Shown here: piece after piece, positions 1-64,000 of the stretch
Layout: each line of letters begins with the position of its first letter
Numbering within the stretch: position 1 is the first letter of the stretch
Assembly: GCA_028690585.1 (NCBI GenBank)
Contig: JAQVAZ010000001.1
Coordinates: 129,964-193,963, forward strand
Direction of reading: 5' to 3'
Length of the DNA stretch: 64,000 nucleotides
Source of the DNA: Candidatus Altimarinota bacterium
GTDB taxonomy: Bacteria; Patescibacteriota; Gracilibacteria; JAHISY01
Translations under genes and position numbers: made by a program
The notes under the pieces: generated by a model
What the model saw: the letters and a program-made list of their open reading frames with translations, nothing else
The model's database searches: none
Told to the model about the DNA's origin: nothing

Positions 1-2
1 TT

Positions 3-248
3 TTATATGATAGGAGAGAAGATTCTCCGACTCGTGGCGAGACTCAAGCTATCGCGATGGGAGAATTCAATTCCGTAGCGGTTTTGATTCCGCAAGGAGT
101 TGCGCATGGTTATCGTGTGTTGGGTGAAAAATCTGCTGGTTTGGTTTATCTCGTGGATCAAGAATACAATCCAGCGAAACCAGATGAGGAAAGGATTCCT
201 CACGATGATAAGCAGATTGGTTTTAATTGGGAAACAACTCCAAGATGA
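3..248 (+). CDS. rfbC: dTDP-4-dehydrorhamnose 3,5-epimerase, C-terminal part
   Basis: The gene is cut by the window edge: the frame is open from base 3 and has no start. The visible part reads DRREDSPTRGETQ, then VAVLIPQGVAHGYRVL, then a short acidic tail ending in FNWETTPR. This matches the C-terminal half of the cupin-fold epimerase family (RmlC), which epimerises C3 and C5 of the keto-sugar made by RfbB. rfbB lies 330 bp downstream, so both belong to one dTDP-deoxysugar cluster feeding a surface polysaccharide. Whether the product is true rhamnose cannot be told from this fragment. Confidence 0.85.
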   Translation, partial: LYDRREDSPTRGETQAIAMGEFNSVAVLIPQGVAHGYRVLGEKSAGLVYLVDQEYNPAKPDEERIPHDDKQIGFNWETTPR

Positions 249-586
249 AAATAAAGTGTGAAATTTGCGGAGTTGAGCTTATCAGGGGAAATCCTGATAA
301 TTGTTATGGAACTTCAAAAGGTAGAAATCATATCTCTCCCCATCATCTCTTCCCGAAGAGATTTAAAAAGTTTTTTTCAGAAAACGAAATTGTAAAAAAT
401 TTTGGAGTTAATAATTTCGAAGAAAAAGCTAATCTTTGTTTTGATTGCCATGAAGAAATGATTCATAACATTGTTTTAACTAAGGAGATAATCGAAAAAT
501 TAAGAATAAGAATGAAAAATAAAGATATTAAAGGTCGAATCGAAACTTTTTATAAGATTTTTAAAAGAGGTTTGAATGCAAATTAA
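245..586 (+). CDS. HNH-type zinc-binding nuclease-like protein
   Basis: A 113-residue protein. It has a CEICG pair near the N-terminus, then HISPHHLFPKRF and NLCFDCHEEMIHN, which together give the paired Cys-x-x-Cys and His/Asn/His pattern of an HNH (beta-beta-alpha metal) nuclease. The ATG overlaps the rfbC stop as ATGA, and the end overlaps the rfbB start by 11 bp, so it is translationally embedded in the sugar operon although it has no role there. Codon use is AT-richer than rfbB. This suggests a recently acquired selfish or accessory nuclease; the substrate is unknown. Confidence 0.7.
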   Translation: MKIKCEICGVELIRGNPDNCYGTSKGRNHISPHHLFPKRFKKFFSENEIVKNFGVNNFEEKANLCFDCHEEMIHNIVLTKEIIEKLRIRMKNKDIKGRIETFYKIFKRGLNAN

Positions 587-1523
587 CACCATTCTCGTTA
601 CTGGCGGCTGCGGTTTCATCGCTTCGCATTTCCTGCGGATGCTTCTACGCGAAACTACTTACGAAGTAATCAATCTCGATGCGCTAACTTACGCTGGAAA
701 TCCTGAGAATTGCGCAGATTTCGCTACGAATCCACGCTATCGTTTCGTGAAAGATAGCATTACCAATGCCAAAGTAGTGAATGAATTAGTGAGTGAAGTC
801 GATGGAGTCATCAACTTCGCAGCGGAATCGCATGTAGATAATTCCATCAAAAATCCGGGAGTTTTCGTCGAAACTAATGTCTTAGGCACTCAAATCCTCC
901 TCGATGCTGCGCGGAAAAATGGAATTAAAAGATTTCTCCAAGTTTCCACGGATGAAGTTTATGGAGATACTTCGATTGATTCTGCTGAGAAATTTACGGA
1001 GCATTCTGAGTTGAAACCTTCCTCTCCCTACTCCGCGAGTAAAGCTGCTGCGGATATGCTTTGCTTAGCTGCTTTTCGCACTTTCGATCAGCCAGTTTGT
1101 ATTTCGCGCTGTAGTAATAATTACGGCACTCACCAACTTCCCGAAAAATTGATGCCTCTTACGATTACGCGCGCTTTGAAGAGTGAGAAGATTCCAGTGT
1201 ATGGAGATGGAAAAAATATTCGCGATTGGATTCACGTAGCAGATCATTGTGATGCGCTTTTGAAAATTCTCGAGAAAGGAAAAGCAGGAGAGATTTACAA
1301 TGTTGGCGCGGATAACGAAGTTAGCAACCTTACGATTGTAAAAACTCTTTTGAAACTAGTTGGGAAAAGTGAAGACTTAATCGAGTTTGTAGCGGATAGG
1401 CCTGGCCACGATAAACGCTATGCGATTGATTCCACCAAAATTCAGACGCAACTTGGCTGGCAGCCGACTCATACTGATTTCACGAAAGAATTAGAGGAAA
1501 CTGTTAATTTCTACCGGAAATGA
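576..1523 (+). CDS. rfbB: dTDP-glucose 4,6-dehydratase
   Basis: 315 residues, the usual length. It is an extended short-chain dehydrogenase with the NAD-binding TGGCGFIASH at residues 9-18, STDEVYG at 124-130 with the catalytic Asp-Glu pair, and the YSASK Tyr-Lys motif at 152-156. It converts dTDP-glucose to the 4-keto-6-deoxy sugar, the substrate of the RfbC epimerase upstream. It starts inside the HNH gene and its TGA overlaps the trpA ATG. This lies in a cytosolic nucleotide-sugar pathway for cell-surface glycans. Confidence 0.95.
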   Translation: MQINTILVTGGCGFIASHFLRMLLRETTYEVINLDALTYAGNPENCADFATNPRYRFVKDSITNAKVVNELVSEVDGVINFAAESHVDNSIKNPGVFVETNVLGTQILLDAARKNGIKRFLQVSTDEVYGDTSIDSAEKFTEHSELKPSSPYSASKAAADMLCLAAFRTFDQPVCISRCSNNYGTHQLPEKLMPLTITRALKSEKIPVYGDGKNIRDWIHVADHCDALLKILEKGKAGEIYNVGADNEVSNLTIVKTLLKLVGKSEDLIEFVADRPGHDKRYAIDSTKIQTQLGWQPTHTDFTKELEETVNFYRK

Positions 1524-2239
1524 AGCTAATGACTCATACCGTGGTTGGCTTTCCTTCTCTCGCTGCGAGTAGTGAGATTATCGATGCGTTGGCTAAGAAA
1601 TCTTCTATTATTGAGTTGCAGATTCCTTTTTCTGACCCGACTGCTGATGGGCCAGTGATTGCTGCAGCAAATGAAGCTGCGCGCAAAGCAGGAATTGATA
1701 CGCATATTGCTTTGGATTTTGCGGAGAAAGTTACTGCGAAATATCCACAGGTGGATTTCTACTTCATGAGTTATTTCAATCCGATTTTGCATTATGGGAT
1801 TGCGGATTTCGTAGAAGCTTCCGAGAAGGCAGGAATCCATGGATTTATCATTCCTGATTTACCACTCGAAGAAGCGGGTGAGATGCTAGCTGAATGCAAG
1901 AAGCATGGCTTGAATTTTGTTTTTGTGGTTGCGCCAAACACGCCTTCTCCTCGCATCAAGCAGATTGCTGCAGCTTCTGGCGGATTACTTTACTGCGTGG
2001 CGCGACTGGGAGTTACTGGTAGTAAAACCTCTTTTGGAAGTGAATTGAAAACTTTTATCTCACGCGTAAAAAAACAAACAAAACTTCCGCTTGCAGTGGG
2101 TTTTGGCGTGAGTGAGAAAGCTGATGTGGAAGCAATTCAAAATGCTGGTGGAGAGTTTGCAGTGGTTGGTAGCGAGATTCTCCGATCCTACGAAAAAGGC
2201 GGAAAAGAAGCGGTTATCGCATTGGTAGCTGGTTTGTAG
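1520..2239 (+). CDS. trpA: tryptophan synthase alpha chain
   Basis: 239 residues, slightly short at the N-terminus for the family. The TIM-barrel motif ELQIPFSDPTADGP carries the catalytic Glu (residue 32) and Asp (residue 43). YFNPILHYG and the phosphate-binding GFGVSEKADV and VVGSEIL loops are present. The enzyme cleaves indole-3-glycerol phosphate to indole and glyceraldehyde-3-phosphate and normally works with TrpB. No trpB or other trp gene is in the window, and the gene is coupled to rfbB by an ATGA overlap. Its partner must be elsewhere, or it acts as a stand-alone lyase. Confidence 0.92.
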   Translation: MKLMTHTVVGFPSLAASSEIIDALAKKSSIIELQIPFSDPTADGPVIAAANEAARKAGIDTHIALDFAEKVTAKYPQVDFYFMSYFNPILHYGIADFVEASEKAGIHGFIIPDLPLEEAGEMLAECKKHGLNFVFVVAPNTPSPRIKQIAAASGGLLYCVARLGVTGSKTSFGSELKTFISRVKKQTKLPLAVGFGVSEKADVEAIQNAGGEFAVVGSEILRSYEKGGKEAVIALVAGL

Positions 2240-2256
2240 AAAAGAATAAAGAAATC

Positions 2257-2300
2257 GTTAACCTACCACTTAAGTGGTAGGTTAACTTTAACTTTTTAAA
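2257..2300 (+). terminator. terminator after trpA
   Basis: A perfect 30-nt palindrome (2257-2286, arms of 15 nt starting GTTAACCTACC) lies 17 nt past the trpA stop and is followed by a T-rich run. It likely ends the rfb-trpA operon. Confidence 0.7.
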
Positions 2301-2315
2301 CAAAAAAATCTGGTA

Positions 2316-2343
2316 TAAAAAAAGACGCCCCAACGGGGCGTCT
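2316..2343 (-). terminator. lepB terminator built from a dispersed palindrome
   Basis: Read on the minus strand: AGACGCCCC, loop GTT, GGGGCGTCT, then seven T. This is a member of the GTAGAGAC...GTCTCTAC palindrome family seen at 12113, 12530, 50922 and 61082. Its position 21 nt past the lepB stop and its T-tract make it a rho-independent terminator. Confidence 0.75.
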
Positions 2344-2363
2344 CTACTATATCCTATATTCCA

Positions 2364-3083
2364 TTATTCTTGAATATCAGGATGAGTAATCCATCGCGCA
2401 GTGGTGAGAGAGAAACTCTTTTTATCATTCTCATCCCAGATTCGCGCGAAGACAGAGAAAACTTTTCCTTCGATGTCTGCCTTGCTGAGGAAATGCGCAG
2501 TGTCATCTTTGGAGCAACCAGCGAGGAAACAACTGCGCGCATCGCGAGAATGCAAGCGGTTATCACCCATCACGAAGTAACTATCTTCTGGAATCACGAT
2601 ATCCACTTTTTCAGATTTCTCATTTACCGAGCAGAAACTGATGGATACACAAGTATTTCCGAGGTTTTCGGCTGAGAGGAAACTTTCATCGAGTTTCTTA
2701 AACTCTTCTTCCCCTACTGGTTTCACCCAAACAAAACCATCAAAGAAGCGGATTGTTTCACCTGGTAAACCAATCACGCGTTTGATGAGATATTTATCAG
2801 AATCCGTGCGAGGTAAGAAAACTACCACATCATTGCGCTGATAATTTGCATAACTCCAAGTGTGATAAGGTAATTTCCAAACCAAAATATATTCTCCATC
2901 GAGAATATTTGGCATCATGCTTTGTTGCTTCACCTGAAAAGGCGCGAAGAAAATCGGGCGGATAATCAGCAAAACTACTGCAAAAATAACCACTACATCT
3001 TTCACGAAATCGAGAATCCCACCCCAAGGCTCTGGAAAACTTTCGCAATATTCGGTGAGGGTTTTATTTCTAAATAACTTCAC
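2364..3083 (-). CDS. lepB: signal peptidase I
   Basis: 239 residues from a GTG start; an ATG 13 codons further upstream (3122) is possible. One N-terminal membrane segment (FVKDVVVIFAVVLLIIRPIFF) is followed by QQSMMPN with the nucleophile Ser, YLIKRVIGLPGE with the general-base Lys, and GDNRLHSRDAR (box E). It cleaves signal peptides of secreted proteins on the outer face of the membrane; likely clients here include the products at 21297 and 35317-36807. The GTG is preferred because TATACT lies 7 nt before it, the same geometry as other starts in this window. Confidence 0.93.
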   Translation of the reverse strand: MKLFRNKTLTEYCESFPEPWGGILDFVKDVVVIFAVVLLIIRPIFFAPFQVKQQSMMPNILDGEYILVWKLPYHTWSYANYQRNDVVVFLPRTDSDKYLIKRVIGLPGETIRFFDGFVWVKPVGEEEFKKLDESFLSAENLGNTCVSISFCSVNEKSEKVDIVIPEDSYFVMGDNRLHSRDARSCFLAGCSKDDTAHFLSKADIEGKVFSVFARIWDENDKKSFSLTTARWITHPDIQE

Positions 3084-3192
3084 AACGCGCAGTATATCAC
3101 AACGAAGCAAGTAAAAAAGCATTTTTTAAGGAGAAAATTCATCTTCTTCACTACCGCTTCAATCACTATGTGTGAGAAATTTAGTTTTCCTT

Positions 3193-3205
3193 TAAAATAA
3201 CTCCC
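3193..3205 (+). promoter_or_regulatory. -10 box directly before a GTG start
   Basis: TAAAAT at 3193-3198 sits 7 nt before the GTG at 3206, leaving no room for a leader or ribosome-binding site. The -35 is weak. A leaderless transcript is inferred. Confidence 0.4.
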
Positions 3206-3811
3206 GTGATACTAGATAGGATTCTTTTCCGCAGTCATCTTCATCCCCACGAAAAATTGCTGTATGTGGTGCATTCACATTGGTTTGCAGTTTATAAGAA
3301 GGCAGTGAAAGTGAGTTTCTTCGGGCTGCTGGTGCCAGCGCTTTTTTTCTTTATGTTTCCAACTGAAGTTTCTCTCTATGTGTTTGGCATTTGGTTTGTG
3401 ATGGGATTTTTCCGTTTTTTCTACGAGATTACCGATTGGTATTTCGATGTTTTACTGGTTACGAATCATGGAGTGATTGCGCTGGATTGGAATGGTTTTT
3501 TCGATAAATCTTCTTCGCGGGTGGATTTTGAATCTATCTCGGGAGTGGAATATGAGAAGCATGGAATTCTCGCGAATCTCTTTGATTTTGGCCACCTCGT
3601 CTTAGGCGCGGAAGGAGATAGTGAATTATCTCTCCATAAAGCTGCCAGCCCCAAAGAAGCGGAAGAGCAAGTGATGCATGCGCGAGAAAAATTCTTCGAG
3701 GAGAAGGGCCTCAAAGATGAGAAAGTTTTGAAGCAGATTCTCTCTGGAATGGTGAAGAATCATGTGAGAGAAGAATCTGAGAAACACCATGGCCTAGCTG
3801 ATTTACTCTAA
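3206..3811 (+). CDS. membrane protein with bacterial PH-like domain
   Basis: 201 residues, GTG start. The N-terminus (HPHEKLLYVVHSHWFAVYKK) leads into two adjacent membrane segments at about residues 36-75, then VLLVTNHGVIALDWNGFFDKSSSRVDFESISGVEY, the layout of YdbS/bPH2-type membrane proteins with a soluble PH-like beta domain. The C-terminal 50 residues are charged and helical. The function of this family is not established. It stands alone between divergent lepB and co-directional radA (17 bp gap). Confidence 0.6.
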   Translation: MILDRILFRSHLHPHEKLLYVVHSHWFAVYKKAVKVSFFGLLVPALFFFMFPTEVSLYVFGIWFVMGFFRFFYEITDWYFDVLLVTNHGVIALDWNGFFDKSSSRVDFESISGVEYEKHGILANLFDFGHLVLGAEGDSELSLHKAASPKEAEEQVMHAREKFFEEKGLKDEKVLKQILSGMVKNHVREESEKHHGLADLL

Positions 3812-3828
3812 AAATTTAATACTTCCTA

Positions 3829-5148
3829 ATGAAATCCAAAACTGTTTTTGTTTGCGAAAGTTGTGGAGTGGAGGCGCCACGCTGGAGTGGCCAGTGTAGC
3901 GGTTGCGGTGAGTGGAATACGCTTACGGAAAAATCAGTAACTGTTTCCGCGCGCAAAAGTCTCGGTGGCGGTAATTCCCCTAGTGTGAAAGCTGTGAAGC
4001 CAGAAGCTGCGCATCAGCTTGCTGGTAAACCTTTACTGCGTCTCAGTAGTGGCATCGGTGAAGCAGATAGAGTTTTGGGTGGTGGTTTCGTGCCGGGTAG
4101 CATTATCCTGCTGGCTGGAGATCCAGGCATCGGGAAATCTACACTCACGCTGCAACTCGCTGCGGAATTCGCGGAGAAGTCTGGTAAAACTCTCATCGCG
4201 AGTGGTGAAGAATCCGCTGAGCAAATTGCGCTGCGCGCGCAGCGTCTCAAAAAAGCGCATCAGAATCTTCATATTTTTTCTGAGAATAATCTCGAAACAA
4301 TTCTCGCAACCGCAGTGGCGGAAAAACCGAAGCTGCTGGTGGTGGATTCTGTGCAGGTAATTTTCTCGCATGAATCTGCGAGTATGCCCGGCAGCATTCC
4401 TCAGATTCGCTTAGTGGCTGAGAGGTTGCTGCGCTTCGCGAAAACCACTGGCACTCCCGTGATTCTGATTGGCCATGTAACGAAGGAAGGTGATTTGGCT
4501 GGGCCGCGAGTTTTGGAGCATCTCGTCGATGTGGTGCTGACTCTCGAAGGAGATCCGCATCGCGATTTCCGCCTGTTGCGTGGAATCAAAAATCGCTTCG
4601 GGGCTACGAGTGAGGTGGGAGTTTTCGAGATGAAAGAGTTGGGTTTGATTGAAGTGAAGAATCCTTCCGCGGCTTTCCTCGAAGGAAGAATCGCGCATCC
4701 AGTCGGAAGCTGTATCACCGCTACACTCGAAGGCAGCCGGCCGATTCTCGTGGAAGTGCAAGCGCTGACTTCTCCGTCATCTTTCGGTTATCCGAAACGC
4801 GCTGCGAGTGGATTCGATCTCAATCGTTTGAATCTCCTCATTGCAGTTTTGCAGAAACACGCTGGAGTGAAGCTGGATACGAGTGATGTATTTGTAAATG
4901 TAGTTGGTGGAATGCGGTTACGAGAGCCAGCTGCGGATCTCGCGGTGATTCTCGCGATTGCTTCGAGTAAATCGAAGACTCCCCTGCCAGATGATTTAGT
5001 CGCTTGGGGTGAAGTGGGTTTGACTGGAGAAATCCGCGCAGTTTCACAAAATGAAAAGCGGAGAAAAGAAGCGAAAAACTTGGGATTTACGAAAGTTCTC
5101 AGTGGCGAAGAATTCCACACACTTGCGCAAGTTTTGAAAAAGTTGTAG
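3829..5148 (+). CDS. radA: DNA repair protein RadA
   Basis: 439 residues, the full family length. The N-terminal zinc finger has CESCG and CSGCG (Cys 9, 12, 23, 26); the RecA-like ATPase has Walker A GDPGIGKST at 97-105; the RadA-specific KNRFG motif follows, then a Lon-protease-like C-terminal domain. RadA is a branch-migration helicase acting on recombination intermediates. The start ATG has TAATAC ending 6 nt upstream and no ribosome-binding site. The last codons were copied downstream in a tandem duplication (see 5545). Confidence 0.95.
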   Translation: MKSKTVFVCESCGVEAPRWSGQCSGCGEWNTLTEKSVTVSARKSLGGGNSPSVKAVKPEAAHQLAGKPLLRLSSGIGEADRVLGGGFVPGSIILLAGDPGIGKSTLTLQLAAEFAEKSGKTLIASGEESAEQIALRAQRLKKAHQNLHIFSENNLETILATAVAEKPKLLVVDSVQVIFSHESASMPGSIPQIRLVAERLLRFAKTTGTPVILIGHVTKEGDLAGPRVLEHLVDVVLTLEGDPHRDFRLLRGIKNRFGATSEVGVFEMKELGLIEVKNPSAAFLEGRIAHPVGSCITATLEGSRPILVEVQALTSPSSFGYPKRAASGFDLNRLNLLIAVLQKHAGVKLDTSDVFVNVVGGMRLREPAADLAVILAIASSKSKTPLPDDLVAWGEVGLTGEIRAVSQNEKRRKEAKNLGFTKVLSGEEFHTLAQVLKKL

Positions 5149-5172
5149 AGTGCGGCACTTTAAAGCCGCATT

Positions 5173-5544
5173 ATGGAAAGTAATGAATATTTTCCGAAAT
5201 TAAACTCTTCAGCAGATATCGCTTTAGTAGAGGCTGTTTATGCGTTGTGCCTGAATGATATCGGACAAAACCCTGATGTCAGAGAAATTATAAAAGCGCT
5301 TTTACAATTAGGGAAAAGATATGGAATAGATTTTGCTGATACCTCTAGTGATTCTGATGTAATAAATTTATTAGCAGAGAAAATAATTAAACGGGCAGAA
5401 ATGGAGTTTTACATCACAGGAAATTCCACGCGCTACTATAGTAAAACGGGATTTGCAGCTAAATTGAAAAAAATATCCACTTCTAAACAAAAAGCCTTAC
5501 CACCAGGAGAATCTTATGGCTGCAAAATTATCTCAATTCGTTGA
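5173..5544 (+). CDS. hypothetical protein, duplicated copy 1
   Basis: 123 residues, family not recognised. It begins MESNEYFPKL and has a conserved core with DVREIIKALLQLGKRYGI followed by DVINLLAEKIIKRAEMEF. The next gene has the same core and also starts with MES, so the pair are paralogs. No signal peptide or membrane segment is visible; it looks like a small helical cytosolic protein. It lies 24 bp after radA and may be co-transcribed. Confidence 0.6.
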   Translation: MESNEYFPKLNSSADIALVEAVYALCLNDIGQNPDVREIIKALLQLGKRYGIDFADTSSDSDVINLLAEKIIKRAEMEFYITGNSTRYYSKTGFAAKLKKISTSKQKALPPGESYGCKIISIR

Positions 5545-5584
5545 TTGCGCAAATTCTAAAAAAGTTGTAAAGTGATACACTTTA
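5545..5584 (+). repeat. direct copy of the radA 3' end
   Basis: The 40 nt at 5123-5162 (radA last codons plus spacer, starting TTGCGCAAG and containing AAAAAGTTGTA and CACTTTA) reappear here 422 nt downstream with a few substitutions and no indels. It marks the left border of a tandem duplication that carried the end of radA with the following gene. Confidence 0.8.
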
Positions 5585-5595
5585 ATTTTTCCAAA

Positions 5596-5958
5596 ATGGA
5601 GTCACTAAAACCATACAATCCTGGAGTTAAAAATTTAGAATCAGCAATTTATTGCTTTCAGGAAAATCATCTTCCTGGTAATTCTGAGATTCGCAGGGTA
5701 ATGAAACTACTGGTTGAATCAGGTAAAAAATATGGGATTTCAACTTCTGGATGTAAGCCTGATGTATTGTTAAACCTAGCCGGAAGAATGATTATTCATG
5801 CAAATATAGAAGGAATTTTTGAAAGAGAATACGAGTTAGCGTGTGATATCCAAGATTTATTTTATGAGAATAAGAAACCTTTAAAACAGCCAATTCCTTT
5901 AGGTGTTGTAAGATCTGTTAGGCTTGCAGTAGCTGAATCTACGGAAATAGATTCCTAA
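5596..5958 (+). CDS. hypothetical protein, duplicated copy 2
   Basis: 120 residues from the ATG matching the start of copy 1; a GTG at 5572 is open but lies in the copied radA remnant. The core EIRRVMKLLVESGKKYGI and DVLLNLAGRMIIHANIEG aligns with copy 1, while the C-terminal thirds differ. The divergence shows that the duplication is old and both copies have been kept open, so both are probably functional. No known domain is recognised. Confidence 0.6.
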   Translation: MESLKPYNPGVKNLESAIYCFQENHLPGNSEIRRVMKLLVESGKKYGISTSGCKPDVLLNLAGRMIIHANIEGIFEREYELACDIQDLFYENKKPLKQPIPLGVVRSVRLAVAESTEIDS

Positions 5959-5979
5959 GCCTCTCGATAAACAACATTC

Positions 5980-7074
5980 TTGCCTCTTCTCCGCGTAATT
6001 CTCGCTGATGTCATTCCGAAGAATATTCCGAAGCCTGATGCGGAAAAGCATTTTGCGGAGTTGGTGAGACTTATCGAAACACTTGGTGGCTACACTGTGG
6101 TGAAAGTGATTCAGCGCAGAGGAAAACCCAGTAGCAAAACTTATCTCGGAAGCGGCAAAGCGGTGGAAGTGGGAGAAACTGCGCAGGAATTGAAATGCGA
6201 TATTGTAGTAGTGAATGGAATTCTCAAAGGGAATCAGTATTTTGAATTAAGTGAAAGAATCAAGAAACCGATTCAGATTCTCGATAGAGTGGATGTGATT
6301 CTGCGCATCTTCGAGAAGCATGCGAAAACTGCGGAAGCAAAACTCCAAATCAAACGCGCGCAACTCGCTTACGAGATTCCAAAGATTTATCGCAGAAGCG
6401 CAACCACACTTTTCGAGCGTGAAAGAGGTGGCGGTGTGATTCAGCGCGGCGCAGGAGAGACTGGTATCGAAGCAGAAAAAAGACATCTCAAAGAGCATAT
6501 TCGCCGCATCGACAGACAGATTGAGCAGATGCAAAAGATTCGTGGGAGCCAGCGTAGGAATCGCAAACGCCAAGGTTTTCTGACTGTTGCGCTGGTTGGC
6601 TATACCAATTCAGGCAAATCTACTTTACTCAAAGTGCTTACTCGCAAGCGTGGGGTTTATATTGCGGATGAGTTATTCGCGACTCTCGATTCTAGAATTG
6701 GAAGCTTGTGGTTACCGAAGCTGCAAAAGAAAATTTTGCTGGCGGATACGATTGGCTTTATCGAGAATCTGCCGCCTGATTTGATTGCGGCTTTTCGCGC
6801 GACACTTGAGGAAGTTTCCGAAGCGGATTTACTGCTGCATGTGTTTGATGCGAGTGATTCGCGAGTGGAAATTTCTCGGAAGAAAATGGTGGTAAATGAG
6901 ATTCTCGCGCAGCTAGAGTGTAAGCAACCGCAGCTTTATATCGCGAATAAGATGGATATCGCCAAGAAAAGTATTCCACGGAAATCTATCGGAGTCAGCG
7001 CGGTAACTGGAAAAAATCTAGAAGGCTTGGTAATCGCGATAGAAGCAGAGTTGGTTAAAGCCCCTCTTTCGTAA
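5980..7074 (+). CDS. hflX: ribosome-associated GTPase HflX
   Basis: 364 residues, TTG start. The HflX N-terminal domain includes TYLGSGKAVEV and FERERGGGVIQRGAGETGIE, followed by a coiled linker. The GTPase domain has G1 GYTNSGKST at 207-215, G3 DTIGFI, and G4 NKMD. HflX splits stalled ribosomes under stress. A TAAACA box ends 6 nt before the TTG. The C-terminus KAPLS and the stop codon fall inside a CTTTCGTAAAG palindrome of the repeat island that follows, so a repeat seems to have set the end of the protein. Confidence 0.93.
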   Translation: MPLLRVILADVIPKNIPKPDAEKHFAELVRLIETLGGYTVVKVIQRRGKPSSKTYLGSGKAVEVGETAQELKCDIVVVNGILKGNQYFELSERIKKPIQILDRVDVILRIFEKHAKTAEAKLQIKRAQLAYEIPKIYRRSATTLFERERGGGVIQRGAGETGIEAEKRHLKEHIRRIDRQIEQMQKIRGSQRRNRKRQGFLTVALVGYTNSGKSTLLKVLTRKRGVYIADELFATLDSRIGSLWLPKLQKKILLADTIGFIENLPPDLIAAFRATLEEVSEADLLLHVFDASDSRVEISRKKMVVNEILAQLECKQPQLYIANKMDIAKKSIPRKSIGVSAVTGKNLEGLVIAIEAELVKAPLS

Positions 7075-7290
7075 AGAGGGGTTGGGGAGATTTAGGAAAA
7101 GTTGCAGGAACTTAAAATTCTAAATCCCTCGGTTTCGCTTCGCTCAACCACTCCCTTTACCAAAGGGAGAATAAAAGGAAATCACTTTCTTATTTTTTTC
7201 TGGATCCCAGCTGGAGTTTACCCTCAACTTGATTGGGGGCAGGAATGACAAAAGGAAGCAGGGGTGACAAAAGGAATCCTTGAGTCAAAA
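7062..7290. repeat. composite repeat island
   Basis: The spacer is almost entirely repeats. A CCCCTCTTTCGTAAAGAGGGG hairpin is followed by GGGGAGATTTAG; an inverted partner (TAAATCCCTC... and CTCCCTTTACCAAAGGGAG) comes next, then two degenerate copies of the CTGGATCCCAGC/GGAATGACAA element. The same two-arm composite occurs at 58129-58252. No gene is seen here. Confidence 0.75.
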
Positions 7291-7331
7291 AAGAAAAATC
7301 TACTTTCTATAATCTAAAATCTACCAGCTGC

Positions 7332-7871
7332 TTACTTCCACTTGATGCTGCAACCCATCGCAGGGATTTGATTCTCTTTTGGAATTTTTTCGCCTGCGAG
7401 GATTTTTTCCAAAGCATTTTTCAAATCTTGCTGCTTCACTGCTGCCGCATCTTTCCAGTTATCATCGATTCTACCGTGATAAGCGAGTTTCCTCTCCGCA
7501 TCGTAAACGAAGATATCGGGAGTGCAAACTGCTTTGTAAGCTGTCGCAACTTCTTGCGATTCATCGTGGAGATAAGGGAAAGCGATGTCGATTTCTTTCA
7601 TCATTTCAAAACTATCCTCTGGATAATCCGTAGAATCATTTGCATTGATTCCTACGAAGCCAACGCCTTTCTTTTCAAACTCTTTAGCTAAAGCATTCAA
7701 TCTCGGTAATACTGCTTTCACGTAAGGGCAATGATTACACATAAAAATTACCACCAAAACTTTTTGCTTAGCGAAATTTGCAAGTGAGTAAGTTTTGCCA
7801 TCTGCAGCAGGCAACGAGAAATCTTTGGCTGCGGTATTTTCCAAACCTTTGATGCTTTCTGTGAGAATCAT
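7332..7871 (-). CDS. thioredoxin-fold (AhpC/TlpA-like) protein
   Basis: 179 residues. The redoxin core starts with FSLPAADGKTYSLANF, then VVIFMCNHCPYVK, which carries a CxxC redox pair, then GINANDSTDYPEDS and TPDIFVYDAERKLAYHGRIDD. This is the cytosolic AhpC/TSA-like thiol oxidoreductase family that often ends in MGCSIKWK, as here. No signal peptide is seen. Its exact substrate is unknown; peroxide or disulfide reduction is likely. It is transcribed divergently from yggT out of a 58-bp shared promoter region. Confidence 0.8.
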   Translation of the reverse strand: MILTESIKGLENTAAKDFSLPAADGKTYSLANFAKQKVLVVIFMCNHCPYVKAVLPRLNALAKEFEKKGVGFVGINANDSTDYPEDSFEMMKEIDIAFPYLHDESQEVATAYKAVCTPDIFVYDAERKLAYHGRIDDNWKDAAAVKQQDLKNALEKILAGEKIPKENQIPAMGCSIKWK

Positions 7872-7892
7872 AGTGAGTGATAAGGTAAAGCG

Positions 7893-7923
7893 ATTTTACG
7901 GGAAGCCATCTCCCCCGTAAACT
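7893..7923. promoter_or_regulatory. interlocked divergent promoters
   Basis: Plus strand: TTTACG (7895-7900), 17 nt, TAAACT (7918-7923), then 6 nt to the yggT ATG. Minus strand: TTTACG (revcomp of 7916-7921), 17 nt, TAAAAT (revcomp of 7893-7898). Each -35 overlaps the other strand's -10, so the two promoters should exclude each other. Confidence 0.65.
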
Positions 7924-7929
7924 TCTCCC

Positions 7930-8208
7930 ATGGATAAACTTCAACTGATAAATATCGCTGCGAATACGATTGATATTTTTTTTCGTTTACTTTCCTTCCT
8001 GATTTTTGCACGGATTATGTTGAGTTGGATTGCGCCACATTCTCACGGCAGAATCGCAGAATTCATTATCTCTACTACACAGCCAGTCTTGAGTTTATTT
8101 CAAAAGCTACCGCTGCGGATTGGGATGTTTGATTTCTCTGCGTTGGCGGCTTTGATTACGATGGATATTATTCGTAGCTTATTACTTCAGATTCTCTTTG
8201 GAGTTTAG
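7930..8208 (+). CDS. YggT family membrane protein
   Basis: 92 residues with two hydrophobic segments. The pattern IFFRLLSFLIFARIMLSWI followed by LRIGMFDFSALAALITMDIIRSLL is typical of YggT proteins, small integral membrane proteins often linked to cell division or osmotic tolerance in other bacteria. There is no ribosome-binding site; the -10 box ends 6 nt before ATG, so a leaderless mRNA is inferred. Confidence 0.8.
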   Translation: MDKLQLINIAANTIDIFFRLLSFLIFARIMLSWIAPHSHGRIAEFIISTTQPVLSLFQKLPLRIGMFDFSALAALITMDIIRSLLLQILFGV

Positions 8209-8246
8209 TCCTCCTTCGCCCCGCTAAGCGGGGCTTCGGCGGATTT
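8208..8246 (+). terminator. palindromic repeat acting as terminator after yggT
   Basis: Nested inverted repeat: TCCTCCTTCG, core GCCCCGCTAAGCGGGGC, CTTCGGCGGA, then TTTTCG. It belongs to the same GC-rich palindrome class as those at 10901 and 11243 and overlaps the yggT stop. Confidence 0.6.
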
Positions 8247-8274
8247 TCGCTCCTCAGTATAATTTTAAGGAGCT

Positions 8275-8592
8275 TCAATAAGGCAGAATCATCTCGGGTA
8301 GTGGCCCAACGCTGTAGCGGATTTTTTTCGCTTTCGGGAAACGATTCTGAAGTATTTCTAAAACAGTAGTTTCACACAGTCGCATCTGCGCTGCGATAGC
8401 AGAATTCACTACCGCGATTTGCACCACACCTTCCTTGATAGATTTCACGGCAAACTTCCCACTAATCTCGGGTAATTCTGCGAGGAAAAGCTTCTCAGCG
8501 CTGCTGCAAGCTTCCGCTGCGGAGAAAGTGCTTTGCATCTTTTTATCCGCCAATACACGGTTTAAAACGTTTCTGAGAGGCTCGAAACTCAT
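8275..8592 (-). CDS. DUF721/DciA-like protein
   Basis: 105 residues. The weak but recognisable DUF721 pattern is a short helical N-terminus (PLRNVLNRVLADKK), then beta segments VKSIKEGVVQIAVVNSAIAAQMRLCETTVLEILQNRF. DciA proteins load or stimulate the replicative helicase in bacteria without DnaC; dnaB is at 38511. The gene overlaps the end of ispG (ATGA), so it is translated after it. The typical Trp of the family is missing, so the assignment is tentative. Confidence 0.5.
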   Translation of the reverse strand: MSFEPLRNVLNRVLADKKMQSTFSAAEACSSAEKLFLAELPEISGKFAVKSIKEGVVQIAVVNSAIAAQMRLCETTVLEILQNRFPKAKKIRYSVGPLPEMILPY

Positions 8593-9623
8593 GCTTGCTG
8601 GATTAATTTTACAAACTCACCCAAAGCTTCTTTCTCAGAAATCGTTTTCACGAGTTTGCCTTTGGCATACAGCGCAAACATTTTCTTCCCACCGACTAAA
8701 GCGAAATCTGCGTGAGAAGCTTCACCTGGGCCATTTACCATACAACCCATTACCGCCACGGTGAGATTTTTTTTGATTCCCTCTACTGCTTCCTCGACTT
8801 GCGCTACTAGTGGAATCAAATCTACTTCAGTCCGGCCACAAGTTGGGCAACTGATTACTTCGATACCATCTTTGCGTAAACCCAAGACTCGCAGTAAATC
8901 TCGCGCCGCTTTTACTTCTACTTCTGGCTGCGCAGTGAGAGAAATTCTGATAGTGTTGCCGATTCCATCCAGCAGTAAACTTCCCAACCCCGCAGCGGAT
9001 TTCATAATTCCGAGCTTCTCACTTCCCGCTTCTGTGATTCCGAGATGCAGTGGATAGGAGATTTTCTTGGCGAGAATTCGGTAAGCCTCCACGGAAGTTT
9101 TTACATCGCTGGCTTTGGCGCTTACCACTAGATTCCGATAGCCCAATTTCTCAATCGCTTTTACATTCTTCACCGCGGATTCTGCCAGCTGCGCAGCTAT
9201 AGTTTTACTCTTCAGATTTTTTTCAAGGCTGCCAGCGTTTACTCCTACACGAATCGGGATTCCTCTTTTTTTACAGGCTAAAACTACTTCACGCAATTTA
9301 TCTTCGCCACCGATATTTCCAGGATTGATACGAATCTTATCTACACCATTCTCCACTGCGAGTAAGGCGAGGCGATAGTCGAAATGAATATCCGCTACGA
9401 GTGGAATTCCCTGCGTCTGTTTCCGGATTTCCTTCACCGCTTCCGCCGCCTCCATATCTGGAATCGCGATTCTCACTATCTCACAGCCAGCAGTCGCAAG
9501 GCTGCGAATTTGCTTCACTGTAGCCTCAACATTTTGCGTTTTAGTATTACACATACTCTGAATCGCTACGGGATTCTTCCCGCCGATTTTTACTTTGCCG
9601 ATTTGGATGATTTTAGTTGGCAT
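8589..9623 (-). CDS. ispG: 4-hydroxy-3-methylbut-2-enyl diphosphate synthase
   Basis: 344 residues. The TIM barrel has VADIHFDYRLAL and KIRINPGNIG; the C-terminal iron-sulfur domain has CPTCGR (Cys 259, 262) and MGCMVNGPGE (Cys 294), the three cluster ligands. It makes HMBPP in the MEP isoprenoid pathway, so this organism makes its own isoprenoid precursors, which many reduced lineages do not. No other MEP gene is in the window. Confidence 0.96.
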   Translation of the reverse strand: MPTKIIQIGKVKIGGKNPVAIQSMCNTKTQNVEATVKQIRSLATAGCEIVRIAIPDMEAAEAVKEIRKQTQGIPLVADIHFDYRLALLAVENGVDKIRINPGNIGGEDKLREVVLACKKRGIPIRVGVNAGSLEKNLKSKTIAAQLAESAVKNVKAIEKLGYRNLVVSAKASDVKTSVEAYRILAKKISYPLHLGITEAGSEKLGIMKSAAGLGSLLLDGIGNTIRISLTAQPEVEVKAARDLLRVLGLRKDGIEVISCPTCGRTEVDLIPLVAQVEEAVEGIKKNLTVAVMGCMVNGPGEASHADFALVGGKKMFALYAKGKLVKTISEKEALGEFVKLIQQA

Positions 9624-9631
9624 GGTTTGTT

Positions 9632-9660
9632 GTCATTCCTGCGAAGGCAGGAATCCAGAA
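9632..9660. repeat. TCATTCCTGC/GCAGGAATCC repeat
   Basis: Hairpin TTCCTGC-GAAG-GCAGGAA inside the conserved frame GTCAT...ATCCAGAA. Relatives at 9997, 15775, 42052, 58099 and 61037 have different but matching arms. Confidence 0.8.
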
Positions 9661-9685
9661 AGAATTATAAAGTTGGCATAAGAGG

Positions 9686-9991
9686 TTACAAATTCTCGAA
9701 TAACTTTGGGTAAAGATCTTCCCAGCTGGGATTGTCTTTTTCTATTAGGTTAATTTTCCATTCACGCTTCCATACTTTGAGTTGCTTCTCGCGCTGAATT
9801 GCCTCATCTACATTACCAAATTCTTCGTAATAAACTAGCTGATTTACTTTATATTTCTGAGTAAAACCTTTCCTCTTTCCCTCTTTATGTTGCGAAACTC
9901 TTGCTTGTAAATCACTCGTAATTCCGATGTAGAGAGTGGCATTTTTACCACTCGTCAGAATATAAACGCAATAGATTTTTTCTTCTCTCAT
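9686..9991 (-). CDS. GIY-YIG nuclease-like protein
   Basis: 101 residues, the single-domain UvrC-N type. The motif is YCVYILTSGKNATLYIGITSDLQARVSQHKEG, with Tyr pairs and the catalytic Arg, then YYEEFGNVDEAIQREKQLKVWKREWK. Such proteins are common in small genomes; the substrate is unknown. It overlaps the end of the pseudouridine synthase gene and would be translated after it. Confidence 0.85.
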   Translation of the reverse strand: MREEKIYCVYILTSGKNATLYIGITSDLQARVSQHKEGKRKGFTQKYKVNQLVYYEEFGNVDEAIQREKQLKVWKREWKINLIEKDNPSWEDLYPKLFENL

Positions 9992-10830
9992 TTTTTCTGG
10001 ATCCCAGCTTTCGCTGGGATGACAACGACTTCCATCTCCTGTGGTAAATCCGCGTGGAATTTGTATTTCAAAATTTCTAAATCACTCGCATGCAGCAGCA
10101 TTCTACCGCTGCCGCCATTTCCATAAATCTCATCTCCCACTACTGGGAAACCGATAGAAGCGAGATGAATGCGAATCTGATGCATTCTGCCTGTGAGAAT
10201 TTTCACTTCCAGCAAAGCGTTTTTACCAAGTTTCTTTACCAACTTCCAATGGGTTTCCGCACTGAAACCTTTTTCACTAATTCTCATCTGCTTATCATGC
10301 TTCTCGAGTTTGCTGATGATTTCTCCTTCAGTTTCTTTTGGAATTCCTTCCACCACTGCATAATAAGTTTTCTTCACGCGGCGCTTGCGGAATTCATCTT
10401 CGAGTTTTCGCGCAGCATTCGCATTCTTCGCAAAAATCACCACTCCGCTGGTAGCTTTATCAATGCGGTGAATTACAACCAGCGAGAGTTTCAGTAGCTT
10501 CTCCGCAGCTTCGCGCAAAGTATTTCCATGGGTGGCAACTCCCGCATGCATCGTGATACCACTGCGTTTATTGAAAGCAATCAAATCCTTATCTTCAAAC
10601 AAAATCTCACAGCCAGTCAGCAAACCGAAATTTTTCTGCGCATCAGGCAAGAAAATTTCCACACTGCTACCAGCCGGAATATCGCTATCGGCTTTCACGG
10701 GTTTGCTGGCGACTTTGATTTCTTTCTTCCGAAAAAGTTTCTGGAGGAAACCTCTGCGAATAAAAGGTAATGATTCACTGCAGAATCTCTCAGCGCGGAT
10801 TTTGCGGTTGGTGGTAAAAGTGAATTTCAT
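9988..10830 (-). CDS. RluA-family pseudouridine synthase
   Basis: 280 residues. An S4-like N-terminus (RRGFLQKLFRKKEIKV) precedes the catalytic domain with HRIDKATSGV, where Asp 124 is the nucleophile, and LLEVKILTGRMHQIRIHLASIGFPVVGDEIYG. It isomerises uridine in rRNA or tRNA; the exact site is unknown (RluC/RluD class). The last residues VIPAKAGIQKK are translated from a TCATCCCAGC palindromic repeat, which also provides the stop. Confidence 0.9.
   Translation of the reverse strand: MKFTFTTNRKIRAERFCSESLPFIRRGFLQKLFRKKEIKVASKPVKADSDIPAGSSVEIFLPDAQKNFGLLTGCEILFEDKDLIAFNKRSGITMHAGVATHGNTLREAAEKLLKLSLVVIHRIDKATSGVVIFAKNANAARKLEDEFRKRRVKKTYYAVVEGIPKETEGEIISKLEKHDKQMRISEKGFSAETHWKLVKKLGKNALLEVKILTGRMHQIRIHLASIGFPVVGDEIYGNGGSGRMLLHASDLEILKYKFHADLPQEMEVVVIPAKAGIQKK
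9997..10024 (-). repeat. palindromic repeat forming a protein C-terminus
   Basis: Minus strand GTCATCCCAGC-GAAA-GCTGGGATCCAGAA lies in frame at the end of the pseudouridine synthase gene and encodes VIPAKAGIQ. Confidence 0.85.
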
Positions 10831-10900
10831 AGGTAAAGCTTTCCAATTTTACGCTAAATCAGTAAAATCCCCGCATCATTCGGAAATATTGGGGAGGCAA

Positions 10901-10965
10901 TCCCGCTTAGCGGGACTTCGCTTCACTCAGGTGGTAAGGCACCCCGCCTTGGCGGGGCATCGGGG
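10901..10965 (+). repeat. tRNA-Gln-like fragment with two palindromes
   Basis: TCCCGCTTAGCGGGA (10901-10915) is followed by GGTGGTAAGGCA, which equals the D-arm of the tRNA-Gln at 11390, then CCCCGCCTTGGCGGGG (10942-10957) where the anticodon arm should be, then CATCGGGG as in the tRNA variable region. It is the left outlier of the array at 11216. Confidence 0.75.
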
Positions 10966-10978
10966 TAAAACTATTTGA

Positions 10979-11227
10979 ATGCACTTTGTTTATATTTTAC
11001 AAAGCGATAAAGATAAAAAATTTTATATCGGGCAAACAAATAATATTGAGGCAAGATTAAAAAGGCATAATACTGGGCAAGTGCTTTCTACAAAACACAG
11101 AATTCCTTTACAATTAATCCACTTTGAAAAATTCGTAACCCGAAGTGAGGCGATGCGAAGAGAGAAATATATGAAATCTTTGAAAGGTGGAAACGAATTT
11201 GAGAAAATCTTAAAACATTGGGATTAG
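10979..11227 (+). CDS. GIY-YIG nuclease-like protein
   Basis: 82 residues: HFVYILQSDKDKKFYIGQTNNIEARLKRHNTG is a GIY-YIG core with the conserved Arg, and EAMRREKYMKSLKGG follows. The gene lies between two tRNA-Gln-like repeat fragments, and its last codons HWD and stop are formed by the first bases of the downstream repeat. TAAAAC ends 7 nt before ATG. The position suggests it moved together with, or helped create, the tRNA-like repeats; this is inference. Confidence 0.85.
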   Translation: MHFVYILQSDKDKKFYIGQTNNIEARLKRHNTGQVLSTKHRIPLQLIHFEKFVTRSEAMRREKYMKSLKGGNEFEKILKHWD

Positions 11228-11386
11228 CCAAGTAGTAAGGCACCCCGCCTTGGCGGGGCATCGGGGCTCGAATCCGCTAAAACAAAAGGGAGATTTTCTA
11301 CATTGGGGATTAGCCAAGTGGTAAGGCACCCCGCCTTGGCGGGGCATCGGGGCTCGAATCCGCTAAAACAAAAGGGAGATTTTCTA
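11216..11386 (+). repeat. two tandem 85-86 bp tRNA-Gln-like units
   Basis: Each unit starts CATTGGGGATTAGCC (the first has one G fewer), continues AAGTGGTAAGGCA as in the real tRNA-Gln, then has CCCCGCCTTGGCGGGG (11243-11258, 11329-11344) in place of the anticodon stem-loop, then CATCGGGG and CTCGAATCC resembling the T-arm, then a shared AAACAAAAGGGAG tail. The real tRNA at 11390 is the third member in register. The units lack a 3' acceptor strand and cannot form charged tRNAs. Confidence 0.85.
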
Positions 11387-11389
11387 CAT

Positions 11390-11463
11390 TGGGGATTAGC
11401 CAAGTGGTAAGGCAGCGGGTTCTGGTCCCGCCATCGGGGGTTCGAATCCCTCATCCCCAACCA
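11390..11463 (+). tRNA. tRNA-Gln (CTG)
   Basis: 74 nt with encoded CCA. Acceptor TGGGGAT pairs with ATCCCCA; D-arm GCC...GGC; anticodon stem GCGGG/CCCGC with loop TTCTGGT (anticodon CTG); T-loop TTCGAAT. Discriminator A. It reads CAG codons. Confidence 0.93.
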
Positions 11464-11530
11464 TTGCCATCTCCATCTTTTTGTGTTACAATAAGCGCGT
11501 GTTTACGCACTAACTGTAGACAAAAACAAA

Positions 11531-12655
11531 ATGACTTTTGAGGAATTAGCGGAGGCCTTAGGGATTCGAAACAAGACTCTTCGAATGGCTTTTTCGCGCC
11601 ATAGACTCTCTATCGGTAAGCCTGCCGATATCCAGAGTTTCCTCACTCAGAGATTCAGTGGAAGACGCAGACACCGCGCTGCGCGGCCACAGCAAACTGC
11701 GAAACATCTCGAGAAGTGGCGGTTTGTGAAGAAGACAAAAGTGGAAGCAACTCCCCCACCAACTGAAAAGATTACGCGAGATACGGAGATGGAAGCAAGG
11801 ATTAAGACTTTCGAGGAGGAAGTTATTTCCTTACAAACGAAAATCTCTACAACAGAAACAAAGCTGCAAGAAAAAGATGTGAGGATTCAGCAGCTAGAGA
11901 CAGAGAAGCTAAAACTAGAGGAGGCAAATGCCAGCCTAGAGAAAACCAATCAGGCCTTGAAAATGCAGCTATCAGCAGTGGAATCCATCAGCCAAGCGCA
12001 AGGCAAGATTATCGAGAATCTGAGAGAGAAAAAATCTGAGAAAAAAGACGAGACAAAAAATCCAGTAGAAAAATCTACAGAAGCGAATCAAGAAAGCTTA
12101 GCTGAGGCAAATGTAGAGACACCCCGGCGGGGTGTCTCTACTCCCGAGGGGATTCCAACAGAATCTGCGGAAGAAACACCTAAAGTAATCCCCGCGGAAG
12201 AAGCAGTAGTGAAATCCGAGGAGAAAGCAGCAACCGAAACACCTACGGCAGCAGAGGTTTTCTCGGAAATCCCAGATGAAAGGAATCCAGAAAAAGAAAA
12301 ACAAACTGAGGTTGAGGCTGCGGAAATTTCTCAAACTACAGGCAATGAAACTCCAACTGCGAAAGAAGTGAAAAGTGAGGAAACTCCTACCATCTCCGAG
12401 GCGACAAAAGCTGCGGAAAATAAAACCGAAACCACAGAGACAGAAGCAGGAGAAAATTCCACAAAGGAAAAAGCAGTCTCAGACTCCCCTGCGGTAGAAA
12501 CAGAAAACGCAGAAACGAATCAGAAAAACGTAGAGACTCCCCATTGGGGAGTCTCTACTATCGCGGAAGTAGCAGCAGAGGAAAAAGTGGAAATAGAGAC
12601 TCCAGCGGAGGCGCGAAGTGAGACAGTGGAATCTCCTGCGGAGGTGGCGCAGTAA
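11531..12655 (+). CDS. coiled-coil protein with disordered Glu/Thr-rich tail
   Basis: 374 residues. Residues 1-40 (TFEELAEALGIRNKTLRMAFSRHRL) look like a small helix-turn-helix; 40-65 is Arg-rich. Residues 80-170 form a clear coiled coil. The last 200 residues are Glu/Thr/Ala-rich and probably disordered. Two GTAGAGAC palindromes are embedded in frame and encode NVETPRRGVST (about residue 195) and NVETPHWGVST (about residue 334). A DNA-binding or scaffold role is possible; no family is recognised. Confidence 0.6.
   Translation: MTFEELAEALGIRNKTLRMAFSRHRLSIGKPADIQSFLTQRFSGRRRHRAARPQQTAKHLEKWRFVKKTKVEATPPPTEKITRDTEMEARIKTFEEEVISLQTKISTTETKLQEKDVRIQQLETEKLKLEEANASLEKTNQALKMQLSAVESISQAQGKIIENLREKKSEKKDETKNPVEKSTEANQESLAEANVETPRRGVSTPEGIPTESAEETPKVIPAEEAVVKSEEKAATETPTAAEVFSEIPDERNPEKEKQTEVEAAEISQTTGNETPTAKEVKSEETPTISEATKAAENKTETTETEAGENSTKEKAVSDSPAVETENAETNQKNVETPHWGVSTIAEVAAEEKVEIETPAEARSETVESPAEVAQ
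12113..12141. repeat. GTAGAGAC-ACCCC palindrome in coding sequence
   Basis: 13-nt arms GTAGAGACACCCC and GGGGTGTCTCTAC with loop GGC. The inner arm base is A/T where other copies have G/C or T/A. Confidence 0.9.
12530..12558. repeat. GTAGAGAC-TCCCC palindrome in coding sequence
   Basis: 13-nt arms GTAGAGACTCCCC and GGGGAGTCTCTAC with loop ATT, in the same reading frame as the copy at 12113. Confidence 0.9.
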
Positions 12656-12789
12656 AAAACTAGAGAATTGCTTGAGTATTAAAAGTATGTGAAATGAGTG
12701 TAATGAGTTGGTTTTTTAGGTGAATATGGGGATAAAATGGAAAATAGTTTTTAAGAAATTAATAAAACTGATTTTAAAAATACCAATTA

Positions 12790-14235
12790 ATGAACACTAC
12801 TTTGACAGCACCCGAAGCTGAAAGCTTTATGATCCCTATAGGCGGATTATTCCCAAAATTTGAAAAACATCTAAAAACAAAAGGAAACTCTAGAATTTTA
12901 TTCTCTGGCAAATTTGGTATTGGAAAAACATATTTTTTAAATGAATTTTTCAAGAGTAAAATAACTGAATACGAAGTCTTTCATCTATTCCCGATAAATT
13001 ACCAAATCTCCTCAAATGAAGATATTACAGACTTTTTGAAATACGATATCTTGATTGAGTTACTTAAAAAAGATGAAAATGCTTTTGGGGATGATGACTA
13101 CTCTAGCCTTGTCGACTTTAGTAATATGCTTTACTTGTGGGGAGAAAAAAACTTCGCTGAAATTCTAAAAACAACCGCCTCTTGGATTCCTAAAGTGGGA
13201 AAACCCTTAAAAGATACCATCGTATTAATCGAAAAATTTTTAAAATTTCAAGAAAAAGTGAAGAAAGGAAAGAAGGGATTTATTGATAAATTTTTAACCG
13301 AAATTAAGAAAAAAGATGTTTCAGAAACAGATATATTGAGTGGACTTTTGAATGAAAAAATCAAAAAGATTAAGGGAGAAAAAGAAAGTGTTTTAGTTTT
13401 GGATGATTTGGAACGCATTGATCCAGAACATATTTTTAGAATCTTGAACATTTTTTCTGCGCATCTAAATACCAAAAACGAGGAGGCTCCAAATAAATTT
13501 GGTTTTGATAAAATCATCATCGTTGCAGATTTTAAAAACCTGAGAAGTATATTTCACCATAGATATGGCGAGGAAACCGATTACTGTGGATACTTCAATA
13601 AATATTATAGTTTTGAAATTTTTCAATTTAAGAATGAGGAAATAATTAGAGAGACAGTAGATGAAATTATTTCAAAATTTATAGTAGAAGACCCAAAGTT
13701 AAAAGATGCTATGAGTGTAAGAAATCATGGTTTTATGGCGCTAATTCTGAAAGATATTTTATTGAAATCTTTAAATTTATCAGGAAAGGAAAAGCTAGAT
13801 TTAAGGCAGCTACTTAAAGGAATCAAATTTCCTATAACTGCTTTTCGTGAAAATTCATACAGAAAAGATTTTTTTGAAGAGAGAAATGGCTCTATTTTAA
13901 AATTTATAAACTTAGGCATAGAAGGATTAATTTCTATTTTTGGAGGACTACACACTGACTTCTTGACTGTCTTAAAAAAAATTAGACTGAAGATTAAGCC
14001 GATCGGTATACAGGAAGATCATATTTACAGTTTTTTTTCTTTATCGCTACTGAGGGAAATGACCCCACACAAAATAGAAGTTGGTCCCTATACTTGGGAA
14101 GATTATTTCATCGATGTTGATGAGAAGGAAGATAAGATTACACAAATCAGAGACAAAAACAGAGAATATGCAGAATCCGCAGAGAGATTATTCTTTGATT
14201 TATTAATTAAATATACAGAAGACAAGTTTTATTAA
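12790..14235 (+). CDS. KAP-type P-loop NTPase
   Basis: 481 residues, AT-rich. Walker A is GKFGIGKT at 40-47; Walker B VLVLDDLERID at 201-211 has the paired Asp typical of KAP/STAND-related ATPases. The remaining C-terminal 250 residues are helical with no recognised domain. No membrane segment is obvious, unlike classic KAP proteins. KAP and similar NTPases are often found in anti-phage or membrane-associated signalling loci. Its neighbours are a coiled-coil protein and a gene with an in-frame stop, in an accessory zone next to a tRNA. Confidence 0.7.
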   Translation: MNTTLTAPEAESFMIPIGGLFPKFEKHLKTKGNSRILFSGKFGIGKTYFLNEFFKSKITEYEVFHLFPINYQISSNEDITDFLKYDILIELLKKDENAFGDDDYSSLVDFSNMLYLWGEKNFAEILKTTASWIPKVGKPLKDTIVLIEKFLKFQEKVKKGKKGFIDKFLTEIKKKDVSETDILSGLLNEKIKKIKGEKESVLVLDDLERIDPEHIFRILNIFSAHLNTKNEEAPNKFGFDKIIIVADFKNLRSIFHHRYGEETDYCGYFNKYYSFEIFQFKNEEIIRETVDEIISKFIVEDPKLKDAMSVRNHGFMALILKDILLKSLNLSGKEKLDLRQLLKGIKFPITAFRENSYRKDFFEERNGSILKFINLGIEGLISIFGGLHTDFLTVLKKIRLKIKPIGIQEDHIYSFFSLSLLREMTPHKIEVGPYTWEDYFIDVDEKEDKITQIRDKNREYAESAERLFFDLLIKYTEDKFY

Positions 14236-14267
14236 TAAATCTTCTTTAGCAACAAACTCCCTTGCTG

Positions 14268-14322
14268 GTCGGGGTTTCCCTAGGGGAAGCCTTCGGCTTG
14301 TAACCCCGACTTTTCGTTTTTT
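14268..14322 (+). terminator. terminator after the NTPase gene
   Basis: GTCGGGGTT (14268-14276) pairs with AACCCCGAC (14302-14310), with an inner GAAGCCTTCGGCTT hairpin, then TTTTCGTTTTTT. Confidence 0.8.
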
Positions 14323-14331
14323 ATATTGCAG

Positions 14332-14601
14332 CTAAGCTTCGAGACTAGAGAGAGTATTACTCCTCTCGATTCCCGCCTGATGTGGTTGCGCTTCTCCAGT
14401 CTCTATCGCTGCCTCATTGGCGATTACCCACTGCGTAATCCGCTTATCGCTGACGAATTCGCTACCACTGTCTGCGAGTAACCCACTCTCATGCAGCGCG
14501 GCAAAAACAGAGGTTTCATCAGCGCGGTAGATTTGCTGAATCGCATTCTCCAAACCATCAGGATAAAAAGTCTCCACAATTTCCGTGAAACGGATTAATT
14601 C
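14332..14601 (-). other. open frame continuing past an in-frame TGA
   Basis: This is the same frame as the gene at 14602-15111, directly after its TGA: ELIRFTEIVETFYPDG, then a helical stretch QQIYRADETSVFAALHESG and WVIANEAAIETGEAQPHQ, ending at a second stop. It looks like genuine protein sequence of 89 codons. A GTG at 14575-14577 could also start it independently. It may be a broken C-terminus, a separate small gene or a readthrough extension. Confidence 0.5.
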
Positions 14602-15111
14602 TCACGGAGGTAAAACATTGTGGATTAATTCACCTCGGATAAAAACTTTATCCCAAAGCTTGAGAGATTTATTTTTATCCTCAACTTCTTCCGTAATTAA
14701 CGCTGAGTCTTTCGGAGCAATAACTCTCGCAGTTAAAGAAATATCTACGATTTGCCCATCAGGTTTTCTCTCTACTAGCCTTACGATATCTGTAACTTTT
14801 TTTCCTGCTTTCTTCGCTAAACGCATTAACTCTGCTGCATCTTTATCAGTAACTGGGCTGCCAGTTTCTAGATTGCTATCAAATTTATCACGAACATCAG
14901 CAAGTTGAGTAAGTGTTTCTGCTTGAGCTTTTAACTGAATACCTTCAGTTTTTTCTGTTTTAGTTTTAGAGTTTTCACTAACATACGAATTTTTCTCTGC
15001 CAAAACTTCAGCAGGAAGCTCGAAATTATCATCAGCTGATTCTTCTTGATCTTTCTTCTCAGGAGAATTCTTTACCTGCGCTTTCGGCATTTCTTCTTGA
15101 TTGTCTGGCAA
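14602..15111 (-). CDS. hypothetical charged protein ending at an in-frame TGA
   Basis: 169 residues, no known family. The N-terminal 60 residues are Glu/Lys/Gln-rich and probably disordered; the rest includes ETLTQLADVRDKFDSN, AAELMRLAKKAGKKVTDIVRLVE and a beta-like QIVDISLTARVIAPKDSALI. The TGA lies in the left arm of a small hairpin, CCGTGA...TCACGG, and the frame continues for 89 codons. Next to the KAP NTPase but on the opposite strand. Confidence 0.5.
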   Translation of the reverse strand: MPDNQEEMPKAQVKNSPEKKDQEESADDNFELPAEVLAEKNSYVSENSKTKTEKTEGIQLKAQAETLTQLADVRDKFDSNLETGSPVTDKDAAELMRLAKKAGKKVTDIVRLVERKPDGQIVDISLTARVIAPKDSALITEEVEDKNKSLKLWDKVFIRGELIHNVLPP

Positions 15112-15176
15112 AAATAGCAGATTAAAGATTTGTCGAATTATAAACTACTCTTAAAAATAAATCCCTAACAATAAAA

Positions 15177-15536
15177 TTATTCACCAAGTTCTCTCTTGAT
15201 ATATCTTTCTATTTTTTCATCTGACCAATTTGTTTTTCCCTTCAATAGCTTTCTCATATCCTGTCTTATTCTTAGCTGCTTTTCCTCTGCATTTTTGATT
15301 TTCATATCACCTCTTATGTTTAATTCTCCAGCCTCAGCGCGTAAATCTGGGCCTTTCGATTGAGTGCGCACTTCCCAAGCTTGCGCTTCTTTTGGTGATA
15401 ACAAATCTCCAATAACTCTCACTCCAGAAACAGTTGCCACAGTAGCAGCAGCTCCGCCTAATAAAAGATGAAGAAATTCTCTTCTACTAATACCCTCTCC
15501 ACTAATTTCTTCTTTCTGCATGGTTTCTTTACTCAT
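15177..15536 (-). CDS. small protein with twin-arginine signal
   Basis: 119 residues. ISRREFLHLLLGGAAATVATVSGV is a twin-arginine (Tat) signal: SRREF followed by a hydrophobic, Ala/Gly-rich segment and a possible cleavage site near AQA. The mature part is charged and helical (MKIKNAEEKQLRIRQDMRKLLKGK). Export in a folded state is predicted; no cofactor motif or family is seen. Confidence 0.6.
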   Translation of the reverse strand: MSKETMQKEEISGEGISRREFLHLLLGGAAATVATVSGVRVIGDLLSPKEAQAWEVRTQSKGPDLRAEAGELNIRGDMKIKNAEEKQLRIRQDMRKLLKGKTNWSDEKIERYIKRELGE

Positions 15537-15550
15537 GGCTTTGAGAATTA

Positions 15551-15576
15551 GAAAAAATCCGCTTAGAGAAGCGGAT
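15551..15576 (-). terminator. minus-strand terminator
   Basis: Minus strand ATCCGCTT-CTCT-AAGCGGAT followed by TTTTTT. It lies in the 295-bp gap downstream of typA and upstream of the Tat protein gene. The rest of the gap holds two more hairpins (GAAACT...AGTTTC, AATAAG...CTTATT) and a palindromic repeat, with no gene seen. Confidence 0.65.
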
Positions 15577-15774
15577 GGTAACCAAAATTTGGCTCAAAAA
15601 AATCCAAATGAAACTGTGGGATAGTTTCATTTTTGCCCTCGAAACAAGAGAGGTGAATAAGCAAGTTAACTTATTTCTTCTCAAATTTCCCTCATTTCAC
15701 CAGCTTTGTCAAATCCGACTCGTGGCATTTTTAAGATTCCTGTAATCGGATTGAGAAAGGAATAACTTTTGTAA

Positions 15775-15804
15775 TTCTGGATTCCCGCTTTCGCGGGAAT
15801 GACA
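15775..15804. repeat. GATTCCCGC/GCGGGAATGAC repeat
   Basis: Copy of the ATCC...GTCAT family with arms TTCCCGC/GCGGGAA and loop TTTC, followed by a degenerate half copy GCAGGAATGACAAAAGG. Confidence 0.8.
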
Positions 15805-15831
15805 AGGAGGCAGGAATGACAAAAGGAAAAA

Positions 15832-17631
15832 TTACTTGCTTCTCTTCCTCTCTACTTCGGTAAGCAACTTCTTGCGGAGGCGGATTTTGCTTGGAGTGAC
15901 TTCGACTAATTCATCATCAGCCACATATTCGATAGCCAACTCCAGACTCATCTTGCGTGGTGGAATCAGCTTCAACGCATCATCACTACCACTCGCGCGC
16001 ATATTACTGAGTTTCTTTCCTTTGAGTGGATTCACAATCATATCGCCTTCACGAGAATTTTCTCCGATAATCATGCCTTCGTAGACTTCTACTTGAGGGC
16101 CGATGAAGAGAGTGCCTCTCTCTTGGAGATTCGCTAACGCAAATCCCATCGAAGTGCCTTGCTCTTGAGAAATCAAAACGCCGTTGCTTCTCGCTGGGAT
16201 ATCACCTTTCCAACTATCGAAGCGGAGGAAGATATGCGCCAGAGTGCCTTCACCACGCGTATCGCGAATGAATTCACTTTGGTAACCAATGAGGCCGCGA
16301 GTTGGGATTTCAAACTTGATACGAGTGTAACCTTCGATACTTTGCATATCGCGCATTTCACCTTTGCGTTTTCCCATCTTCTCAATCACGATACCAGCGG
16401 ATTCGTCTGGCACTGTGACGATAGCTTCTTCGATTGGCTCGAGTTTCTGACCTTTTTCTTCATGCGTAATAACCTCAGGCCTACCCACGGCTAATTCAAA
16501 ACCTTCTCTACGCATACTCTCAATCAAAACCGCGAGATGCAATTCTCCCCTGCCAGAAACTTTGTAGCTATCACTATTCTCGATTTCATCCACGCGTAAT
16601 CCTACATTCGTCTCCAACTCACGCATGAGTCTGTCGCGAATCTGACGAGTGGTGACGAATTTTCCTTCTTTGCCAGCGAAGGGTGAAGTATTTACATTGA
16701 AAGTCATGGAAACAGTTGGCTCCCCAATCTCAATCACAGGCAGCGCTTCTGGTTTCTCATTATCCGTAAGAGTTTCTCCGATAGTAATATCATCGAAGCC
16801 AGCGACACCGATGATTTCGCCAGCCAGCGCTTCTTGCACTTCGATCTTACGCAATCCTTGGAAGACAAACATCTTCGCGATGCGGCCACGCTTCATGCTG
16901 CCATCGCGACGCGCGAGTGTGACTTCGGTGCCACTCTTGATAGTGCCGCGGATTACTCTACCGATACCGATTCTTCCCAAGTGATTATCGTATTCGAGTG
17001 AGTAAACCAAAGCTTGTAAAGTATCAGCAGCGCTACCGACTTGAGGATTAATCTTATCGCGAATCACGTCGAAAAGTGGAGTCAAATCTTCACTCGTATC
17101 TTCAAGCCTCAGCTTCGCGATACCTTCACGCGCAATAGTCAAAACCATTGGGAAATCGAGTTGCTCATCAGTCGCGCCTAATTCTGCGAAGAGATCGAAA
17201 ACTTGGTCGTGAGTTTTTTCGATATTCGCGCCAGGTTTATCGATTTTATTGATAACCACGATTGGCTTCAAACCCAACTCCAAAGCTTTCTGAGTGACGA
17301 AGCGAGTCTGAGGCATCGGGCCTTCTTGCGCATCGACGAGAATCAAAACTGTATCGCAGATTTTCAAAACTCTTTCTACTTCACTACTGAAATCCGCATG
17401 GCCTGGAGTATCCACGATATTGACTTTGAGATTGTTGTGAAGAATCGAGCAATTCTTGGAAGTGATAGTAATCCCTCTTTCTTTCTCTTGCGCGTTGCTA
17501 TCCATGATGAGTTCTCCGACATGCTCATGCGCTGCAAAAGCGCCACCCTGCTTCAATAGCGCATCGACGAGTGTAGTTTTGCCATGATCCACATGCGCGA
17601 TAACTCCGAGGGTGATAACTTTGGTAGACAA
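15832..17631 (-). CDS. typA: translational GTPase TypA/BipA
   Basis: 599 residues, full family length. The G domain begins GVIAHVDHGKTTLVDALL with G1, then RGITITSKN (G2), DTPGHADF (G3) and NKIDKPGA (G4); EF-G-like domains III and V and the TypA-specific C-terminus follow. It binds the ribosome and supports growth at low temperature and ribosome assembly. It is transcribed alone from the promoter at 17708-17736. Confidence 0.97.
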   Translation of the reverse strand: MSTKVITLGVIAHVDHGKTTLVDALLKQGGAFAAHEHVGELIMDSNAQEKERGITITSKNCSILHNNLKVNIVDTPGHADFSSEVERVLKICDTVLILVDAQEGPMPQTRFVTQKALELGLKPIVVINKIDKPGANIEKTHDQVFDLFAELGATDEQLDFPMVLTIAREGIAKLRLEDTSEDLTPLFDVIRDKINPQVGSAADTLQALVYSLEYDNHLGRIGIGRVIRGTIKSGTEVTLARRDGSMKRGRIAKMFVFQGLRKIEVQEALAGEIIGVAGFDDITIGETLTDNEKPEALPVIEIGEPTVSMTFNVNTSPFAGKEGKFVTTRQIRDRLMRELETNVGLRVDEIENSDSYKVSGRGELHLAVLIESMRREGFELAVGRPEVITHEEKGQKLEPIEEAIVTVPDESAGIVIEKMGKRKGEMRDMQSIEGYTRIKFEIPTRGLIGYQSEFIRDTRGEGTLAHIFLRFDSWKGDIPARSNGVLISQEQGTSMGFALANLQERGTLFIGPQVEVYEGMIIGENSREGDMIVNPLKGKKLSNMRASGSDDALKLIPPRKMSLELAIEYVADDELVEVTPSKIRLRKKLLTEVERKRSK

Positions 17632-17834
17632 GTAGAAGGTAGTTAGTAGAAGGTAGTTGGTAGATTTATCTTTAGAAAAAACATATCACCAACTTTAAAG
17701 CCGCGAGAGTCTAGTCGCGTTTTGCTATAAAAGCAAGCCTTTTAAGGTAGTAGAGGGTAGCTGGTAGTAGGTAGATTTTTGGAATTTTTATTCTTAGATT
17801 TTTCTACAATCTACAATCTATTATCTACCAACTC
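17632..17834. repeat. TAGAAGGTAGTTGGTAG heptamer repeat tracts
   Basis: Two tracts of degenerate 7-mers (TAGTAGA, AGGTAGT, TGGTAGA) flank the typA promoter: 17632-17667 and 17745-17785. Inverted versions (CTACAATCTACAATC, ATTATCTACCAAC) follow at 17800-17832. Similar tracts occur near 40020-40100, 34490, 41990, 51110 and 52755. Confidence 0.7.
17708..17736 (-). promoter_or_regulatory. typA promoter
   Basis: Minus strand TTGCTT (17736-17731), 17 nt, TAGACT (17713-17708). Confidence 0.6.
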
Positions 17835-19499
17835 CTAGAATCCTCCTGCTAGCAACGCTTTCTTCTTTGCGTTGCGGAGAAATTTCCGCGCAACTCCATA
17901 ACCGATGAAAGCGACTGGCATCAGAAGAATATTTCCCCAGCGAATGAAATCTTTACTCACTTCTCCGATAGCAGCGAGAGGCCTATCGCTCATTTGCTTA
18001 CTGCGAATCGTAATCAAATCATCACCGAGGGTGAAGGAATCAATCGCATTGAGTAGGAAAATTTGCCCACCAGAATCTTCTCCAAAAGTTTTGGTTGGGA
18101 AATCCGAGTTACCTACGATTAGCACTTTGCCTTCTCCTTTGCGTTGCGCCAAAACTGCGAGTGGCAAAGCGGGTTTGGCTGTGTCGGAGATGCCAAATTC
18201 TTGCTGCGGATTGAGATCGATTGGTGTTTTCTTCGCTGGCGCAATCGTATTCCCCTCTGTTGTTTTCTCCGTATTCACAGGCGCTGGCGCATCTTTCTCC
18301 GCGAGGATTGCGTAATGCGGAGAAGAAGAAATCAGAGTTTCCACAGTGAGATCTTTATCGGCGCTAGGAGTAATTGTGATAGGAGAAGTCCAAGGCAAAA
18401 TCACAGAATCCAGTTGCGCAGTAATGGAATTATTGCGATTCAAGTCAGTGGATTTCACCCAGAGTGGATAAGGTAAAGCGAAGGAAAAGAAGCCTTGGCT
18501 AAAGTTTGCATTCGCGTTACTCGCATCTGCAACCAAGCTTGGTTCGATTCCGATTCCCCAAGGCTGAAGTAAACTAGAATAATCTACGGGTAAAACTTGC
18601 GCTTGAGTGCCAAGCTCTGAGGAAATTTGATTCAAGAGAAAGATAGCGTTGCCACCTTTTGTGATGAAAGTTTGAATCGCTTTCACTTCGTAATCTTTCA
18701 ACGCTTCTTTTGGCCCAGCAATTACGAGAGTGTTGATACCAGTAATTTCTGGTTTCGCTTCCTCGATTTTTACGCTGGTAACTTGGTAATTTTTCTCCAG
18801 CTTCTCGCGGAAAGGATAATCCGCGCGAGGATTTTGCTGCTGCATCATCTGCGCGAATTGGTTTTGCTCTTCGGGTGGTGCGAATTCATGTTCGGTGTGG
18901 CCAGTGAGGAATCCCACCACTTTCACATCAGTTGCGCTGAGTTTCTTGATAGCAGCAGTGAGGTTGTATTCCAGCTTATCGAGATCTTTTGCGATAGAAA
19001 TACTTTCATATTTATCGTAAGTAGCGAGTGGATTACTTGCATCCGCTTTTGCATCTTTCTTAGGTTTCAAGACTGCTAAACCGAAGTAAGCGCGCAAAAC
19101 TTGCTGCTGGTCTTTTTCGATTACTTGTAAAGATAACTCCTGAATCCCGAGGCTATCCGCGAGACTTTTGGCAGCTGCATCACTGGCTGGATCTACATAT
19201 TCCACCGCAAGTTTCCCACCGCTTAGCGCTGCGTATTCTTCTAGAGTATCTTTGAGAGTTTGCTGTGCTTGCTGCGCCTGCGATGGCAGTTTTTCTGAAA
19301 GGAAAACTTTCAACACTAATTTATCTTTAAGACTACCAACGATATTTTCAGTGGAATCAGAGAGTGTGTAGATATTTCCCTCAGTAAAATCGATTCTCGC
19401 AGAGACAAATGCGGAGAAAACATTTAACGCGATTAGCGCGATTAATACTCCGAAAACGGTAGAGAGGCGGAGGAAATTAGCGCCGGCTTTTGAGAACAT
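17835..19499 (-). CDS. GldG-like ABC auxiliary protein
   Basis: 554 residues. An N-terminal membrane segment (VFGVLIALIALNVFSAF), then RIDFTEGNIYTLSDSTENIVGSLKD, the signature of the GldG / ABC-type uncharacterised auxiliary family, a large extracytoplasmic domain, and a C-terminal membrane segment before a basic tail. It overlaps the permease gene by 23 bp. With GldF- and GldA-like partners it forms an exporter whose substrate is unknown outside gliding bacteria. Confidence 0.8.
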   Translation of the reverse strand: MFSKAGANFLRLSTVFGVLIALIALNVFSAFVSARIDFTEGNIYTLSDSTENIVGSLKDKLVLKVFLSEKLPSQAQQAQQTLKDTLEEYAALSGGKLAVEYVDPASDAAAKSLADSLGIQELSLQVIEKDQQQVLRAYFGLAVLKPKKDAKADASNPLATYDKYESISIAKDLDKLEYNLTAAIKKLSATDVKVVGFLTGHTEHEFAPPEEQNQFAQMMQQQNPRADYPFREKLEKNYQVTSVKIEEAKPEITGINTLVIAGPKEALKDYEVKAIQTFITKGGNAIFLLNQISSELGTQAQVLPVDYSSLLQPWGIGIEPSLVADASNANANFSQGFFSFALPYPLWVKSTDLNRNNSITAQLDSVILPWTSPITITPSADKDLTVETLISSSPHYAILAEKDAPAPVNTEKTTEGNTIAPAKKTPIDLNPQQEFGISDTAKPALPLAVLAQRKGEGKVLIVGNSDFPTKTFGEDSGGQIFLLNAIDSFTLGDDLITIRSKQMSDRPLAAIGEVSKDFIRWGNILLMPVAFIGYGVARKFLRNAKKKALLAGGF

Positions 19500-20187
19500 A
19501 ATAATTGAGGAGTAAGAAAAATCCGATAAAAGAAAGGTAATAAATAATATCGCGTGTATCGACTACTCCGCGGATGATGGAATCATAGTGATTGCCGAGA
19601 GAAATCGCTTGCAAAATTCCTGTGATGAAACCAGGTAAAGCGAAAGTAACGATAGAAGATCCGAGAATATAAAAAGCAAAAGTCACAATCACCGCGAGGA
19701 TGAAAGCGACGATTTGGTTATTGGTGATACTGCTGATGAAAAGCCCCAAAGCGGTATAAGCCGCCCCAAGCAAAAAGACTCCGAGATAAGCAACGAGGAT
19801 TACTCCCCAATCGAGATTGCCGATGAAGCTGATAGAAATCGGCAGAAGAAAAGTCAGCAGCAAAGCTAAACCAAGGAAAGCGAGACTCGCGAGGAATTTT
19901 CCCAACACAGCGAAATGAATCGGGAGTGAGGAAGTCAGTAGAGTTTCCACAGTGCCTTGGCGGTATTCTTCCGCCCACATCCGCATCGTATTCGCAGGAA
20001 TCAGGAAGAGAAAAATCCAAGGCAAGAAATCAAAGTAACCGCGCAGATCTGCTTGATTAGTCAGGAAAAATCCACGGAAAAACATCCACATCGAGAAGGA
20101 AATAAAAACTACGATGAAGATGTAAGCAATCGGAGAATTGAAATAAAGTCGAAGTTCTTTGCGGATTAGCGCAGATAAAGCTTGCAT
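19477..20187 (-). CDS. ABC transporter permease, GldF-like
   Basis: 236 residues with six hydrophobic segments. It begins LIRKELRLYFNSPIAYIFIVVF, and the cytoplasmic EEYRQGTVETLLTSSLP motif is typical of ABC-2 permeases. It is the membrane subunit of the three-gene exporter and starts 10 bp after the ATPase gene. Confidence 0.88.
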   Translation of the reverse strand: MQALSALIRKELRLYFNSPIAYIFIVVFISFSMWMFFRGFFLTNQADLRGYFDFLPWIFLFLIPANTMRMWAEEYRQGTVETLLTSSLPIHFAVLGKFLASLAFLGLALLLTFLLPISISFIGNLDWGVILVAYLGVFLLGAAYTALGLFISSITNNQIVAFILAVIVTFAFYILGSSIVTFALPGFITGILQAISLGNHYDSIIRGVVDTRDIIYYLSFIGFFLLLNYYVLKSRR

Positions 20188-20196
20188 AGGGAAAGG

Positions 20197-21123
20197 TTAT
20201 TTCGTGAGTTTAGTAAATACATCTTCCATAGATTGAGAAGCTACGGAAAGCTCAAGTAAATCTAGTTTCGCCGCCGCGAGATGCTTGATGATTTCTGCGC
20301 GTGGATCTTTCTCTGCGGTAATTTCGAGAATCGCTGTGCCAGCCGCAGCCCCAGGGATATGCGTAACTTTGGAAATTGTTTTGATTTTCTTCACAGCCGC
20401 CAGCGCTTCTTTTACACCACCAGCCACAGTTACTCTGATTTGGAATTCAGTAGTAGCAAACTGTTGCATCAATTCAGCGGGAGAGCCTTCTGCCACCACG
20501 CTACCTTGATTTATCATCACCACACGATTACAAACCGCTTCGACTTCTTGCATGATGTGAGTAGAGAGAATTACAGTTTTATCTTCGCCGAGTTTTTTGA
20601 TTAATTCGCGAATCTCGAGAATCTGATTTGGATCCAAACCCGTGGTTGGCTCATCGAGAATCAGAATCTTCGGATTATGAATTAAAGCTTGCGCCAGTCC
20701 CAAGCGTTGCTTGTAGCCTTTACTCAGCTCAGCCACCGTGAAATACAATCTATCAGCGATGCCGGTAGTTTCCGCTACTTCACGGATAGCTTGCTTTTGT
20801 TTATCGCCAGTAATTCCGTGTAACTCTGCAGCAAACTGAAGATGTTCCAAAACAGTTAAATCTGAATATAGTGGAGCATTCTCTGGGAGATAACCAATCT
20901 TGCTTTGAATCGCTTCAGTAGATTCGCTGATATCCAAACCATCTACTATTACTCTTCCAGAAGTAGGAGTCAGGAAACCAGTGATGATGCGCATCAAGGT
21001 AGTTTTGCCAGCACCATTTGGCCCAAGCAACCCAACTACCTCACCTGGTTGAGTTTCGAGGGAAACCTCTCGCAGCGCGGTGAAATCACCGTAGCGTTTA
21101 ATAATGTTTTTAACTGTAATCAT
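20197..21123 (-). CDS. ABC transporter ATPase, GldA-like
   Basis: 308 residues. Walker A GPNGAGKTT, signature LSKGYKQRLGLAQAL, Walker B ILILDEPTTGLD and the switch His (STHIMQEVEAV) are all intact. The C-terminal extension after about residue 220 resembles the regulatory domain of ABC-2 ATPases. First gene of the operon; its promoter lies 9 nt from the ATG. Confidence 0.93.
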   Translation of the reverse strand: MITVKNIIKRYGDFTALREVSLETQPGEVVGLLGPNGAGKTTLMRIITGFLTPTSGRVIVDGLDISESTEAIQSKIGYLPENAPLYSDLTVLEHLQFAAELHGITGDKQKQAIREVAETTGIADRLYFTVAELSKGYKQRLGLAQALIHNPKILILDEPTTGLDPNQILEIRELIKKLGEDKTVILSTHIMQEVEAVCNRVVMINQGSVVAEGSPAELMQQFATTEFQIRVTVAGGVKEALAAVKKIKTISKVTHIPGAAAGTAILEITAEKDPRAEIIKHLAAAKLDLLELSVASQSMEDVFTKLTK

Positions 21124-21132
21124 ACGCGCGAT

Positions 21133-21160
21133 ATTCTAGTGATTCTCGAGGAGAATTCAA
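21133..21160 (-). promoter_or_regulatory. promoter of the ABC exporter operon
   Basis: Minus strand TTGAAT (21160-21155), 16 nt, TAGAAT (21138-21133); ATG follows after 9 nt, so the leader is 2-3 nt at most. Confidence 0.6.
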
Positions 21161-21243
21161 CTATTAAAGGGTATTTATGGTTTTAGTTAAATTATGATAC
21201 GCATATTTTCAAGTTTTTCTTGCTATAAAAGCACTCTAAGGGG

Positions 21244-21272
21244 TTGCTTTTGGAAGAGTTTTTTGGTAGAAT
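21244..21272 (+). promoter_or_regulatory. promoter of the surface protein gene
   Basis: TTGCTT (21244-21249), 17 nt, TAGAAT (21267-21272); a leader of about 18 nt without ribosome-binding site follows. Confidence 0.6.
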
Positions 21273-21296
21273 ACTCCGAACTTAATACTAAAAAAC

Positions 21297-21959
21297 ATGC
21301 AACACAAACACAAAGCCATCGCGCTTACAGCTCTCTCTGCAGTGCTGTTTACCTTCGGTCTCTCAGCGGATTACTCTTCTGCAGCTGAAACAGCTGCTGC
21401 CAACTACTTGCCAGATGTAACTAATCTAGTAGGTGTAGCAGGAAGCGGTAGTGTGGCGCTTAGTTGGGATACAGTCGCAAATGCCAATCTATACACTATT
21501 TATTATGGCAAAACTAGTGTAAGTGCAGCAGGTGGCACTTATGAATCTCAAGCTACCTCAGAAGCTAATGGTTTTGTGATAAGAAACCTAACTCCAGATA
21601 CACCTTATTACTTTGCGGTGGCAGCGGAAGACACTACTGGCACTTATGCTGGTAGCTACAATTACTCTAATGAAGTTCCAGTGACACCTCTAGCAAATCC
21701 TAGTGAGACAACAGAGGTGGTAACTGTAGTAGGAGATAATGTAACTCCTGCCGAAACAACTCTACCAGCTGCACCGACAACAGCAACTACAACTACAACA
21801 AAAACCGAAACTACAACTCCAGCAAAAACTGAAACTGTAAGCGAGAAAACAGAGGAAAAACTTCCTCAATCTGGCCCAGTAGCGAATCTCGTATTTGGCT
21901 TCAGTATTGCAGCTGCTTTCCTTTGGAGTAAGCGCAAAAGCTTAGTAGCTAGCAAATAA
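21297..21959 (+). CDS. secreted fibronectin-III protein with LPxSG anchor
   Basis: 220 residues. Signal peptide (KHKAIALTALSAVLFTFGLS, about 1-30), a single fibronectin type III domain (VALSWDTVANANLYTIYYG ... ITPDTPYYFAVAAED-like strands), a Thr-rich linker, then LPQSGPVANLVFGFSIAAAFLW and SKRKS: an LPxTG-like sorting motif, membrane span and basic tail. It is probably sortase-anchored on the cell surface and may mediate adhesion. No sortase is in the window. Confidence 0.8.
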   Translation: MQHKHKAIALTALSAVLFTFGLSADYSSAAETAAANYLPDVTNLVGVAGSGSVALSWDTVANANLYTIYYGKTSVSAAGGTYESQATSEANGFVIRNLTPDTPYYFAVAAEDTTGTYAGSYNYSNEVPVTPLANPSETTEVVTVVGDNVTPAETTLPAAPTTATTTTTKTETTTPAKTETVSEKTEEKLPQSGPVANLVFGFSIAAAFLWSKRKSLVASK

Positions 21960-22043
21960 GCGAAGCAAACTTCTAATAAAGAAACATAGATTTATCCGAG
22001 GGATTGTCGAATCAAATTTCTGGGATACCAAAGAATTATAATG

Positions 22044-22072
22044 AAACACCCCAATTATCTGGGGTGTTTTTG
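22044..22072 (+). terminator. terminator after the surface protein gene
   Basis: ACACCCC (22046-22052), 8-nt loop, GGGGTGT, then TTTTG. Confidence 0.75.
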
Positions 22073-22098
22073 TGTGTGGGATTCGGATTAGACTGAAT

Positions 22099-22842
22099 CT
22101 ATTTCAGATATTTCGCTACAAATTTCTTAGCTAAGGAAAGATTATTTAAAAGTTTATCTGCGTTTTCTACGCCGAGAGATTTAGGATTGAATTTCAGAGT
22201 AAGTGTAGTATCGAATTTATCTTTCGCGAGGCGAGTAAGGAAACTCTCAAGCGGAAGATTGCCATCGAGGAAGAGTGTGTGGTCTTTCCCTCCTTTTGCA
22301 TTACTGAGATAGATATAGCGGATGTTTTTCTTGAGGATGGAATAAATCTCGAGAAGTGGCTCACTTCTACCGAGAGTATTACTCACATCAAAAGCGATAT
22401 CTTCGAGATTGTCACGCAGCTGATAGACATCTCCAAAAGCATACTGAGGCAAAATCCCAAAGATAGTTTTCACTGGAGGATTCACTACTGCCACGGTAAT
22501 TTTTTTCTTTCTACGAATGGTTGGCATTTCTTCTTTTAACCATTTGCGATAATTGAAATCAAAAATATCTGGAGGTGTGAGATTCACAATCGGAGCTCCA
22601 ATCGCAGCAGCTAAATCTACTGCGCGCGCAGCTTTAGCTACATTGAGGCTGAGTTGAGTAGATATAGCTACGATAGGTAATTTGTAGCGTTTACTTAATT
22701 CGAGGAGATACCCTGCGTTATGCGTATCGAATTCTCCGTGGCGGATTACTACTTCTATTCCATCTAAACCCGCTTCCGAAGCAAACGCAAAAGCCCTATC
22801 CATTCCGTATCCTGCGAAGCTATCTGAGGTGATTGCTAACAT
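22099..22842 (-). CDS. sugar phosphate isomerase/epimerase-like TIM barrel
   Basis: 247 residues of the xylose-isomerase-like / AP endonuclease 2 superfamily: it starts MLAITSDSFAGYGMDRAFAF, then GLDGIEVVIRHGEFDTHNAGY, and later AFDVSNTLGRSEPLLEIY and IRYIYLSNAKGGKDHTLFLDG, where metal ligands are expected. The substrate is unknown. Single gene, not obviously linked to its neighbours. Confidence 0.65.
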   Translation of the reverse strand: MLAITSDSFAGYGMDRAFAFASEAGLDGIEVVIRHGEFDTHNAGYLLELSKRYKLPIVAISTQLSLNVAKAARAVDLAAAIGAPIVNLTPPDIFDFNYRKWLKEEMPTIRRKKKITVAVVNPPVKTIFGILPQYAFGDVYQLRDNLEDIAFDVSNTLGRSEPLLEIYSILKKNIRYIYLSNAKGGKDHTLFLDGNLPLESFLTRLAKDKFDTTLTLKFNPKSLGVENADKLLNNLSLAKKFVAKYLK

Positions 22843-22878
22843 TTGGTGTGAGTTTAATTTTAATAATTATAACGGAAA

Positions 22879-23355
22879 CTAAGCTGTTGGATTATCCATG
22901 GATTTTGGTAGCGCAAATCTTCCTACTTCTTTTGAAACTATATTTTGCAAACTTGCTAGTTGAGAATGTGTAGTATCTAAAATCTTATTTTTCTGAGGAG
23001 GAAAAGATTCTGTTGCATCTAACATGGCTACAATTTTATCTGCAAGAGCTCCTCTTGCTTCTGGAGGAAGTTTAGACTGATTAGGAGTTTGTAATTCTTG
23101 CAGCAATTGAGAAACTTTCAAAGTTTTTTCTTTCTCTGAAAATTTTCCTTCTTTATCATCAGGGAATAAACTTTTCACTTTTTTCCACAAATCTTCAGCA
23201 GCCATTCCAAGATCTTTAGCTGCTTCCTCAATTATATAAGGAATTTCTCTAATCTCTTTTCTGCCACCACCATTCCGAAAAGCCTCACTAATTGCTCTAC
23301 CTTTTTCAGCTTTAAGATTCGAACGATCTTCTTTTTCAGCATTATTTCCACTCAT
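22879..23355 (-). CDS. hypothetical helical protein
   Basis: 158 residues, no family recognised. Charged N-terminus (KEDRSNLKAEKGR), a Gly-rich NGGGRK turn, and several amphipathic helices (IIEEAAKDLGMAAEDLWKKVKSLF, VSQLLQELQ). No signal peptide or membrane segment. It lies 36 bp upstream of the isomerase-like gene, same strand. Confidence 0.45.
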   Translation of the reverse strand: MSGNNAEKEDRSNLKAEKGRAISEAFRNGGGRKEIREIPYIIEEAAKDLGMAAEDLWKKVKSLFPDDKEGKFSEKEKTLKVSQLLQELQTPNQSKLPPEARGALADKIVAMLDATESFPPQKNKILDTTHSQLASLQNIVSKEVGRFALPKSMDNPTA

Positions 23356-23394
23356 ATTTTGTATTTATTTCTTATCTATTTTAGCAGAAATCCC

Positions 23395-24555
23395 CTATTT
23401 TTTCAAGCTTTTAACGAATTTTCCGATGCGCCGAAAAGCTTCCTCTAACTCGCTAAAACCAGTTGCATAACTGATTCTAATATAAGAAGAAAAATCTTCT
23501 CCAAAAGCGTTGCCTGGCACCACAGCTACTTTCTCCTCTTTGAGCAATCGTAAAGCAAACTCCTCCCCACTTAATCCTGTTTTAGTCTTTACTTCTGGGA
23601 AAGCATAAAAAGCCCCAGCGGGAAGATTGATAGCGAAACCCATCTGTTTCAACTCTCTCACTACGAAATCTCTGCGCATTTGATATTCCTCGCGCATCTT
23701 CTCCATCTCTTTCTCTCCATTTTGCAGCGCTTCTAATGCAGCAGCTTGGGAAACTGTATTCGCGCAAAGCGCAGCATATTGGTGGATTTTGGTTGCTGCT
23801 GCGATTACCTCAGCTGGCGCAGCGAGATAACCGAGGCGGAAACCAGTCATAGCGAAAGCTTTGGAAAATCCCGAGATGGTAATCGTATGCGATTTCATTC
23901 CAGGTAAACTCGCAAACGCGGTGTGTTTTCCACTGTAAATTAACTCTGCATAAATCTCATCCGAGAAAACTACGAGATTATGTTTCTTCACGAAAGCGGC
24001 TAAAGCTTTTAATTCTGCTTGAGTAAAAGTATTTCCCGTCGGATTATTTGGATAGTTGATTACGATTCCGCGAGTCTTGGAAGTGAGTTTCGCTGTGAGA
24101 TTTGCGATGCTGAGTTTCCAATCTTTGCCAAAATTCACACCGACTGGGATTCCGCCTGCGAGAGTAATCAGAGGAGAATACATTACATAACCTGGTTGCA
24201 AAACCAAAACCTCATCACTAGGATTGAGGATTGCGCGCTCTGCGATATCAAAAGCTTCACTGCCACCATTCGTTACGAGAATTTCTTCCTTCGCGGAGTA
24301 GCGCAAAGCAAACTTAGTAGCGAGATATTTTGCGATGGCTGCGCGTAACTCGGGAGTGCCACGATTTCCAGTATAGTGAGTATTTCCCGATTCTAGTGTC
24401 GCGATAGCGGATTCGCAGATATGCCATGGAGTAGCGAAATCTGGCTCACCCACCGAAAGCGAAATCACATCAGGCTGCTCCGCTACTATCTCGAAAAACT
24501 TCCGGATACCGCTCGGAGGAATCGTTGCGAGAGTGGAATTAATTTGAATCTTCAA
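23395..24555 (-). CDS. class I/II aminotransferase (AspC-like)
   Basis: 386 residues from a TTG start; an open frame reaches TTG 24585 but a TATAAT box lies between, so the inner start is preferred. PLP-fold type I: SLSVGEPDFATP, YPNNPTGNTF, and ISGFSKAFAMTGFRLG with the PLP Lys; PGNAFG near the end. It probably transaminates aspartate or aromatic amino acids. An Lrp-type regulator is encoded 290 bp away, which may control it. Confidence 0.9.
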   Translation of the reverse strand: MKIQINSTLATIPPSGIRKFFEIVAEQPDVISLSVGEPDFATPWHICESAIATLESGNTHYTGNRGTPELRAAIAKYLATKFALRYSAKEEILVTNGGSEAFDIAERAILNPSDEVLVLQPGYVMYSPLITLAGGIPVGVNFGKDWKLSIANLTAKLTSKTRGIVINYPNNPTGNTFTQAELKALAAFVKKHNLVVFSDEIYAELIYSGKHTAFASLPGMKSHTITISGFSKAFAMTGFRLGYLAAPAEVIAAATKIHQYAALCANTVSQAAALEALQNGEKEMEKMREEYQMRRDFVVRELKQMGFAINLPAGAFYAFPEVKTKTGLSGEEFALRLLKEEKVAVVPGNAFGEDFSSYIRISYATGFSELEEAFRRIGKFVKSLKK

Positions 24556-24644
24556 GATGAAAAGATTGTGAGAATTATAACTCAAGCTAGTATAAAACGG
24601 ATTGAAGATGGATTATAATCTGGTTGCTCTAACCCACCTCAACT

Positions 24645-24848
24645 ATGTTTAAAAAAACTTTCGCTTTACTTCTCCTTACGATACTCCCACTTGCTGGTTG
24701 TAGTTTTGGCTTAGGTTCTACTAGTGAGAATCTTTCCGCAGAGATTGCAACACCACAAGCAAAATGCCAAATCAATACCGACTGCCCAGCTGGTCAGTGG
24801 TGTTATGTAACTGATACAGAAAATTACTGCAAACCCAACGGTAATTAA
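24645..24848 (+). CDS. small Cys-rich lipoprotein
   Basis: 67 residues. Lipobox LAGC after FALLLLTILP gives a lipid-anchored Cys at residue 19. The mature end has CQINTDCPAGQWCYVTDTENYC, a four-Cys knot-like spacing that suggests disulfides. TATAAT at 24614-24619 drives it. The stop overlaps the end of the convergent Lrp gene. Function unknown. Confidence 0.7.
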   Translation: MFKKTFALLLLTILPLAGCSFGLGSTSENLSAEIATPQAKCQINTDCPAGQWCYVTDTENYCKPNGN

Positions 24849-25327
24849 GCGCTAACTTTTAAGCGCTTATCTTGCCTGGTTTCTCCGAAGATCAAACCAT
24901 CTTCTTTGTATTTCTTGAGAAGGAAATGTGTGGTGGTGCCATTTACATTTTCCAAAACTGCAAGTTTATTACTGACAAACTTCGCCACCTCTTGAAGATT
25001 TTTACCTTTGACGATAATGGTTAAATCGTGACTACCAGAAATCAAATACAAACTTACCACTTCTGGAAACTTCGCAATTCTCTCCGCAGTCTCATCGAAA
25101 CCTTTGCCACGCTGAGTAGTCAGTCTGACTTCGACAATCGCAGTCACTTCATTCTCACTGGTTTTATTCGTATTCAAGACTGTGATGAATCCCACGATTT
25201 CACCAGAAGCGATTAACTTATCGATTTCCACTTTTACTTTTTCTCTACTGATTCCGAGAATACTCGCAAGTGTAGTTTTACTAATGCGCGGATCTTTTTT
25301 GAGTAGAGAGAGTAATTTTTGCCTCAT
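24845..25327 (-). CDS. Lrp/AsnC family regulator
   Basis: 160 residues from ATG at 25327, since the first 28 codons of the longer frame are not family-like. N-terminal winged helix (LLSLLKKDPRISKTTLASILGISREKVKVEIDKL) and C-terminal RAM-type ligand domain (AIVEVRLTTQRGKGFDETAERIAKFPEVVSLYLISGSHDL). It likely senses an amino acid; the nearby aminotransferase is a plausible target. Confidence 0.85.
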   Translation of the reverse strand: MRQKLLSLLKKDPRISKTTLASILGISREKVKVEIDKLIASGEIVGFITVLNTNKTSENEVTAIVEVRLTTQRGKGFDETAERIAKFPEVVSLYLISGSHDLTIIVKGKNLQEVAKFVSNKLAVLENVNGTTTHFLLKKYKEDGLIFGETRQDKRLKVSA

Positions 25328-25364
25328 GGGAAAAGAATTAAGCGTAGTGATTTTAGCATGCAGT

Positions 25365-25393
25365 TTGACAAACCTCCGTTGATTCTCGAGAAT
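25365..25393 (+). promoter_or_regulatory. tRNA-Thr promoter
   Basis: TTGACA (25365-25370), 17 nt, GAGAAT (25388-25393), 13 nt before the tRNA. Confidence 0.6.
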
Positions 25394-25406
25394 TCCGCAG
25401 ACTTTT

Positions 25407-25482
25407 GCCACCGTAGCTCAGCTGGTAGAGCAATCCCTTCGTAAGGGAGAGGTCGGCGGTTCGATTCCGCCTGGTGGCTCCA
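25407..25482 (+). tRNA. tRNA-Thr (CGT)
   Basis: 76 nt with encoded CCA. Acceptor GCCACCG/TGGTGGC, D-arm GCTC...GAGC, anticodon loop TTCGTAA (CGT, reads ACG), T-loop TTCGATT. Confidence 0.95.
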
Positions 25483-25487
25483 TTCTT

Positions 25488-25567
25488 CGTTCCGATTTCA
25501 TCGGAACTTCGAATGGCACGCCACTACTTCGAAGCTCGAAGAGCGAAGAAGTAAGCCATTTTTTTAT
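25488..25567 (+). terminator. palindromic repeats and terminator after tRNA-Thr
   Basis: Hairpin TTCCGAT-TTC-ATCGGAA, then AATGGC paired at a distance with GCCATT and seven T, enclosing TTCGAAGCTCGAA. A further palindrome, TCCTTCG...CGAAGAAGGA, fills 25602-25660. No gene is seen in 25483-25712. Confidence 0.6.
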
Positions 25568-25712
25568 ACTCTAGATTAATTTTGGCGATAAATAGAAGAA
25601 TGTCCTTCGAAGCTCTTGTTCTTCGTAGGTTTACCGAAGAACGAATTAGCGAAGAAGGACTAAGAAGTGTTTTAATCATTTTTGAATTCTAAAAATTAAT
25701 TAATGCTATTTC

Positions 25713-26786
25713 ATGCAAAATTCATCTACTTGTTTTAGAATTAAATTTGTTTCTAAATCCCCAAGCGTGAGTTTCAACTTAAAACTTCGCGTGAAACCTT
25801 CTTCGAAACTTCCTAAAGTTAAGTTAGAAGAAATCATCCTCAAAGCTTTGCGAGAAGTTTTGGATTGCGAGTGTGAAATTCTCGAGAATACGGAAGAGTT
25901 AGTGATGGATACGAAATTACTTCACAAAGAGTTGGATTCTTACGCGGAGAAACTAGAAGAAATTACAACCACTCTCACACTCGTTGCGAATGATTTCGAC
26001 ACTACGAATCCTTTTGCCAAGAAACTCATTGCGCTACGAAAGAAAAAAGCTTTTACACAGGAAGATGCGAATACGCTTTCCAAAGCGCAACGCATTGCTT
26101 CTCGCGCACCAATTCTTACGCGAATCAAGCGTTTCCTTGTGAAATTTCCTGAGGATAAGCGCTTCGATAAGTTGCGCTTCATGCAGGATCTCGTGAAGCA
26201 AAATCTACCTTTCCCTGAAGTTTTTGAGAAACCCGAGTTGGTAGATGCGGTTGCGCTGCAAGCGTTTGAAAATTACCGCAGCGAATACACCAAGCTTTAT
26301 CTCGAATTAATCGAGGAAAGAGAAAAGGCTACCCAGATTTTCTGGAAGCAACTTACTGATTTGAAGCAAAAACTTTTTACACTTACTTCTCTCGATAAAG
26401 TAGCGAAGCTGGGAAAACCACTCGCTACAAATTTTGCAGAAGAATTAGAAGATTTACTTTCTCGCTACAAATCATTGAATCTCACACTTACTGAGATGCG
26501 CAAAATCCTAAATCTCGAGCCAACTCTCAGCGGAATTACTTTCTTCTCGGCTTCCCCTACTCTGGAGTTTGAGAGTTTCACTGCGCGACTCGAAGCTGCG
26601 CTAGGCAGCAAACTCCTCGCTATCAAAGAGAAATCCATTTTGAAGATTCTCAGCAACTCCAAAGAAGCTTCTGTGAAAAAACTTGTAAGCTTACTTTCTC
26701 TCACGAGTTTAGAAAAAATTACTAAGCTTTTTACCCCGGTAACCGCCCCACGGATTATCGCGGAATTTACTAAACTCCTCCGCTAA
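25713..26786 (+). CDS. hypothetical helical protein, first gene of a two-component operon
   Basis: 357 residues, no family recognised. Almost entirely helical: a coiled segment near residues 60-95 (LLHKELDSYAEKLEEITTTLTL) and others around 195-230. No membrane segment. Its stop overlaps the response regulator start (TAATG), so the two are translated together. It could be the missing input module for the soluble kinase downstream, or its client; this is inference from position only. Confidence 0.5.
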   Translation: MQNSSTCFRIKFVSKSPSVSFNLKLRVKPSSKLPKVKLEEIILKALREVLDCECEILENTEELVMDTKLLHKELDSYAEKLEEITTTLTLVANDFDTTNPFAKKLIALRKKKAFTQEDANTLSKAQRIASRAPILTRIKRFLVKFPEDKRFDKLRFMQDLVKQNLPFPEVFEKPELVDAVALQAFENYRSEYTKLYLELIEEREKATQIFWKQLTDLKQKLFTLTSLDKVAKLGKPLATNFAEELEDLLSRYKSLNLTLTEMRKILNLEPTLSGITFFSASPTLEFESFTARLEAALGSKLLAIKEKSILKILSNSKEASVKKLVSLLSLTSLEKITKLFTPVTAPRIIAEFTKLLR

Positions 26787-27463
26787 TGCAAATCCTTGTT
26801 GCTGATGATGACCGCAAACTCAATGAGTTAATTTGTAGTGCTTTGCGTGATGCGCATCTTTCTCCTGAAGCTGCTTATTCACTCTCTGCTACACGCGATA
26901 AGATTCGCAGTAATAAATACGATTTGATTATCCTCGATTGGATTTTTGATAATGAAGCAGAAAGCGGTTTTGATTTAGCGAAGCAAATTGCTGAGGAATA
27001 TCCCAATCTCCCAATTCTCATGCTGACTGGCAAAAGCGTTTTGGTAGATAAAGTAAAAGCGCTAGACGCGGGAGTTGATGATTATCTTGTGAAACCTTTT
27101 TATCTACCCGAGTTGGTAGCGCGAGTGAAATCTCTGCTGCGCAGAAAACGCATAGGAGAAAAAATGCCAAACGAAATCGTAGCTGGAGAGCTGAGTCTCG
27201 ATACCAATTCTTATGAAGTAAAACTTGGAGGCAAACTACTCGATATCACTGGTAAAGAATTCCAAATTCTCCATCTCTTGATTCAGAATCAAGATCAAAT
27301 CGTTACACGCAGAGATTTGATTCGTAAAATCTGGGGAGAAGATTTCGACAGGCTGACTTCTAATACAGTTGATGTGCATATTCGCCGGATTCGCAGCAAA
27401 CTCGGGAAATACGGAGAGAAAATCAATACTCTCCGTGGAATCGGTTATCGCCTCGCGCCTTAA
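26786..27463 (+). CDS. OmpR-family response regulator
   Basis: 225 residues. Receiver domain with acidic pocket ADDD (residues 6-9), phospho-acceptor Asp 51 in LIILDWIFD, and the Lys in DDYLVKPF. Winged-helix output domain with VTRRDLIRKIWG and TVDVHIRRIRSKLG. The inserted acidic stretch DNEAESGF after Asp 51 is normal in length. DNA-binding transcription factor; partner of the kinase 9 bp downstream. Confidence 0.95.
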   Translation: MQILVADDDRKLNELICSALRDAHLSPEAAYSLSATRDKIRSNKYDLIILDWIFDNEAESGFDLAKQIAEEYPNLPILMLTGKSVLVDKVKALDAGVDDYLVKPFYLPELVARVKSLLRRKRIGEKMPNEIVAGELSLDTNSYEVKLGGKLLDITGKEFQILHLLIQNQDQIVTRRDLIRKIWGEDFDRLTSNTVDVHIRRIRSKLGKYGEKINTLRGIGYRLAP

Positions 27464-27472
27464 ATCAGAAGC

Positions 27473-28240
27473 TTGCCCAAACGCTACCTCCAATCTCTCG
27501 CTGCGCTTACAGAAAAACTCACCACTTTGGCCGAGAAACATCAGCAGCAGATTTTTGAGAATGCGCAGCTGAATTACCAAATCCGCCAAGCGGAGGCGCA
27601 GCGTGTGGAAGAATTAGCTAGCTTCGCGCATGAGTTGAAGAAACCACTCACGGTTATCCGCAGCTTGCTTTATCGTTGCAGTAAAAAAGCTTCGCAAGAA
27701 TTAATTCTCCAAACCGCAGAGGAAATCGATAATGAAATCACTCGCGCAGTGAGGATGCTAGATAATATTCTCACTCTCGCTAGATTGGAATTAATCGAAA
27801 CAAGTAAGTTTGAATCGGTTTCTCTTTCGGAAATCGCGCAAGCCGCTTTTGACCAGCAGCAAACAAATTTCCCGCAACACACTTGGAAAGCCAGCATCAC
27901 TCCCAACCTCCGCTTAGTTGCGAATGCGGAAGCTATCTTCGCAATCTGCGAAAACCTCCTCGAAAACGCTGGTAAACATTCTTCCGCTACTAGCAAAATC
28001 ATTCTCACTGTGAAGAAGAATCCCAAATTCGCTACTATCGTTGTGAAAGATACTGGAGTCGGCATTCCTAAATCTATCCAGAAAAATATCACGCAACCTT
28101 TTTTTCATCGCAGCGCCGCGAGTGGTTTTGGTTTGGGATTGGCAGTAGTCACTCGCGCAGTCAGTAAACTCGGAGGCGAATTACGCTTCACGAGTAAACC
28201 GAAGCAAGGCAGCACTTTTACAGTGAAGTTTCCGAGATAG
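27473..28240 (+). CDS. soluble sensor histidine kinase
   Basis: 255 residues, TTG start. It has no membrane segment and no sensor domain: a short coiled coil (residues 5-45) leads into the H-box FAHELKKPLT with His 53, then N-box ENLLENAGKHS, G1 VKDTGVGIP and G2 GFGLGLAV. The signal must come from a partner protein or the cytoplasm. The operon partner at 25713 is the natural candidate. Confidence 0.9.
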   Translation: MPKRYLQSLAALTEKLTTLAEKHQQQIFENAQLNYQIRQAEAQRVEELASFAHELKKPLTVIRSLLYRCSKKASQELILQTAEEIDNEITRAVRMLDNILTLARLELIETSKFESVSLSEIAQAAFDQQQTNFPQHTWKASITPNLRLVANAEAIFAICENLLENAGKHSSATSKIILTVKKNPKFATIVVKDTGVGIPKSIQKNITQPFFHRSAASGFGLGLAVVTRAVSKLGGELRFTSKPKQGSTFTVKFPR

Positions 28241-28245
28241 AAAAA

Positions 28246-28325
28246 TTTGTCACTGCGAGTGAAACGAAGCAGCCTCGTTGGAATTAGTCTGGGATTACTT
28301 CGGGCTTCGCCCTCGCAATGACAAT
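28246..28325. repeat. GTCACTGCGAGTGAAACG repeat
   Basis: The element runs TCACTGCGAG-TGAAACGAAGC and ends ACTTCGGGCTTCGCCCTCGCAATGACA, so its two ends are inverted (TCATTGCGAG type). It separates the convergent kinase and SprT genes. Confidence 0.65.
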
Positions 28326-28330
28326 ATTTT

Positions 28331-28789
28331 TTAATTCGCAGTGAAATCAATCCGAAACTCTTCAGAGTATTTTCCGCGATTGTATTTCCGACAACATTCA
28401 CTACAAGCCACTCTCCGCTTCCGCGCAGCCTGAAAACTTTTCTGACAATTTCGACAAACCGCAGTATATTTACCACTCGGAATAATCACCTCGCTGTGTG
28501 AGTAGCAGCGCTGCGGCTTGCAACCCAACTCTACCATCTGTGCTTTCCAAACTTTATCGTGGTTGTGAGATTTACCGACTAAGGCATGCGCGATTTCATG
28601 CAGAATCGTATTCTTCACCACCGCTTCAGGATTTAATTCAGTAAGATAGCGTGAGAGACTGATAGTCTTGCGATGGAAACTACAGCAACCAAATCTCCGC
28701 TTCGCAAAATCAAACCGAAATTCCCAATCATCAAGCTTGTGATTCTTGAGAAGTTTCACTGCGAGATTTTCGGCTTGGAGGAGATTCAC
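28331..28789 (-). CDS. SprT-like zinc metalloprotease
   Basis: 152 residues, GTG start. HEIAHAL (64-70) is the zinc protease motif, with a third His about ten residues later (GKSHNHDKVW). A C-terminal zinc ribbon has CRNCQKSF and CSECCRKY. SprT/SPRTN-like proteins degrade proteins crosslinked to DNA in other organisms; in bacteria the role is less clear. Confidence 0.82.
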   Translation of the reverse strand: MNLLQAENLAVKLLKNHKLDDWEFRFDFAKRRFGCCSFHRKTISLSRYLTELNPEAVVKNTILHEIAHALVGKSHNHDKVWKAQMVELGCKPQRCYSHSEVIIPSGKYTAVCRNCQKSFQAARKRRVACSECCRKYNRGKYSEEFRIDFTAN

Positions 28790-28872
28790 ACTCGCGAAAC
28801 TTTAACATAAGATTAAACTATTGATATCTAAAATTTTGAGGTATCAAAATTAAAAGTTAGAATCGAATAAAT

Positions 28873-29655
28873 ATGGATAAAGATACAATGCTTCAGATAT
28901 TAAACCAATCTTTAGCGAATCAATATAAAAGCCAATCGCAGAAGATTAGGGTTTTGAGTGAGGCTTGGGTTAAAGATAAAATCTTTTGTCCAAACTGCGG
29001 GAATCCACTGAATGATTATCCGAATAACCAACCAGTAGCAGATTTTTTCTGCAAAAATTGTAGTGAGGATTATGAGTTAAAAAGTAAGAAAAATGGAGTT
29101 GGCAAAAAAATCGTAGATGGAGAATATCAAACAATGCTTCGACGATTACAAAGCGCCAACAATCCTAATTTTTTCTTTCTTAATTACGATTCTCGTAACT
29201 ATGAAATTTTCAATTTTGTGGTTATCCCAAAGCATTTTTTCACTCCCAGTATTATAGAAAAAAGAAAACCATTATCAGAAAAAGCAGTAAGGAGTGGTTG
29301 GGTTGGCTGCAATATTTTGCTTCAAGGCATCCCTCAAAGTGGAAAAATTTTTTATATCAAAGACGGAAAGACGCTACCGAAAAGTAATGTTTTAGAGAAT
29401 TGGAATAAAACCCTATTCCTTAGGGAATCGCCAAAAATGGATTTGAGAGGTTGGATTTTAGACACTATGAATTGCATAGATAGATTAAATAAGCGGGAAT
29501 TCACACTTGATGAAGTCTATGCGTTTGAAGAAGAGTTGAAGAAAAAACATCCCGATAACAACTATGTTAAAGATAAGATTCGTCAGCAACTACAATTTCT
29601 GAGAGACAAAGGATATCTCGAATTTACAAGTCGAGGAAAATATCGACTAACTTAA
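28873..29655 (+). CDS. DpnI-type restriction endonuclease
   Basis: 260 residues, aligning along the whole length with DpnI from memory. N-terminal PD-(D/E)xK domain: VADFFCKNCSEDYELKSKK with Asp 57, Glu 68 and Lys 70 as active site; zinc ligands CPNCGN (39, 42) and CKNC (60, 63). NNPNFFFLNYDSRNYEIFNFVVIPKHFFTP and GWVGCNI are family motifs. The C-terminal winged helix (DKIRQQLQFLRDKGYLEFTSRGKYR) reads methylated DNA. DpnI cuts GATC only when adenine-methylated, so it works as defence in a host without Dam methylation. No methylase is adjacent. Confidence 0.92.
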   Translation: MDKDTMLQILNQSLANQYKSQSQKIRVLSEAWVKDKIFCPNCGNPLNDYPNNQPVADFFCKNCSEDYELKSKKNGVGKKIVDGEYQTMLRRLQSANNPNFFFLNYDSRNYEIFNFVVIPKHFFTPSIIEKRKPLSEKAVRSGWVGCNILLQGIPQSGKIFYIKDGKTLPKSNVLENWNKTLFLRESPKMDLRGWILDTMNCIDRLNKREFTLDEVYAFEEELKKKHPDNNYVKDKIRQQLQFLRDKGYLEFTSRGKYRLT

Positions 29656-29659
29656 AGTT

Positions 29660-29839
29660 ATGAATTACAAAATCCTTCAAGCTCAATACGACAAAATATA
29701 TTCTTATTTTAAAACAACTTGTGAGTCATTTGATTCGCTAGAGTGGGATGGGAAAATACTAGAAGTTGTGAATAAAAATAAAATCATCGAGACCTATAAA
29801 TACGGCGAGTTAAAGAGACTTAATGTATTTAAAGTTTAA
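29660..29839 (+). CDS. small hypothetical protein downstream of the DpnI gene
   Basis: 59 residues: MNYKILQAQYDKIYSYF near the start, KIIETYKYGELKRLNVF at the end. It follows the DpnI-type gene by 4 bp and ends before the nuclease gene, so it is in the same operon. AT-rich codons match the DpnI-type gene, suggesting they were acquired together. No domain is recognised; a regulator or accessory of the restriction enzyme is possible. Confidence 0.5.
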   Translation: MNYKILQAQYDKIYSYFKTTCESFDSLEWDGKILEVVNKNKIIETYKYGELKRLNVFKV

Positions 29840-29854
29840 GTTTAATTTTCTCTT

Positions 29855-30454
29855 ATGTTTTCTCGCTTCATCATCCCCGCCTCTCTCCTCGCCGCCATCG
29901 GCCTCGGCATCGGTGGGAATTGGGTTTACTCTTATCAGAAAATCGCAGCTTATAAGACTGAGATTCTGCATTTGCAGGAGTTTTGTCAGAGTGTGGCGCT
30001 GACTCCGACTTTTGCCACCGTGAGAGAAGTGAGAGATGGCGATACTTTTTACACTACTAGCAAAGCAGCGGTGAGACTGATTGGCAGCGATTCACCAGAG
30101 ATTTGCAAAACAGATTCCAAGGGTAATCTCAAAGAAGCAGGCTGCGTCGATGAGGCTGGCGCGAAAGCTGCGACAGCCTTTCTGAAGAAACTTATCGAAG
30201 GGGAAGAAGTCGTCTTAGTCGGAGACTCGGTTTATGGTGATGAAGATTTTTTCAATCGGAAGCTACGCTATGTGTATATCGGAGACACGATGGTAGACAT
30301 GGCGATGGTAAGCAAAGGTTATGCGCCAGTTTATTCTGAGCTAAAAAAGACAGCGAAGTTTTACGATACTTTGAAGAAAGCCGAAGCAACCGCAAAAGAA
30401 AAGAAACTCGGAATCTGGGGAGATGGCAGCGCGGAAAAGCTGGGATTGCAATAA
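29855..30454 (+). CDS. thermonuclease-family secreted nuclease
   Basis: 199 residues. An N-terminal hydrophobic segment (FIIPASLLAAIGLGIGGNWVY) anchors or exports it. The SNase fold shows VRDGDTF, VRLIGSDSPEICK with catalytic Arg and Glu, and NRKLRYVYIGDTMVDMAMVSKGYA. Extracellular DNA/RNA degradation is likely, perhaps for nucleotide scavenging. GC content is back to the genome norm, unlike the two genes before. Confidence 0.85.
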   Translation: MFSRFIIPASLLAAIGLGIGGNWVYSYQKIAAYKTEILHLQEFCQSVALTPTFATVREVRDGDTFYTTSKAAVRLIGSDSPEICKTDSKGNLKEAGCVDEAGAKAATAFLKKLIEGEEVVLVGDSVYGDEDFFNRKLRYVYIGDTMVDMAMVSKGYAPVYSELKKTAKFYDTLKKAEATAKEKKLGIWGDGSAEKLGLQ

Positions 30455-30541
30455 GACATTAAAACGCTTTATCCCAAGGCTATCACTACGCTGTTGCCTT
30501 TTTGGGATTGGGTATAAACTTAAATCTCACCAATTTTTTAC

Positions 30542-30850
30542 ATGCTACAAACTCCAGAAAATTTAGGTGGAGGTAGTGAAGTGGTATCAACCGAAGCGCA
30601 AGTTTTGAGAAAAGCGCTTATGCGAATTCTGGCACCAAGTATGGAAAGAGAATTTCGCTTAGAAGATTTAAGAAGAAGAATTCAGGAGGAAATCGGAAAT
30701 ATAGCAGTGATACTTGAAATCACACCAGAAAAAGCAAAACAACTTTTAGATGAGGAATTAAAAAAAGAAGATGTTGATTTAAACCCTCCACCAGATAGAG
30801 GTTTTAGTGGTGTTGGCTGGAAACATTGGAATAACCAACAAACCAGCTAA
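30542..30850 (+). CDS. hypothetical protein
   Basis: 102 residues, no family recognised. A charged helical centre (ALMRILAPSMEREFRLEDLRRRIQEE, ITPEKAKQLLDEELKKEDV) is followed by a Pro/Gly tail. It stands alone, convergent with purE (2-bp gap). An inverted repeat ATCCCAA...TTGGGAT at 30471-30508 precedes it. Confidence 0.4.
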   Translation: MLQTPENLGGGSEVVSTEAQVLRKALMRILAPSMEREFRLEDLRRRIQEEIGNIAVILEITPEKAKQLLDEELKKEDVDLNPPPDRGFSGVGWKHWNNQQTS

Positions 30851-30852
30851 GA

Positions 30853-31239
30853 TTAATTTTTTAAAATCCTCGCCACTGCTTCAGCGCAATTACCTGTATC
30901 GAGGATAGTCAAGACGGGAGTCTTGCTTGGCATCTGAAGTGTGGAGTGAATATTCACGAGGTAATCTTGCTTGTCTTTGAAGGGTGGGCAAGCAATCACA
31001 GGTTTGGTGGAATTCGCTGCGACTACTCCACTCAATGCATTACTGCGGCCTGCGATGGTGATGTAAACCAACTTCCCTGCCTTTTCATTTTTCTCCAGCA
31101 AAGCCAAAACTTCGCGAGTGTTTTTATGCGCGGAAGCGACATTGATTTCGAAAGGAATTTTGAGTTTCTTTAACTCTTTCGTAATTTTGGCAGCATGCGG
31201 TTTGTCGACTTCGCTACCGAGAATGAAAACTGCTTTCAT
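30853..31239 (-). CDS. purE: class II PurE-like AIR carboxylase
   Basis: 128 residues. ILGSEVDKPHAAKITKEL and NVASAHKNTREVL match PurE, but the active-site region reads AGRSNALSGVVAANSTKPVIACPPF, the pattern of class II PurE found in animal PAICS and some microbes, not the class I AGAGGAAHLPGM motif. Class II uses CO2 directly and needs no PurK. purC lies about 550 bp upstream on the same strand, with a toxin-antitoxin pair between. Confidence 0.85.
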   Translation of the reverse strand: MKAVFILGSEVDKPHAAKITKELKKLKIPFEINVASAHKNTREVLALLEKNEKAGKLVYITIAGRSNALSGVVAANSTKPVIACPPFKDKQDYLVNIHSTLQMPSKTPVLTILDTGNCAEAVARILKN

Positions 31240-31302
31240 GGGAGAAGGAATAAAGAATAAGGAATAAGGAATGGTGGAATATGGATTTTCTGTGAAATGA
31301 TT

Positions 31303-31626
31303 TTAACAAATAAAACTCTCGTAATTAGTTTTACTTGGTTTGATATAAAAAATAGCTTTTTCTTTTTTGAGTTTATCGACTTGGAAATAAATCACATAAC
31401 TGCCTCCTACGATTGGATAAAAATAAAAACCAGCTTCTGCTATTCTGGTCGAATACGGTATCAAGCCTAGAAAATAGGGATTTTTTAGATCTTGGATTCC
31501 TTTTAGAATTAACTTTAAAACATATCTGGCCTCTGCCTCTGAATCAGAAAAAGCAAGAATGCTTGCTTCAATAGCTTCTAAATCTTGCTTCGCAGATTCA
31601 CGAAGGGAAAGCTTATATTCCTGCAT
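31303..31626 (-). CDS. RelE/ParE-type toxin
   Basis: 107 residues with the compact RelE/ParE fold: KLSLRESAKQDLEAIEASILAFSD, then a beta sheet with GFYFYPIVGGSYVIYFQVDKLKKEKAIFYI. Toxins of this family cleave mRNA or inhibit gyrase. The antitoxin-like gene ends 7 bp upstream, the usual order. AT-rich. Confidence 0.7.
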   Translation of the reverse strand: MQEYKLSLRESAKQDLEAIEASILAFSDSEAEARYVLKLILKGIQDLKNPYFLGLIPYSTRIAEAGFYFYPIVGGSYVIYFQVDKLKKEKAIFYIKPSKTNYESFIC

Positions 31627-31633
31627 GTATTTT

Positions 31634-31780
31634 TTAAATTTTAAATCGCTTCTTCATCCAAGCGATAAAGGTTTTCTCGGAAATCTTCTTATCGTTTTTT
31701 CTACTCATAAGAATTTGGAAATCTTTCTCCTCTTCAGTGAGTATTTTGCGAGACTCGGAGGCAGGAATAGCTGTTTGCAT
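31634..31780 (-). CDS. small antitoxin-like protein
   Basis: 48 residues: MQTAIPASESRKILTEEE ... KTFIAWMKKRF. It lies immediately before the RelE/ParE-type toxin on the same strand. The acidic N-terminus and short size fit an antitoxin, though no DNA-binding motif is clear. Confidence 0.5.
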   Translation of the reverse strand: MQTAIPASESRKILTEEEKDFQILMSRKNDKKISEKTFIAWMKKRFKI

Positions 31781-31792
31781 TGCAAGTTGATT

Positions 31793-32809
31793 TTAGTTTT
31801 GTGGGAAGTATTTAGCAAGATTCTGTTTGATTCTTTCTTTCGGAGAAACTCCTAACTCTGGTAATTCAAACGCTTTGCCAGTCACAGTCTCAAAGAGATT
31901 TATATATTTTCCGCTGAATTCTACCAAGACATCGCGAGGAATCTCAGGAATCTTATCTTCGTAAGGATTGCATCTCTCACGAATCCACAGTCGGAGGAAT
32001 TCTTTATCAAGAGATTCTGGCTCGGCTCCCCCACTCATTCTCTCCTCGTAAGATTTCGCTACCCAGTAGCGGGAAGAATCGGGAGTATGAATCTCATCTG
32101 CGAGAGTGATGATTCCATTTTCATCCAAACCGAATTCGTATTTCGTATCTACAAGAATCAAACCATTCTTTGCCGCGATTTCTTTGCCTCGCGCGAAAAG
32201 CCTGAGGGAAATATCTGCTAATTCTTCCCACTGGGATTTGGAAACTAAATTATTCTCAATCAAATACTCAGGCGCAACAGAAATATCATGACTACCATCG
32301 CTTGGTTTCGTAGAGGGAGTGAGAATTGTTTCTGGAAGTTTCTGATTCTTCACCAAACCTTCTGGTAATTTATTCCCACAGAATTCTCTCTCACCTTTGC
32401 TGTATGCAGTGTAAACCGAAGTATCGGTGCTGCCTGTGAGGTAATCCCTCACCACCATTTCCAGCGGAAGCATTTTGAGTTTTCTACCCACCACCACATT
32501 TGGATCTGGATACTCCACCACATGATTCGCGCAAATATCTTTTGTATTCTCAAACCAGAAGCGCGCAACTTGCGTAAGCACTTGGCCCTTGAATGGAACT
32601 GCAGCCAAAACCACATCGAAAGCGGATTGCCTATCGGTAGAGATGAGAATTCTCGTAGCAATCGGAGGTAAACCAGCCTTCGCTGAAGCTTCGGCTGGCA
32701 AGTCATAATTCTCTCTGACTTTCCCTTTGTAATAATTCGGCAACTCAGGGAAATGCGCTTCCACTAAGCAGTTATCGATTTGGGAGGCGATAATTTTTGG
32801 ATCAATCAT
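31793..32809 (-). CDS. purC: SAICAR synthase with a repeat-encoded insert
   Basis: 338 residues, the longer PurC type. KGKVRENYDL, STDRQSAFDV, MLPLEMVVRDYLTGS, TPSTKPSDGSHD and VDTKYEFG are the ATP and CAIR-binding motifs. It makes SAICAR in purine synthesis; PurA at 46930 acts later. Residues 37-50 (PAEASAKAGLPPIA) are extra relative to the family and come from a palindromic repeat in frame, in the loop after the first beta hairpin. The enzyme otherwise looks intact. Confidence 0.94.
   Translation of the reverse strand: MIDPKIIASQIDNCLVEAHFPELPNYYKGKVRENYDLPAEASAKAGLPPIATRILISTDRQSAFDVVLAAVPFKGQVLTQVARFWFENTKDICANHVVEYPDPNVVVGRKLKMLPLEMVVRDYLTGSTDTSVYTAYSKGEREFCGNKLPEGLVKNQKLPETILTPSTKPSDGSHDISVAPEYLIENNLVSKSQWEELADISLRLFARGKEIAAKNGLILVDTKYEFGLDENGIITLADEIHTPDSSRYWVAKSYEERMSGGAEPESLDKEFLRLWIRERCNPYEDKIPEIPRDVLVEFSGKYINLFETVTGKAFELPELGVSPKERIKQNLAKYFPQN
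32673..32698. repeat. palindromic repeat inserted in purC
   Basis: CCAGCCTTCGCTGAAGCTTC followed by GGCTGG; on the purC strand it encodes PAEASAKAG. It shares the core GCTTCAGCGAA with the insert at 40616. Confidence 0.85.
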
Positions 32810-33035
32810 GTAGGGATTTTAACATTTCTGCCAAGCGGATTCTCACTCCTGCCTTATGTAAGTAAAACCAGATTATCCCTAATTTAAATTTTTTCACGAT
32901 ATCTTTAGCCAACACTAATTCCTCTTCTTCTCCTTCTGCACGAAACATAATCCAATCAATCGCATCGCGTGTTTGCGCAACGAAAAATTCAGTTGGCGCA
33001 GTGATTTCGATTCCTTTGAAAGTTTCTTGATGCAT
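32802..33035 (-). CDS. hypothetical protein upstream of purC
   Basis: 77 residues: TAPTEFFVAQTRDAIDWIMFRAEGEEEELVLAKDIVKKFKLGIIWFYLHKAG. It overlaps the purC start by 8 bp, so it is co-translated. No known domain; no signal peptide. Confidence 0.5.
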   Translation of the reverse strand: MHQETFKGIEITAPTEFFVAQTRDAIDWIMFRAEGEEEELVLAKDIVKKFKLGIIWFYLHKAGVRIRLAEMLKSLHD

Positions 33036-33119
33036 CTACTGAAATTTGGAGATGCTATACTTTAATATAAAAATAGAATTTGTAAATAGAGGTAAAGCTA
33101 GATTTTCACGAAGATTTAA

Positions 33120-33149
33120 TTGATTTTTAAGTGACTCTTGAGTTATAAT
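33120..33149 (+). promoter_or_regulatory. nusA promoter
   Basis: TTGATT (33120-33125), 18 nt, TATAAT (33144-33149). Confidence 0.6.
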
Positions 33150-33163
33150 CTCACCAACTTACC

Positions 33164-33190
33164 AACCTCAAGAGTTTTACTCTGGGGGTT
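33164..33190 (+). promoter_or_regulatory. leader hairpin of nusA
   Basis: AACCTCAAGAG pairs with CTCTGGGGGTT around loop TTTTA (10 of 11 pairs), ending 18 nt before the ATG. It could regulate nusA translation or transcription, as NusA is often self-controlled. Confidence 0.4.
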
Positions 33191-33208
33191 ATTCTTAAGA
33201 AACCACTT

Positions 33209-34390
33209 ATGAATCTCAACGCCCAAAACTTCGTAGCTGCTATCAAGCAAATCTGCGACGAAAAGAAAATCGAAGCGGATATCGTGCTAGAAGCAGTGAA
33301 AGATGCACTAAAAGCCGCTTACCGTAAGGATTTCGGTAATCGTGAGCAAGATCTCGAGATTCTCCTCGACAAAGATACTGGCAAAGCGACAGTGCTTCTC
33401 GTGAAAACCGTGGTGGAAGAAGTGGTAAATAAACACGCGGAAATTTCTTATGAAGATGCGCAGAAAATTAAGAAAGGTATCAAGCTTGGTGCGAAAATCA
33501 AGATGGATGTAACTCCGATGGATTATGGCAGAATCGCTTCGCAGTCTGCCAAGCAAGTGATTATCCAGAAGATTCAAGAAGCGGAAAGAAAAGGAATTTA
33601 CGAAGAATATTCCAATCGTAGTGATGAGTTGCTAAATGCTTTGGTGCATCGAGTAGAGGGGAGATTTGTCTATCTCGAATTGGATAGGACTACAGCAGTG
33701 CTAGAGCCTCGTGACCAAATTCCTCGTGAAAAATATCGCGCTGGTCAACGCACAAAAGTATATCTCGAGAGAGTAGAGATGACTCCACGCGGCCCAGTCC
33801 TCAAAGTTTCTCGCGCGCATCCACGCTTGATTTTCCGTTTGATGGAATTGGAAATACCAGAAGTCAGAAATGGAATCGTAGTAGTGAAAGCGATTGCTAG
33901 AGATCCAGGTGTGAGATGCAAAATCGTGGTTGATTCCACCGATGATAGTGTGGATCCAGTCGGCGCTTGTGTCGGTCAACGCGGGGTCCGAATCCAAAAC
34001 ATTACTGATGAAGTGAATGGTGAAAGAATCGATGTGATTCAATGGAGTGAAAACTTCGAAACAATGCTGCGTGAAACTCTCTCCCCTGCGAAGCTGGATT
34101 ACATCATCAAACACGAAGCTGAGAAACGCGTAGAAGTGTATGTAGAGGAAGATCAACGCGCTTTGGCTATCGGTAAAAACGGGCAAAATGTGAGACTCGC
34201 TGGAATCATTCTTGGTTGGGAAATCGATATTCTTAATACCGCTGAGCTAAGCAGCAACGCAGATGATAAAACTAAGAAAGAAGAAGTCGTTGAAGAAAAA
34301 GTTGAGACTTCTGAAGTTGCTTCCGAAGAAAATATTGAGGAAAAAACTGAAGCAGCTGTAGAAGAAAAATCTTCCGAAGAGAAAGCATAA
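33209..34390 (+). CDS. nusA: transcription factor NusA
   Basis: 393 residues. N-terminal RNAP-binding domain (NFVAAIKQICDEKKIEADIVLEAVKDAL), S1 domain (RVEGRFVYLELDRTTAVLEPRDQIP), then two KH domains with DPVGACVGQRGVRIQ and AIGKNGQNVRLAGI. The tail is acidic and disordered (Glu/Lys-rich), without AR repeats. It controls pausing, termination and antitermination. No rimP or infB lies next to it, unlike the common operon. Confidence 0.95.
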   Translation: MNLNAQNFVAAIKQICDEKKIEADIVLEAVKDALKAAYRKDFGNREQDLEILLDKDTGKATVLLVKTVVEEVVNKHAEISYEDAQKIKKGIKLGAKIKMDVTPMDYGRIASQSAKQVIIQKIQEAERKGIYEEYSNRSDELLNALVHRVEGRFVYLELDRTTAVLEPRDQIPREKYRAGQRTKVYLERVEMTPRGPVLKVSRAHPRLIFRLMELEIPEVRNGIVVVKAIARDPGVRCKIVVDSTDDSVDPVGACVGQRGVRIQNITDEVNGERIDVIQWSENFETMLRETLSPAKLDYIIKHEAEKRVEVYVEEDQRALAIGKNGQNVRLAGIILGWEIDILNTAELSSNADDKTKKEEVVEEKVETSEVASEENIEEKTEAAVEEKSSEEKA

Positions 34391-34409
34391 AGAAATTAAA
34401 TTGGAAGTT

Positions 34410-34466
34410 TTGTCGTGGTGAGCTTGCCGAACCACAAGGCAGAAAAATAAAAACCCCTTGGCAAGC
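34410..34466. repeat. GTCGTGGTGAGCTTGCCGAACC repeat
   Basis: TTGTCGTGGTGAGCTTGCC and an inverted GGCAAGCTCGGGGTGACAA frame a short spacer; the arms are imperfect inverted repeats. It separates nusA and aroE. Confidence 0.6.
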
Positions 34467-34516
34467 TCGGGGTGACAAAAGGAAAATCTATTTTCTACTT
34501 TCTATTATCTACCAGC

Positions 34517-35320
34517 TTGCAAAAACGCTACGGTATTCTCGCTTTCCCTGCTGCGCATTCTCTTTCTCCTGCGATGCAAAACGCAGCGTTTCAGGCTACT
34601 GGCATCGAAGCGACTTATGAGAAATTTGAAATTCCCAAGGAAGAATTGGGGAGTTTTATGTTTCGTGTGAGAGAAGAAAAAATCGCGGGGTTATCCGTAA
34701 GCATTCCGCATAAGAAAACTGTGATGCTTTTCCTAGATGAGGTGAGTGAGGATGCAGAGAAGATTGGCGCGGTAAATACTATCTATTGGAAAGGAGAAAA
34801 ATTAGTTGGTGAAAATACGGATTGGATTGGCAGCAATGAAGCGCTGTTTCTTTCTACAAATCCTACTGGAAAAAATGTGGTGGTGATTGGCAGTGGTGGA
34901 AGCGCTAGGGCTGTAATCTATGGATTGAAAAAACGCGGCGTAAAAGAAATCGTAGTGCTTTCGCGCAAAACCGCTGAAGATCTTGTAAGCGATTTTGGAG
35001 TGGAGGTAGATACACTCGAGAATTTAAATAAATATTCTCCTGAGATTCTCATCAATACCACGCCTCTCGGAATGCAGGGAGAGAATGAAAACGCATCCCC
35101 TGTCGCCGCGGAATATTTTACGAAACACAAACCGCTAGTTTTTGATTTGGTTTACAACCCACGCGAAACAAAACTGCTACGGCAGGCGCGTGAAGCTGGT
35201 TGCAAAACTCTGAGTGGAATCGAAATGCTACTTTACCAAGGAGTGAAACAATTCGAAATCTGGAGTGGCAAAGAAGCACCAATTGAAGTGATGGAAGCAG
35301 CGTTGGAGAAAGCACTTTAG
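34517..35320 (+). CDS. aroE: shikimate dehydrogenase
   Basis: 267 residues from TTG; the open frame extends 15 codons further up to a GTG but those codons are repeat sequence. Substrate motif HSLSPAMQN, catalytic Lys in SIPHKKTV, NTDWIG, and NADP-binding GSGGSARAVIYGL. It reduces 3-dehydroshikimate to shikimate; AroD at 61108 does the step before. TATTAT ends 8 nt before the TTG. Confidence 0.92.
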   Translation: MQKRYGILAFPAAHSLSPAMQNAAFQATGIEATYEKFEIPKEELGSFMFRVREEKIAGLSVSIPHKKTVMLFLDEVSEDAEKIGAVNTIYWKGEKLVGENTDWIGSNEALFLSTNPTGKNVVVIGSGGSARAVIYGLKKRGVKEIVVLSRKTAEDLVSDFGVEVDTLENLNKYSPEILINTTPLGMQGENENASPVAAEYFTKHKPLVFDLVYNPRETKLLRQAREAGCKTLSGIEMLLYQGVKQFEIWSGKEAPIEVMEAALEKAL

Positions 35321-35769
35321 TTTATAGGCTCTCGGCAAATATAAAACCAACTCCAGCCACCATCGCTGCGGTATGGATCTGGATTGCCTCTAGAGTATTT
35401 ATATCCTCCATAAATTTTTTCGCTGAAATAACAAGGCTTACAATAAACTATATATCCGATTCCTGGCCATGAAGCTGCTATATCTCCATTGGGATGCACT
35501 ATCCAGAATCCCCCTCCATCACCGCTGCGAATACAAACTTTTGAAGCTACACAGGTGTTTGTAGCTGTATCTACATGGTAGTTAGCTGGGCAAGCAGGGC
35601 AACCTAATAATTTTACATTACCAGCAACAGGTAAAGCGAGTGGTGGTTGCCCAGGTGCCCAAGTAGAGAAAGCGTAAGCAATCCCAATAATAAAAATAAA
35701 GCCTGAGCCAAATACTAAAATTTCGAGTAAATATCTGGTGATTGCGTTTCTGATGAATTTTGTATTCAT
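35317..35769 (-). CDS. secreted Cys-rich protein, paralog 3
   Basis: 150 residues. Signal peptide or anchor (LEILVFGSGFIFIIGIAYA, likely cleaved after AYA), then the module FSTWAPGQPPLALPVAGNV, then CPACPANYHVDTATNTCV and a Cys/Gly/Trp-rich unique tail. Third gene of a tandem paralog operon. The FSTW...GNV module is seen at the N-terminus of surface proteins in candidate phyla; function is probably adhesive or structural. Confidence 0.6.
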   Translation of the reverse strand: MNTKFIRNAITRYLLEILVFGSGFIFIIGIAYAFSTWAPGQPPLALPVAGNVKLLGCPACPANYHVDTATNTCVASKVCIRSGDGGGFWIVHPNGDIAASWPGIGYIVYCKPCYFSEKIYGGYKYSRGNPDPYRSDGGWSWFYICREPIN

Positions 35770-35772
35770 GAG

Positions 35773-36003
35773 TTAGTTGGTAACACAAGTATTTGTAGCT
35801 GTATCCACATGATAACCAGTCGGGCAAGCTGGGCAAACAACAAGCTGCACATTTCCATTCGCTGGGTTAGCGAGTGGTGGTTGCTCAGCACTCCAAGCCG
35901 AAAAAGCGTAGGTGATGCCAATAATCAAAAGAAAAATTAAGGCGGATACTGAGCCTTCTAGAAAGCGTGTTACGAGTTTTTTTCTTGAGAGTTTTGGATT
36001 CAT
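35773..36003 (-). CDS. secreted Cys-rich protein, paralog 2 (short)
   Basis: 76 residues. Same hydrophobic start (ALIFLLIIGITYA), module FSAWSAEQPPLANPANGNV and CPACPTGYHVDTATNTCV as paralog 3, but it stops right after that Cys motif. It may be a minimal functional unit or a truncated copy. Three bp separate it from paralog 3. Confidence 0.6.
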   Translation of the reverse strand: MNPKLSRKKLVTRFLEGSVSALIFLLIIGITYAFSAWSAEQPPLANPANGNVQLVVCPACPTGYHVDTATNTCVTN

Positions 36004-36015
36004 AATATTAGTTGA

Positions 36016-36807
36016 TTAATAGCAACCGATATCTTCCATCATCGCGAAGGAATAATGTAAATTTGTGCCACTTGGGCACATTGCACCACCATATGGTCCA
36101 TGCTGAACGTAATAACCATTTTTATTATTATTTTCTGACCAAGGAAAAATAACAGACACTCCCCCGTATATATTGCCAGCGGTGCATGAAGTTAGCCACC
36201 TAAGGCAAGTCGTCCAACCCATCCCACATGAATCAGAGCCTGAATTATACCAACCTTCTTGAGTCACCCAACATCCAGTAGTGCTGTATTTTCCCCAGTT
36301 TTTGTAGCGATTCCAACCTGATGGGCAACTCCAATAACGAGGATGCTCAGCAAAATGATAAGTTCGGATAGAAGATGGCGCAAAATTAGTGTTGCAATTT
36401 AAATCTGTGCAAGTATTTCCACCAATTCCAGGTTTGAAGCTGCAGAGTTTCACCGAACCAGCAGTCTCCACGTTGCCCCCAGTATTCATACAATCTTCTT
36501 CAGTATGGATACTTTCTCCTCCAGCGAGATAAGGGCTACAGGTCACTTTTGTATTTCCATTTGCTGGTGTAGCGAGTGGTGGTTGCTCAGCACTCCAAGT
36601 AGTGAAACCAGCAGCGTAAGTGATTCCGGTGAGTGAATCACAACCTATTTTAACATTTCCATCGGCTGGATTAGCTTGTGGTGGCTGCCTAGGATTCCAA
36701 GTAGAGAAAGCGTAGGCAACTCCAATAATCAAGATTGAGCTGAAACCAAAAATCATTCCTTTCGATAAGAAAGTAGTTAATTTTTTGAAAGCGAATTTTG
36801 TTTCCAT
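36016..36807 (-). CDS. secreted protein with duplicated QPP module, paralog 1
   Basis: 263 residues. Signal segment (GFSSILIIGVAYA), then two copies of the module (FSTWNPRQPPQANPADGNV and FTTWSAEQPPLATPANGNT), then a Cys-, Trp- and Gly-rich domain of about 170 residues. First gene of the operon, so the short paralogs probably arose from it or the reverse. Exported; surface role inferred. Confidence 0.6.
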   Translation of the reverse strand: METKFAFKKLTTFLSKGMIFGFSSILIIGVAYAFSTWNPRQPPQANPADGNVKIGCDSLTGITYAAGFTTWSAEQPPLATPANGNTKVTCSPYLAGGESIHTEEDCMNTGGNVETAGSVKLCSFKPGIGGNTCTDLNCNTNFAPSSIRTYHFAEHPRYWSCPSGWNRYKNWGKYSTTGCWVTQEGWYNSGSDSCGMGWTTCLRWLTSCTAGNIYGGVSVIFPWSENNNKNGYYVQHGPYGGAMCPSGTNLHYSFAMMEDIGCY

Positions 36808-36861
36808 AAGCAGGGATTAGCTCAGTGGAGATTATAACATTTAGTTTTCTGAAAAAAAATT

Positions 36862-36890
36862 TGCGTTTTAGCTTATCCATCAGTAAAATC
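36862..36890 (+). promoter_or_regulatory. rpoD promoter
   Basis: TTGCGT (36862-36867), 17 nt, TAAAAT (36885-36890), about 31 nt of leader. Confidence 0.65.
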
Positions 36891-36928
36891 CTGTGTCGCT
36901 AGCCTTCTCCAACCACCACTCAACTCTT

Positions 36929-38062
36929 ATGGCAAAAACCCGCAAATTTATCATTCAGCCTTCCGATGAATTGATGAATAAATTTCCTAAAGAAGTCAGG
37001 GAATTGATTCAAAAAGGTAGGCAACAAAAATTTGTAACGCATCAGGAAATCGAAGGTGCTTTGCCAAATTTTGAAGAAGATATGGATCTCATGGAAGAGT
37101 TGATGGAGATTTTTGAGAATCTCGGCATTGAAGTTGTAGATCAAAAAAATGCTTTTGAGTGGAGGAAACAAAAAGAAGTAGTCGGCACCAAAGCTGAAGA
37201 GAAGAAAAAGAAGAAAGAGAAAATTACGGATTTGGCTGAAATCGCTGGAGATAGCATCCGTATGTATTTAAGTGAAATCGGCAGAGTGCCTCTCCTCTCA
37301 GCGCAGCAAGAGATTGAGCTTGCGAATCGAATTGCTAAAGGCGACCAAGCGGCGAAGCAGCATCTCGCAGAAGCGAATCTCCGCTTGGTAGTTTCTATTG
37401 CGAAGAAATATATCGGCCGTGGTTTGAGTTTCCTTGATTTGATCCAAGAAGGCAGTATCGGTTTATTCCGCGCGGTAGAAAAATTCGATCCAAGTCGTGG
37501 TTTCAAATTTTCTACTTACGCAACTTGGTGGGTGCGCCAAGCAATCACTCGCGCGATTGCGGATCAATCTCGCACGATTCGTATTCCAGTCCACATGGTA
37601 GAAACAATCAATAAACTTACCCATACACAGCGAAGATTGGTGCAAGAACTTGGCCGTGAACCAACCGCGGAGGAAATCGCAGCGGAAATGGATATGGATG
37701 TGAAGAAAGTGCGCCACATCGTAAAAATCTCTCAAGATATCGTGAGTCTCGAAGCCCCAGTCGGAGCTGAGGAAGATAGCAAACTCGAAGACTTCATCGA
37801 AGATGAACAAACTCTCGCACCAAACGAAGCTGCGAATCGCCAGCTGGTAAATGAATCTATCAATGAGATGCTGCGCTTCCTCACTCCCCGTGAGAGGAAA
37901 ATCGTGAAGATGCGTTTCGGACTCGGTGATGGTATCGGCCACACTCTCGAGGAAGTCGGTAAGGAATTCGGAGTAACTCGCGAAAGAATCCGCCAAATCG
38001 AAGCGAAAGTTTTGCAAAAGCTAAAAGATCATCCAGCAGCTGCGCGCATTAGGAATTTGTGA
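36929..38062 (+). CDS. rpoD: primary sigma factor (sigma-70)
   Basis: 377 residues from ATG; the open frame begins at a GTG 12 codons earlier, but that lies only 3 nt after the -10 box. A short region 1.1-like N-terminus, a Lys-rich linker, then region 1.2 ([28 protein letters not shown]), 2.1-2.4 ([39 protein letters not shown]), region 3 and 4.2 ([27 protein letters not shown]). It recognises the TTGnnn/TAnnnT promoters seen throughout the window. Confidence 0.96.
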
Positions 38063-38074
38063 GGAAATTCCTAA

Positions 38075-38105
38075 GTTCTAGTTGTTCCAACTGTTCAAAT
38101 TGTTA
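38075..38105. repeat. GTTCAAATTGTT heptamer tract
   Basis: GTTCTAGTTGTTCCAACTG then TTCAAATTGTT, built of 7-mers of the type TTGTTCN. The inverted form GAACAGCTAGAACAATTTG lies at 38467-38500 behind the next gene; more tracts lie at 39921-39962, 57661-57711 and 58284-58312. Confidence 0.65.
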
Positions 38106-38107
38106 TA

Positions 38108-38461
38108 ATGAAATTTGGATTTGAGAATCTCGAAGTTTGGCAGTTGGCGGTAGATTTTGCGGTGTTTGTTAGAGATCTTACAAAACAATTTCCAGATGAT
38201 GAGAAATTCGGCTTGGTTTCTCAGATGAATCGCGCAGCTACTTCCATTGCGCTGAATCTCGCAGAAGGTAGTGGAAGAAAAACGAAGAAAGATTTCGCGC
38301 AATTTGTGAGAGTTAGTTTAGGCTCTTTGCTTGAAGTAGTGGCTTGTGAGAGAATCGCCTTTGCCAAAAATTACAAATTAAGTGAAAGAGATAAATTCGC
38401 GGAGAAAAGCCAGGCGCTTTATTTTAAGCTCATCGCACTAGAGAAATACCTCCGTAAATAA
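38108..38461 (+). CDS. four-helix-bundle (S23-type) protein
   Basis: 117 residues: FENLEVWQLAVDFAVFVRDLTKQFPDDEKFGLVSQMNRAATSIALNLAEGSGRKTKKDFAQFVRVSLGSLLE is the S23/avd-like family once found in rRNA intervening sequences. Role unknown; some relatives are accessory proteins of diversity-generating retroelements, but no reverse transcriptase is here. Flanked on both sides by inverted GTTCAAATTG tracts, suggesting that gene and repeats moved together. Confidence 0.85.
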   Translation: MKFGFENLEVWQLAVDFAVFVRDLTKQFPDDEKFGLVSQMNRAATSIALNLAEGSGRKTKKDFAQFVRVSLGSLLEVVACERIAFAKNYKLSERDKFAEKSQALYFKLIALEKYLRK

Positions 38462-38510
38462 CGTTTAGAACAGCTAGAACAATTTGAACATTTAGAACTT
38501 TTTTTCTCCC

Positions 38511-39920
38511 ATGAGTGCCAAAAAAGCAGAATCGAAACCACGCGTCGCGCCTCACTCTCTCGAAGCCGAAAGAGGAGTTTTGGGAAGTTTACTGATAGAT
38601 AAGAATGCCATCATCCGCATCGCTGATACACTCGCAGCGGATGATTTTTATGATAACAAAAACGAGAAAATTTACGCAGCGATTCTCGATTTATTTTCCA
38701 CTCACAATCCAATTGATTTACTCACAGTTTCTCAGAAACTGAAAGATAAAAATGATTTAACTAATGTTGGTGGGAGAAGTTATTTGGTTGAATTAACTGA
38801 GGAAACTCCGACTGCCTCACACATCCACAAATACGCGGAGATTGTGAAGCAAAAATCCACGCTGCGGAAATTACTACACTCTGGGCAAGAAATCGCTGGC
38901 CTTGCTTTGGATGAAAATTCTGATGCAAGTAGTCTCCTCGAGAAAGCGGAGCAAAGTCTCTTCGGAGTTACGCAGCAACTCGTGAAAGATCGCTTCATCG
39001 CGATTAAAGAAATTCTCAAAGGTAGATACGATGAGTTTGCCGAGTTGCATGATGCGGAAGATAAAGAAGCTTTGCGTGGAGTGCCGACTGGATTCAAAGC
39101 TATCGACAATATGCTTTCGGGAATGAAGCCGGCGGATATGATTGTCTTGGCGGCTAGGCCGAGTATGGGTAAAACCGCGCTGGCTCTAAATATCGCGCAA
39201 AATGTAGCGCTGCATCGCGCGATGAAAGTGGGATTCCTCTCACTCGAAATGAGTAAAGAGCAACTCGTAGATAGGATGTTTGCTTCACTACTCGGAGTGG
39301 ATAGCTGGAGACTCCACAAAGGAAAACTCACGGATGAAGAGTTTGCCCGCATCGGTGGAGTGATGGATGAATTGAGTAAAGCCGATTTATTTATCGATGA
39401 TAGTGTGGGTAGCAGCGTGGTGGAAGTAAGAGCGAAAGCCAGAAGATTACAGATGGAGCACGGTTTGGATTTACTGATTGTGGATTACTTGCAGCTGATG
39501 AGTTGTGAAGGCAATGCGTGGCAAGGAAATAGAGTGCAAGAGATTAGTGAAATCTCGAGAAGTTTAAAAGCGCTTGCAAGAGAATTACGCATTCCAATCA
39601 TTGCGCTGAGTCAGCTTTCTCGCGCAGTAGAGAATCGCCCAGGAAAAATTCCTCAACTCGCAGACTTGCGTGAATCTGGCGCTATCGAGCAAGATGCCGA
39701 TGTGGTGATGATGATGTATCGCGATGATTATTATGAGGAAGATAGCGCGAAGCCAGGCATCACCGATATCTTCATTCGCAAAAACAGAAACGGCCCAACC
39801 GGCAGCGCTGAGTTGATGTTTAAACGAGAGCAAATGCGCTTCTTCGATATCGAGAAGAAACGCAATCAACCAACCACAGTGAATAATGCAATGCCAGAAG
39901 CTGCAGCGATGTTTGAATAG
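38511..39920 (+). CDS. dnaB: replicative DNA helicase DnaB
   Basis: 469 residues. N-terminal primase-binding domain (PHSLEAERGVLGSLLIDKNA), linker, then RecA-like ATPase with Walker A ARPSMGKTALALN, Walker B LLIVDYLQLM and arginine finger region IALSQLSRAVENRPGK and DLRESGAIEQDADVV. No intein. It unwinds the replication fork; a DciA-like loader is at 8275. Confidence 0.96.
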   Translation: MSAKKAESKPRVAPHSLEAERGVLGSLLIDKNAIIRIADTLAADDFYDNKNEKIYAAILDLFSTHNPIDLLTVSQKLKDKNDLTNVGGRSYLVELTEETPTASHIHKYAEIVKQKSTLRKLLHSGQEIAGLALDENSDASSLLEKAEQSLFGVTQQLVKDRFIAIKEILKGRYDEFAELHDAEDKEALRGVPTGFKAIDNMLSGMKPADMIVLAARPSMGKTALALNIAQNVALHRAMKVGFLSLEMSKEQLVDRMFASLLGVDSWRLHKGKLTDEEFARIGGVMDELSKADLFIDDSVGSSVVEVRAKARRLQMEHGLDLLIVDYLQLMSCEGNAWQGNRVQEISEISRSLKALARELRIPIIALSQLSRAVENRPGKIPQLADLRESGAIEQDADVVMMMYRDDYYEEDSAKPGITDIFIRKNRNGPTGSAELMFKREQMRFFDIEKKRNQPTTVNNAMPEAAAMFE

Positions 39921-39977
39921 TTGTTTTAATTGTTCAAATTGTTCTAGCTGTTGGAATTGTTTTTCGGAATACAGAGT

Positions 39978-40006
39978 TTGCGCAAAACACGAAGTATCCG
40001 TAAAAT
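39978..40006 (+). promoter_or_regulatory. tRNA-Glu promoter
   Basis: TTGCGC (39978-39983), 17 nt, TAAAAT (40001-40006). The ~95-nt spacer to the tRNA is filled by TAGATTTTAGATTATAGAT heptamers. Confidence 0.65.
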
Positions 40007-40102
40007 ACTGCGGCTTTGTAGATCATAGCCATTAGATTTTAGATTATAGATTTGGATTACATTCTTATCTACTGTCTAATATCTACCTTCTACAATCTAT
40101 TT

Positions 40103-40177
40103 GGGGCCATCGTCTAACGGTTAGGACGCCAGGTTTTCATCCTGGTAATAGGGGTTCGATTCCCCTTGGCCCTACCA
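40103..40177 (+). tRNA. tRNA-Glu (TTC)
   Basis: 75 nt with encoded CCA. Acceptor GGGGCCA/TGGCCCT (first pair G-T), D-arm GTC...GAC, anticodon stem CCAGG/CCTGG with loop TTTTCAT (TTC), T-arm AGGGG-TTCGATT-CCCCT. Confidence 0.93.
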
Positions 40178-40224
40178 AAAAAATCAAGTTCTCTCGCCGC
40201 AGGCGGGAGGTTTTGATTTTTTAG
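40178..40224 (+). terminator. tRNA-Glu terminator
   Basis: AAATCAA and CTCTCGCC pair with GGCGGGAG and TTGATTT, followed by TTT. The core loop is GCA. Confidence 0.8.
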
Positions 40225-40237
40225 TTGGGTGATGAGG

Positions 40238-40384
40238 ATGAGTAACATCTATCGTAGAGGAAAAACTTTCCTAATCACTAAAGATTCCCAAGCGATTGGT
40301 GTAGGAATTTTAATTAAAGAAAAAGATTGGCTAGCGGTGAGATTCCCCCTGCCTGCCGGCAGACAGGCTTGGCCCGAATCATGA
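40238..40384 (+). CDS. small protein, copy A of a decayed repeat
   Basis: 48 residues: MSNIYRRGKTFLITKDSQA, then IGVGILIKEKDWLAVRFPL, then PAGRQAWPES. The last ten residues come from a palindrome (40349-40368) inserted after AVRFP. A second copy of the core follows at 40432 with a stop. No family is recognised; whether it is expressed is unclear. Confidence 0.35.
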   Translation: MSNIYRRGKTFLITKDSQAIGVGILIKEKDWLAVRFPLPAGRQAWPES

Positions 40385-40389
40385 TTTTA

Positions 40390-40655
40390 AAAAAGCTAGC
40401 GGTGAGATTCCCCTTGGCCTATGGGGTTGAGAAAATCTATCGTAGAGAAAAAAATTTACTAATCACTAAAGATGCCCAATCGATTGGTGAAGGAATTTTA
40501 ATTAAAGAAAACTATTGACTAGCGGTGAGATTCCCCTTGGCTAATCATGATTTTGGAAAAGCTAGTGGTGAGATTCCCCTTGATTATGTAGGAATCAAAT
40601 ATATAGCGGTGAGACCTGTCCTGCATAGCTTCAGCGAAACGGGATTCCCCTTAGA
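40390..40655 (+). pseudogene. decayed copies of the AVRFPL unit with tRNA-Glu-like sequence
   Basis: Copy B (40432-40518) reads KIYRREKNLLITKDAQS, then IGEGILIKENY and a TGA where copy A has Trp. The short unit CTAGCGGTGAGATTCCCCTT occurs four times here (near 40395, 40518, 40561, 40602) and once in copy A. GATTCCCCTTGGCC inside it equals 14 nt of the tRNA-Glu T-arm and acceptor. The unit at 40602 is split by a ~28-nt palindrome starting CCTGTCCTGC. Confidence 0.6.
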
Positions 40656-40663
40656 TTATTTTC

Positions 40664-40693
40664 TTGTATTTCTATAGCTTTTTTCTCTAGAAT
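40664..40693 (+). promoter_or_regulatory. argG promoter
   Basis: TTGTAT (40664-40669), 18 nt, TAGAAT (40688-40693), about 24 nt of leader without ribosome-binding site. Confidence 0.55.
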
Positions 40694-40723
40694 CCACTCT
40701 GTTTTATTCTTAATCCTTTCAGC

Positions 40724-41986
40724 ATGACTGTAAGTGATCTCAAAGGCAAAACCGTTGCTGCGCTTGTTTCTGGTGGTTTAGATTCTTGCACCGTCACCCG
40801 CTGGCTCACGGATAATGGTGTAAAGGTGGTTTGCATCACTATTGATCTCGGGCAAAAAGATGATGACCTCGAAGAAGTAAAGAAGCGCATGCTCGCTTGC
40901 GGTGCGGTGGAAGCAATCACCATCGAAGGCAAAGAGAAGATGGCGGATGCGGGTATTCTCCTTATCCAATCCCAAGCACTTTACGAAGGAGAATACTGGA
41001 ATACTACGGGAGTGGCGCGGCATGTCACCGTGGAATTAGCTTTGCCAGAATTACAAAAACGCGGAATCAAAATTCTCACACATGGCGCCACTGGCAGAGG
41101 CAACGACCAAGTCAGATTCCAAATCGTTACCAATATGTTGGATCCAAGCATCGAAGTTTATGCGCCTTGGAGAGATAAAGCTTTCCTCGAAGCTTTTGGT
41201 GGCAGAAAAGAAATGATTGATTTTTGTGAGAAGCGCGGATTACCGATTCGTCACAGCCATGCCAAACCTTATAGCACCGATGCGAATCTTCTCGGCCTCA
41301 CTCACGAAGCTGGCAAACTCGAGTTACTCGACACTCCAGCGCTTTTCATCACACCAGAGATGGGAAATTCCCCACTCGAAGCACCAGACGAAAAAGAAAC
41401 TTTTACTGTAACTTTCGAAGCTGGCTGGCCAGTGAAAATCAACGGCAAGAAAGTTTCTTCCACGCAAGCTTTTGAGATGGCGAATGCGCTCGGTGGCAAA
41501 CATGGAATCGGCATCGGCAGACATGTTTTGGAAAATCGCTTCGTCGGAATCAAATCGCGCGGAGTGTATGAGATGCCAGGCATCGTGTTGCTAGGAAAAT
41601 GCTACGATTATTTGCTTGAGACAATTCTCGATAGGCGCGCGAGAGAGTTATTCAATAATTTAGCAAAATATCTCGGTAAGCAGGTTTATCAAGCTTATTG
41701 GTTTGATACCGGCAGCCAAGCTGCGATGGCAGCGATCAAAACTTTTAGTGATCTCGCTTCTGGCACGATTGCGGTGGAAATGTATAAAGGCCAAATCTTC
41801 TTCCAATCAGCGAGTGATGCGCCACATAATCTCTACTCAGAGGAAGCGGCTTCGATGGAAAAAATCGGCAGCTTCAACCACGAAGATAGTGAAGGTTTCC
41901 TCCGCATTCTCGGAGTCAGCGCGAAAAATCTCGCGGTGAAGAAGCAAGTTTCCCCAGATGTTTTTAAGAAACGAAGTAAGCATTAG
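40724..41986 (+). CDS. argG: argininosuccinate synthase
   Basis: 420 residues. PP-loop ATP motif ALVSGGLDSCT near the N-terminus, then GATGRGNDQVRF, YSTDANLLGL, KIGSFNHEDSEGF. It joins citrulline and aspartate; ArgH downstream completes arginine synthesis. Only these last two arginine genes are present, which suits an organism that takes up citrulline or ornithine-derived precursors, or has the rest elsewhere. Confidence 0.95.
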   Translation: MTVSDLKGKTVAALVSGGLDSCTVTRWLTDNGVKVVCITIDLGQKDDDLEEVKKRMLACGAVEAITIEGKEKMADAGILLIQSQALYEGEYWNTTGVARHVTVELALPELQKRGIKILTHGATGRGNDQVRFQIVTNMLDPSIEVYAPWRDKAFLEAFGGRKEMIDFCEKRGLPIRHSHAKPYSTDANLLGLTHEAGKLELLDTPALFITPEMGNSPLEAPDEKETFTVTFEAGWPVKINGKKVSSTQAFEMANALGGKHGIGIGRHVLENRFVGIKSRGVYEMPGIVLLGKCYDYLLETILDRRARELFNNLAKYLGKQVYQAYWFDTGSQAAMAAIKTFSDLASGTIAVEMYKGQIFFQSASDAPHNLYSEEAASMEKIGSFNHEDSEGFLRILGVSAKNLAVKKQVSPDVFKKRSKH

Positions 41987-42246
41987 AGTAAGGTAGATGT
42001 TAGAAAGTAGATGATAGAAACCAGTCTGTTGTCATTCCTGCCTACATTGTCATTCCCGCGAAGGCGGGAATCCAAAATAAAAACTTTTCTCTTCGAGTGA
42101 GTGAGCCGAAGGCTTCCCTTCGGGAAAACGAATCGAGAAGCCTTACTCTCTTAAATTCTCGATTATCCGCCTAGGCGGACTTCACTCGAATAAAAAATCG
42201 AAAGCTAAAAGCTAAAAACTTAATCCTGTTTCCTTAATCCTTGCGA
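41987..42246. repeat. five kinds of repeat in the argG-argH spacer
   Basis: In order: TAGATGTTAGAAAGTAGATG heptamers; a half copy and a full copy (42052-42072, arms TTCCCGC/GCGGGAA) of the GTCAT...ATCC palindrome; a large hairpin with outer arms TTCGAGTGA/TCACTCGAA; TCCGCCTAGGCGGA (42166-42179); AAAGCTAAAAGCTAAAAAC and TTAATCCTGTTTCCTTAATCC tracts. No gene is seen. Confidence 0.75.
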
Positions 42247-43437
42247 ATGGCTAAAAAAATCTGGCAAACCGGCGCCAATCTCGATCCTGAAGTGGAAGCT
42301 TACACAGTGGGAAATGATTACCTACTCGACCAACGCTTGTTGCCTTACGATATTGCTGCGAGTGAAGCGCAAGCGCGGATGCTAAAGAAAATCGAAGTCA
42401 TCACTGCAACCGAATTAAAAAGTTTGGAAGCAGCGCTGGCAGAAATTCTCGCGAAATGGAAGCAAGGTAAATTCCAAATCGAGAGAAATCAAGAAGATGG
42501 ACACACGGCGTTGGAGCAATTCCTCACAGAGAAATGTGGTGAAGCTGGTAAAAAAATTCACACTGGCAGAAGCAGAAATGACCAAGCACTCGTGATGCTG
42601 CGTTTATTTATGAAAGCGGAAGCAATAGAAATGGAGAAACTCGTGAAAGGATTAATCAGCGCCTTCGAAGCCCAAGCAAAGCGCGGAAAGAAAATCCCGC
42701 TACCAGGTTACACTCACACACAAAAAGCGATGCCGACTACGGTAGCAATCTGGCTGGAATCTTTTGCTGATGCGCTGCGAGACCAACTCCCCTTCCTCGC
42801 TGCGCTAAGAAAATTACTGAATCAAAATCCTCTTGGCAGCGCGAGTGGCTTCGGGATTCCGAGTTTCCCACTCGATAGAAGTTTCACCACGCGTGAATTG
42901 GATTTCGCCAAAACTCAGGAAAATCCACAGTATTGTGGGCTTAGTCGCGGTAGCTTCGAATATCAATTCCTCGCTACACTCTCTCCGATTTTTCTCATCC
43001 TCTCCCGCTTCGTAAATGATTTACTTCTCTTCACCACCCAAGAATTCAGCTACTTTTCTCTTCCAGTAAATTTCACCACGGGTAGCAGCATCATGCCGCA
43101 GAAGCGCAATTACGATTTACTCGAAATCATGCGCGCCAATACGAATGTCTTCTTCGCGCGGGAAAACGAAATCCGCAATATCCTCAGCAGCCTCATCTCT
43201 GGCTATCACCGCGATTTACAACTGACAAAAAAATCTCTCATCGAAGGAATTGATCTCGCGAAAGCTACCTTCTCCCTCGCAACCAAAATCGTGAAGCATC
43301 TCCAGCCGAATGAGAAGCGGCTGAAGTCGGCGATGAGTGAAGATCTTTTCGCTACGGAAAAAGTTTATGAGTTGGTGAAGCAAGGTATCCCCTTCCGCGA
43401 AGCGTATCAGCAAGTGAAGAAAGAGATTTTGGGATAA
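42247..43437 (+). CDS. argH: argininosuccinate lyase
   Basis: 396 residues, ATG start two codons inside the open frame. Fumarase/aspartase superfamily: HTGRSRNDQ, PGYTHTQKAMPT, and the signature TGSSIMPQKRNYD with the catalytic Ser loop. Slightly shorter than the typical 450 or so residues. It splits argininosuccinate to arginine and fumarate. Confidence 0.93.
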   Translation: MAKKIWQTGANLDPEVEAYTVGNDYLLDQRLLPYDIAASEAQARMLKKIEVITATELKSLEAALAEILAKWKQGKFQIERNQEDGHTALEQFLTEKCGEAGKKIHTGRSRNDQALVMLRLFMKAEAIEMEKLVKGLISAFEAQAKRGKKIPLPGYTHTQKAMPTTVAIWLESFADALRDQLPFLAALRKLLNQNPLGSASGFGIPSFPLDRSFTTRELDFAKTQENPQYCGLSRGSFEYQFLATLSPIFLILSRFVNDLLLFTTQEFSYFSLPVNFTTGSSIMPQKRNYDLLEIMRANTNVFFARENEIRNILSSLISGYHRDLQLTKKSLIEGIDLAKATFSLATKIVKHLQPNEKRLKSAMSEDLFATEKVYELVKQGIPFREAYQQVKKEILG

Positions 43438-43559
43438 AGATTAAATTTAGGTATTAAATTAAGATGAAATATATTTCTTGGATTTTGCGCTTAAGAAATA
43501 ACAAATAGCTCAATAAGCTATAAACTGATAAGCATTAAAAAAAATCTTGCTTTAAACAT

Positions 43560-44255
43560 ATGCCACCTACTAACTGTGAACGCACTATTTATATATTTAT
43601 AGATGAGGCTGGTGATTTGAATTTTACAAGGCAAAGCTCTAAATATATTTCTCTTACAGCGCTAGTTTGTGTGCCTGATAATCAGCTTGTAATTGATCTT
43701 TATAATAAAAAACATCTTCTTTTACCCTTTGCTCAATCTAAGAAAAAAGAACTCGAGTATTTCCATGCATCAGAAGATTTACAAATTGTTAGGGATGAAG
43801 TTTTTAACAGCATCCAGTCTCAAAAGAATTTGTTTGTTTATTCTGTTTTTGTAGAAAAAAGAAAAACATATCCTGCACTCCAATTCGCAACAAAAATATA
43901 TACAAAAATGTGCATTTGGCTAATGCATGGAGTTTTATATGGAATTGATTTCACGAAATGTGATCGTATCATGATTTTTTTTGACAATATGCCTGTTGGA
44001 AAAAATAAACAAGCTATGTTCAAAGGTTTGAAAAAAGAATTATCGGATTTTTTTATTGAAAAAAATATCACAATTCCATACTGGATTTTTAATCATCAAT
44101 CAAAATCAAACACTTATTTACAAGTTGTAGATTATTTAGCGTGGGCTTTGTATGCTAAAAACGAAAGAGGTGAAGAACGACCATTTAACTTAATAAAACA
44201 TTTTGTAAAAAATGAATTTCACCCTTTTTCAAAAAATTCATCTTTTTATTACTAA
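43560..44255 (+). CDS. DUF3800 protein
   Basis: 231 residues, AT-rich. The N-terminus TIYIFIDEAGDLNFTRQSSKYISLTALV has the conserved Asp-Glu pair of the DUF3800 family (RNase H-like fold inferred in the literature); later RIMIFFDNMP and YLQVVDYLAWALY supply further acidic residues. These proteins often occur in mobile and defence loci, with unknown function. It stands alone between argH and a candidate RNA gene. Confidence 0.8.
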   Translation: MPPTNCERTIYIFIDEAGDLNFTRQSSKYISLTALVCVPDNQLVIDLYNKKHLLLPFAQSKKKELEYFHASEDLQIVRDEVFNSIQSQKNLFVYSVFVEKRKTYPALQFATKIYTKMCIWLMHGVLYGIDFTKCDRIMIFFDNMPVGKNKQAMFKGLKKELSDFFIEKNITIPYWIFNHQSKSNTYLQVVDYLAWALYAKNERGEERPFNLIKHFVKNEFHPFSKNSSFYY

Positions 44256-44396
44256 AAAGAAACCCTCATAGAGAGGGCTTCTTGACCTTCTCGGCTATCT
44301 ACAGAGTAGAGGGGCCCAGGGGCCTTTTCACCGAGAAGGTACCTTTGAAACTTAGCTTGTAAGTTGTGTTTCTTGGGAAACTGCTGCCAGTTTCCC
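44254..44396 (-). ncRNA. candidate ~143-nt small RNA
   Basis: The minus strand has its own promoter (44429-44401) and terminator. Predicted fold, 5' to 3': hairpin GGGAAACTG-GCAG-CAGTTTCCC; hairpin AACTTA...TAAGTT; a three-way junction closed by ACCTTCTCGG/CCGAGAAGGT with inner hairpins GGCCC-CT-GGGCC and TCTAC-TCT-GTAGA; then terminator GAAGCCCTC...GAGGGTTTC and TTTTT. No open frame of note. It does not match tRNA, SRP, 6S or tmRNA patterns known to me. Confidence 0.65.
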
Positions 44397-44400
44397 ATGA

Positions 44401-44429
44401 ATTAGAACTTTTTTCAAGTATTTTGTCAA
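44401..44429 (-). promoter_or_regulatory. promoter of the candidate small RNA
   Basis: Minus strand TTGACA (44429-44424), 17 nt, TCTAAT (44406-44401): a perfect -35 with ideal spacing. Confidence 0.7.
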
Positions 44430-44480
44430 TATCTATTATATGACGTTTAATTATTAATTAATAATTAGAGTTCTACTTTT

Positions 44481-45938
44481 CTACTTTCCATCCAAATCGA
44501 GAATCGTATCGATGCGGATTTGTTTTACGAATTCTGGCACATGTGAAACGAGAATCATTGCGCCTTTGTAGGCATCGAGTGCTGAGGCGATTACTGGCAG
44601 ATGGCGGAAATTTATATGATTGGTTGGCTCATCGAGAATCAGTAAACCTGGTTTTTGCAGCACTAAGCGCGCAAAAGAAACCAAACCCTTTTGCCCCTCG
44701 GAGAGATGGCCGATCTTTGTTTTGATCATATCACCCGTGATGAGGAAACCCGCTGCCACCGCACGAATATCTTGCTCGGAAGCTCGGCGACCAGCTACCT
44801 CCGTGAGAGATTCAATCACAGTGTGAGAAAAATTCAGTGTGGAGAAATCTTGGCGGTAATAGCCGACTACAATATCTTTAGCGATTTTCGCACCTTCCGC
44901 AGTACCAGAAGCGAGTGCTTCGAGGAGTGTGGATTTCCCGATTCCATTTGGGCCAGTGAGGAGGAGATGCTCATTTTTACGTAACCACACTTGGCGCTTC
45001 TTGATGACTGGCTCATAGTTGCGAATCACTTTGAAGGATTCGATTTTCATCACCACCCCACTCACATCATCTTGGCAGGGAATCGTAAATTTTTTAATTG
45101 TTTTATCTTCTTTGCGCACTTCCACGCGATTCGCTTCAAACTCTTCTGCTTTCTCACGCATCTTCTTCGCGACTCCACGCAGCTTGCCACCTTTGTGTGC
45201 GAAAACATTCGCTTGATCTTTATTCGCTTGCGCTTCTTTGGCCAAGCGCGCGTTTTTGATATTTTCTTTTTCGATACGATGGGTAATCTCTTCCACCACT
45301 TTGAAATAATCTCCCACATACTGCTCGACTTTGTGAGTGTGCACATCGAGATACAGCACTCCATCGGTGAAAGCATTGAGGAATTCCGCATCATGCGAAA
45401 TCACGATGCAGGTTTTGTAATAATTCACGAGAAATTCCGTGAGATGCTTGATTCCCTCTTTATCGAGATTATTAGTTGGCTCATCGAGGAGTAGCAAATC
45501 AGGATCTTGAATCAGCGCGGAAGCGAGGAGGAATCTCCCCTGCTGCCCACCCGAAAAAGTTTTTACTTTGCGATCAAGCGGTGCATGGAAATTCACCACC
45601 TCCAAAACATCCGCGATTCTTTTATCGAGATCGTAAATCGTTTCCGTGAAACCTTGCGCGAAATATTCTCTCACGGTGAGTTCCTTCTCTGCTGGTGAAA
45701 TCACCTGCTTCGCCATACCTATAGTAAAACTTTGATTCACATGAATCGCACCTTCCTCTGGTTTTAGCGCGCCACTTATCATGCCAAAAATTGTGCTTTT
45801 GCCTGCGCCGTTTTGCCCCATGAGAGTGATACGCTGCCCAGCTCTTACACTGAAGCTCGCATCAGCGAGGATTTGGCGATCCATCCCAAAGTTGAAGGTA
45901 ACTCCATCGAAGCGCACGATTGTTTCATTCTGAGCCAT
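44481..45938 (-). CDS. ABC-F family ATPase
   Basis: 485 residues from ATG 45938; the longer frame to 46025 is not family-like. Two ABC domains without membrane parts: first Walker A GQNGAGKST, signature FSGGQQGRFLLA, Walker B LLLLDEPTNNLD; second GPNGIGKST, LSEGQKGLVSFARL, ILDEPTNHI. The linker is charged and helical. ABC-F proteins act on the ribosome (EttA/Uup or antibiotic-protection types); the subtype cannot be set. Promoter TTGGCA-16-TAAACT precedes it. Confidence 0.9.
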   Translation of the reverse strand: MAQNETIVRFDGVTFNFGMDRQILADASFSVRAGQRITLMGQNGAGKSTIFGMISGALKPEEGAIHVNQSFTIGMAKQVISPAEKELTVREYFAQGFTETIYDLDKRIADVLEVVNFHAPLDRKVKTFSGGQQGRFLLASALIQDPDLLLLDEPTNNLDKEGIKHLTEFLVNYYKTCIVISHDAEFLNAFTDGVLYLDVHTHKVEQYVGDYFKVVEEITHRIEKENIKNARLAKEAQANKDQANVFAHKGGKLRGVAKKMREKAEEFEANRVEVRKEDKTIKKFTIPCQDDVSGVVMKIESFKVIRNYEPVIKKRQVWLRKNEHLLLTGPNGIGKSTLLEALASGTAEGAKIAKDIVVGYYRQDFSTLNFSHTVIESLTEVAGRRASEQDIRAVAAGFLITGDMIKTKIGHLSEGQKGLVSFARLVLQKPGLLILDEPTNHINFRHLPVIASALDAYKGAMILVSHVPEFVKQIRIDTILDLDGK

Positions 45939-46026
45939 AGAAAATATTGTTGAGGTCGAGAGTTTAAAGGATTTTCGCCAGTTGCCAACACTTTTTATAA
46001 CGAAGTGATGTAAAATCGCCACCACT

Positions 46027-46070
46027 AAATCACGGGTTTGTAGTCCGCCGTGGCGGACGCGCCCTTCACA
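46027..46070 (+). repeat. partial tRNA-Val copy with D-arm replaced
   Basis: AAATCACGGGTTTGTAG (46027-46043) and CGCGCCCTTCACA (46058-46070) are identical to the real tRNA-Val locus 49-50 nt downstream. Between them TCCGCCGTGGCGGA replaces CTCAGTTGGTTAGAG, exactly the D-arm. The copy ends just after the anticodon. Confidence 0.9.
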
Positions 46071-46082
46071 AAATTAAATCAC

Positions 46083-46159
46083 GGGTTTGTAGCTCAGTTG
46101 GTTAGAGCGCGCCCTTCACACGGGCGAGGTCAGAGGTTCGAATCCTCTCAAGCCCACCA
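46083..46159 (+). tRNA. tRNA-Val (CAC)
   Basis: 77 nt with encoded CCA. Acceptor GGGTTTG/CAAGCCC, D-arm GCTC...GAGC, anticodon stem CGCCC/GGGCG with loop TTCACAC (CAC, reads GTG), T-arm AGAGG-TTCGAAT-CCTCT. Confidence 0.95.
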
Positions 46160-46185
46160 GCCTTCGTCCTTCGGGCTACGGCTGG
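46157..46185. repeat. palindrome starting in the tRNA-Val CCA
   Basis: CCAGCCTTCGTCCTTCGGGC then TACGGCTGG: arms CCAGCC/GGCTGG, and the first CCA is the tRNA tail. It may serve as terminator or processing signal. Confidence 0.6.
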
Positions 46186-46205
46186 CACAGCCACAAAATT
46201 CTGCT

Positions 46206-46922
46206 ATGCAACACAAGAATAAAACCATTGGCGTTTTGGGTGGAATGGGGCCAGCTGCCTCAGCAAACCTTTATCAAGAGATTCTTAAATATGCGCAGTT
46301 TAAATACAATGCAACTCAAGATAATGATTATCCACCTATTATTATTTACAGCCTCCCAATGGAAGGCTTCGATGAAACTGGAATTGCAGATGCCAATCTA
46401 GTGAAGCAACAACTCATCGCCGGAGTGAAAAAACTTGAAGCAGCAGGTTGTGATTTGGTTATTATTGCTTGTAATACAGTGCATTTTTTTTACGAGGAAA
46501 TCCAAAGCGCAATCAAAATTCCAATTTTCAATATTATTGAAGCAACTCTCCAAAAAGTAAAAGTATACGATTATAAAAAAGTGGGTTTATTTTCCTCCGA
46601 AAGCACTAATGATTTGAAACTCTACCAAAAAGCTTTTGCACAAGAAAATGTAGAAGTAATCTCTGCTTCCGCTGCACAACAGAAAATTCTCAATGGAGTG
46701 ATTGAAAATGTGATGGGTGGCAGACAAGGCGCTGACGATGTGATTCTTCTTAAAGATATTGCGCGAGATTTTATAAAACAAGGAGCCGAAGCAATTGTAA
46801 TGGGTTGCACAGAAATCCCTCTCGCTATCAACCAAACTCAAACCGATATCAAACTTTTCAACACAATAAAAATCATCGTTGAAAGCGCAGTAGATTATTC
46901 TCTCTCAGGGAAGCTAAGTTAA
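46206..46922 (+). CDS. aspartate/glutamate racemase family protein
   Basis: 238 residues from ATG; the longer open frame runs through the tRNA and is rejected. IGVLGGMGPAASANLYQEIL, IIACNTVHFF and AIVMGCTEIPLAI provide the two catalytic Cys of PLP-independent racemases. It makes a D-amino acid, probably D-Asp or D-Glu, for peptidoglycan or related polymers. Confidence 0.9.
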   Translation: MQHKNKTIGVLGGMGPAASANLYQEILKYAQFKYNATQDNDYPPIIIYSLPMEGFDETGIADANLVKQQLIAGVKKLEAAGCDLVIIACNTVHFFYEEIQSAIKIPIFNIIEATLQKVKVYDYKKVGLFSSESTNDLKLYQKAFAQENVEVISASAAQQKILNGVIENVMGGRQGADDVILLKDIARDFIKQGAEAIVMGCTEIPLAINQTQTDIKLFNTIKIIVESAVDYSLSGKLS

Positions 46923-46929
46923 AAAAAAA

Positions 46930-48201
46930 TTAGCTTGCCATCGCTTCTCTCTCTACTCCCACACCAACATAAGAAACTTTGATGCCAGTAAATTTCTCGA
47001 TGAACTTGATGTAATCGCGCGCAGCTGCTGGTAGATCCGCAATCTTTTTCGCTTTACTTGTATCGGATTTCCAACCTGGTAGCGTTTCGTAGATGGGTTT
47101 TACTTTGGCGTAATCGAGAATATTCGCAGGCAGTGTATCGATCTTTTCTCCATTCAATTCGTAAGCGATGCAAACTTTTATTTCTGGAAAATCATTTAAG
47201 CAATCGAGCTTCGTGAGATTGATAGAGTTACAGCCATTTATTTTCGCAGCGTATTTCGTGGCGACCAAATCCATCCAACCACACCTGCGTGGTCGGCCGG
47301 TAGTGGCTCCATACTCATGGCCGATCTCACGCATCTTGTCTCCATCGGCATCGAGTAACTCTGTAGGGAAAGGGCCTTCACCAACTCTAGTGGTATATGC
47401 TTTGGCTACTCCGATGATATCTGTTGCTTGTGGTGGGATTCCGAGGCCAGAAAAAATTCCGCCAGCGGTGGTAGTGGAAGAAGTCACAAATGGATAAGTG
47501 CCGAAATCGATATCGAGTAAAGCCGCTTGCGCGCCTTCGACTAAAACTGGTTTCCCGTCTTCGAGTGCTTCGCGCAGCATGGTGGAAGCATCGCAAATCA
47601 TTCCTTCAAGTCTCTCTGCTAAATCTCCGTAGAGATTGATTTCTCGCATCGCATCAAACTTGAAAGGCATACCAGGAATTTTATTTATTTCCTCAAGTCT
47701 ATCTTGCAACCTCTCTGCGAAATCTTCGAAGTGAAGTAAATCACCCGCGCGGAAAGCGCAGCGATTTATTTTGTCAGCGTAGGCTGGACCGATGCCGCGC
47801 TTCGTGGTGCCGATTTTCTTTCCCTCTTTAGCAGAATTTTCTCGCAAACCATCCAACTCTTTATGAAAATCAAAAAGCAAAATACTTCTATCGGAAATAA
47901 ATAATCTACCCGTGAGATTGATGCCTGCTTTTTTCAATTCTTCTAATTCCTCGATAACTGTAGGTAAATGCACCACGCAACCATTGCCAATCACACACTT
48001 ACACTGTGGATGCAGCGCGCCGGAAGGAATCTGATGCAGCACAAATTTTTTCCCATCGACATAAATCGTGTGGCCAGCATTCGCGCCACCACCAAACCGC
48101 GCCACGAAATGCGATTTGCCAGCAAGGATATCTACGAGTTTCCCCTTGCCTTCATCTCCCCAATTGAGCCCGAGGATGGCTGTGAGTTTGGATTGCTTCA
48201 T
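46930..48201 (-). CDS. purA: adenylosuccinate synthetase
   Basis: 423 residues. GLNWGDEGKGKLVD with the catalytic Asp, GGANAGHT, TTKRGIGPAYADK, VEGAQAALLDIDFGTYPFVTSS and TTTGRPRRCGWMD-like region are all present. It converts IMP and aspartate to adenylosuccinate with GTP. With PurC and PurE it shows at least partial purine synthesis or salvage. Confidence 0.97.
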   Translation of the reverse strand: MKQSKLTAILGLNWGDEGKGKLVDILAGKSHFVARFGGGANAGHTIYVDGKKFVLHQIPSGALHPQCKCVIGNGCVVHLPTVIEELEELKKAGINLTGRLFISDRSILLFDFHKELDGLRENSAKEGKKIGTTKRGIGPAYADKINRCAFRAGDLLHFEDFAERLQDRLEEINKIPGMPFKFDAMREINLYGDLAERLEGMICDASTMLREALEDGKPVLVEGAQAALLDIDFGTYPFVTSSTTTAGGIFSGLGIPPQATDIIGVAKAYTTRVGEGPFPTELLDADGDKMREIGHEYGATTGRPRRCGWMDLVATKYAAKINGCNSINLTKLDCLNDFPEIKVCIAYELNGEKIDTLPANILDYAKVKPIYETLPGWKSDTSKAKKIADLPAAARDYIKFIEKFTGIKVSYVGVGVEREAMAS

Positions 48202-48309
48202 GCTGAGATTTTACCATGCGATAAGTTAGTAAGGATTAAGGATTAAGAAATCCTAAATATTAGTTTCGATAAAATGAAACAACGATTTCTATCAGCGCAG
48301 CTTTATTCA

Positions 48310-48552
48310 AAATGAAAACCCTCCCGAAGCTTGTGACTAAGGGAGGGCTGTGGAGGGTTTCGGATTGAGGGGGAAGTTCAACCCTAGACTCTGGCAATTG
48401 GAGGAGGAGGCGCCAGAATCTTTTTCCTCCGGAGATTTGGGTGGTGAAGCTGCAGCTATGGGTAAGCGCAAAACCTCACACGAAGATTCGATTGAGAAGA
48501 AATTTGGGTGAGGCGGGAGTAGTTTCAAGAACTTACCCCTCCCGCCTTTTTT
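48310..48552. other. structured region with two opposed terminators
   Basis: Plus strand: ends in GGCGGGA...TCCCGCC TTTTTT (48512-48551). Minus strand: ends in CCCTCCC...GGGAGGG TTTTCATTTT (48315-48348). Two competing pairings of AACCCTCC are possible. A TTG-started plus-strand frame (MRGKFNPRLWQLEEE ... EDSIEKKFG, 48 residues, 48366-48512) is open. An RNA gene or a tiny protein gene is possible; I cannot tell which. Confidence 0.35.
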
Positions 48553-48602
48553 CGGATGGCTACCCTCTATGCTTTATGAGGCTGGGCAGGCCCCGGCACA
48601 CT

Positions 48603-48764
48603 TTAGCCGGCCACGATCTTGGCGACGCCGAAACGGTGCACCCCGCTGCAATCGGTCACGCCGGAAACTTCCGCGATGTTGGCGTCGGTGATGATGCCCT
48701 GCTGCCACTTCGTGTGGGCGCAGGTCGAGCCGCTGATGTAACCGTGAGACTTCGATCTGGGCAT
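48603..48764 (-). CDS. GC-rich small protein of foreign appearance
   Basis: 53 residues: MPRSKSHGYISGSTCAHTKW, then QQGIITDANIAEVSGVT, then DCSGVHRFGVAKIVAG. Third codon positions are mostly G or C, opposite to its neighbours, and it has a strong AGAGGAG ribosome-binding site 8 nt before ATG, which almost no other gene here has. The two Cys-x-x/His clusters (TCAH, CSGVH) might bind metal. Family not recognised. Recent transfer from a high-GC host is likely; misassembly must be excluded. Confidence 0.5.
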   Translation of the reverse strand: MPRSKSHGYISGSTCAHTKWQQGIITDANIAEVSGVTDCSGVHRFGVAKIVAG

Positions 48765-48779
48765 ATGCGTTTCTCCTCT

Positions 48780-49300
48780 GAAATCACTGCTTCTCACTTT
48801 TACTTAGGTGGAGAAGTTTAACCTCAGCTTTTTCTAGGGAAGCTGAAAACCCGAAATTTGATTCTTACCATCTGGTTGCTCCTCAAGAGAATTTGGGGAA
48901 TGGAAAACCTCTGACACTGGAGATATAGATACATCCACATCTGTGGATGATTTTTTCTGATGAGTGGTAATCACGCTAACGCAATTCGCGAAGCCTTTTC
49001 CCACTCAAGTCTCCCAATTCTGAGGCTGAGAGACTCGCCTCGCAGTTTATTCCTTATCTGCTAGAAGGCTGCGACCAGTGTTTTACTGCAGCTGCTGCTT
49101 CATAAGCTTTCCGTCCTCCGGAGTTACAGGTGGAGAGTTGATGCAACCAAAGACTAGGATTACAACAACTCGAAATATATTTTCCAACTATCACATCAGT
49201 GATAGCTGGTTGTTTTCTCTGTTGATAAAAATTTTGCCGAGGAGTAGAGATACGAATTTTCATATCCCCAATCCCCGGCAAAACTGTTTTGTTATTTTTC
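48780..49300. other. gene-free region rich in hairpins
   Basis: Inverted repeats: TCAGCTT...AAGCTGA (48825-48846), ATCCACA-TC-TGTGGAT (48933-48948), GAGGCTGAGAGAC... (49021), CAACTATCAC...GTGATAGCTGG-like arms (49186-49212), and a long hairpin TTTTGCCG...CGGCAAAA (49232-49283) followed by T-rich sequence on both strands. No convincing frame. One or more structural RNAs are likely; tmRNA and RNase P RNA were looked for and not proven. Confidence 0.35.
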
Positions 49301-49405
49301 TCTCAATCGATCTTTCAAAGGGCGAGTATTTCAGCTACGATTCAGTTAAAATAACTCCATCGTGCTGAAGACTACGCGCGATAGAGTAAACTAAATCAAC
49401 CTCTT

Positions 49406-50842
49406 ATGTCAAATATCCGTCTGTATAACACTTTTACCCGTAGTAAAGAGAATCTTTCCCCTATCGAGGAAGGAGTTGCGCGGATTTATAGTTGCGGGCC
49501 GACGGTTTACGCTTCACCACACATTGGCAATTTCCGCGCGTTTCTCTTCGCAGATATCCTCCGCAGAAGTTTGGAATTCTTCGGGCTAAAAGTGATTCAT
49601 GTGATGAATGTTACTGATGTCGGACACCTCGTAGGTGATAGCAATGCAGGAGAAGATAAACTCGAGAAAGGCGCGAAGATTACTGGCAAAACTGTGTGGG
49701 AAGTGGCGCGGGGTTATGAGGATGAATTCAAACGCGATTTATTGGAATTGAATATTGAGAAAGCTACTTACTTCCCGCGCGCTACAGAGCATATCGTGGA
49801 GCAATTGGAAATGATTAAGACTCTCACAGCGAAAGGCTTCACTTACGAAACGAGTGATGGAATTTATTACGATGTAAGCAAGTTTGCGGATTATGGGAAA
49901 CTCTCTGGGCAATCACTCGAAGATAAAATCGCTGGCGCGAGAGTGGAGGTGAAAGATGAGAAACGCAATCAAGCGGATTTCGCATTGTGGAAATTTTGCG
50001 TGGGAGAAAATGCGAATCACACCATGCGTTGGGATTTCAGCGGCAAAGATGTAAGTAGTGAAGCGCATCTTAGTGAAGAAGAAAATAAGGAAAAGAAAAT
50101 TGGATTCCCGGGTTGGCATATCGAGTGCAGCGCGATGGGAATGAAATATCTCGGAGAAACTTTTGATATCCACACTGGTGGAGTCGATCACATTCCGGTG
50201 CATCATGAGAATGAAATCGCGCAGAGTGAAGCGGCGACTGGTAAGAAATTTGTAAATATCTGGATGCACAATGAATTCCTCGCGGTGGATGGAGGGAAGA
50301 TGAGTAAATCACTCGGGAATCTTTACACGCTGGAAGATTTGAAGAAAAAAGGATTCGAGCCACTCTCCTTCCGTTATCTCACACTCCTCACTCATTATCG
50401 CAAGAAATTGGATTTCACTTGGGAAGCGCTGAAAGCTGCTACATCTGCGCTGCAAAATCTCCGCGAGATTTATCAGACATTACCTGATGCAGAGATTCCA
50501 CTTGCTTCTGCGGTAAAAGAGTTTGGTGAAGCGCTAGCAGATGATTTGAATACAGCGAAAGCTCTCGCAGTCGCTTGGGAAATCGCCAAGAATGAAAACA
50601 TAACTCCGGGGATGAAGAAAGCTACACTCGCAAAATTTGATGAAGTCTTGGGATTGGAGTTGGATAAAGCAGCGGAAGCAGTGGAGTTAAACGAATCACA
50701 AAAGAAGCTTCTCGTAGAAAGAGAAACCGCCCGCAAAAATAAAGAGTGGCAGAAGAGTGATGCGCTGCGCGATGAATTAGCGCAACTCGGAATCGAAGTA
50801 GAAGATACAAGTGAAGGGCAAATCGTGAAACGCAAACTCTAG
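49406..50842 (+). CDS. cysS: cysteinyl-tRNA synthetase
   Basis: 478 residues. HIGH-type motif in [20 protein letters not shown], zinc ligands ([18 protein letters not shown]), and KMSKSLGN. Charges tRNA-Cys. Transcribed divergently from purA across the 1.2-kb structured region. The start ATG follows CTCTT without a ribosome-binding site. Confidence 0.97.
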
Positions 50843-50921
50843 TAAAGCTTCGCTTTGTTTTAAATGTTTAGACTCTTATAGCTTCACCAAAATTAAAATC
50901 TGAAAAAAATTAATCTTGCGC

Positions 50922-50950
50922 GTAGAGACGCCCCATTGGGGCGTCTCTAC
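50922..50950. repeat. GTAGAGAC-GCCCC palindrome
   Basis: Complete copy, arms GTAGAGACGCCCC and GGGGCGTCTCTAC, loop ATT, in the cysS-tilS spacer. Confidence 0.9.
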
Positions 50951-51019
50951 ATCAGCTTCAAAATTCTAATCAGCCCCCACTCATCAATAACTTCAAAAAA
51001 CATTTTCTAATATTCCTTA

Positions 51020-51931
51020 ATGAAAATCTTGATTGCAGTTTCCGGCGGAGTAGATAGTGTGGTGCTTTTGGATTTATTAGCAAAGGATAAATTAGAAAAA
51101 TTTCTTGGCTACCATCTACCAACTAATAACTACCATCTATCAATCGCGTATTTTAATCACGCGATGCAGCGGAATGCAGATAAGCAAGAGAAACTCGTGA
51201 AGCAACTCGCGCAGAAGTATGGAGTGGATTTCTTCACTGAGAAAACGAAGAAGAAATTGCGCAGTGAAGCAGAAGCGCGTGAAGCGAGGTATGCTTTTCT
51301 TAATCGTATCGCAGAGGAAATCTGCGCAGAAAGAATCGCAACCGCGCATCACGCAGATGATGCAGTGGAAACAATTTTATTTAATCTCATCCGTGGAAGT
51401 GGAATCGCAGGCCTCGGAGGTATGAGTGAATTGAATGGAAAAATCTGGCGGCCATTACTTACGATTTCAAAAGCGCAGCTCGAAGCTTACGCGAAGAAAA
51501 ATAAATTAAAATGGGTGAAAGATCCGACGAATCAAAACATCAACTACAAGAGAAATTTTATTCGGAAAGAAATCCTCCCACGCTGCGCGAAAATCAATCC
51601 ACAAGTGACTGAGGCGATTCTCCGTATCGGCAAGCAGGCGCGGGAAAATGCCGAATTTATGAAGCTGCTTGCCGTGGAATGGTTGCGGAGATTTCGAAAA
51701 CGCAACACGATTCCACTGACAGAATTCAACTCGCTACCAATTGCTTTGCAAAGAGAAATCATCCGCGAGATTTATCTCGATAAGATTGGAAACACTTTGA
51801 AACTAGAGGAAAAACACTTCAGTGAAGTTTTGGAATTAGCTAGAAGTGGAGTTGGAAATAAGCAAAAGCAATTTGGGAAGCTGATTTTCAAAACGATGCG
51901 CAGCGATGGAATCAGAGTTTTGGTTTGGTAA
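51020..51931 (+). CDS. tilS: tRNA(Ile)-lysidine synthase with a repeat-encoded insert
   Basis: 303 residues, the short TilS type. PP-loop SGGVDSVV (8-15), RSEAEAREARYAFL, TAHHADDAVETILFNLIRGSG, and DPTNQNINYKRNFIR. It changes C34 of tRNA-Ile2 to lysidine so that AUA is read. Residues 31-40 (YHLPTNNYHL) are encoded by the TACCATCTACCAACTAATAA heptamer tract, an in-frame repeat expansion right after the first helix. Confidence 0.93.
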   Translation: MKILIAVSGGVDSVVLLDLLAKDKLEKFLGYHLPTNNYHLSIAYFNHAMQRNADKQEKLVKQLAQKYGVDFFTEKTKKKLRSEAEAREARYAFLNRIAEEICAERIATAHHADDAVETILFNLIRGSGIAGLGGMSELNGKIWRPLLTISKAQLEAYAKKNKLKWVKDPTNQNINYKRNFIRKEILPRCAKINPQVTEAILRIGKQARENAEFMKLLAVEWLRRFRKRNTIPLTEFNSLPIALQREIIREIYLDKIGNTLKLEEKHFSEVLELARSGVGNKQKQFGKLIFKTMRSDGIRVLVW

Positions 51932-51936
51932 AACCT

Positions 51937-51965
51937 TTGACAGTCGGCGCGCAAATCACTAAAAT
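51937..51965 (+). promoter_or_regulatory. infC promoter
   Basis: TTGACA (51937-51942), 17 nt, TAAAAT (51960-51965): the best match in the window. Leader about 65 nt. Confidence 0.8.
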
Positions 51966-52039
51966 CCCTCGGCTTTTCTTTCATTCTTTTTTTGCTTCCA
52001 TACCAAAGAGCCAAACCTACGTTTATCCCCCGCCCTATT

Positions 52040-52576
52040 ATGAATGAGCGGATTCGGGCTTATGAAGTATTGGTAATCGATAGCAACGGTGAAAAACTCG
52101 GAGTGATGAAGACAGAAGAAGCGATTATCAAAGCCAAAGAGCAAGAATTGGATTTGATTCTCGTAGCTGCCGAGACGAAACCACCCGTTGCGAAGATTCT
52201 CGATTTTGGAAAGTGGCAATATGAGCAACAGAAAGCCGCCACCAAGCAGCGCAGCAAAGGTAAAGCGCTTGAGATGAAAGGCTTACGCCTCGGTGTCAGA
52301 ATCGCAGAAGGCGATCTCAATGTGAGAGTGAATCAAGCGAGAAAATTTCTGACCAAAGGCCACAAACTCCGCGCAGTGTTGCAATTCAAAGGTAGAGAAA
52401 TGGCTCACTTCGATCTCGCGATTGAGAAGATGCGAGAGTTTGCCCGCCGACTCGAGGATTGCAGCAAGATAGAAGAATTACCAAAGAGAATGGGCCGCCA
52501 ACTAATTATGATTCTCACTCCAGAAAAAAAATCTCCTCCAAAAATTAACCCATCCCCAAATGAAGCTCAAAAGTAA
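52040..52576 (+). CDS. infC: translation initiation factor IF-3
   Basis: 178 residues from ATG 52040. N-domain NERIRAYEVLVIDSNGEKLGVMKTEEAI, helical linker, C-domain GLRLGVRIAEGDLNVRVNQARKFLTKGHKLRAVLQFKGREMAH. An ATT codon directly precedes the ATG, and ATT is the start used by infC in some bacteria, so the start could be one codon earlier. First gene of infC-rpmI-rplT. Confidence 0.95.
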   Translation: MNERIRAYEVLVIDSNGEKLGVMKTEEAIIKAKEQELDLILVAAETKPPVAKILDFGKWQYEQQKAATKQRSKGKALEMKGLRLGVRIAEGDLNVRVNQARKFLTKGHKLRAVLQFKGREMAHFDLAIEKMREFARRLEDCSKIEELPKRMGRQLIMILTPEKKSPPKINPSPNEAQK

Positions 52577-52754
52577 CAAATCCGCCGCGAAGCGTTTCCG
52601 CAAAACTGGTAGCGGAAAAATAGTTGGCCGCAAATCTGGCCGTGGCCATTTATTGCAACAGAAAACTCGCCGCCAAAAGAAACTCGCCAACAAACCAAAA
52701 GTTTTACAAGTTGGTGAATCTCGCCGCGTAAAACGTTTGCTCCCAAACCTTTAG
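52560..52754 (+). CDS. rpmI: ribosomal protein bL35
   Basis: 64 residues, very basic: KLKSNKSAAKRFRKTGSGKI and HLLQQKTRRQKKLANK are family-typical. It starts 17 nt before the infC stop in another frame, so translation is coupled by a long overlap. Confidence 0.95.
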   Translation: MKLKSNKSAAKRFRKTGSGKIVGRKSGRGHLLQQKTRRQKKLANKPKVLQVGESRRVKRLLPNL

Positions 52755-52869
52755 TAGAAGGTAGAAAGAAGTTGGTAGATTGTAAAATTTTAAATTCAAA
52801 TCTAGTGAAATAAAAAAGAATTCCAGAAAAACTTAATCCTGTATTCTTAATCCTTAATCCTAAGAAAAA
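52755..52869. repeat. heptamer tracts between rpmI and rplT
   Basis: TAGTAGAAGGTAGAAAGAAG then, further on, TTAATCCTGTATTCTTAATCC repeated units. The tracts push rplT 115 bp from rpmI in a normally tight operon. Confidence 0.6.
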
Positions 52870-53241
52870 ATGACTCGAGTAAAAGGAGGCACAACCACCC
52901 GCGCCCGCCACAAGAAAATTGTTAAATCCATGAAAGGTGCGCATGGCCGCCGCAAAACCGCTTTCCGCCTAGCGAAGCAATCCAACATGAAAGCTGGTTT
53001 GCATGCGTATCGCAATCGCAAAGAGAAGAAACGCGTATACCGCGCACTTTGGATTCAACGCATCAACGCTGCAGTGAGAAATGCAGGCCTCACCTACTCT
53101 CGCTTCATCGAAGGTTTGACTAAATCCAAAGTAGCAGTGAATCGCAAAAACCTCGCAGACTTGGCAGTAAAAAGCCCAGAGACTTTTGAGAAGTTGATTG
53201 AAACAGCAAAGAAAGCTGGATCATCTCCAGCAAGGAAATAA
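52870..53241 (+). CDS. rplT: ribosomal protein bL20
   Basis: 123 residues: TRVKGGTTTRARHKKIVKSMKGAHGRRKTAFRLAKQ, then YRNRKEKKRVYRALWIQRINAA and YSRFIEGL, all typical. It binds 23S rRNA early in assembly and often represses its own operon. Last gene of infC-rpmI-rplT. Confidence 0.97.
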   Translation: MTRVKGGTTTRARHKKIVKSMKGAHGRRKTAFRLAKQSNMKAGLHAYRNRKEKKRVYRALWIQRINAAVRNAGLTYSRFIEGLTKSKVAVNRKNLADLAVKSPETFEKLIETAKKAGSSPARK

Positions 53242-53243
53242 AT

Positions 53244-53594
53244 CTAGTTACTAGTTTTTTGAAAAAGCTGGGAGTTAAAATCTTCCAGCTTTTTTCTTGC
53301 CTCAGCAGTATCCACTCCTAGAATATCAGCGTAATCAAATCTATCACTCATAGCATTTGATATAGCAGTAGCAAATGCAAGATTACCGCTATCCAAAGCT
53401 TTTTGAGCAGTAACTAAATAATCTTGTAACTCAAGCATCAGCACCTCTGTTGGATTCATGCCTTCACACTCTGGAAAACCTAAGCAATCTTCAAAATCAT
53501 GGTTTGCCAAAACTGCCGCGCGAGTTTTTGCCACAATCCCCGCTGGAATTTTCTCCACCCCCGAATCCACAGAAGAACCAAGAGTTTCAGCCAT
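53244..53594 (-). CDS. hypothetical helical protein
   Basis: 116 residues, not recognised. CLGFPECEGMNPTEVLMLELQDYLVTAQKALDSGNLAFATAISNAM suggests two long helices, and the end ARKKLEDFNSQLF another. No signal peptide. Convergent with rplT, 2-bp gap. Confidence 0.45.
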   Translation of the reverse strand: MAETLGSSVDSGVEKIPAGIVAKTRAAVLANHDFEDCLGFPECEGMNPTEVLMLELQDYLVTAQKALDSGNLAFATAISNAMSDRFDYADILGVDTAEARKKLEDFNSQLFQKTSN

Positions 53595-53698
53595 GATGTG
53601 AATAGTTAATGTGTGCGATTTTAACTATCCGTGATTTCCTTTGTCAAACAAGCCAGAAATTTGAAAATGCTTTATTCTGTATTCAGTTATTCTTTCTA

Positions 53699-54214
53699 AT
53701 GCAACACGCACTTTTTATTATCGCGCCAGAAAATTTCCGCGATGAAGAATTATTTCATCCACTCGCAGTTTTGGAGAAAGCGGAAATCGTTTGCACAATT
53801 TCTTCGCTGGAAGCAGGAAAATGTATTGGGAGTAAGGGTGGTGAGATAGAAGCGCAAATCGGAATCAACCAGATTAATGCGGAAGATTTTGATGCGGTGA
53901 TTTTTATCGGAGGCAACGGCAGTGAGATTTATTTTGAAAATGCTGCTGCGCATCTACTCACGCAAAAGGCTTTCAGCAGCGGGAAAATCGTAGCTGCAAT
54001 TTGCGCTGCGCCGGTGATTTTGGCGAAAACTGGGATTTTAAATGGAAAGAAAGCTACTTGCTTCCCTTCTACAGATTTTGAAAAAGCGTTAGAAGAGAAT
54101 GGTGCGATTCTCACTCGTAGCGATGTGGAAATAGATGGGAAAATAATTACCGCAAATGGTCCAAAAGCAGCAATTGCCTTCGGTGAGGAAATCGTGAAGA
54201 AGCTAGGAAAATAG
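53699..54214 (+). CDS. DJ-1/PfpI family protein
   Basis: 171 residues from ATG. HALFIIAPENFRDEELFHPL with the conserved Glu, DFDAVIFIGGNGSEIY, and the nucleophile elbow AAICAAPVILAKTG. Family members are glyoxalases, chaperones or proteases; the specific activity is unknown. It precedes rplO by 51 bp but rplO has its own promoter overlapping its stop. Confidence 0.88.
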   Translation: MQHALFIIAPENFRDEELFHPLAVLEKAEIVCTISSLEAGKCIGSKGGEIEAQIGINQINAEDFDAVIFIGGNGSEIYFENAAAHLLTQKAFSSGKIVAAICAAPVILAKTGILNGKKATCFPSTDFEKALEENGAILTRSDVEIDGKIITANGPKAAIAFGEEIVKKLGK

Positions 54215-54243
54215 TTGCGATTCGCTTTTTCCTCCGTTAAACT
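54215..54243 (+). promoter_or_regulatory. rplO-secY promoter
   Basis: TTGCGA (54215-54220), 17 nt, TAAACT (54238-54243), immediately after the pfpI-like gene. Confidence 0.7.
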
Positions 54244-54265
54244 CACGCAGCTTAATTTTTTTGAA

Positions 54266-54736
54266 ATGCAACAGCATCAACTTAAACCAAGAAAGGGTTC
54301 CACTAAAACTGGAAAACGCAAAGGTATCGGTGATACTTACGGAGGCAAAGGTAATAAAGGCCAAAAAGCTCGCGTAGGTGGCAGAAGTAAATACGGTGCT
54401 GGATTCGAAGGAGGCCAGACTCCGATTATCCGCCGCCTGCCAAAACTCGGTGGTTTTATCAATGTAAACCGCAATGCTTACCAAGCTGTAAATCTCGGTG
54501 ATTTAGAGAATTTCGAAGGTGAAGTAAATGCGCTTACTTTGAAAAAAGCTGGTTTGATTCGCAAAGCTAATCAACCGGTGAAGATTCTCAGTTTCGGAAA
54601 ACTTACTCAGAAGCTCAATATTAAAGTAGATGCAGCTTCTGCATCTGCAGTTGCAGCCATCGAAAAAGCTGGTGGTAAACTAGAGTTAATCGCTAAAAAA
54701 GCTAAACCAGTCAAAGGCGAAAAAGCTACAAAATAA
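54266..54736 (+). CDS. rplO: ribosomal protein uL15
   Basis: 156 residues from ATG 54266. KPRKGSTKTGKRKGIGDTYGGKGNKGQKARVG is the basic N-terminal extension, then GFEGGQTPIIRRLPKLGGF. The start lies 15 nt behind the expected transcription start. It heads a two-gene operon with secY, cut off from the rest of the spc cluster. Confidence 0.96.
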   Translation: MQQHQLKPRKGSTKTGKRKGIGDTYGGKGNKGQKARVGGRSKYGAGFEGGQTPIIRRLPKLGGFINVNRNAYQAVNLGDLENFEGEVNALTLKKAGLIRKANQPVKILSFGKLTQKLNIKVDAASASAVAAIEKAGGKLELIAKKAKPVKGEKATK

Positions 54737-54751
54737 TCTAACCAATCCGCG

Positions 54752-56062
54752 ATGTTTTCTTACCTCAAGCGCATTTTCCAAGCTCCAGATCTGCGCAAAA
54801 AAATCCTTTTTACTATATTCGCGATTGTAATCTATCGCTTGGTTTCTCACATCACTGTGCCAGGAGTAGATCACACAGCGCTTGCGCAATTATTTTCTCA
54901 GAATGAATTACTAGGAGTTTTCTCTATCCTGACTGGAGGTAGCCTACAAAACTTCTCGATTGTGCTGATGGGATTAACCCCTTATATCAACGCTTCGATT
55001 ATCGTGCAGCTTCTCACTGTGGTGATTCCAAAACTCGAGGAACTCAGCAAAGAAGGTGAGCAAGGTAGAAACAAGATTAATTCTTACACTCGCTGGCTCA
55101 CCTTTCCTCTCGCTTTCATGCAAAGTTATGGAATGATTTTGCTTCTCAATAAATCTGCTAGCGCAGGTGGTGGCAGCCTCATTCCAAATATCACAGATTG
55201 GAATGTGATTCTTCCTATCATGGTAATGGTAACTGGCGGCACTTTATTTATCATGTGGTTAGGTGAATTGATGACAGAAAAAGGTTTAGGAAATGGAATT
55301 TCAATGTTGATTTTTGCTTCTATCGTGAGTGGTATTCCACCAGTCTTGGGGCAAACTCTCGGTATCGCACAATTCGACCAAACTAAATTGATTCCTTTTG
55401 TAATCCTCGGAGCTATCACTGTAGCGCTTACTATCTTTGTAGTTTTGGTCACAGAAGGCGCGAGACAACTTCCAGTTTCTTATGCTGGTAGAAGCGGAGG
55501 CCGCGGTAGCCAATCCACGCTTCCTGTGAGAATCAATCAAGCTGGTATGGTGCCAATCATCTTCTCAGTGAGTTTGATTACTTTCCCGACTATCATCGCG
55601 CAATTCATACAAAACAGCGCTAATCCAACAGTAAAGAGTGTAGCTACTTTTATCTTGAATAATTTCAACGGAACTTCTCCAGGATTCTTGTATGTAGTTT
55701 TGTATCTCCTCTTTATTATCGCTTTCACTTACTTCTATGTTTCGATTACTTTCGATCCGAGGAAGATTGCGGAAAATATTCAGAAGCGTGGTGGATTTAT
55801 TCCTGGTATTCGCCCAGGTAGAGAAACAGCAGAATACCTCGCAGGAGTTAGTAATCGCCTCAATCTCTGGGGAGGTTTATTCCTTGGTTTCGTAGCAGTA
55901 TTACCAATCCTCCTCAAGATGTTTTTCGCTTCTCAGAGTTTCGGAAGTGTGCCACTTCTCATCTCAGGCGCAGGTTTGATTATCGTAGTGGGTGTAGTGC
56001 TTGAATTAATTCGCCAAATCAATGCGCAACTCGTGATGCATAACTACGATAAATTCAACTAA
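54752..56062 (+). CDS. secY: preprotein translocase subunit SecY
   Basis: 436 residues, ten membrane segments. SHITVPGVDHTAL, plug region GGSLQNFSIVLMGLTPYINASIIVQLLT, and the RNKINSYTRWLTFPLA and PVSYAGRSGGRGSQSTLPVRINQAGMVPIIF loops are typical. It forms the export channel used by the Sec-type signal peptides seen in this window. No adk or map follows, unlike the usual order. Confidence 0.96.
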   Translation: MFSYLKRIFQAPDLRKKILFTIFAIVIYRLVSHITVPGVDHTALAQLFSQNELLGVFSILTGGSLQNFSIVLMGLTPYINASIIVQLLTVVIPKLEELSKEGEQGRNKINSYTRWLTFPLAFMQSYGMILLLNKSASAGGGSLIPNITDWNVILPIMVMVTGGTLFIMWLGELMTEKGLGNGISMLIFASIVSGIPPVLGQTLGIAQFDQTKLIPFVILGAITVALTIFVVLVTEGARQLPVSYAGRSGGRGSQSTLPVRINQAGMVPIIFSVSLITFPTIIAQFIQNSANPTVKSVATFILNNFNGTSPGFLYVVLYLLFIIAFTYFYVSITFDPRKIAENIQKRGGFIPGIRPGRETAEYLAGVSNRLNLWGGLFLGFVAVLPILLKMFFASQSFGSVPLLISGAGLIIVVGVVLELIRQINAQLVMHNYDKFN

Positions 56063-56086
56063 GAGAAGTGAAGTGTTAGAAACACT

Positions 56087-56587
56087 TCACTTACTAGATT
56101 TAGCTGATTCTTTGAAGTAGATACTTGGAAAAATAATTTCTCTAACTCCAGTAAAAAGAAAACGCTGATTATGCAATTGCTTGTTGTCAGAATCCTTTTC
56201 TGGAGAGTTAGAAATCTCCTTACTATCAGGAAAAACAATTGCTCTTCCACGATGCAGTAGTATTACAAAAGCTCTATCTGTTAGCTTTTTTTCTTCCCCA
56301 ATGATGACTATTTCGCAGAGAATAGAATCGTTTTGCTTATTTGGATAGATAATCACATGCATTTGGTTACCTCGAGATTCAATTGTTTCTCCTGCCTCCA
56401 TCCAAACTCCCCTCTCTGGATTTTCTGCAACAACCGCTTCTTCAACATCACCTCTAACTACCCAAACAAGTAGTTTTCCTAAAGCCTGAAGATTTTCCCA
56501 AATAGATTTCGGATTCTCTCTATCTTCCGTTTCCATTTTATAATTTAAAAAGGCTGATACTTTCTCATGTATTAGTATTTTTGTCAA
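56087..56587 (-). CDS. hypothetical protein
   Basis: 166 residues, family not recognised. A TTG start overlaps the mltG stop (TTGA); an ATG 17 codons later (56536) is an alternative. A beta-rich centre (GNQMHVIIYPNKQNDSILCEIVIIGEEKKLTDRAFVILLHRGRAIVFP) and a polar end. No signal peptide. Probably co-translated with mltG. Confidence 0.45.
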   Translation of the reverse strand: MTKILIHEKVSAFLNYKMETEDRENPKSIWENLQALGKLLVWVVRGDVEEAVVAENPERGVWMEAGETIESRGNQMHVIIYPNKQNDSILCEIVIIGEEKKLTDRAFVILLHRGRAIVFPDSKEISNSPEKDSDNKQLHNQRFLFTGVREIIFPSIYFKESAKSSK

Positions 56588-57630
56588 TCTTGCTGAATAT
56601 ACTGATTTTTATTCGCATTATGCTCTTCGAGAGTTTTCGCGAAATACGCTTCTCCTGTTTTCGTATCATGCAAGTAATACCAGTAATCATTCGCCTCTGG
56701 ATTCAGCGCAGCCTTGATAGCGCTGAGGCTTGGTGCGCAAATCGGAGTTGGCGGCAATCCCCTATTAATACGAGTGTTGTAAGGATTATCGCTAGCTAAA
56801 TCTGCTTGGGTGAGATTTTCTTTGTGACCCAAAACATAGAAAAGAGTTGCATCGACTCCCAGCTGCCAACCTGCATCTAGCCGCCTCCAAAGAATATCTG
56901 CCACAATCGGGCGATTCGCTTCGCTTCTTTCTTCTAATTCTACGAGTGAGGCCATAGTGAGAATCTGATGCAAGCTGCGTTTCGAAGTTGCAGCATCGTA
57001 GCCAGCCAGTTTCAGATTTTTATCCATCGCAGTCAGCATCTGCGCTACTAAATCATCTACGGAAAAATTCTTCGGATCCAGCATATAAGTCGCTGGGAAG
57101 AGATAACCTTCGAGATCGGTTACTGGGCGATTCACAGAGAAATCTTCTGGGCGATTTCCAAAAGTGCTGCCACCTTCTCTTACAAATAAAGCAAAATCAT
57201 TCTGTTGAATTAAGCCGAGAGATACCAGCTTCGCATCAATTTCATTTGCATTCCAACCTTCCAAAACTGTGAAGGCAATTTGCTTCACACCTCCGTGTTG
57301 GATTTCCTGCGCAACTTCCGCGATAGTTTCTCCCGCTTCAAAACGGAAATAACCCGCTTCTACTTTGGAGTCTAAATTTTCTTGCTTGAGGTAACTTTCC
57401 AAAACCCAAGCGGAATTCACCACTCCCGCTTTCTCCAGATTTTGCGCGATGGTAGCAATCCCCTCTCCGCTTTTGATTTCAAATTCCACCGCAGTTTTGA
57501 GTTGATTCGGAATCTCGATTTGCTGAGGCAGATAGACAAAATGCAACCAGAAGTAGGCCGCAGCACCAAAAGCTGTAGCGAGAATCACCAACCAAACTAG
57601 AATAGAAATAGTTTTCCGCATAAGTTTCAA
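56584..57630 (-). CDS. mltG: endolytic murein transglycosylase MltG
   Basis: 348 residues. N-terminal membrane anchor (ISILVWLVILATAFGAAAYFW), LysM-like region, then the YceG catalytic domain with LEGYLFPATY, MASLVELEERSEANRPIVADILWRR holding the catalytic Glu, and YNTRINRGLPPTPICAPSLSAIKAAL. It cuts nascent glycan strands, showing that peptidoglycan is made. Confidence 0.95.
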   Translation of the reverse strand: MKLMRKTISILVWLVILATAFGAAAYFWLHFVYLPQQIEIPNQLKTAVEFEIKSGEGIATIAQNLEKAGVVNSAWVLESYLKQENLDSKVEAGYFRFEAGETIAEVAQEIQHGGVKQIAFTVLEGWNANEIDAKLVSLGLIQQNDFALFVREGGSTFGNRPEDFSVNRPVTDLEGYLFPATYMLDPKNFSVDDLVAQMLTAMDKNLKLAGYDAATSKRSLHQILTMASLVELEERSEANRPIVADILWRRLDAGWQLGVDATLFYVLGHKENLTQADLASDNPYNTRINRGLPPTPICAPSLSAIKAALNPEANDYWYYLHDTKTGEAYFAKTLEEHNANKNQYIQQD

Positions 57631-57660
57631 GTTAACAGTTTTAAGTTTGCAGTTTTTTGA

Positions 57661-57711
57661 AATAGAAAAACAATTACAACAACTAAAACAATTTGAACAT
57701 TTAGAACATAA
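57661..57711. repeat. ACAATTTGAACATTTAGAAC heptamer tract
   Basis: AACAATTACAACAACTAAAAC then AATTTGAACATTTAGAACA; inverted relative to the tract at 38075. Confidence 0.6.
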
Positions 57712-57720
57712 AGCGAAGCT

Positions 57721-58035
57721 TTATTCTTCTCCTCCACCACCCATCATACTTTGCATATCGGCCATCACAGTTTTCATCTTCTCGGCAGCGATTTGTTGCG
57801 CTTTCTTGATAGCTTTATTTCCAGCGGAAACTAGCGCATTTTGAATCTTCTCAGCGTTTTCAGCAGTCAGCATCTCTGGTGGGATTTTCACAGAAACCAT
57901 TTCCATCTCGCCATTCACGGTTACGAGAATCATTTCAGTTTCCGCTTCAATGTGGATATTCGCTAACTCCTTTTTAATTTCTTTCGCTTGTTTTTGCAGC
58001 TTGTAAACATCGCGCACTTTTCCAAACATATTCAT
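57721..58035 (-). CDS. YbaB/EbfC nucleoid-associated protein
   Basis: 104 residues from ATG 58035. MNMFGKVRDVYKLQKQAKEIKKELANIHIEAE, VTVNGEMEMVSVKIPPEML, and a Met/Gly-rich end match YbaB. It binds DNA as a dimer. The usual neighbours dnaX and recR are absent. Confidence 0.9.
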   Translation of the reverse strand: MNMFGKVRDVYKLQKQAKEIKKELANIHIEAETEMILVTVNGEMEMVSVKIPPEMLTAENAEKIQNALVSAGNKAIKKAQQIAAEKMKTVMADMQSMMGGGGEE

Positions 58036-58089
58036 GGTATCAAAATTAAGGTGGAATGATTTTAAGGTTTGGTGAGAGTTTTGCCAAAT

Positions 58090-58312
58090 TGTAGCCGTTG
58101 TCATCCCAGCGAAAGCTGGGATCCAGAAATTCCCCTCTTTCGTAAAGAGGGGTTACCTGCCTGCCGGCAAGCAGGGGGGAGATTTAGAAATTCCTGCACT
58201 AAATCCCCCTAGTTTTGCTTCGCAAAACTTTCCCCCTTTACCAAAGGGGGATTCGGGAAAACTTTTTTTATTTTCTCTAATCATTACAACAGCTTGAACA
58301 TTTAGAACAAAG
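58090..58312. repeat. composite repeat island before rpsB
   Basis: In order: GTCATCCCAGC-GAAA-GCTGGGATCC; CCCCTCTTTCGTAAAGAGGGG; CCTGCCTGCCGGCAAGCAGG (58156-58175) inserted before GGGGAGATTTAG; TAAATCCCCC with an inner AGTTTTGCTTCGCAAAACT hairpin; CCCCCTTTACCAAAGGGGG; a GAACATTTAGAACA tract. The same composite, without the inner insert, is at 7062. Confidence 0.8.
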
Positions 58313-58324
58313 CGAAGCTTTCCC

Positions 58325-58352
58325 TTGCCAAACAAGCAATTTTTGCTAAACT
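58325..58352 (+). promoter_or_regulatory. rpsB promoter
   Basis: TTGCCA (58325-58330), 16 nt, TAAACT (58347-58352). Confidence 0.7.
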
Positions 58353-58370
58353 CTTCCCACTTTACTTCTA

Positions 58371-58450
58371 ACTTGTAGTGGATTGGGAATTCCTCCCACC
58401 TTCGCCATTCAGGCTACGGCGGGCTAACCCAAAGTGAAACTACAAGATAC
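58371..58450 (+). promoter_or_regulatory. structured rpsB leader
   Basis: CTTGTAGT pairs with ACTACAAG, and TTGGG with CCCAA, enclosing a hairpin CGCC-ATTCAGGCTA-GGCG-like palindrome. The leader is long for this genome and resembles S2-autoregulated rpsB leaders. The inner hairpin is itself a dispersed repeat. Confidence 0.5.
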
Positions 58451-58466
58451 TTAACCCCAAGGAATC

Positions 58467-59231
58467 ATGAATTCTCCAGAAAACCTCAAGCGGCTACTCG
58501 CTGCTGGCCTCCACTTTGGTCACAAAAGTGAAAAATGGAATCCAAAAATGAAACCATACCTCTTCGGTGTGAAAAACGGAATCCACATTTTTGACTTGGA
58601 AAAAACTGCGCAAAAAATGGAAGAAGCGATGCGCTTCCTCGGAAAATCCGCAGCCGAAGGAAAAGTAATCATGCTGGTTTCTACTAAGCAACAAACTAAA
58701 GAATCACTTCCCGATTTAGCGATTTCCCTCGGTTTGCCTTATGTGACTGAGAGATGGTTTGGAGGATTACTAACCAACTGGAATACAACCAAAGAAAGAA
58801 TCCGCCAACTCCGCAGCCTCAAGAAAGAAAGAGATGAAACGGCTTTCGGTAGATATTTGAAAAAGGAAAGAAATAAGAAGATGAAGCAAATCGAGAAATT
58901 GGAAGAGTGGCTTTCTGGTATCGAGAAGCTTGAGAAACGCCCTGATGTAGTTTTTGTGCTTGATACTGTAAGAGATAATATCGCTGTAAAAGAAGCGCGC
59001 AAATGCAAAATCAAAGTTGTCGCGATGGTAGATAGCAACTCCGATCCTGATTTGGTGGATTATCCAATTCCTGGAAATGATGATGCAACCAAAGCAATCG
59101 CCTTGATTCTCAGTGAAGTTGGCAACGCCATCGAAAACGGCCAGAAGAATCCAATCAAAAAAGAAGAGAAGAAAGTGAAGAAGGAAGAAGCAAAAGAAGA
59201 AGTAGCGGAAAAGCAAAAATCAGCAGAATAA
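58467..59231 (+). CDS. rpsB: ribosomal protein uS2
   Basis: 254 residues. LLAAGLHFGHKSEKWNPKMKPYLFG, RWFGGLLTNWNT, and VDSNSDPDLVDYPIPGNDDATKAI are diagnostic. AAGGA lies 3-7 nt before ATG, one of few possible ribosome-binding sites here. The C-terminus is a Lys/Glu-rich tail. First gene of rpsB-x-tsf. Confidence 0.96.
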   Translation: MNSPENLKRLLAAGLHFGHKSEKWNPKMKPYLFGVKNGIHIFDLEKTAQKMEEAMRFLGKSAAEGKVIMLVSTKQQTKESLPDLAISLGLPYVTERWFGGLLTNWNTTKERIRQLRSLKKERDETAFGRYLKKERNKKMKQIEKLEEWLSGIEKLEKRPDVVFVLDTVRDNIAVKEARKCKIKVVAMVDSNSDPDLVDYPIPGNDDATKAIALILSEVGNAIENGQKNPIKKEEKKVKKEEAKEEVAEKQKSAE

Positions 59232-59266
59232 GTTAAAATTCCAACAGATTTCTAATAAATCTAATT

Positions 59267-60142
59267 ATGGCTGATATTAATCCAACTGGCGGAAACCCTA
59301 CTCCTCCAGTAAATCCAAATCCAGTAAATCCACCAGCTGCGCAACCAACAGCTCCGATGGTAACCGAAACACCGAAACCACCGATGGTTACTCCAACTCC
59401 TACACCAACTCCAGCAGTAGATAAACCAAAGGAATCTTTGATACAGGAAATAGCGAAAAAAGAAGAAGCTACTCCAACTCCTGCTGCTGCACCGATTCAC
59501 CAAACTCCTCCACCAGCTCCAACACCTACACCAACTGCGCAACCTGTGATTCATTCTGAAATTCAGAAACCAGTAACTCCAACTCCGCAACCTCAGCCAG
59601 TAGTAAAACCTCAGACGCCACCTCCAGCTCCAACCTACACACCTCCAGCAGCTCCGATCCGCCAGACTCCTCCACCTGCTGCGCAACCTCAACCACAACC
59701 TCAAACTTTCTCCGCAAATCTAAAACCAGGAGATAAAGTAAATCCAACTCCAGTAGAAGTATTGAAGAAAGCTGTGAGTAACCAACCTCAAACTGATAAA
59801 AGGCCTGATGGCACTCCTCTCGATGGTGAAGAAAAAATCTTCGCAGCAATTGGTTACATCGGAATCCTCGCTTTGGTGCCTCTGCTTATAAAGCGCAACA
59901 GCGAATTCTGCCAACACCACGGTAGACAAGCTTTAGTAGTAGCAATCATTTTCGTTTTCCTCTGGATGCTTGCTGCTTTTTCTTACTCTATCGCTGTTTT
60001 GACTTTCATTCTCCAACTCGTAGCAATCGTAGGTGGATTCCTTCTCGCTTTCAAAGGTGATTGGTTTCGCATCCCAGGTATCTACGAATTATCGCTGAAA
60101 CTGGATTGGCAGAAGAAAATGCAAACTCCTCCTACAAATTAA
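59267..60142 (+). CDS. Pro/Thr-rich protein with C-terminal membrane domain
   Basis: 291 residues. The first 170 are almost only Pro, Thr, Ala, Gln and Val, surely disordered. The end is a DUF4870-like membrane domain: GEEKIFAAIGYIGILALVPLLIKRNSEFCQHHGRQALVVAIIFVFLWML with the conserved HxxQA-like motif, and three or so spans. It sits between rpsB and tsf, an unusual place for a membrane protein. Role unknown. Confidence 0.65.
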   Translation: MADINPTGGNPTPPVNPNPVNPPAAQPTAPMVTETPKPPMVTPTPTPTPAVDKPKESLIQEIAKKEEATPTPAAAPIHQTPPPAPTPTPTAQPVIHSEIQKPVTPTPQPQPVVKPQTPPPAPTYTPPAAPIRQTPPPAAQPQPQPQTFSANLKPGDKVNPTPVEVLKKAVSNQPQTDKRPDGTPLDGEEKIFAAIGYIGILALVPLLIKRNSEFCQHHGRQALVVAIIFVFLWMLAAFSYSIAVLTFILQLVAIVGGFLLAFKGDWFRIPGIYELSLKLDWQKKMQTPPTN

Positions 60143-60232
60143 ATTGTAGATATGGATAGTAGCTGGTAGAAATTTAAAAATTTTAGATTTAGATATTCCT
60201 TTCAAATCTTTACAAATTTAATTCTCAATCTT

Positions 60233-61021
60233 ATGAATGAAATCTCTGCTTCCCAAGTAAAAGAATTGCGCGATGCAACTGGTATCTCGATGATGAAGTG
60301 CAAAGAAGCTTTGGTAGAAGCTAAGGGTGATCTCGAAAAAGCGCGTGAAGTTCTTCGTAAGCAAGGTGAGAAAGATGCAGCGAAGAAATCTACTCGCAGC
60401 GCCGCAGAAGGTAGCGTAGCTGTGAAGATTTCCAAAGATGGCAAGAAAGGAATCGCAGTGCAACTTCTCTGTGAAACTGATTTCGTAGCGCGCAACGAAG
60501 ATTTCGTAAAACTCGCAGAGGAAATCGCTGAAATAGCTTTGGCTGAAGGGATTCCAGCTGCGCAAGCAAAAGCTCCTGAGATGATTCAAGCGAAGATTAC
60601 CAAGCTTGGTGAAAACATTCAGCTAGGTGAATTCAAAGAATTAGCAGCGGAATCCGCAGTAGCTGATTACAAACACTCCAATAATAAGATTGGTGTATTA
60701 GTGAGTTTGAAGAAAGGAAAAGTGGAAGTCGGCAAAGATATCGCGATGCAAATCGCAGCGATGAATCCTGCTTACCTTTCTCCTGAGGAAGTCAGCGATG
60801 AAGAGTTTGCTAAAGAGTTGGATATCCAAAAAGCTTTACTCGCGAAAGAAGGAAAACCTGCGGAGATGGCTGAGAAAATTCTCACTGGCAAAATGAAGAA
60901 ATTCCGCGAAGAGCAATCACTCATTAAACAGGCTTTTGTGAAAGATAGCAGCAAAACTGTAGAAGCTTATCTCAAGGAGATGGATGTAGAAATCACACAA
61001 TTCATCCGCTTGGCAATCTAA
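60233..61021 (+). CDS. tsf: translation elongation factor EF-Ts
   Basis: 262 residues. N-terminal SASQVKELRDATGISMMKCKEALVEAKGDLEKA and ETDFVARNEDFVKLA are diagnostic; the dimerisation region and C-terminal helix follow. It recharges EF-Tu with GTP. Co-transcribed with rpsB unless the inner gene has its own promoter. Confidence 0.96.
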   Translation: MNEISASQVKELRDATGISMMKCKEALVEAKGDLEKAREVLRKQGEKDAAKKSTRSAAEGSVAVKISKDGKKGIAVQLLCETDFVARNEDFVKLAEEIAEIALAEGIPAAQAKAPEMIQAKITKLGENIQLGEFKELAAESAVADYKHSNNKIGVLVSLKKGKVEVGKDIAMQIAAMNPAYLSPEEVSDEEFAKELDIQKALLAKEGKPAEMAEKILTGKMKKFREEQSLIKQAFVKDSSKTVEAYLKEMDVEITQFIRLAI

Positions 61022-61035
61022 GCGGATTTTTCATT

Positions 61036-61106
61036 TGTCATTCCCGCGAAAGCGGGAATCCAGAAATTACTGAAGTATTCAAGACGCCCCAGCGGGGCGT
61101 CTCTAC
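61036..61106. repeat. two palindromic repeats between tsf and aroD
   Basis: GTCATTCCCGC-GAAA-GCGGGAATCCAGAA (61037-61064) followed by AGACGCCCC-AGC-GGGGCGTCT and CTAC (61082-61106), i.e. one copy of each of the two main families. Confidence 0.85.
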
Positions 61107-61107
61107 G

Positions 61108-61782
61108 TTATTCTTCAAACTTCTCCCATAGTTGCCGAAGTTCCTTAGCTGGGATTTGCCCAGCTGCGGTTTTATTTTTCGCATCGAGTAAAGCAAACAT
61201 TCCCAATCCTCCAAGTAGCGGAGTGATGCTGCGAGTAACTTCACCTTTCTCCCCCATCGCAATCGTGAGGAATTCTTTTTTGGTTTCAGCTAACTCGTGA
61301 GAAATCTGGAGAATAGGCAGATTATCTGAGAATTTTTTGGCGAAACCAACGAGTTTAATCACATCGGCTTTGAGTTGAATCGCTTTTTTGGAAAGCTGAC
61401 GCAATGCCTGAATCGAAGGCATTTCAGTAAAATCATGAAAAGAGAGAATTAGTTTCGTCTGCGGATTTTCTTTGCGGAATTGCTGAATCAGTTTCGCTGG
61501 AAAACTCAGTGGTAAATCCACATAAGCTGCTTTGGATTTTGTAAGCAGCGCGAATCTTTCTGAATCTTTTCCACGGAAAACTCCTTTCTCTTTCTTATCT
61601 TTGAGATTGAGAATCACTGGCTTCTTCGTAAGTTTTACGATGGCTGCGACTTTCGCTTGATTCAAATCCTCCACACCATCTAACCAAACCTCGATAATAT
61701 CAGCAGCTTTTCCCGCTTTAGAAATAAGCTTCTTTGCTTCAGCTAAATTCTTCGGCTTGAGTGGAATGATTATTTTTGGCAT
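61108..61782 (-). CDS. aroD: 3-dehydroquinate dehydratase, type I
   Basis: 224 residues. IIEVWLDGVED near the start (Glu of the EVR-type motif), LSFHDF with the catalytic His, DVIKLVGFA with the Schiff-base Lys, and AMGEKGEVTRSITPLLGG. Third step of the shikimate pathway, before AroE. Overlaps the U32 gene by 13 bp and is translated after it. Confidence 0.92.
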   Translation of the reverse strand: MPKIIIPLKPKNLAEAKKLISKAGKAADIIEVWLDGVEDLNQAKVAAIVKLTKKPVILNLKDKKEKGVFRGKDSERFALLTKSKAAYVDLPLSFPAKLIQQFRKENPQTKLILSFHDFTEMPSIQALRQLSKKAIQLKADVIKLVGFAKKFSDNLPILQISHELAETKKEFLTIAMGEKGEVTRSITPLLGGLGMFALLDAKNKTAAGQIPAKELRQLWEKFEE

Positions 61783-63035
61783 TTACGCAGCAGTGAAAGC
61801 AGTGGAATCTCTCGTGGAACTTGTAGCCAAGCTTTGGTAGCTTGGCCAGCATGCGCTTTATCGATTGGCTGCATTTTCTCATCAAACATTTCTGTAAGTT
61901 TGAGACTCAGAATCTCTCCGCGTGGAATCAGAATCTCGATTTCTTCACCCACATCAATCCGATTCTTCACTTCGAAAAGAATTCTGCCAGCCTGATATTT
62001 CTCCACAATCCCGAGAAAAGCTTGTGGATTTTCTCCTGCGCTACGCGAATAATTCTGCAAATCCTGCTGACTGCCAGTGAAAAATCCAGTAGTGAAATCA
62101 CGATTCCCTGTGGAGGAAAATTCTTCCATGAGTTTCGGATTAAATTTCTTGCCAGCTTTGAGGTTTTCTAAAGCTTCCCGGTAGGCATGGAGAATCGTAG
62201 CGAGATAACCGATGGATTTGTTTCTGCCTTCTATCTTCAGCGCAGAGACTCCTGCTGCAGAAATTTCCCGAAGATATGGAAGCAAACACATATCTTTCGA
62301 ATTCAGAATGTAGCTACCATGTTGATCTTCTTCGATGGGGAAAAATTCACCCTCACGAGTTTCCTCCATAAGTTTGTAATTCCACCGACAAGGCTGGCTG
62401 CAAACTCCCCGATTTGCATCACGATTGGTGAGATAAAGACTGAGTAAGCATCTGCCAGAGTAACTCATACAAATCGCACCATGCACAAACATCTCCAATT
62501 CCATTTTCGGCACAGCTTTTTTGATTGTAATAATTTCCCTCAAAGATAACTCTCGCGCTACTACCACTCGCCTCACACCCTGTGAATACCAAAACTTCAC
62601 ACTCGCAGCATTCACTGTATTCGCTTGCACCGAAAGATGAATCTTCATCTTCGGTAAAACTTTTTTCGCTGTGTATAAAACTCCTGCATCTGCGAGAATA
62701 ATCGCATCCGACTTGATAGCTTTGATTTGCTTCAAAGCTTTTTCTAAGCCAGCGAGTTGATTGCTGCGTGGATAGATATTGAAAGTGATATACATTTTCA
62801 CACCTGCTGCAGTTGTCAGCTTCCGCGCTTGTTTCAAATCTGCGAGTGAAAAAGAATTCTCTCTGGCGCGCAAAGAAAACTGTGGCAACCCGCAGTAAAC
62901 CGCATCCGCGCCATAAGCGATGGCGAGTTTGAGTTTTTGTAAATCTCCAGCTGGCGCGAGAATCTCAGGAAAGGTTTTCACTCCTGGAATTTTAGCAAAA
63001 AGATTGCAGAAAAGAGATTCCCTGCGTAAACTCAC
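61770..63035 (-). CDS. U32 family peptidase-like protein
   Basis: 421 residues. FPEILAPAGDLQKLKLAIAYGADAVYCGLPQFSLRA, VHGAICMSYSGRCLLSLYL, ANRGVCSQPCRWNY and SALKIEGRNKSIGYL are the U32 signatures with the Cys ligands. Relatives (TrhP/YegQ) hydroxylate tRNA U34; others were named collagenases. A tRNA modification role is more likely. The first ~18 residues are not conserved, so the true start may be later. Confidence 0.88.
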   Translation of the reverse strand: MSLRRESLFCNLFAKIPGVKTFPEILAPAGDLQKLKLAIAYGADAVYCGLPQFSLRARENSFSLADLKQARKLTTAAGVKMYITFNIYPRSNQLAGLEKALKQIKAIKSDAIILADAGVLYTAKKVLPKMKIHLSVQANTVNAASVKFWYSQGVRRVVVARELSLREIITIKKAVPKMELEMFVHGAICMSYSGRCLLSLYLTNRDANRGVCSQPCRWNYKLMEETREGEFFPIEEDQHGSYILNSKDMCLLPYLREISAAGVSALKIEGRNKSIGYLATILHAYREALENLKAGKKFNPKLMEEFSSTGNRDFTTGFFTGSQQDLQNYSRSAGENPQAFLGIVEKYQAGRILFEVKNRIDVGEEIEILIPRGEILSLKLTEMFDEKMQPIDKAHAGQATKAWLQVPREIPLLSLLRKCQK

Positions 63036-63054
63036 CTACCTTTAATTTGAAGTT

Positions 63055-63621
63055 ATGCCAGAGGCAATCGAAAGAAACTTACCAGCAATTCCCCACAGAG
63101 AAGATTTGCGTGAGATCTTAGGATTCGAACACATGGATCGAAAAGAATTAGAAGAAAGATTTGCTCCTCATTTTGATTCAGCAGCTTTATATTTAGATTC
63201 TGTTTCCGTAAGTGGAAATTTTAATTTCGCCACAGGAAGTTATACGATTCCGAGCGGTGAAGCGATGCCAGTGAATCTCTCAGGCCATCATCCTGGAGGA
63301 GAAATTATTTTCCGAGGAGTAGATCAGATAGAAGCAATGCAGCAATTAATTTTGGCATTTTTTATAAAACAGTATCCTAACCTTCTCGGATTTCGCGCTG
63401 AAGGAATAAAAGATTTAAAATTCAAATCAGCATTTAAGCCTGGAGATGAAGCAGAAATAAAAGTAAAAATTCTCGAGGTAGAAAAACTAAGAGGAGGTCT
63501 TATTAATGTAACAGCACAATGCTCAATCGGTAAAAAAGGCTGGGAAGAAGCGCAAAAGAAAAATAAAAGTATTAAACCTACGATTGCTACTATCTCTGGA
63601 GTGGGATATCTCGGAAAATAA
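63055..63621 (+). CDS. FabZ-like hotdog dehydratase
   Basis: 188 residues. GHHPGGEIIFRGVDQIEAMQQLILAF matches the FabZ/FabA active-site helix with His and Glu, and RAEGIKDLKFKSAFKPGDEAEIKVKILEVEKLRGGLINVTAQC the hotdog sheet. The N-terminal 55 residues are an extension. Acyl-ACP or acyl-CoA dehydration is likely, though no other fatty acid gene is here. Confidence 0.75.
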   Translation: MPEAIERNLPAIPHREDLREILGFEHMDRKELEERFAPHFDSAALYLDSVSVSGNFNFATGSYTIPSGEAMPVNLSGHHPGGEIIFRGVDQIEAMQQLILAFFIKQYPNLLGFRAEGIKDLKFKSAFKPGDEAEIKVKILEVEKLRGGLINVTAQCSIGKKGWEEAQKKNKSIKPTIATISGVGYLGK

Positions 63622-63664
63622 TATTCTGCTTTCTTCTTATTTCTGATTCCTTTATTCTTCTTCC

Positions 63665-64000
63665 ATGCTTGATTGGAAATCTTTTCCGAAACCGATTCTC
63701 GCGCTAGCGCCAATGGCTGGCTATACCGATAGTGCTTACCGCCAGCTGATCAAATCACTCGCACGGAGTGTGGTAGTTTTCAGCGAATTCGTGAGTGCGG
63801 ATGCTTTGCATTACAAAAGTGTAAAGACAAAAGAGATGTTGAAATTCTCAGAGAAGGAGCAGCCTTTCATTCCTCAGATTTTTGGGAAGCGGCCAGCGCA
63901 TTTCGGAGAAGCTGCGCAAGTAGTGGAATCTCTCGGCGCTGCAGGAGTAGATCTCAATATGGGCTGCCCAGCGCGAAAGGTGGTGAATAGTGACCACGGC
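63665..64000 (+). CDS. dus: tRNA-dihydrouridine synthase, N-terminal part
   Basis: The gene is cut by the window end after 112 codons. PKPILALAPMAGYTDSAYRQLIK is the FMN-binding start and VDLNMGCPARKVV the Dus signature with the start of the active-site Cys region. It reduces uridines in tRNA D-loops using FMN. Confidence 0.93.
   Translation, partial: MLDWKSFPKPILALAPMAGYTDSAYRQLIKSLARSVVVFSEFVSADALHYKSVKTKEMLKFSEKEQPFIPQIFGKRPAHFGEAAQVVESLGAAGVDLNMGCPARKVVNSDHG

Follow-up and report, generated by a model that had tools for sequence, protein, structure and literature searches.

A candidate mobile element with a minimal GIY-YIG nuclease inside bacterial tRNA genes

The tRNA-Gln array and its nuclease gene

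The DNA analyzed here (the window, 64,000 nucleotides) comes from the 1.05-Mb draft genome of a Candidatus Altimarinota bacterium. Read along the plus strand, a divergent RluA gene is followed by a promoter, a modified tRNA-Gln copy, a GIY-YIG nuclease gene, two 86-bp units and an intact tRNA-Gln(CTG). Three modified tRNA-Gln copies are found 5′ of the intact gene, and the GIY-YIG gene lies between copies 1 and 2. The features are as follows.

10840–10868, plus strand: native tRNA promoter TTTCCA-17-TAAAAT, predicted driver of the whole array (promoter scan; leader alignment with the empty ortholog L014)
10890–10965, plus strand: modified tRNA-Gln copy 1, with 5′ half, palindrome and 8-nt 3′ stub CATCGGGG; begins at tRNA nt 1 (10890, TGGGGAGGC)
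10901–10915: second palindrome, TCCCGCTTAGCGGGA, which interrupts the D-arm region of copy 1
10942–10957: palindrome 1, in the anticodon-arm position (pattern search)
10979–11227, plus strand: GIY-YIG nuclease gene, 82 aa, UPF0213-like, catalytic domain only (PF01541; PDB 1ywl/1zg2; AlphaFold)
11219–11276, plus strand: modified tRNA-Gln copy 2, with 5′ half minus one G, palindrome and a stub reaching the T-loop
11243–11258: palindrome 2 (pattern search)
11277–11303, plus strand: element-borne leader of unit 3, with -10-like CTAAAAC..., a putative promoter (sequence)
11304–11362, plus strand: modified tRNA-Gln copy 3, a GIY-less unit
11329–11344: palindrome 3 (pattern search)
11363–11389, plus strand: element-borne leader of the intact tRNA (leader comparison)
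11390–11463, plus strand: intact tRNA-Gln(CTG) (ARAGORN; Rfam 63.3 bits)

The anticodon arm (17 nt; tRNA nt 26–42) is absent from all three copies, and CCCCGCCTTGGCGGGG stands exactly in its place. With up to 2 mismatches allowed, this pattern occurs in the 64-kb window only as palindromes 1 to 3 (shuffle expectation 0, n = 100). Each 86-bp unit consists of a 5′ half, the CCCCGCCTTGGCGGGG palindrome, a stub and a leader, and the intact tRNA-Gln follows as the last member, in register and at the same 86-bp spacing. An earlier note, made from the letters of this DNA, had placed the units, the palindromes, the intact tRNA and the nuclease gene correctly and had recognized the exchange of the 17-nt arm. 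What it took for an outlier beside two tandem units is a third modified unit, which starts at tRNA nt 1. It had also described a variable region and part of a T-arm as retained; the 3′ part is truncated, inside the T-loop in copies 2 and 3 and after CATCGGGG in copy 1. D-arm palindromes like that of copy 1 are also present in L013, L020 and L127. An Rfam scan of the window found four tRNAs and nothing else, with no group I or II intron RNA structure. The GIY-YIG gene is the sole ORF between the tRNA copies, where neither an integrase gene nor a Y1 (HUH) transposase gene is found.

The 82-aa ORF encodes a GIY-YIG catalytic domain (PF01541, E 8.9e-17) with a short tail, and no DNA-binding domain is recognizable in it. 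A full-length protein of the kind of the phage enzyme SegB has a C-terminal DNA-binding part, an architecture that the ORF does not share. Among 21 relatives, the active-site-type residues Y5, Y16, G18, H30 and E62 are invariant and R26 is near-invariant. The closest proteins in sequence and fold are the small GIY-YIG proteins of UPF0213/COG2827 (PDB 1ywl, 1zg2); their Bacillota members, the nearest sequence relatives outside the group, differ in lying in the yabA-rsmI operon without an annotated tRNA. The nearest named relatives belong to Candidatus Moranbacteria. In fold comparisons of the AlphaFold model (pLDDT 93), UPF0213 ranks first and Slx1 second, both ahead of I-TevI. Slx1 is a branched-DNA nuclease, and the likeness of the model to it would fit an enzyme that cuts hairpins or junctions. 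Judged by the median dN/dS of 0.09 among Flavobacterium copies, the GIY gene is under purifying selection.

The stop codon of the gene, TAG at 11225–11227, is made from tRNA-derived sequence, as the earlier note had pointed out. The ORF likewise ends inside the tRNA in 16 of 23 relatives with an intact tRNA directly downstream, often at U8-A9-G10 or in the D-loop. Maturation of the tRNA by RNase P would then strip off this codon and might in this way restrain expression.

A second array, at tRNA-Met, is found in the same genome about 0.7 kb past the end of the window (L080:1444-1972; contig C6, ~194.65–195.18 kb). Its order is that of the tRNA-Gln array: a modified copy, a GIY-YIG gene, two identical 82-bp units and the intact tRNA-Met, with the palindrome TCCCGATTAAAATCGGGA in the anticodon-arm position. 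Among 288 genomes of the class, 66 yielded GIY-YIG matches, about 110 in all, and the flanks of these matches were examined. A tRNA lies no more than 300 bp away on the same strand in 70 of the 87 related genes with sufficient flank, and on the opposite strand in 1. Density of tRNAs is 1.8 per kb at 0–200 bp from the gene compared to 0.014 per kb at 800–1200 bp, and that of GC-rich palindromes falls with distance from 3.3 to 0.5 per kb. With the anticodon arm masked and a score of at least 30 required, a match to the intact tRNA is found on the far side of the GIY gene in 31 of 74 cases, compared to 2 of 74 at a control distance. The pairing of GIY-YIG genes with tRNA-like units, which the earlier note proposed to look for in relatives, is present across isotypes and phyla. 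Mixed-strain assembly, which the same note had considered as a source of the repeats, is very unlikely, because independently assembled genomes carry the same arrangement.

A derived clade in family f5 lies 100–200 bp 3′ of tRNAs of many isotypes, where a tRNA-copy pattern is not clear; it may be a different class. The GIY clade of L145, L157, L158, L160 and L161 is found 100–200 bp 3′ of Glu, Arg, Tyr, Thr and Gly tRNAs, after hairpins of the CCACGAAG..CTTCATGGCA type, and is probably a generalist class. In the window, a CCATTCTTCG..CGAATGGCACGCCA hairpin at 25483–25560, behind tRNA-Thr(CGT), resembles the tRNA-GIY spacers of the f5 clade.

Empty and occupied tRNA genes

The distribution of the element in Flavobacterium is patchy, with 17 of 121 genomes carrying it in 1–6 tandem copies. 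At tRNA-Pro(TGG) there is a series of empty (L105, L110), occupied (L059, L095, L096) and GIY-less (L099, L101–L104) alleles, together with tandem alleles that hold 2–6 GIY copies. The intact tRNA-Pro of the occupied loci is identical to that of the empty alleles shown, and the displaced copy alone is altered. The downstream flank of the empty L105 aligns directly after the modified copy of L058/L096 (402 bp, 82.6%, 3.7e-115); the intact tRNA of L058/L096 is followed by a different, element-borne terminator. The empty ortholog of the window array, L014, adjoins the same RluA gene (57% amino acid identity), and its leader matches that of copy 1 at 39 of 51 positions (z 6.9), compared to a z of 1.3 against the leader of the intact tRNA. 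These flank alignments indicate that the native flank remains on the dead copy, while the functional tRNA owes one half and its flank to the element.

On the evidence of the aligned alleles, the element is shown to occupy a fixed position within the tRNA gene, here called site X (the anticodon arm in Gln), and to bring its own tRNA copy with a palindrome in place of X. Two types are distinguished. In type B, which includes the window, the modified copy lies upstream and the intact tRNA downstream of the GIY gene, and the element is situated between the native 5′ half and X. The order is then native promoter, 5′ half, palindrome, stub, GIY, element leader, new 5′ half, X and native 3′ half. Type A is the reverse, with the element between X and the native 3′ half, so that it provides a new 3′ half and a terminator. 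Alignment shows a complete tRNA rebuilt in either case, with the palindrome-marked copy as the displaced junction. For the window, the 5′ half of the intact tRNA-Gln would have come from the element, its anticodon arm and 3′ half being native.

Passive duplication and decay at a tRNA hot spot, with the GIY gene there by chance, would account for the degenerate and GIY-less units, which are common (L013, L020, L099–L104). For these the earlier note's idea of decay products stands, but intact GIY-bearing units with conserved palindromes are found repeatedly in distant genomes. As a general account, passive decay is scarcely credible given the strand-specific adjacency and far-side tRNA copies described above, the exact and recurring site X and the purifying selection, and recurrence across phyla contradicts it. 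It is also quite improbable that the arrays represent host-beneficial tRNA amplification in the manner of SegB, with the nuclease driving tandem duplication for tRNA dose or for surviving tRNA-cutting toxins. Such amplification has a precedent in SegB, including the microhomology between tRNA 5′ and gene 3′ ends, and it would explain tandem arrays of up to 6 GIY copies. However, the additional copies are dead tRNAs without an anticodon arm, there is one intact tRNA per array in the examples read, and the distribution is patchy.

Palindromes at different isotypes

Modified copies are seen at Gln, Met, Gly, Ile, Leu, Pro, Asn, Val, Phe, Trp, Asp and other isotypes. Gln elements of both types swap out the same nt 26–42 (site nt 25/43) in Patescibacteria, Bacteroidota and Ignavibacteriota; the exception is L127, whose palindrome is in the D-arm. 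The palindrome lies in the anticodon arm in Gln, Met, Pro and Ile, in the D-arm in Patescibacterial Leu, at the D/anticodon junction in Asn and in the T-loop in most Phe. The simple rule that it always takes the place of the anticodon arm is ruled out, as its position depends on isotype. When arms are located by their flanks alone, 26 of 32 are palindromic with a stem of at least 6 bp, compared to 0.8% of shuffles, and compensatory pair changes are found on both sides of the stem. Type A palindromes lie further 3′ than those of type B (p 0.007, distinct isotype/position pairs), which is expected if the element must provide the shorter missing half.

Since the palindromes form stable hairpins and the units lie within the likely transcript, the modified units might act at the RNA level as processing punctuation, as hairpin regulators of the nuclease mRNA or, as the earlier note had suggested, as a source of decoy tRNA fragments. 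Hairpin control of homing-endonuclease mRNAs is described for T4 in the cited text (PMC2988022). This role is nevertheless very improbable, decoys included: the units fold no better than shuffles (z 0.27), and the majority of modified copies go unmatched by the Rfam tRNA model (best score 27.8 bits, cut-off 29). In type B copies the T-arm and acceptor are without their 3′ half, and the palindrome precedes the gene in type B but follows it in type A.

Some palindromes have a wider distribution. The CCTGCCTGCCGGYAGGCAGG palindrome is dispersed in 9 of 9 Patescibacteria genomes tested, where a reversed-pattern control is absent, and it also occurs away from GIY genes; the CCTGCCTGCC type is a common dispersed repeat of this genome. 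Modified copies can carry second palindromes in their D- and T-loops. Between the near-identical loci L039 and L040, from close genomes, there are two differences: an additional GIY-less unit upstream, and a newly inserted palindrome of 20 nt, CCTGCCTGCCGGTAGGCAGG, of the type dispersed in the nine genomes, which interrupts the T-loop of one dead tRNA-Gln copy (L040:2240-2310 compared to L039:2240-2300). Because this palindrome was gained without insertion of an element, palindromes are able to arrive independently and may constitute a separate mobile layer.

It could be argued from these cases, and from GIY genes that lie between inverted palindromes outside tRNAs, that the palindromes are the true mobile units, REP-like mini-elements that enter tRNA hairpin loops, with the GIY gene as helper or passenger and tRNA duplication as a secondary event. 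We consider this unlikely, since the palindrome is inserted as one part of a larger whole, together with GIY, a leader or terminator and a tRNA half, and GIY clades follow isotype. Moreover, the Met TCCCGAT..ATCGGGA palindrome is confined to the three Met units in the whole genome and the exact Gln palindrome, within the window, to the array, so a common dispersed repeat is ruled out for the Met palindrome in this genome and for the Gln palindrome within the window.

Other palindromes occur near tRNAs of the same genome. At 46034–46082 of the window, directly upstream of tRNA-Val(CAC), a GIY-less 49-bp unit has the palindrome TCCGCCGTGGCGGA in the D-arm position. Behind tRNA-Glu(TTC), at 40250–40660, there are several diverged T-arm/acceptor fragments, the palindrome CCTGCCTGCCGGCAGACAGG (40348–40367) and repeated small ORF remnants (YRRGKTFLITKD...). 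A dispersed palindrome at G000:C6:78296-78315 (L238) lies in a GIY-less 3′ fragment that resembles tRNA-Trp, behind the intact tRNA-Trp.

A probable homing-like element and known systems

In a tree of 153 GIY domains, which is based on only 74 columns and has many unresolved forks, tRNA isotype needs 52 changes compared to 88 when shuffled, and 0 of 200 shuffles were as low. The GIY clades follow isotype across Patescibacteria, Bacteroidota and Ignavibacteriota, and the Gln-targeting enzymes of Moranbacteria, other Patescibacteria, Bacteroidota and Ignavibacteriota fall mostly into one group. Isotype-specific clades and a fixed site X are consistent with site-specific cleavage of element-free alleles. 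The idea that the element came from a phage or plasmid was rejected, as there were no confirmed viral-contig relatives and the matches amounted to distant UPF0213 proteins of the Listeria/Enterococcus type.

The explanation we favor, at a probability of roughly 0.7, is a mobile element aimed at one tRNA isotype, with a minimal GIY-YIG nuclease at its core and a homing-endonuclease-like mode of spread. The earlier note's suggestion of a tRNA-associated selfish element has good support in the many isotypes and phyla, the empty and occupied sites, the isotype-specific clades, the tandem copies and the purifying selection. Cleavage by the nuclease would fall in the tRNA gene, at X or close to it. 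An element-bearing copy would then serve as template for repair, and crossover or one-sided strand invasion on one or the other side of X would bring the element in. Types A and B may then be outcomes of repair to the right or left of X from one donor. In the tRNA copy that the element carries, the palindrome would do away with the cut site and might block re-cutting, and the captured tRNA promoter would transcribe the nuclease gene. The rebuilt tRNA offers a complete target once more, so that tandem arrays would form by further insertion or unequal exchange.

A bolder version is possible rather than probable. It supposes a new class of transposition in which an Slx1-like GIY-YIG enzyme acts on DNA hairpins, cutting the extruded arm (anticodon, D or T) of a specific tRNA gene and swapping in a palindromic hairpin. 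The palindrome would be both element end and immunity mark, and essential tRNA genes would be permanent, self-rebuilding landing pads.

The favored element would show that a selfish gene of about 250 bp without an integrase can reside in the essential single-copy genes of a reduced genome and leave its host alive. The same element would also account for tRNA pseudogenes and palindromes beside tRNAs in Patescibacteria and Bacteroidota, and provide a natural set of isotype-specific DNA-targeting nucleases. Cultured Flavobacterium strains such as F. sharifuzzamanii A7.6 carry the element, which leaves the mechanism open to testing.

Free-standing homing endonuclease genes resemble the element in their GIY-YIG domain with conserved active-site-type residues and in a patchy distribution with spread over hosts, as in the Gln clade of several phyla. 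Canonical homing elements destroy their own target site, whereas the occupied allele here keeps an intact target, so a nuclease that cuts X should cut its own host too. The element therefore works like a homing element but is not a proven member of that group. Integrative elements and prophages with tRNA attachment sites enter a tRNA gene and supply the part that restores it. In contrast to these, the present element has no integrase, measures about 300 bp as a whole and leaves a palindrome on the displaced junction.

By analogy of behavior, the nearest known system is SegB, a GIY-YIG homing enzyme whose cleavage sites, in the cited text, lie within tRNA genes and which drives the amplification of tRNA+segB units (PMC13096335). 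The likeness extends to a nuclease gene tied to many tRNA isotypes, as with segB in phages and other free-standing T-even GIY-YIG homing endonucleases (PMC13096335, PMC2988022), and to tandem tRNA+nuclease repeats with a match between the tRNA 5′ end and the 3′ end of the nuclease gene (PMC13096335). SegB differs, however, as a phage enzyme of another GIY-YIG type encoded between tRNAs, while the element described here, whose protein has about 82 aa, lies inside the tRNA gene on bacterial chromosomes. Rebuilding of the tRNA and marking of the displaced copy with a palindrome are not described for SegB in the text cited.

Insertions in the rRNA genes of CPR bacteria, as reported in part of one source, can carry homing nucleases including GIY-YIG and often lie at structural-RNA stem-loops (PMC11270868). 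They differ in their rRNA location, and the better-known ones are introns with LAGLIDADG enzymes; that part mentions neither gene rebuilding nor palindrome-marked copies. A literature search, with slight coverage of subscription papers and without preprints, gave no description of tRNA-inserted GIY-YIG elements, and the element appears to be an undescribed type.

REP/RAYT systems and GTAG-tagged REPs, as far as the cited passages go, share with the element short palindromes linked to a nuclease gene, but that gene is a Y1 transposase rather than a GIY-YIG nuclease, and the palindrome here is at a fixed tRNA position (PMC3116915, PMC3733652). Within ORF 11531–12655 of the window, GTAG-tagged palindromes (GTAGAGAC...GTCTCTAC) are read in frame at 12113–12141 and 12530–12558. 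A second GIY-YIG gene (9686–9991, minus strand) is found at 9635–10020 between inverted VIPAKAGIQ-coding-type palindromes (ATTCCTGCGAAGGCAGGAAT, ATCCCAGCTTTCGCTGGGAT), and an identical arrangement is found at L079 in this genome. This gene may represent a palindrome-bounded sister element outside tRNAs.
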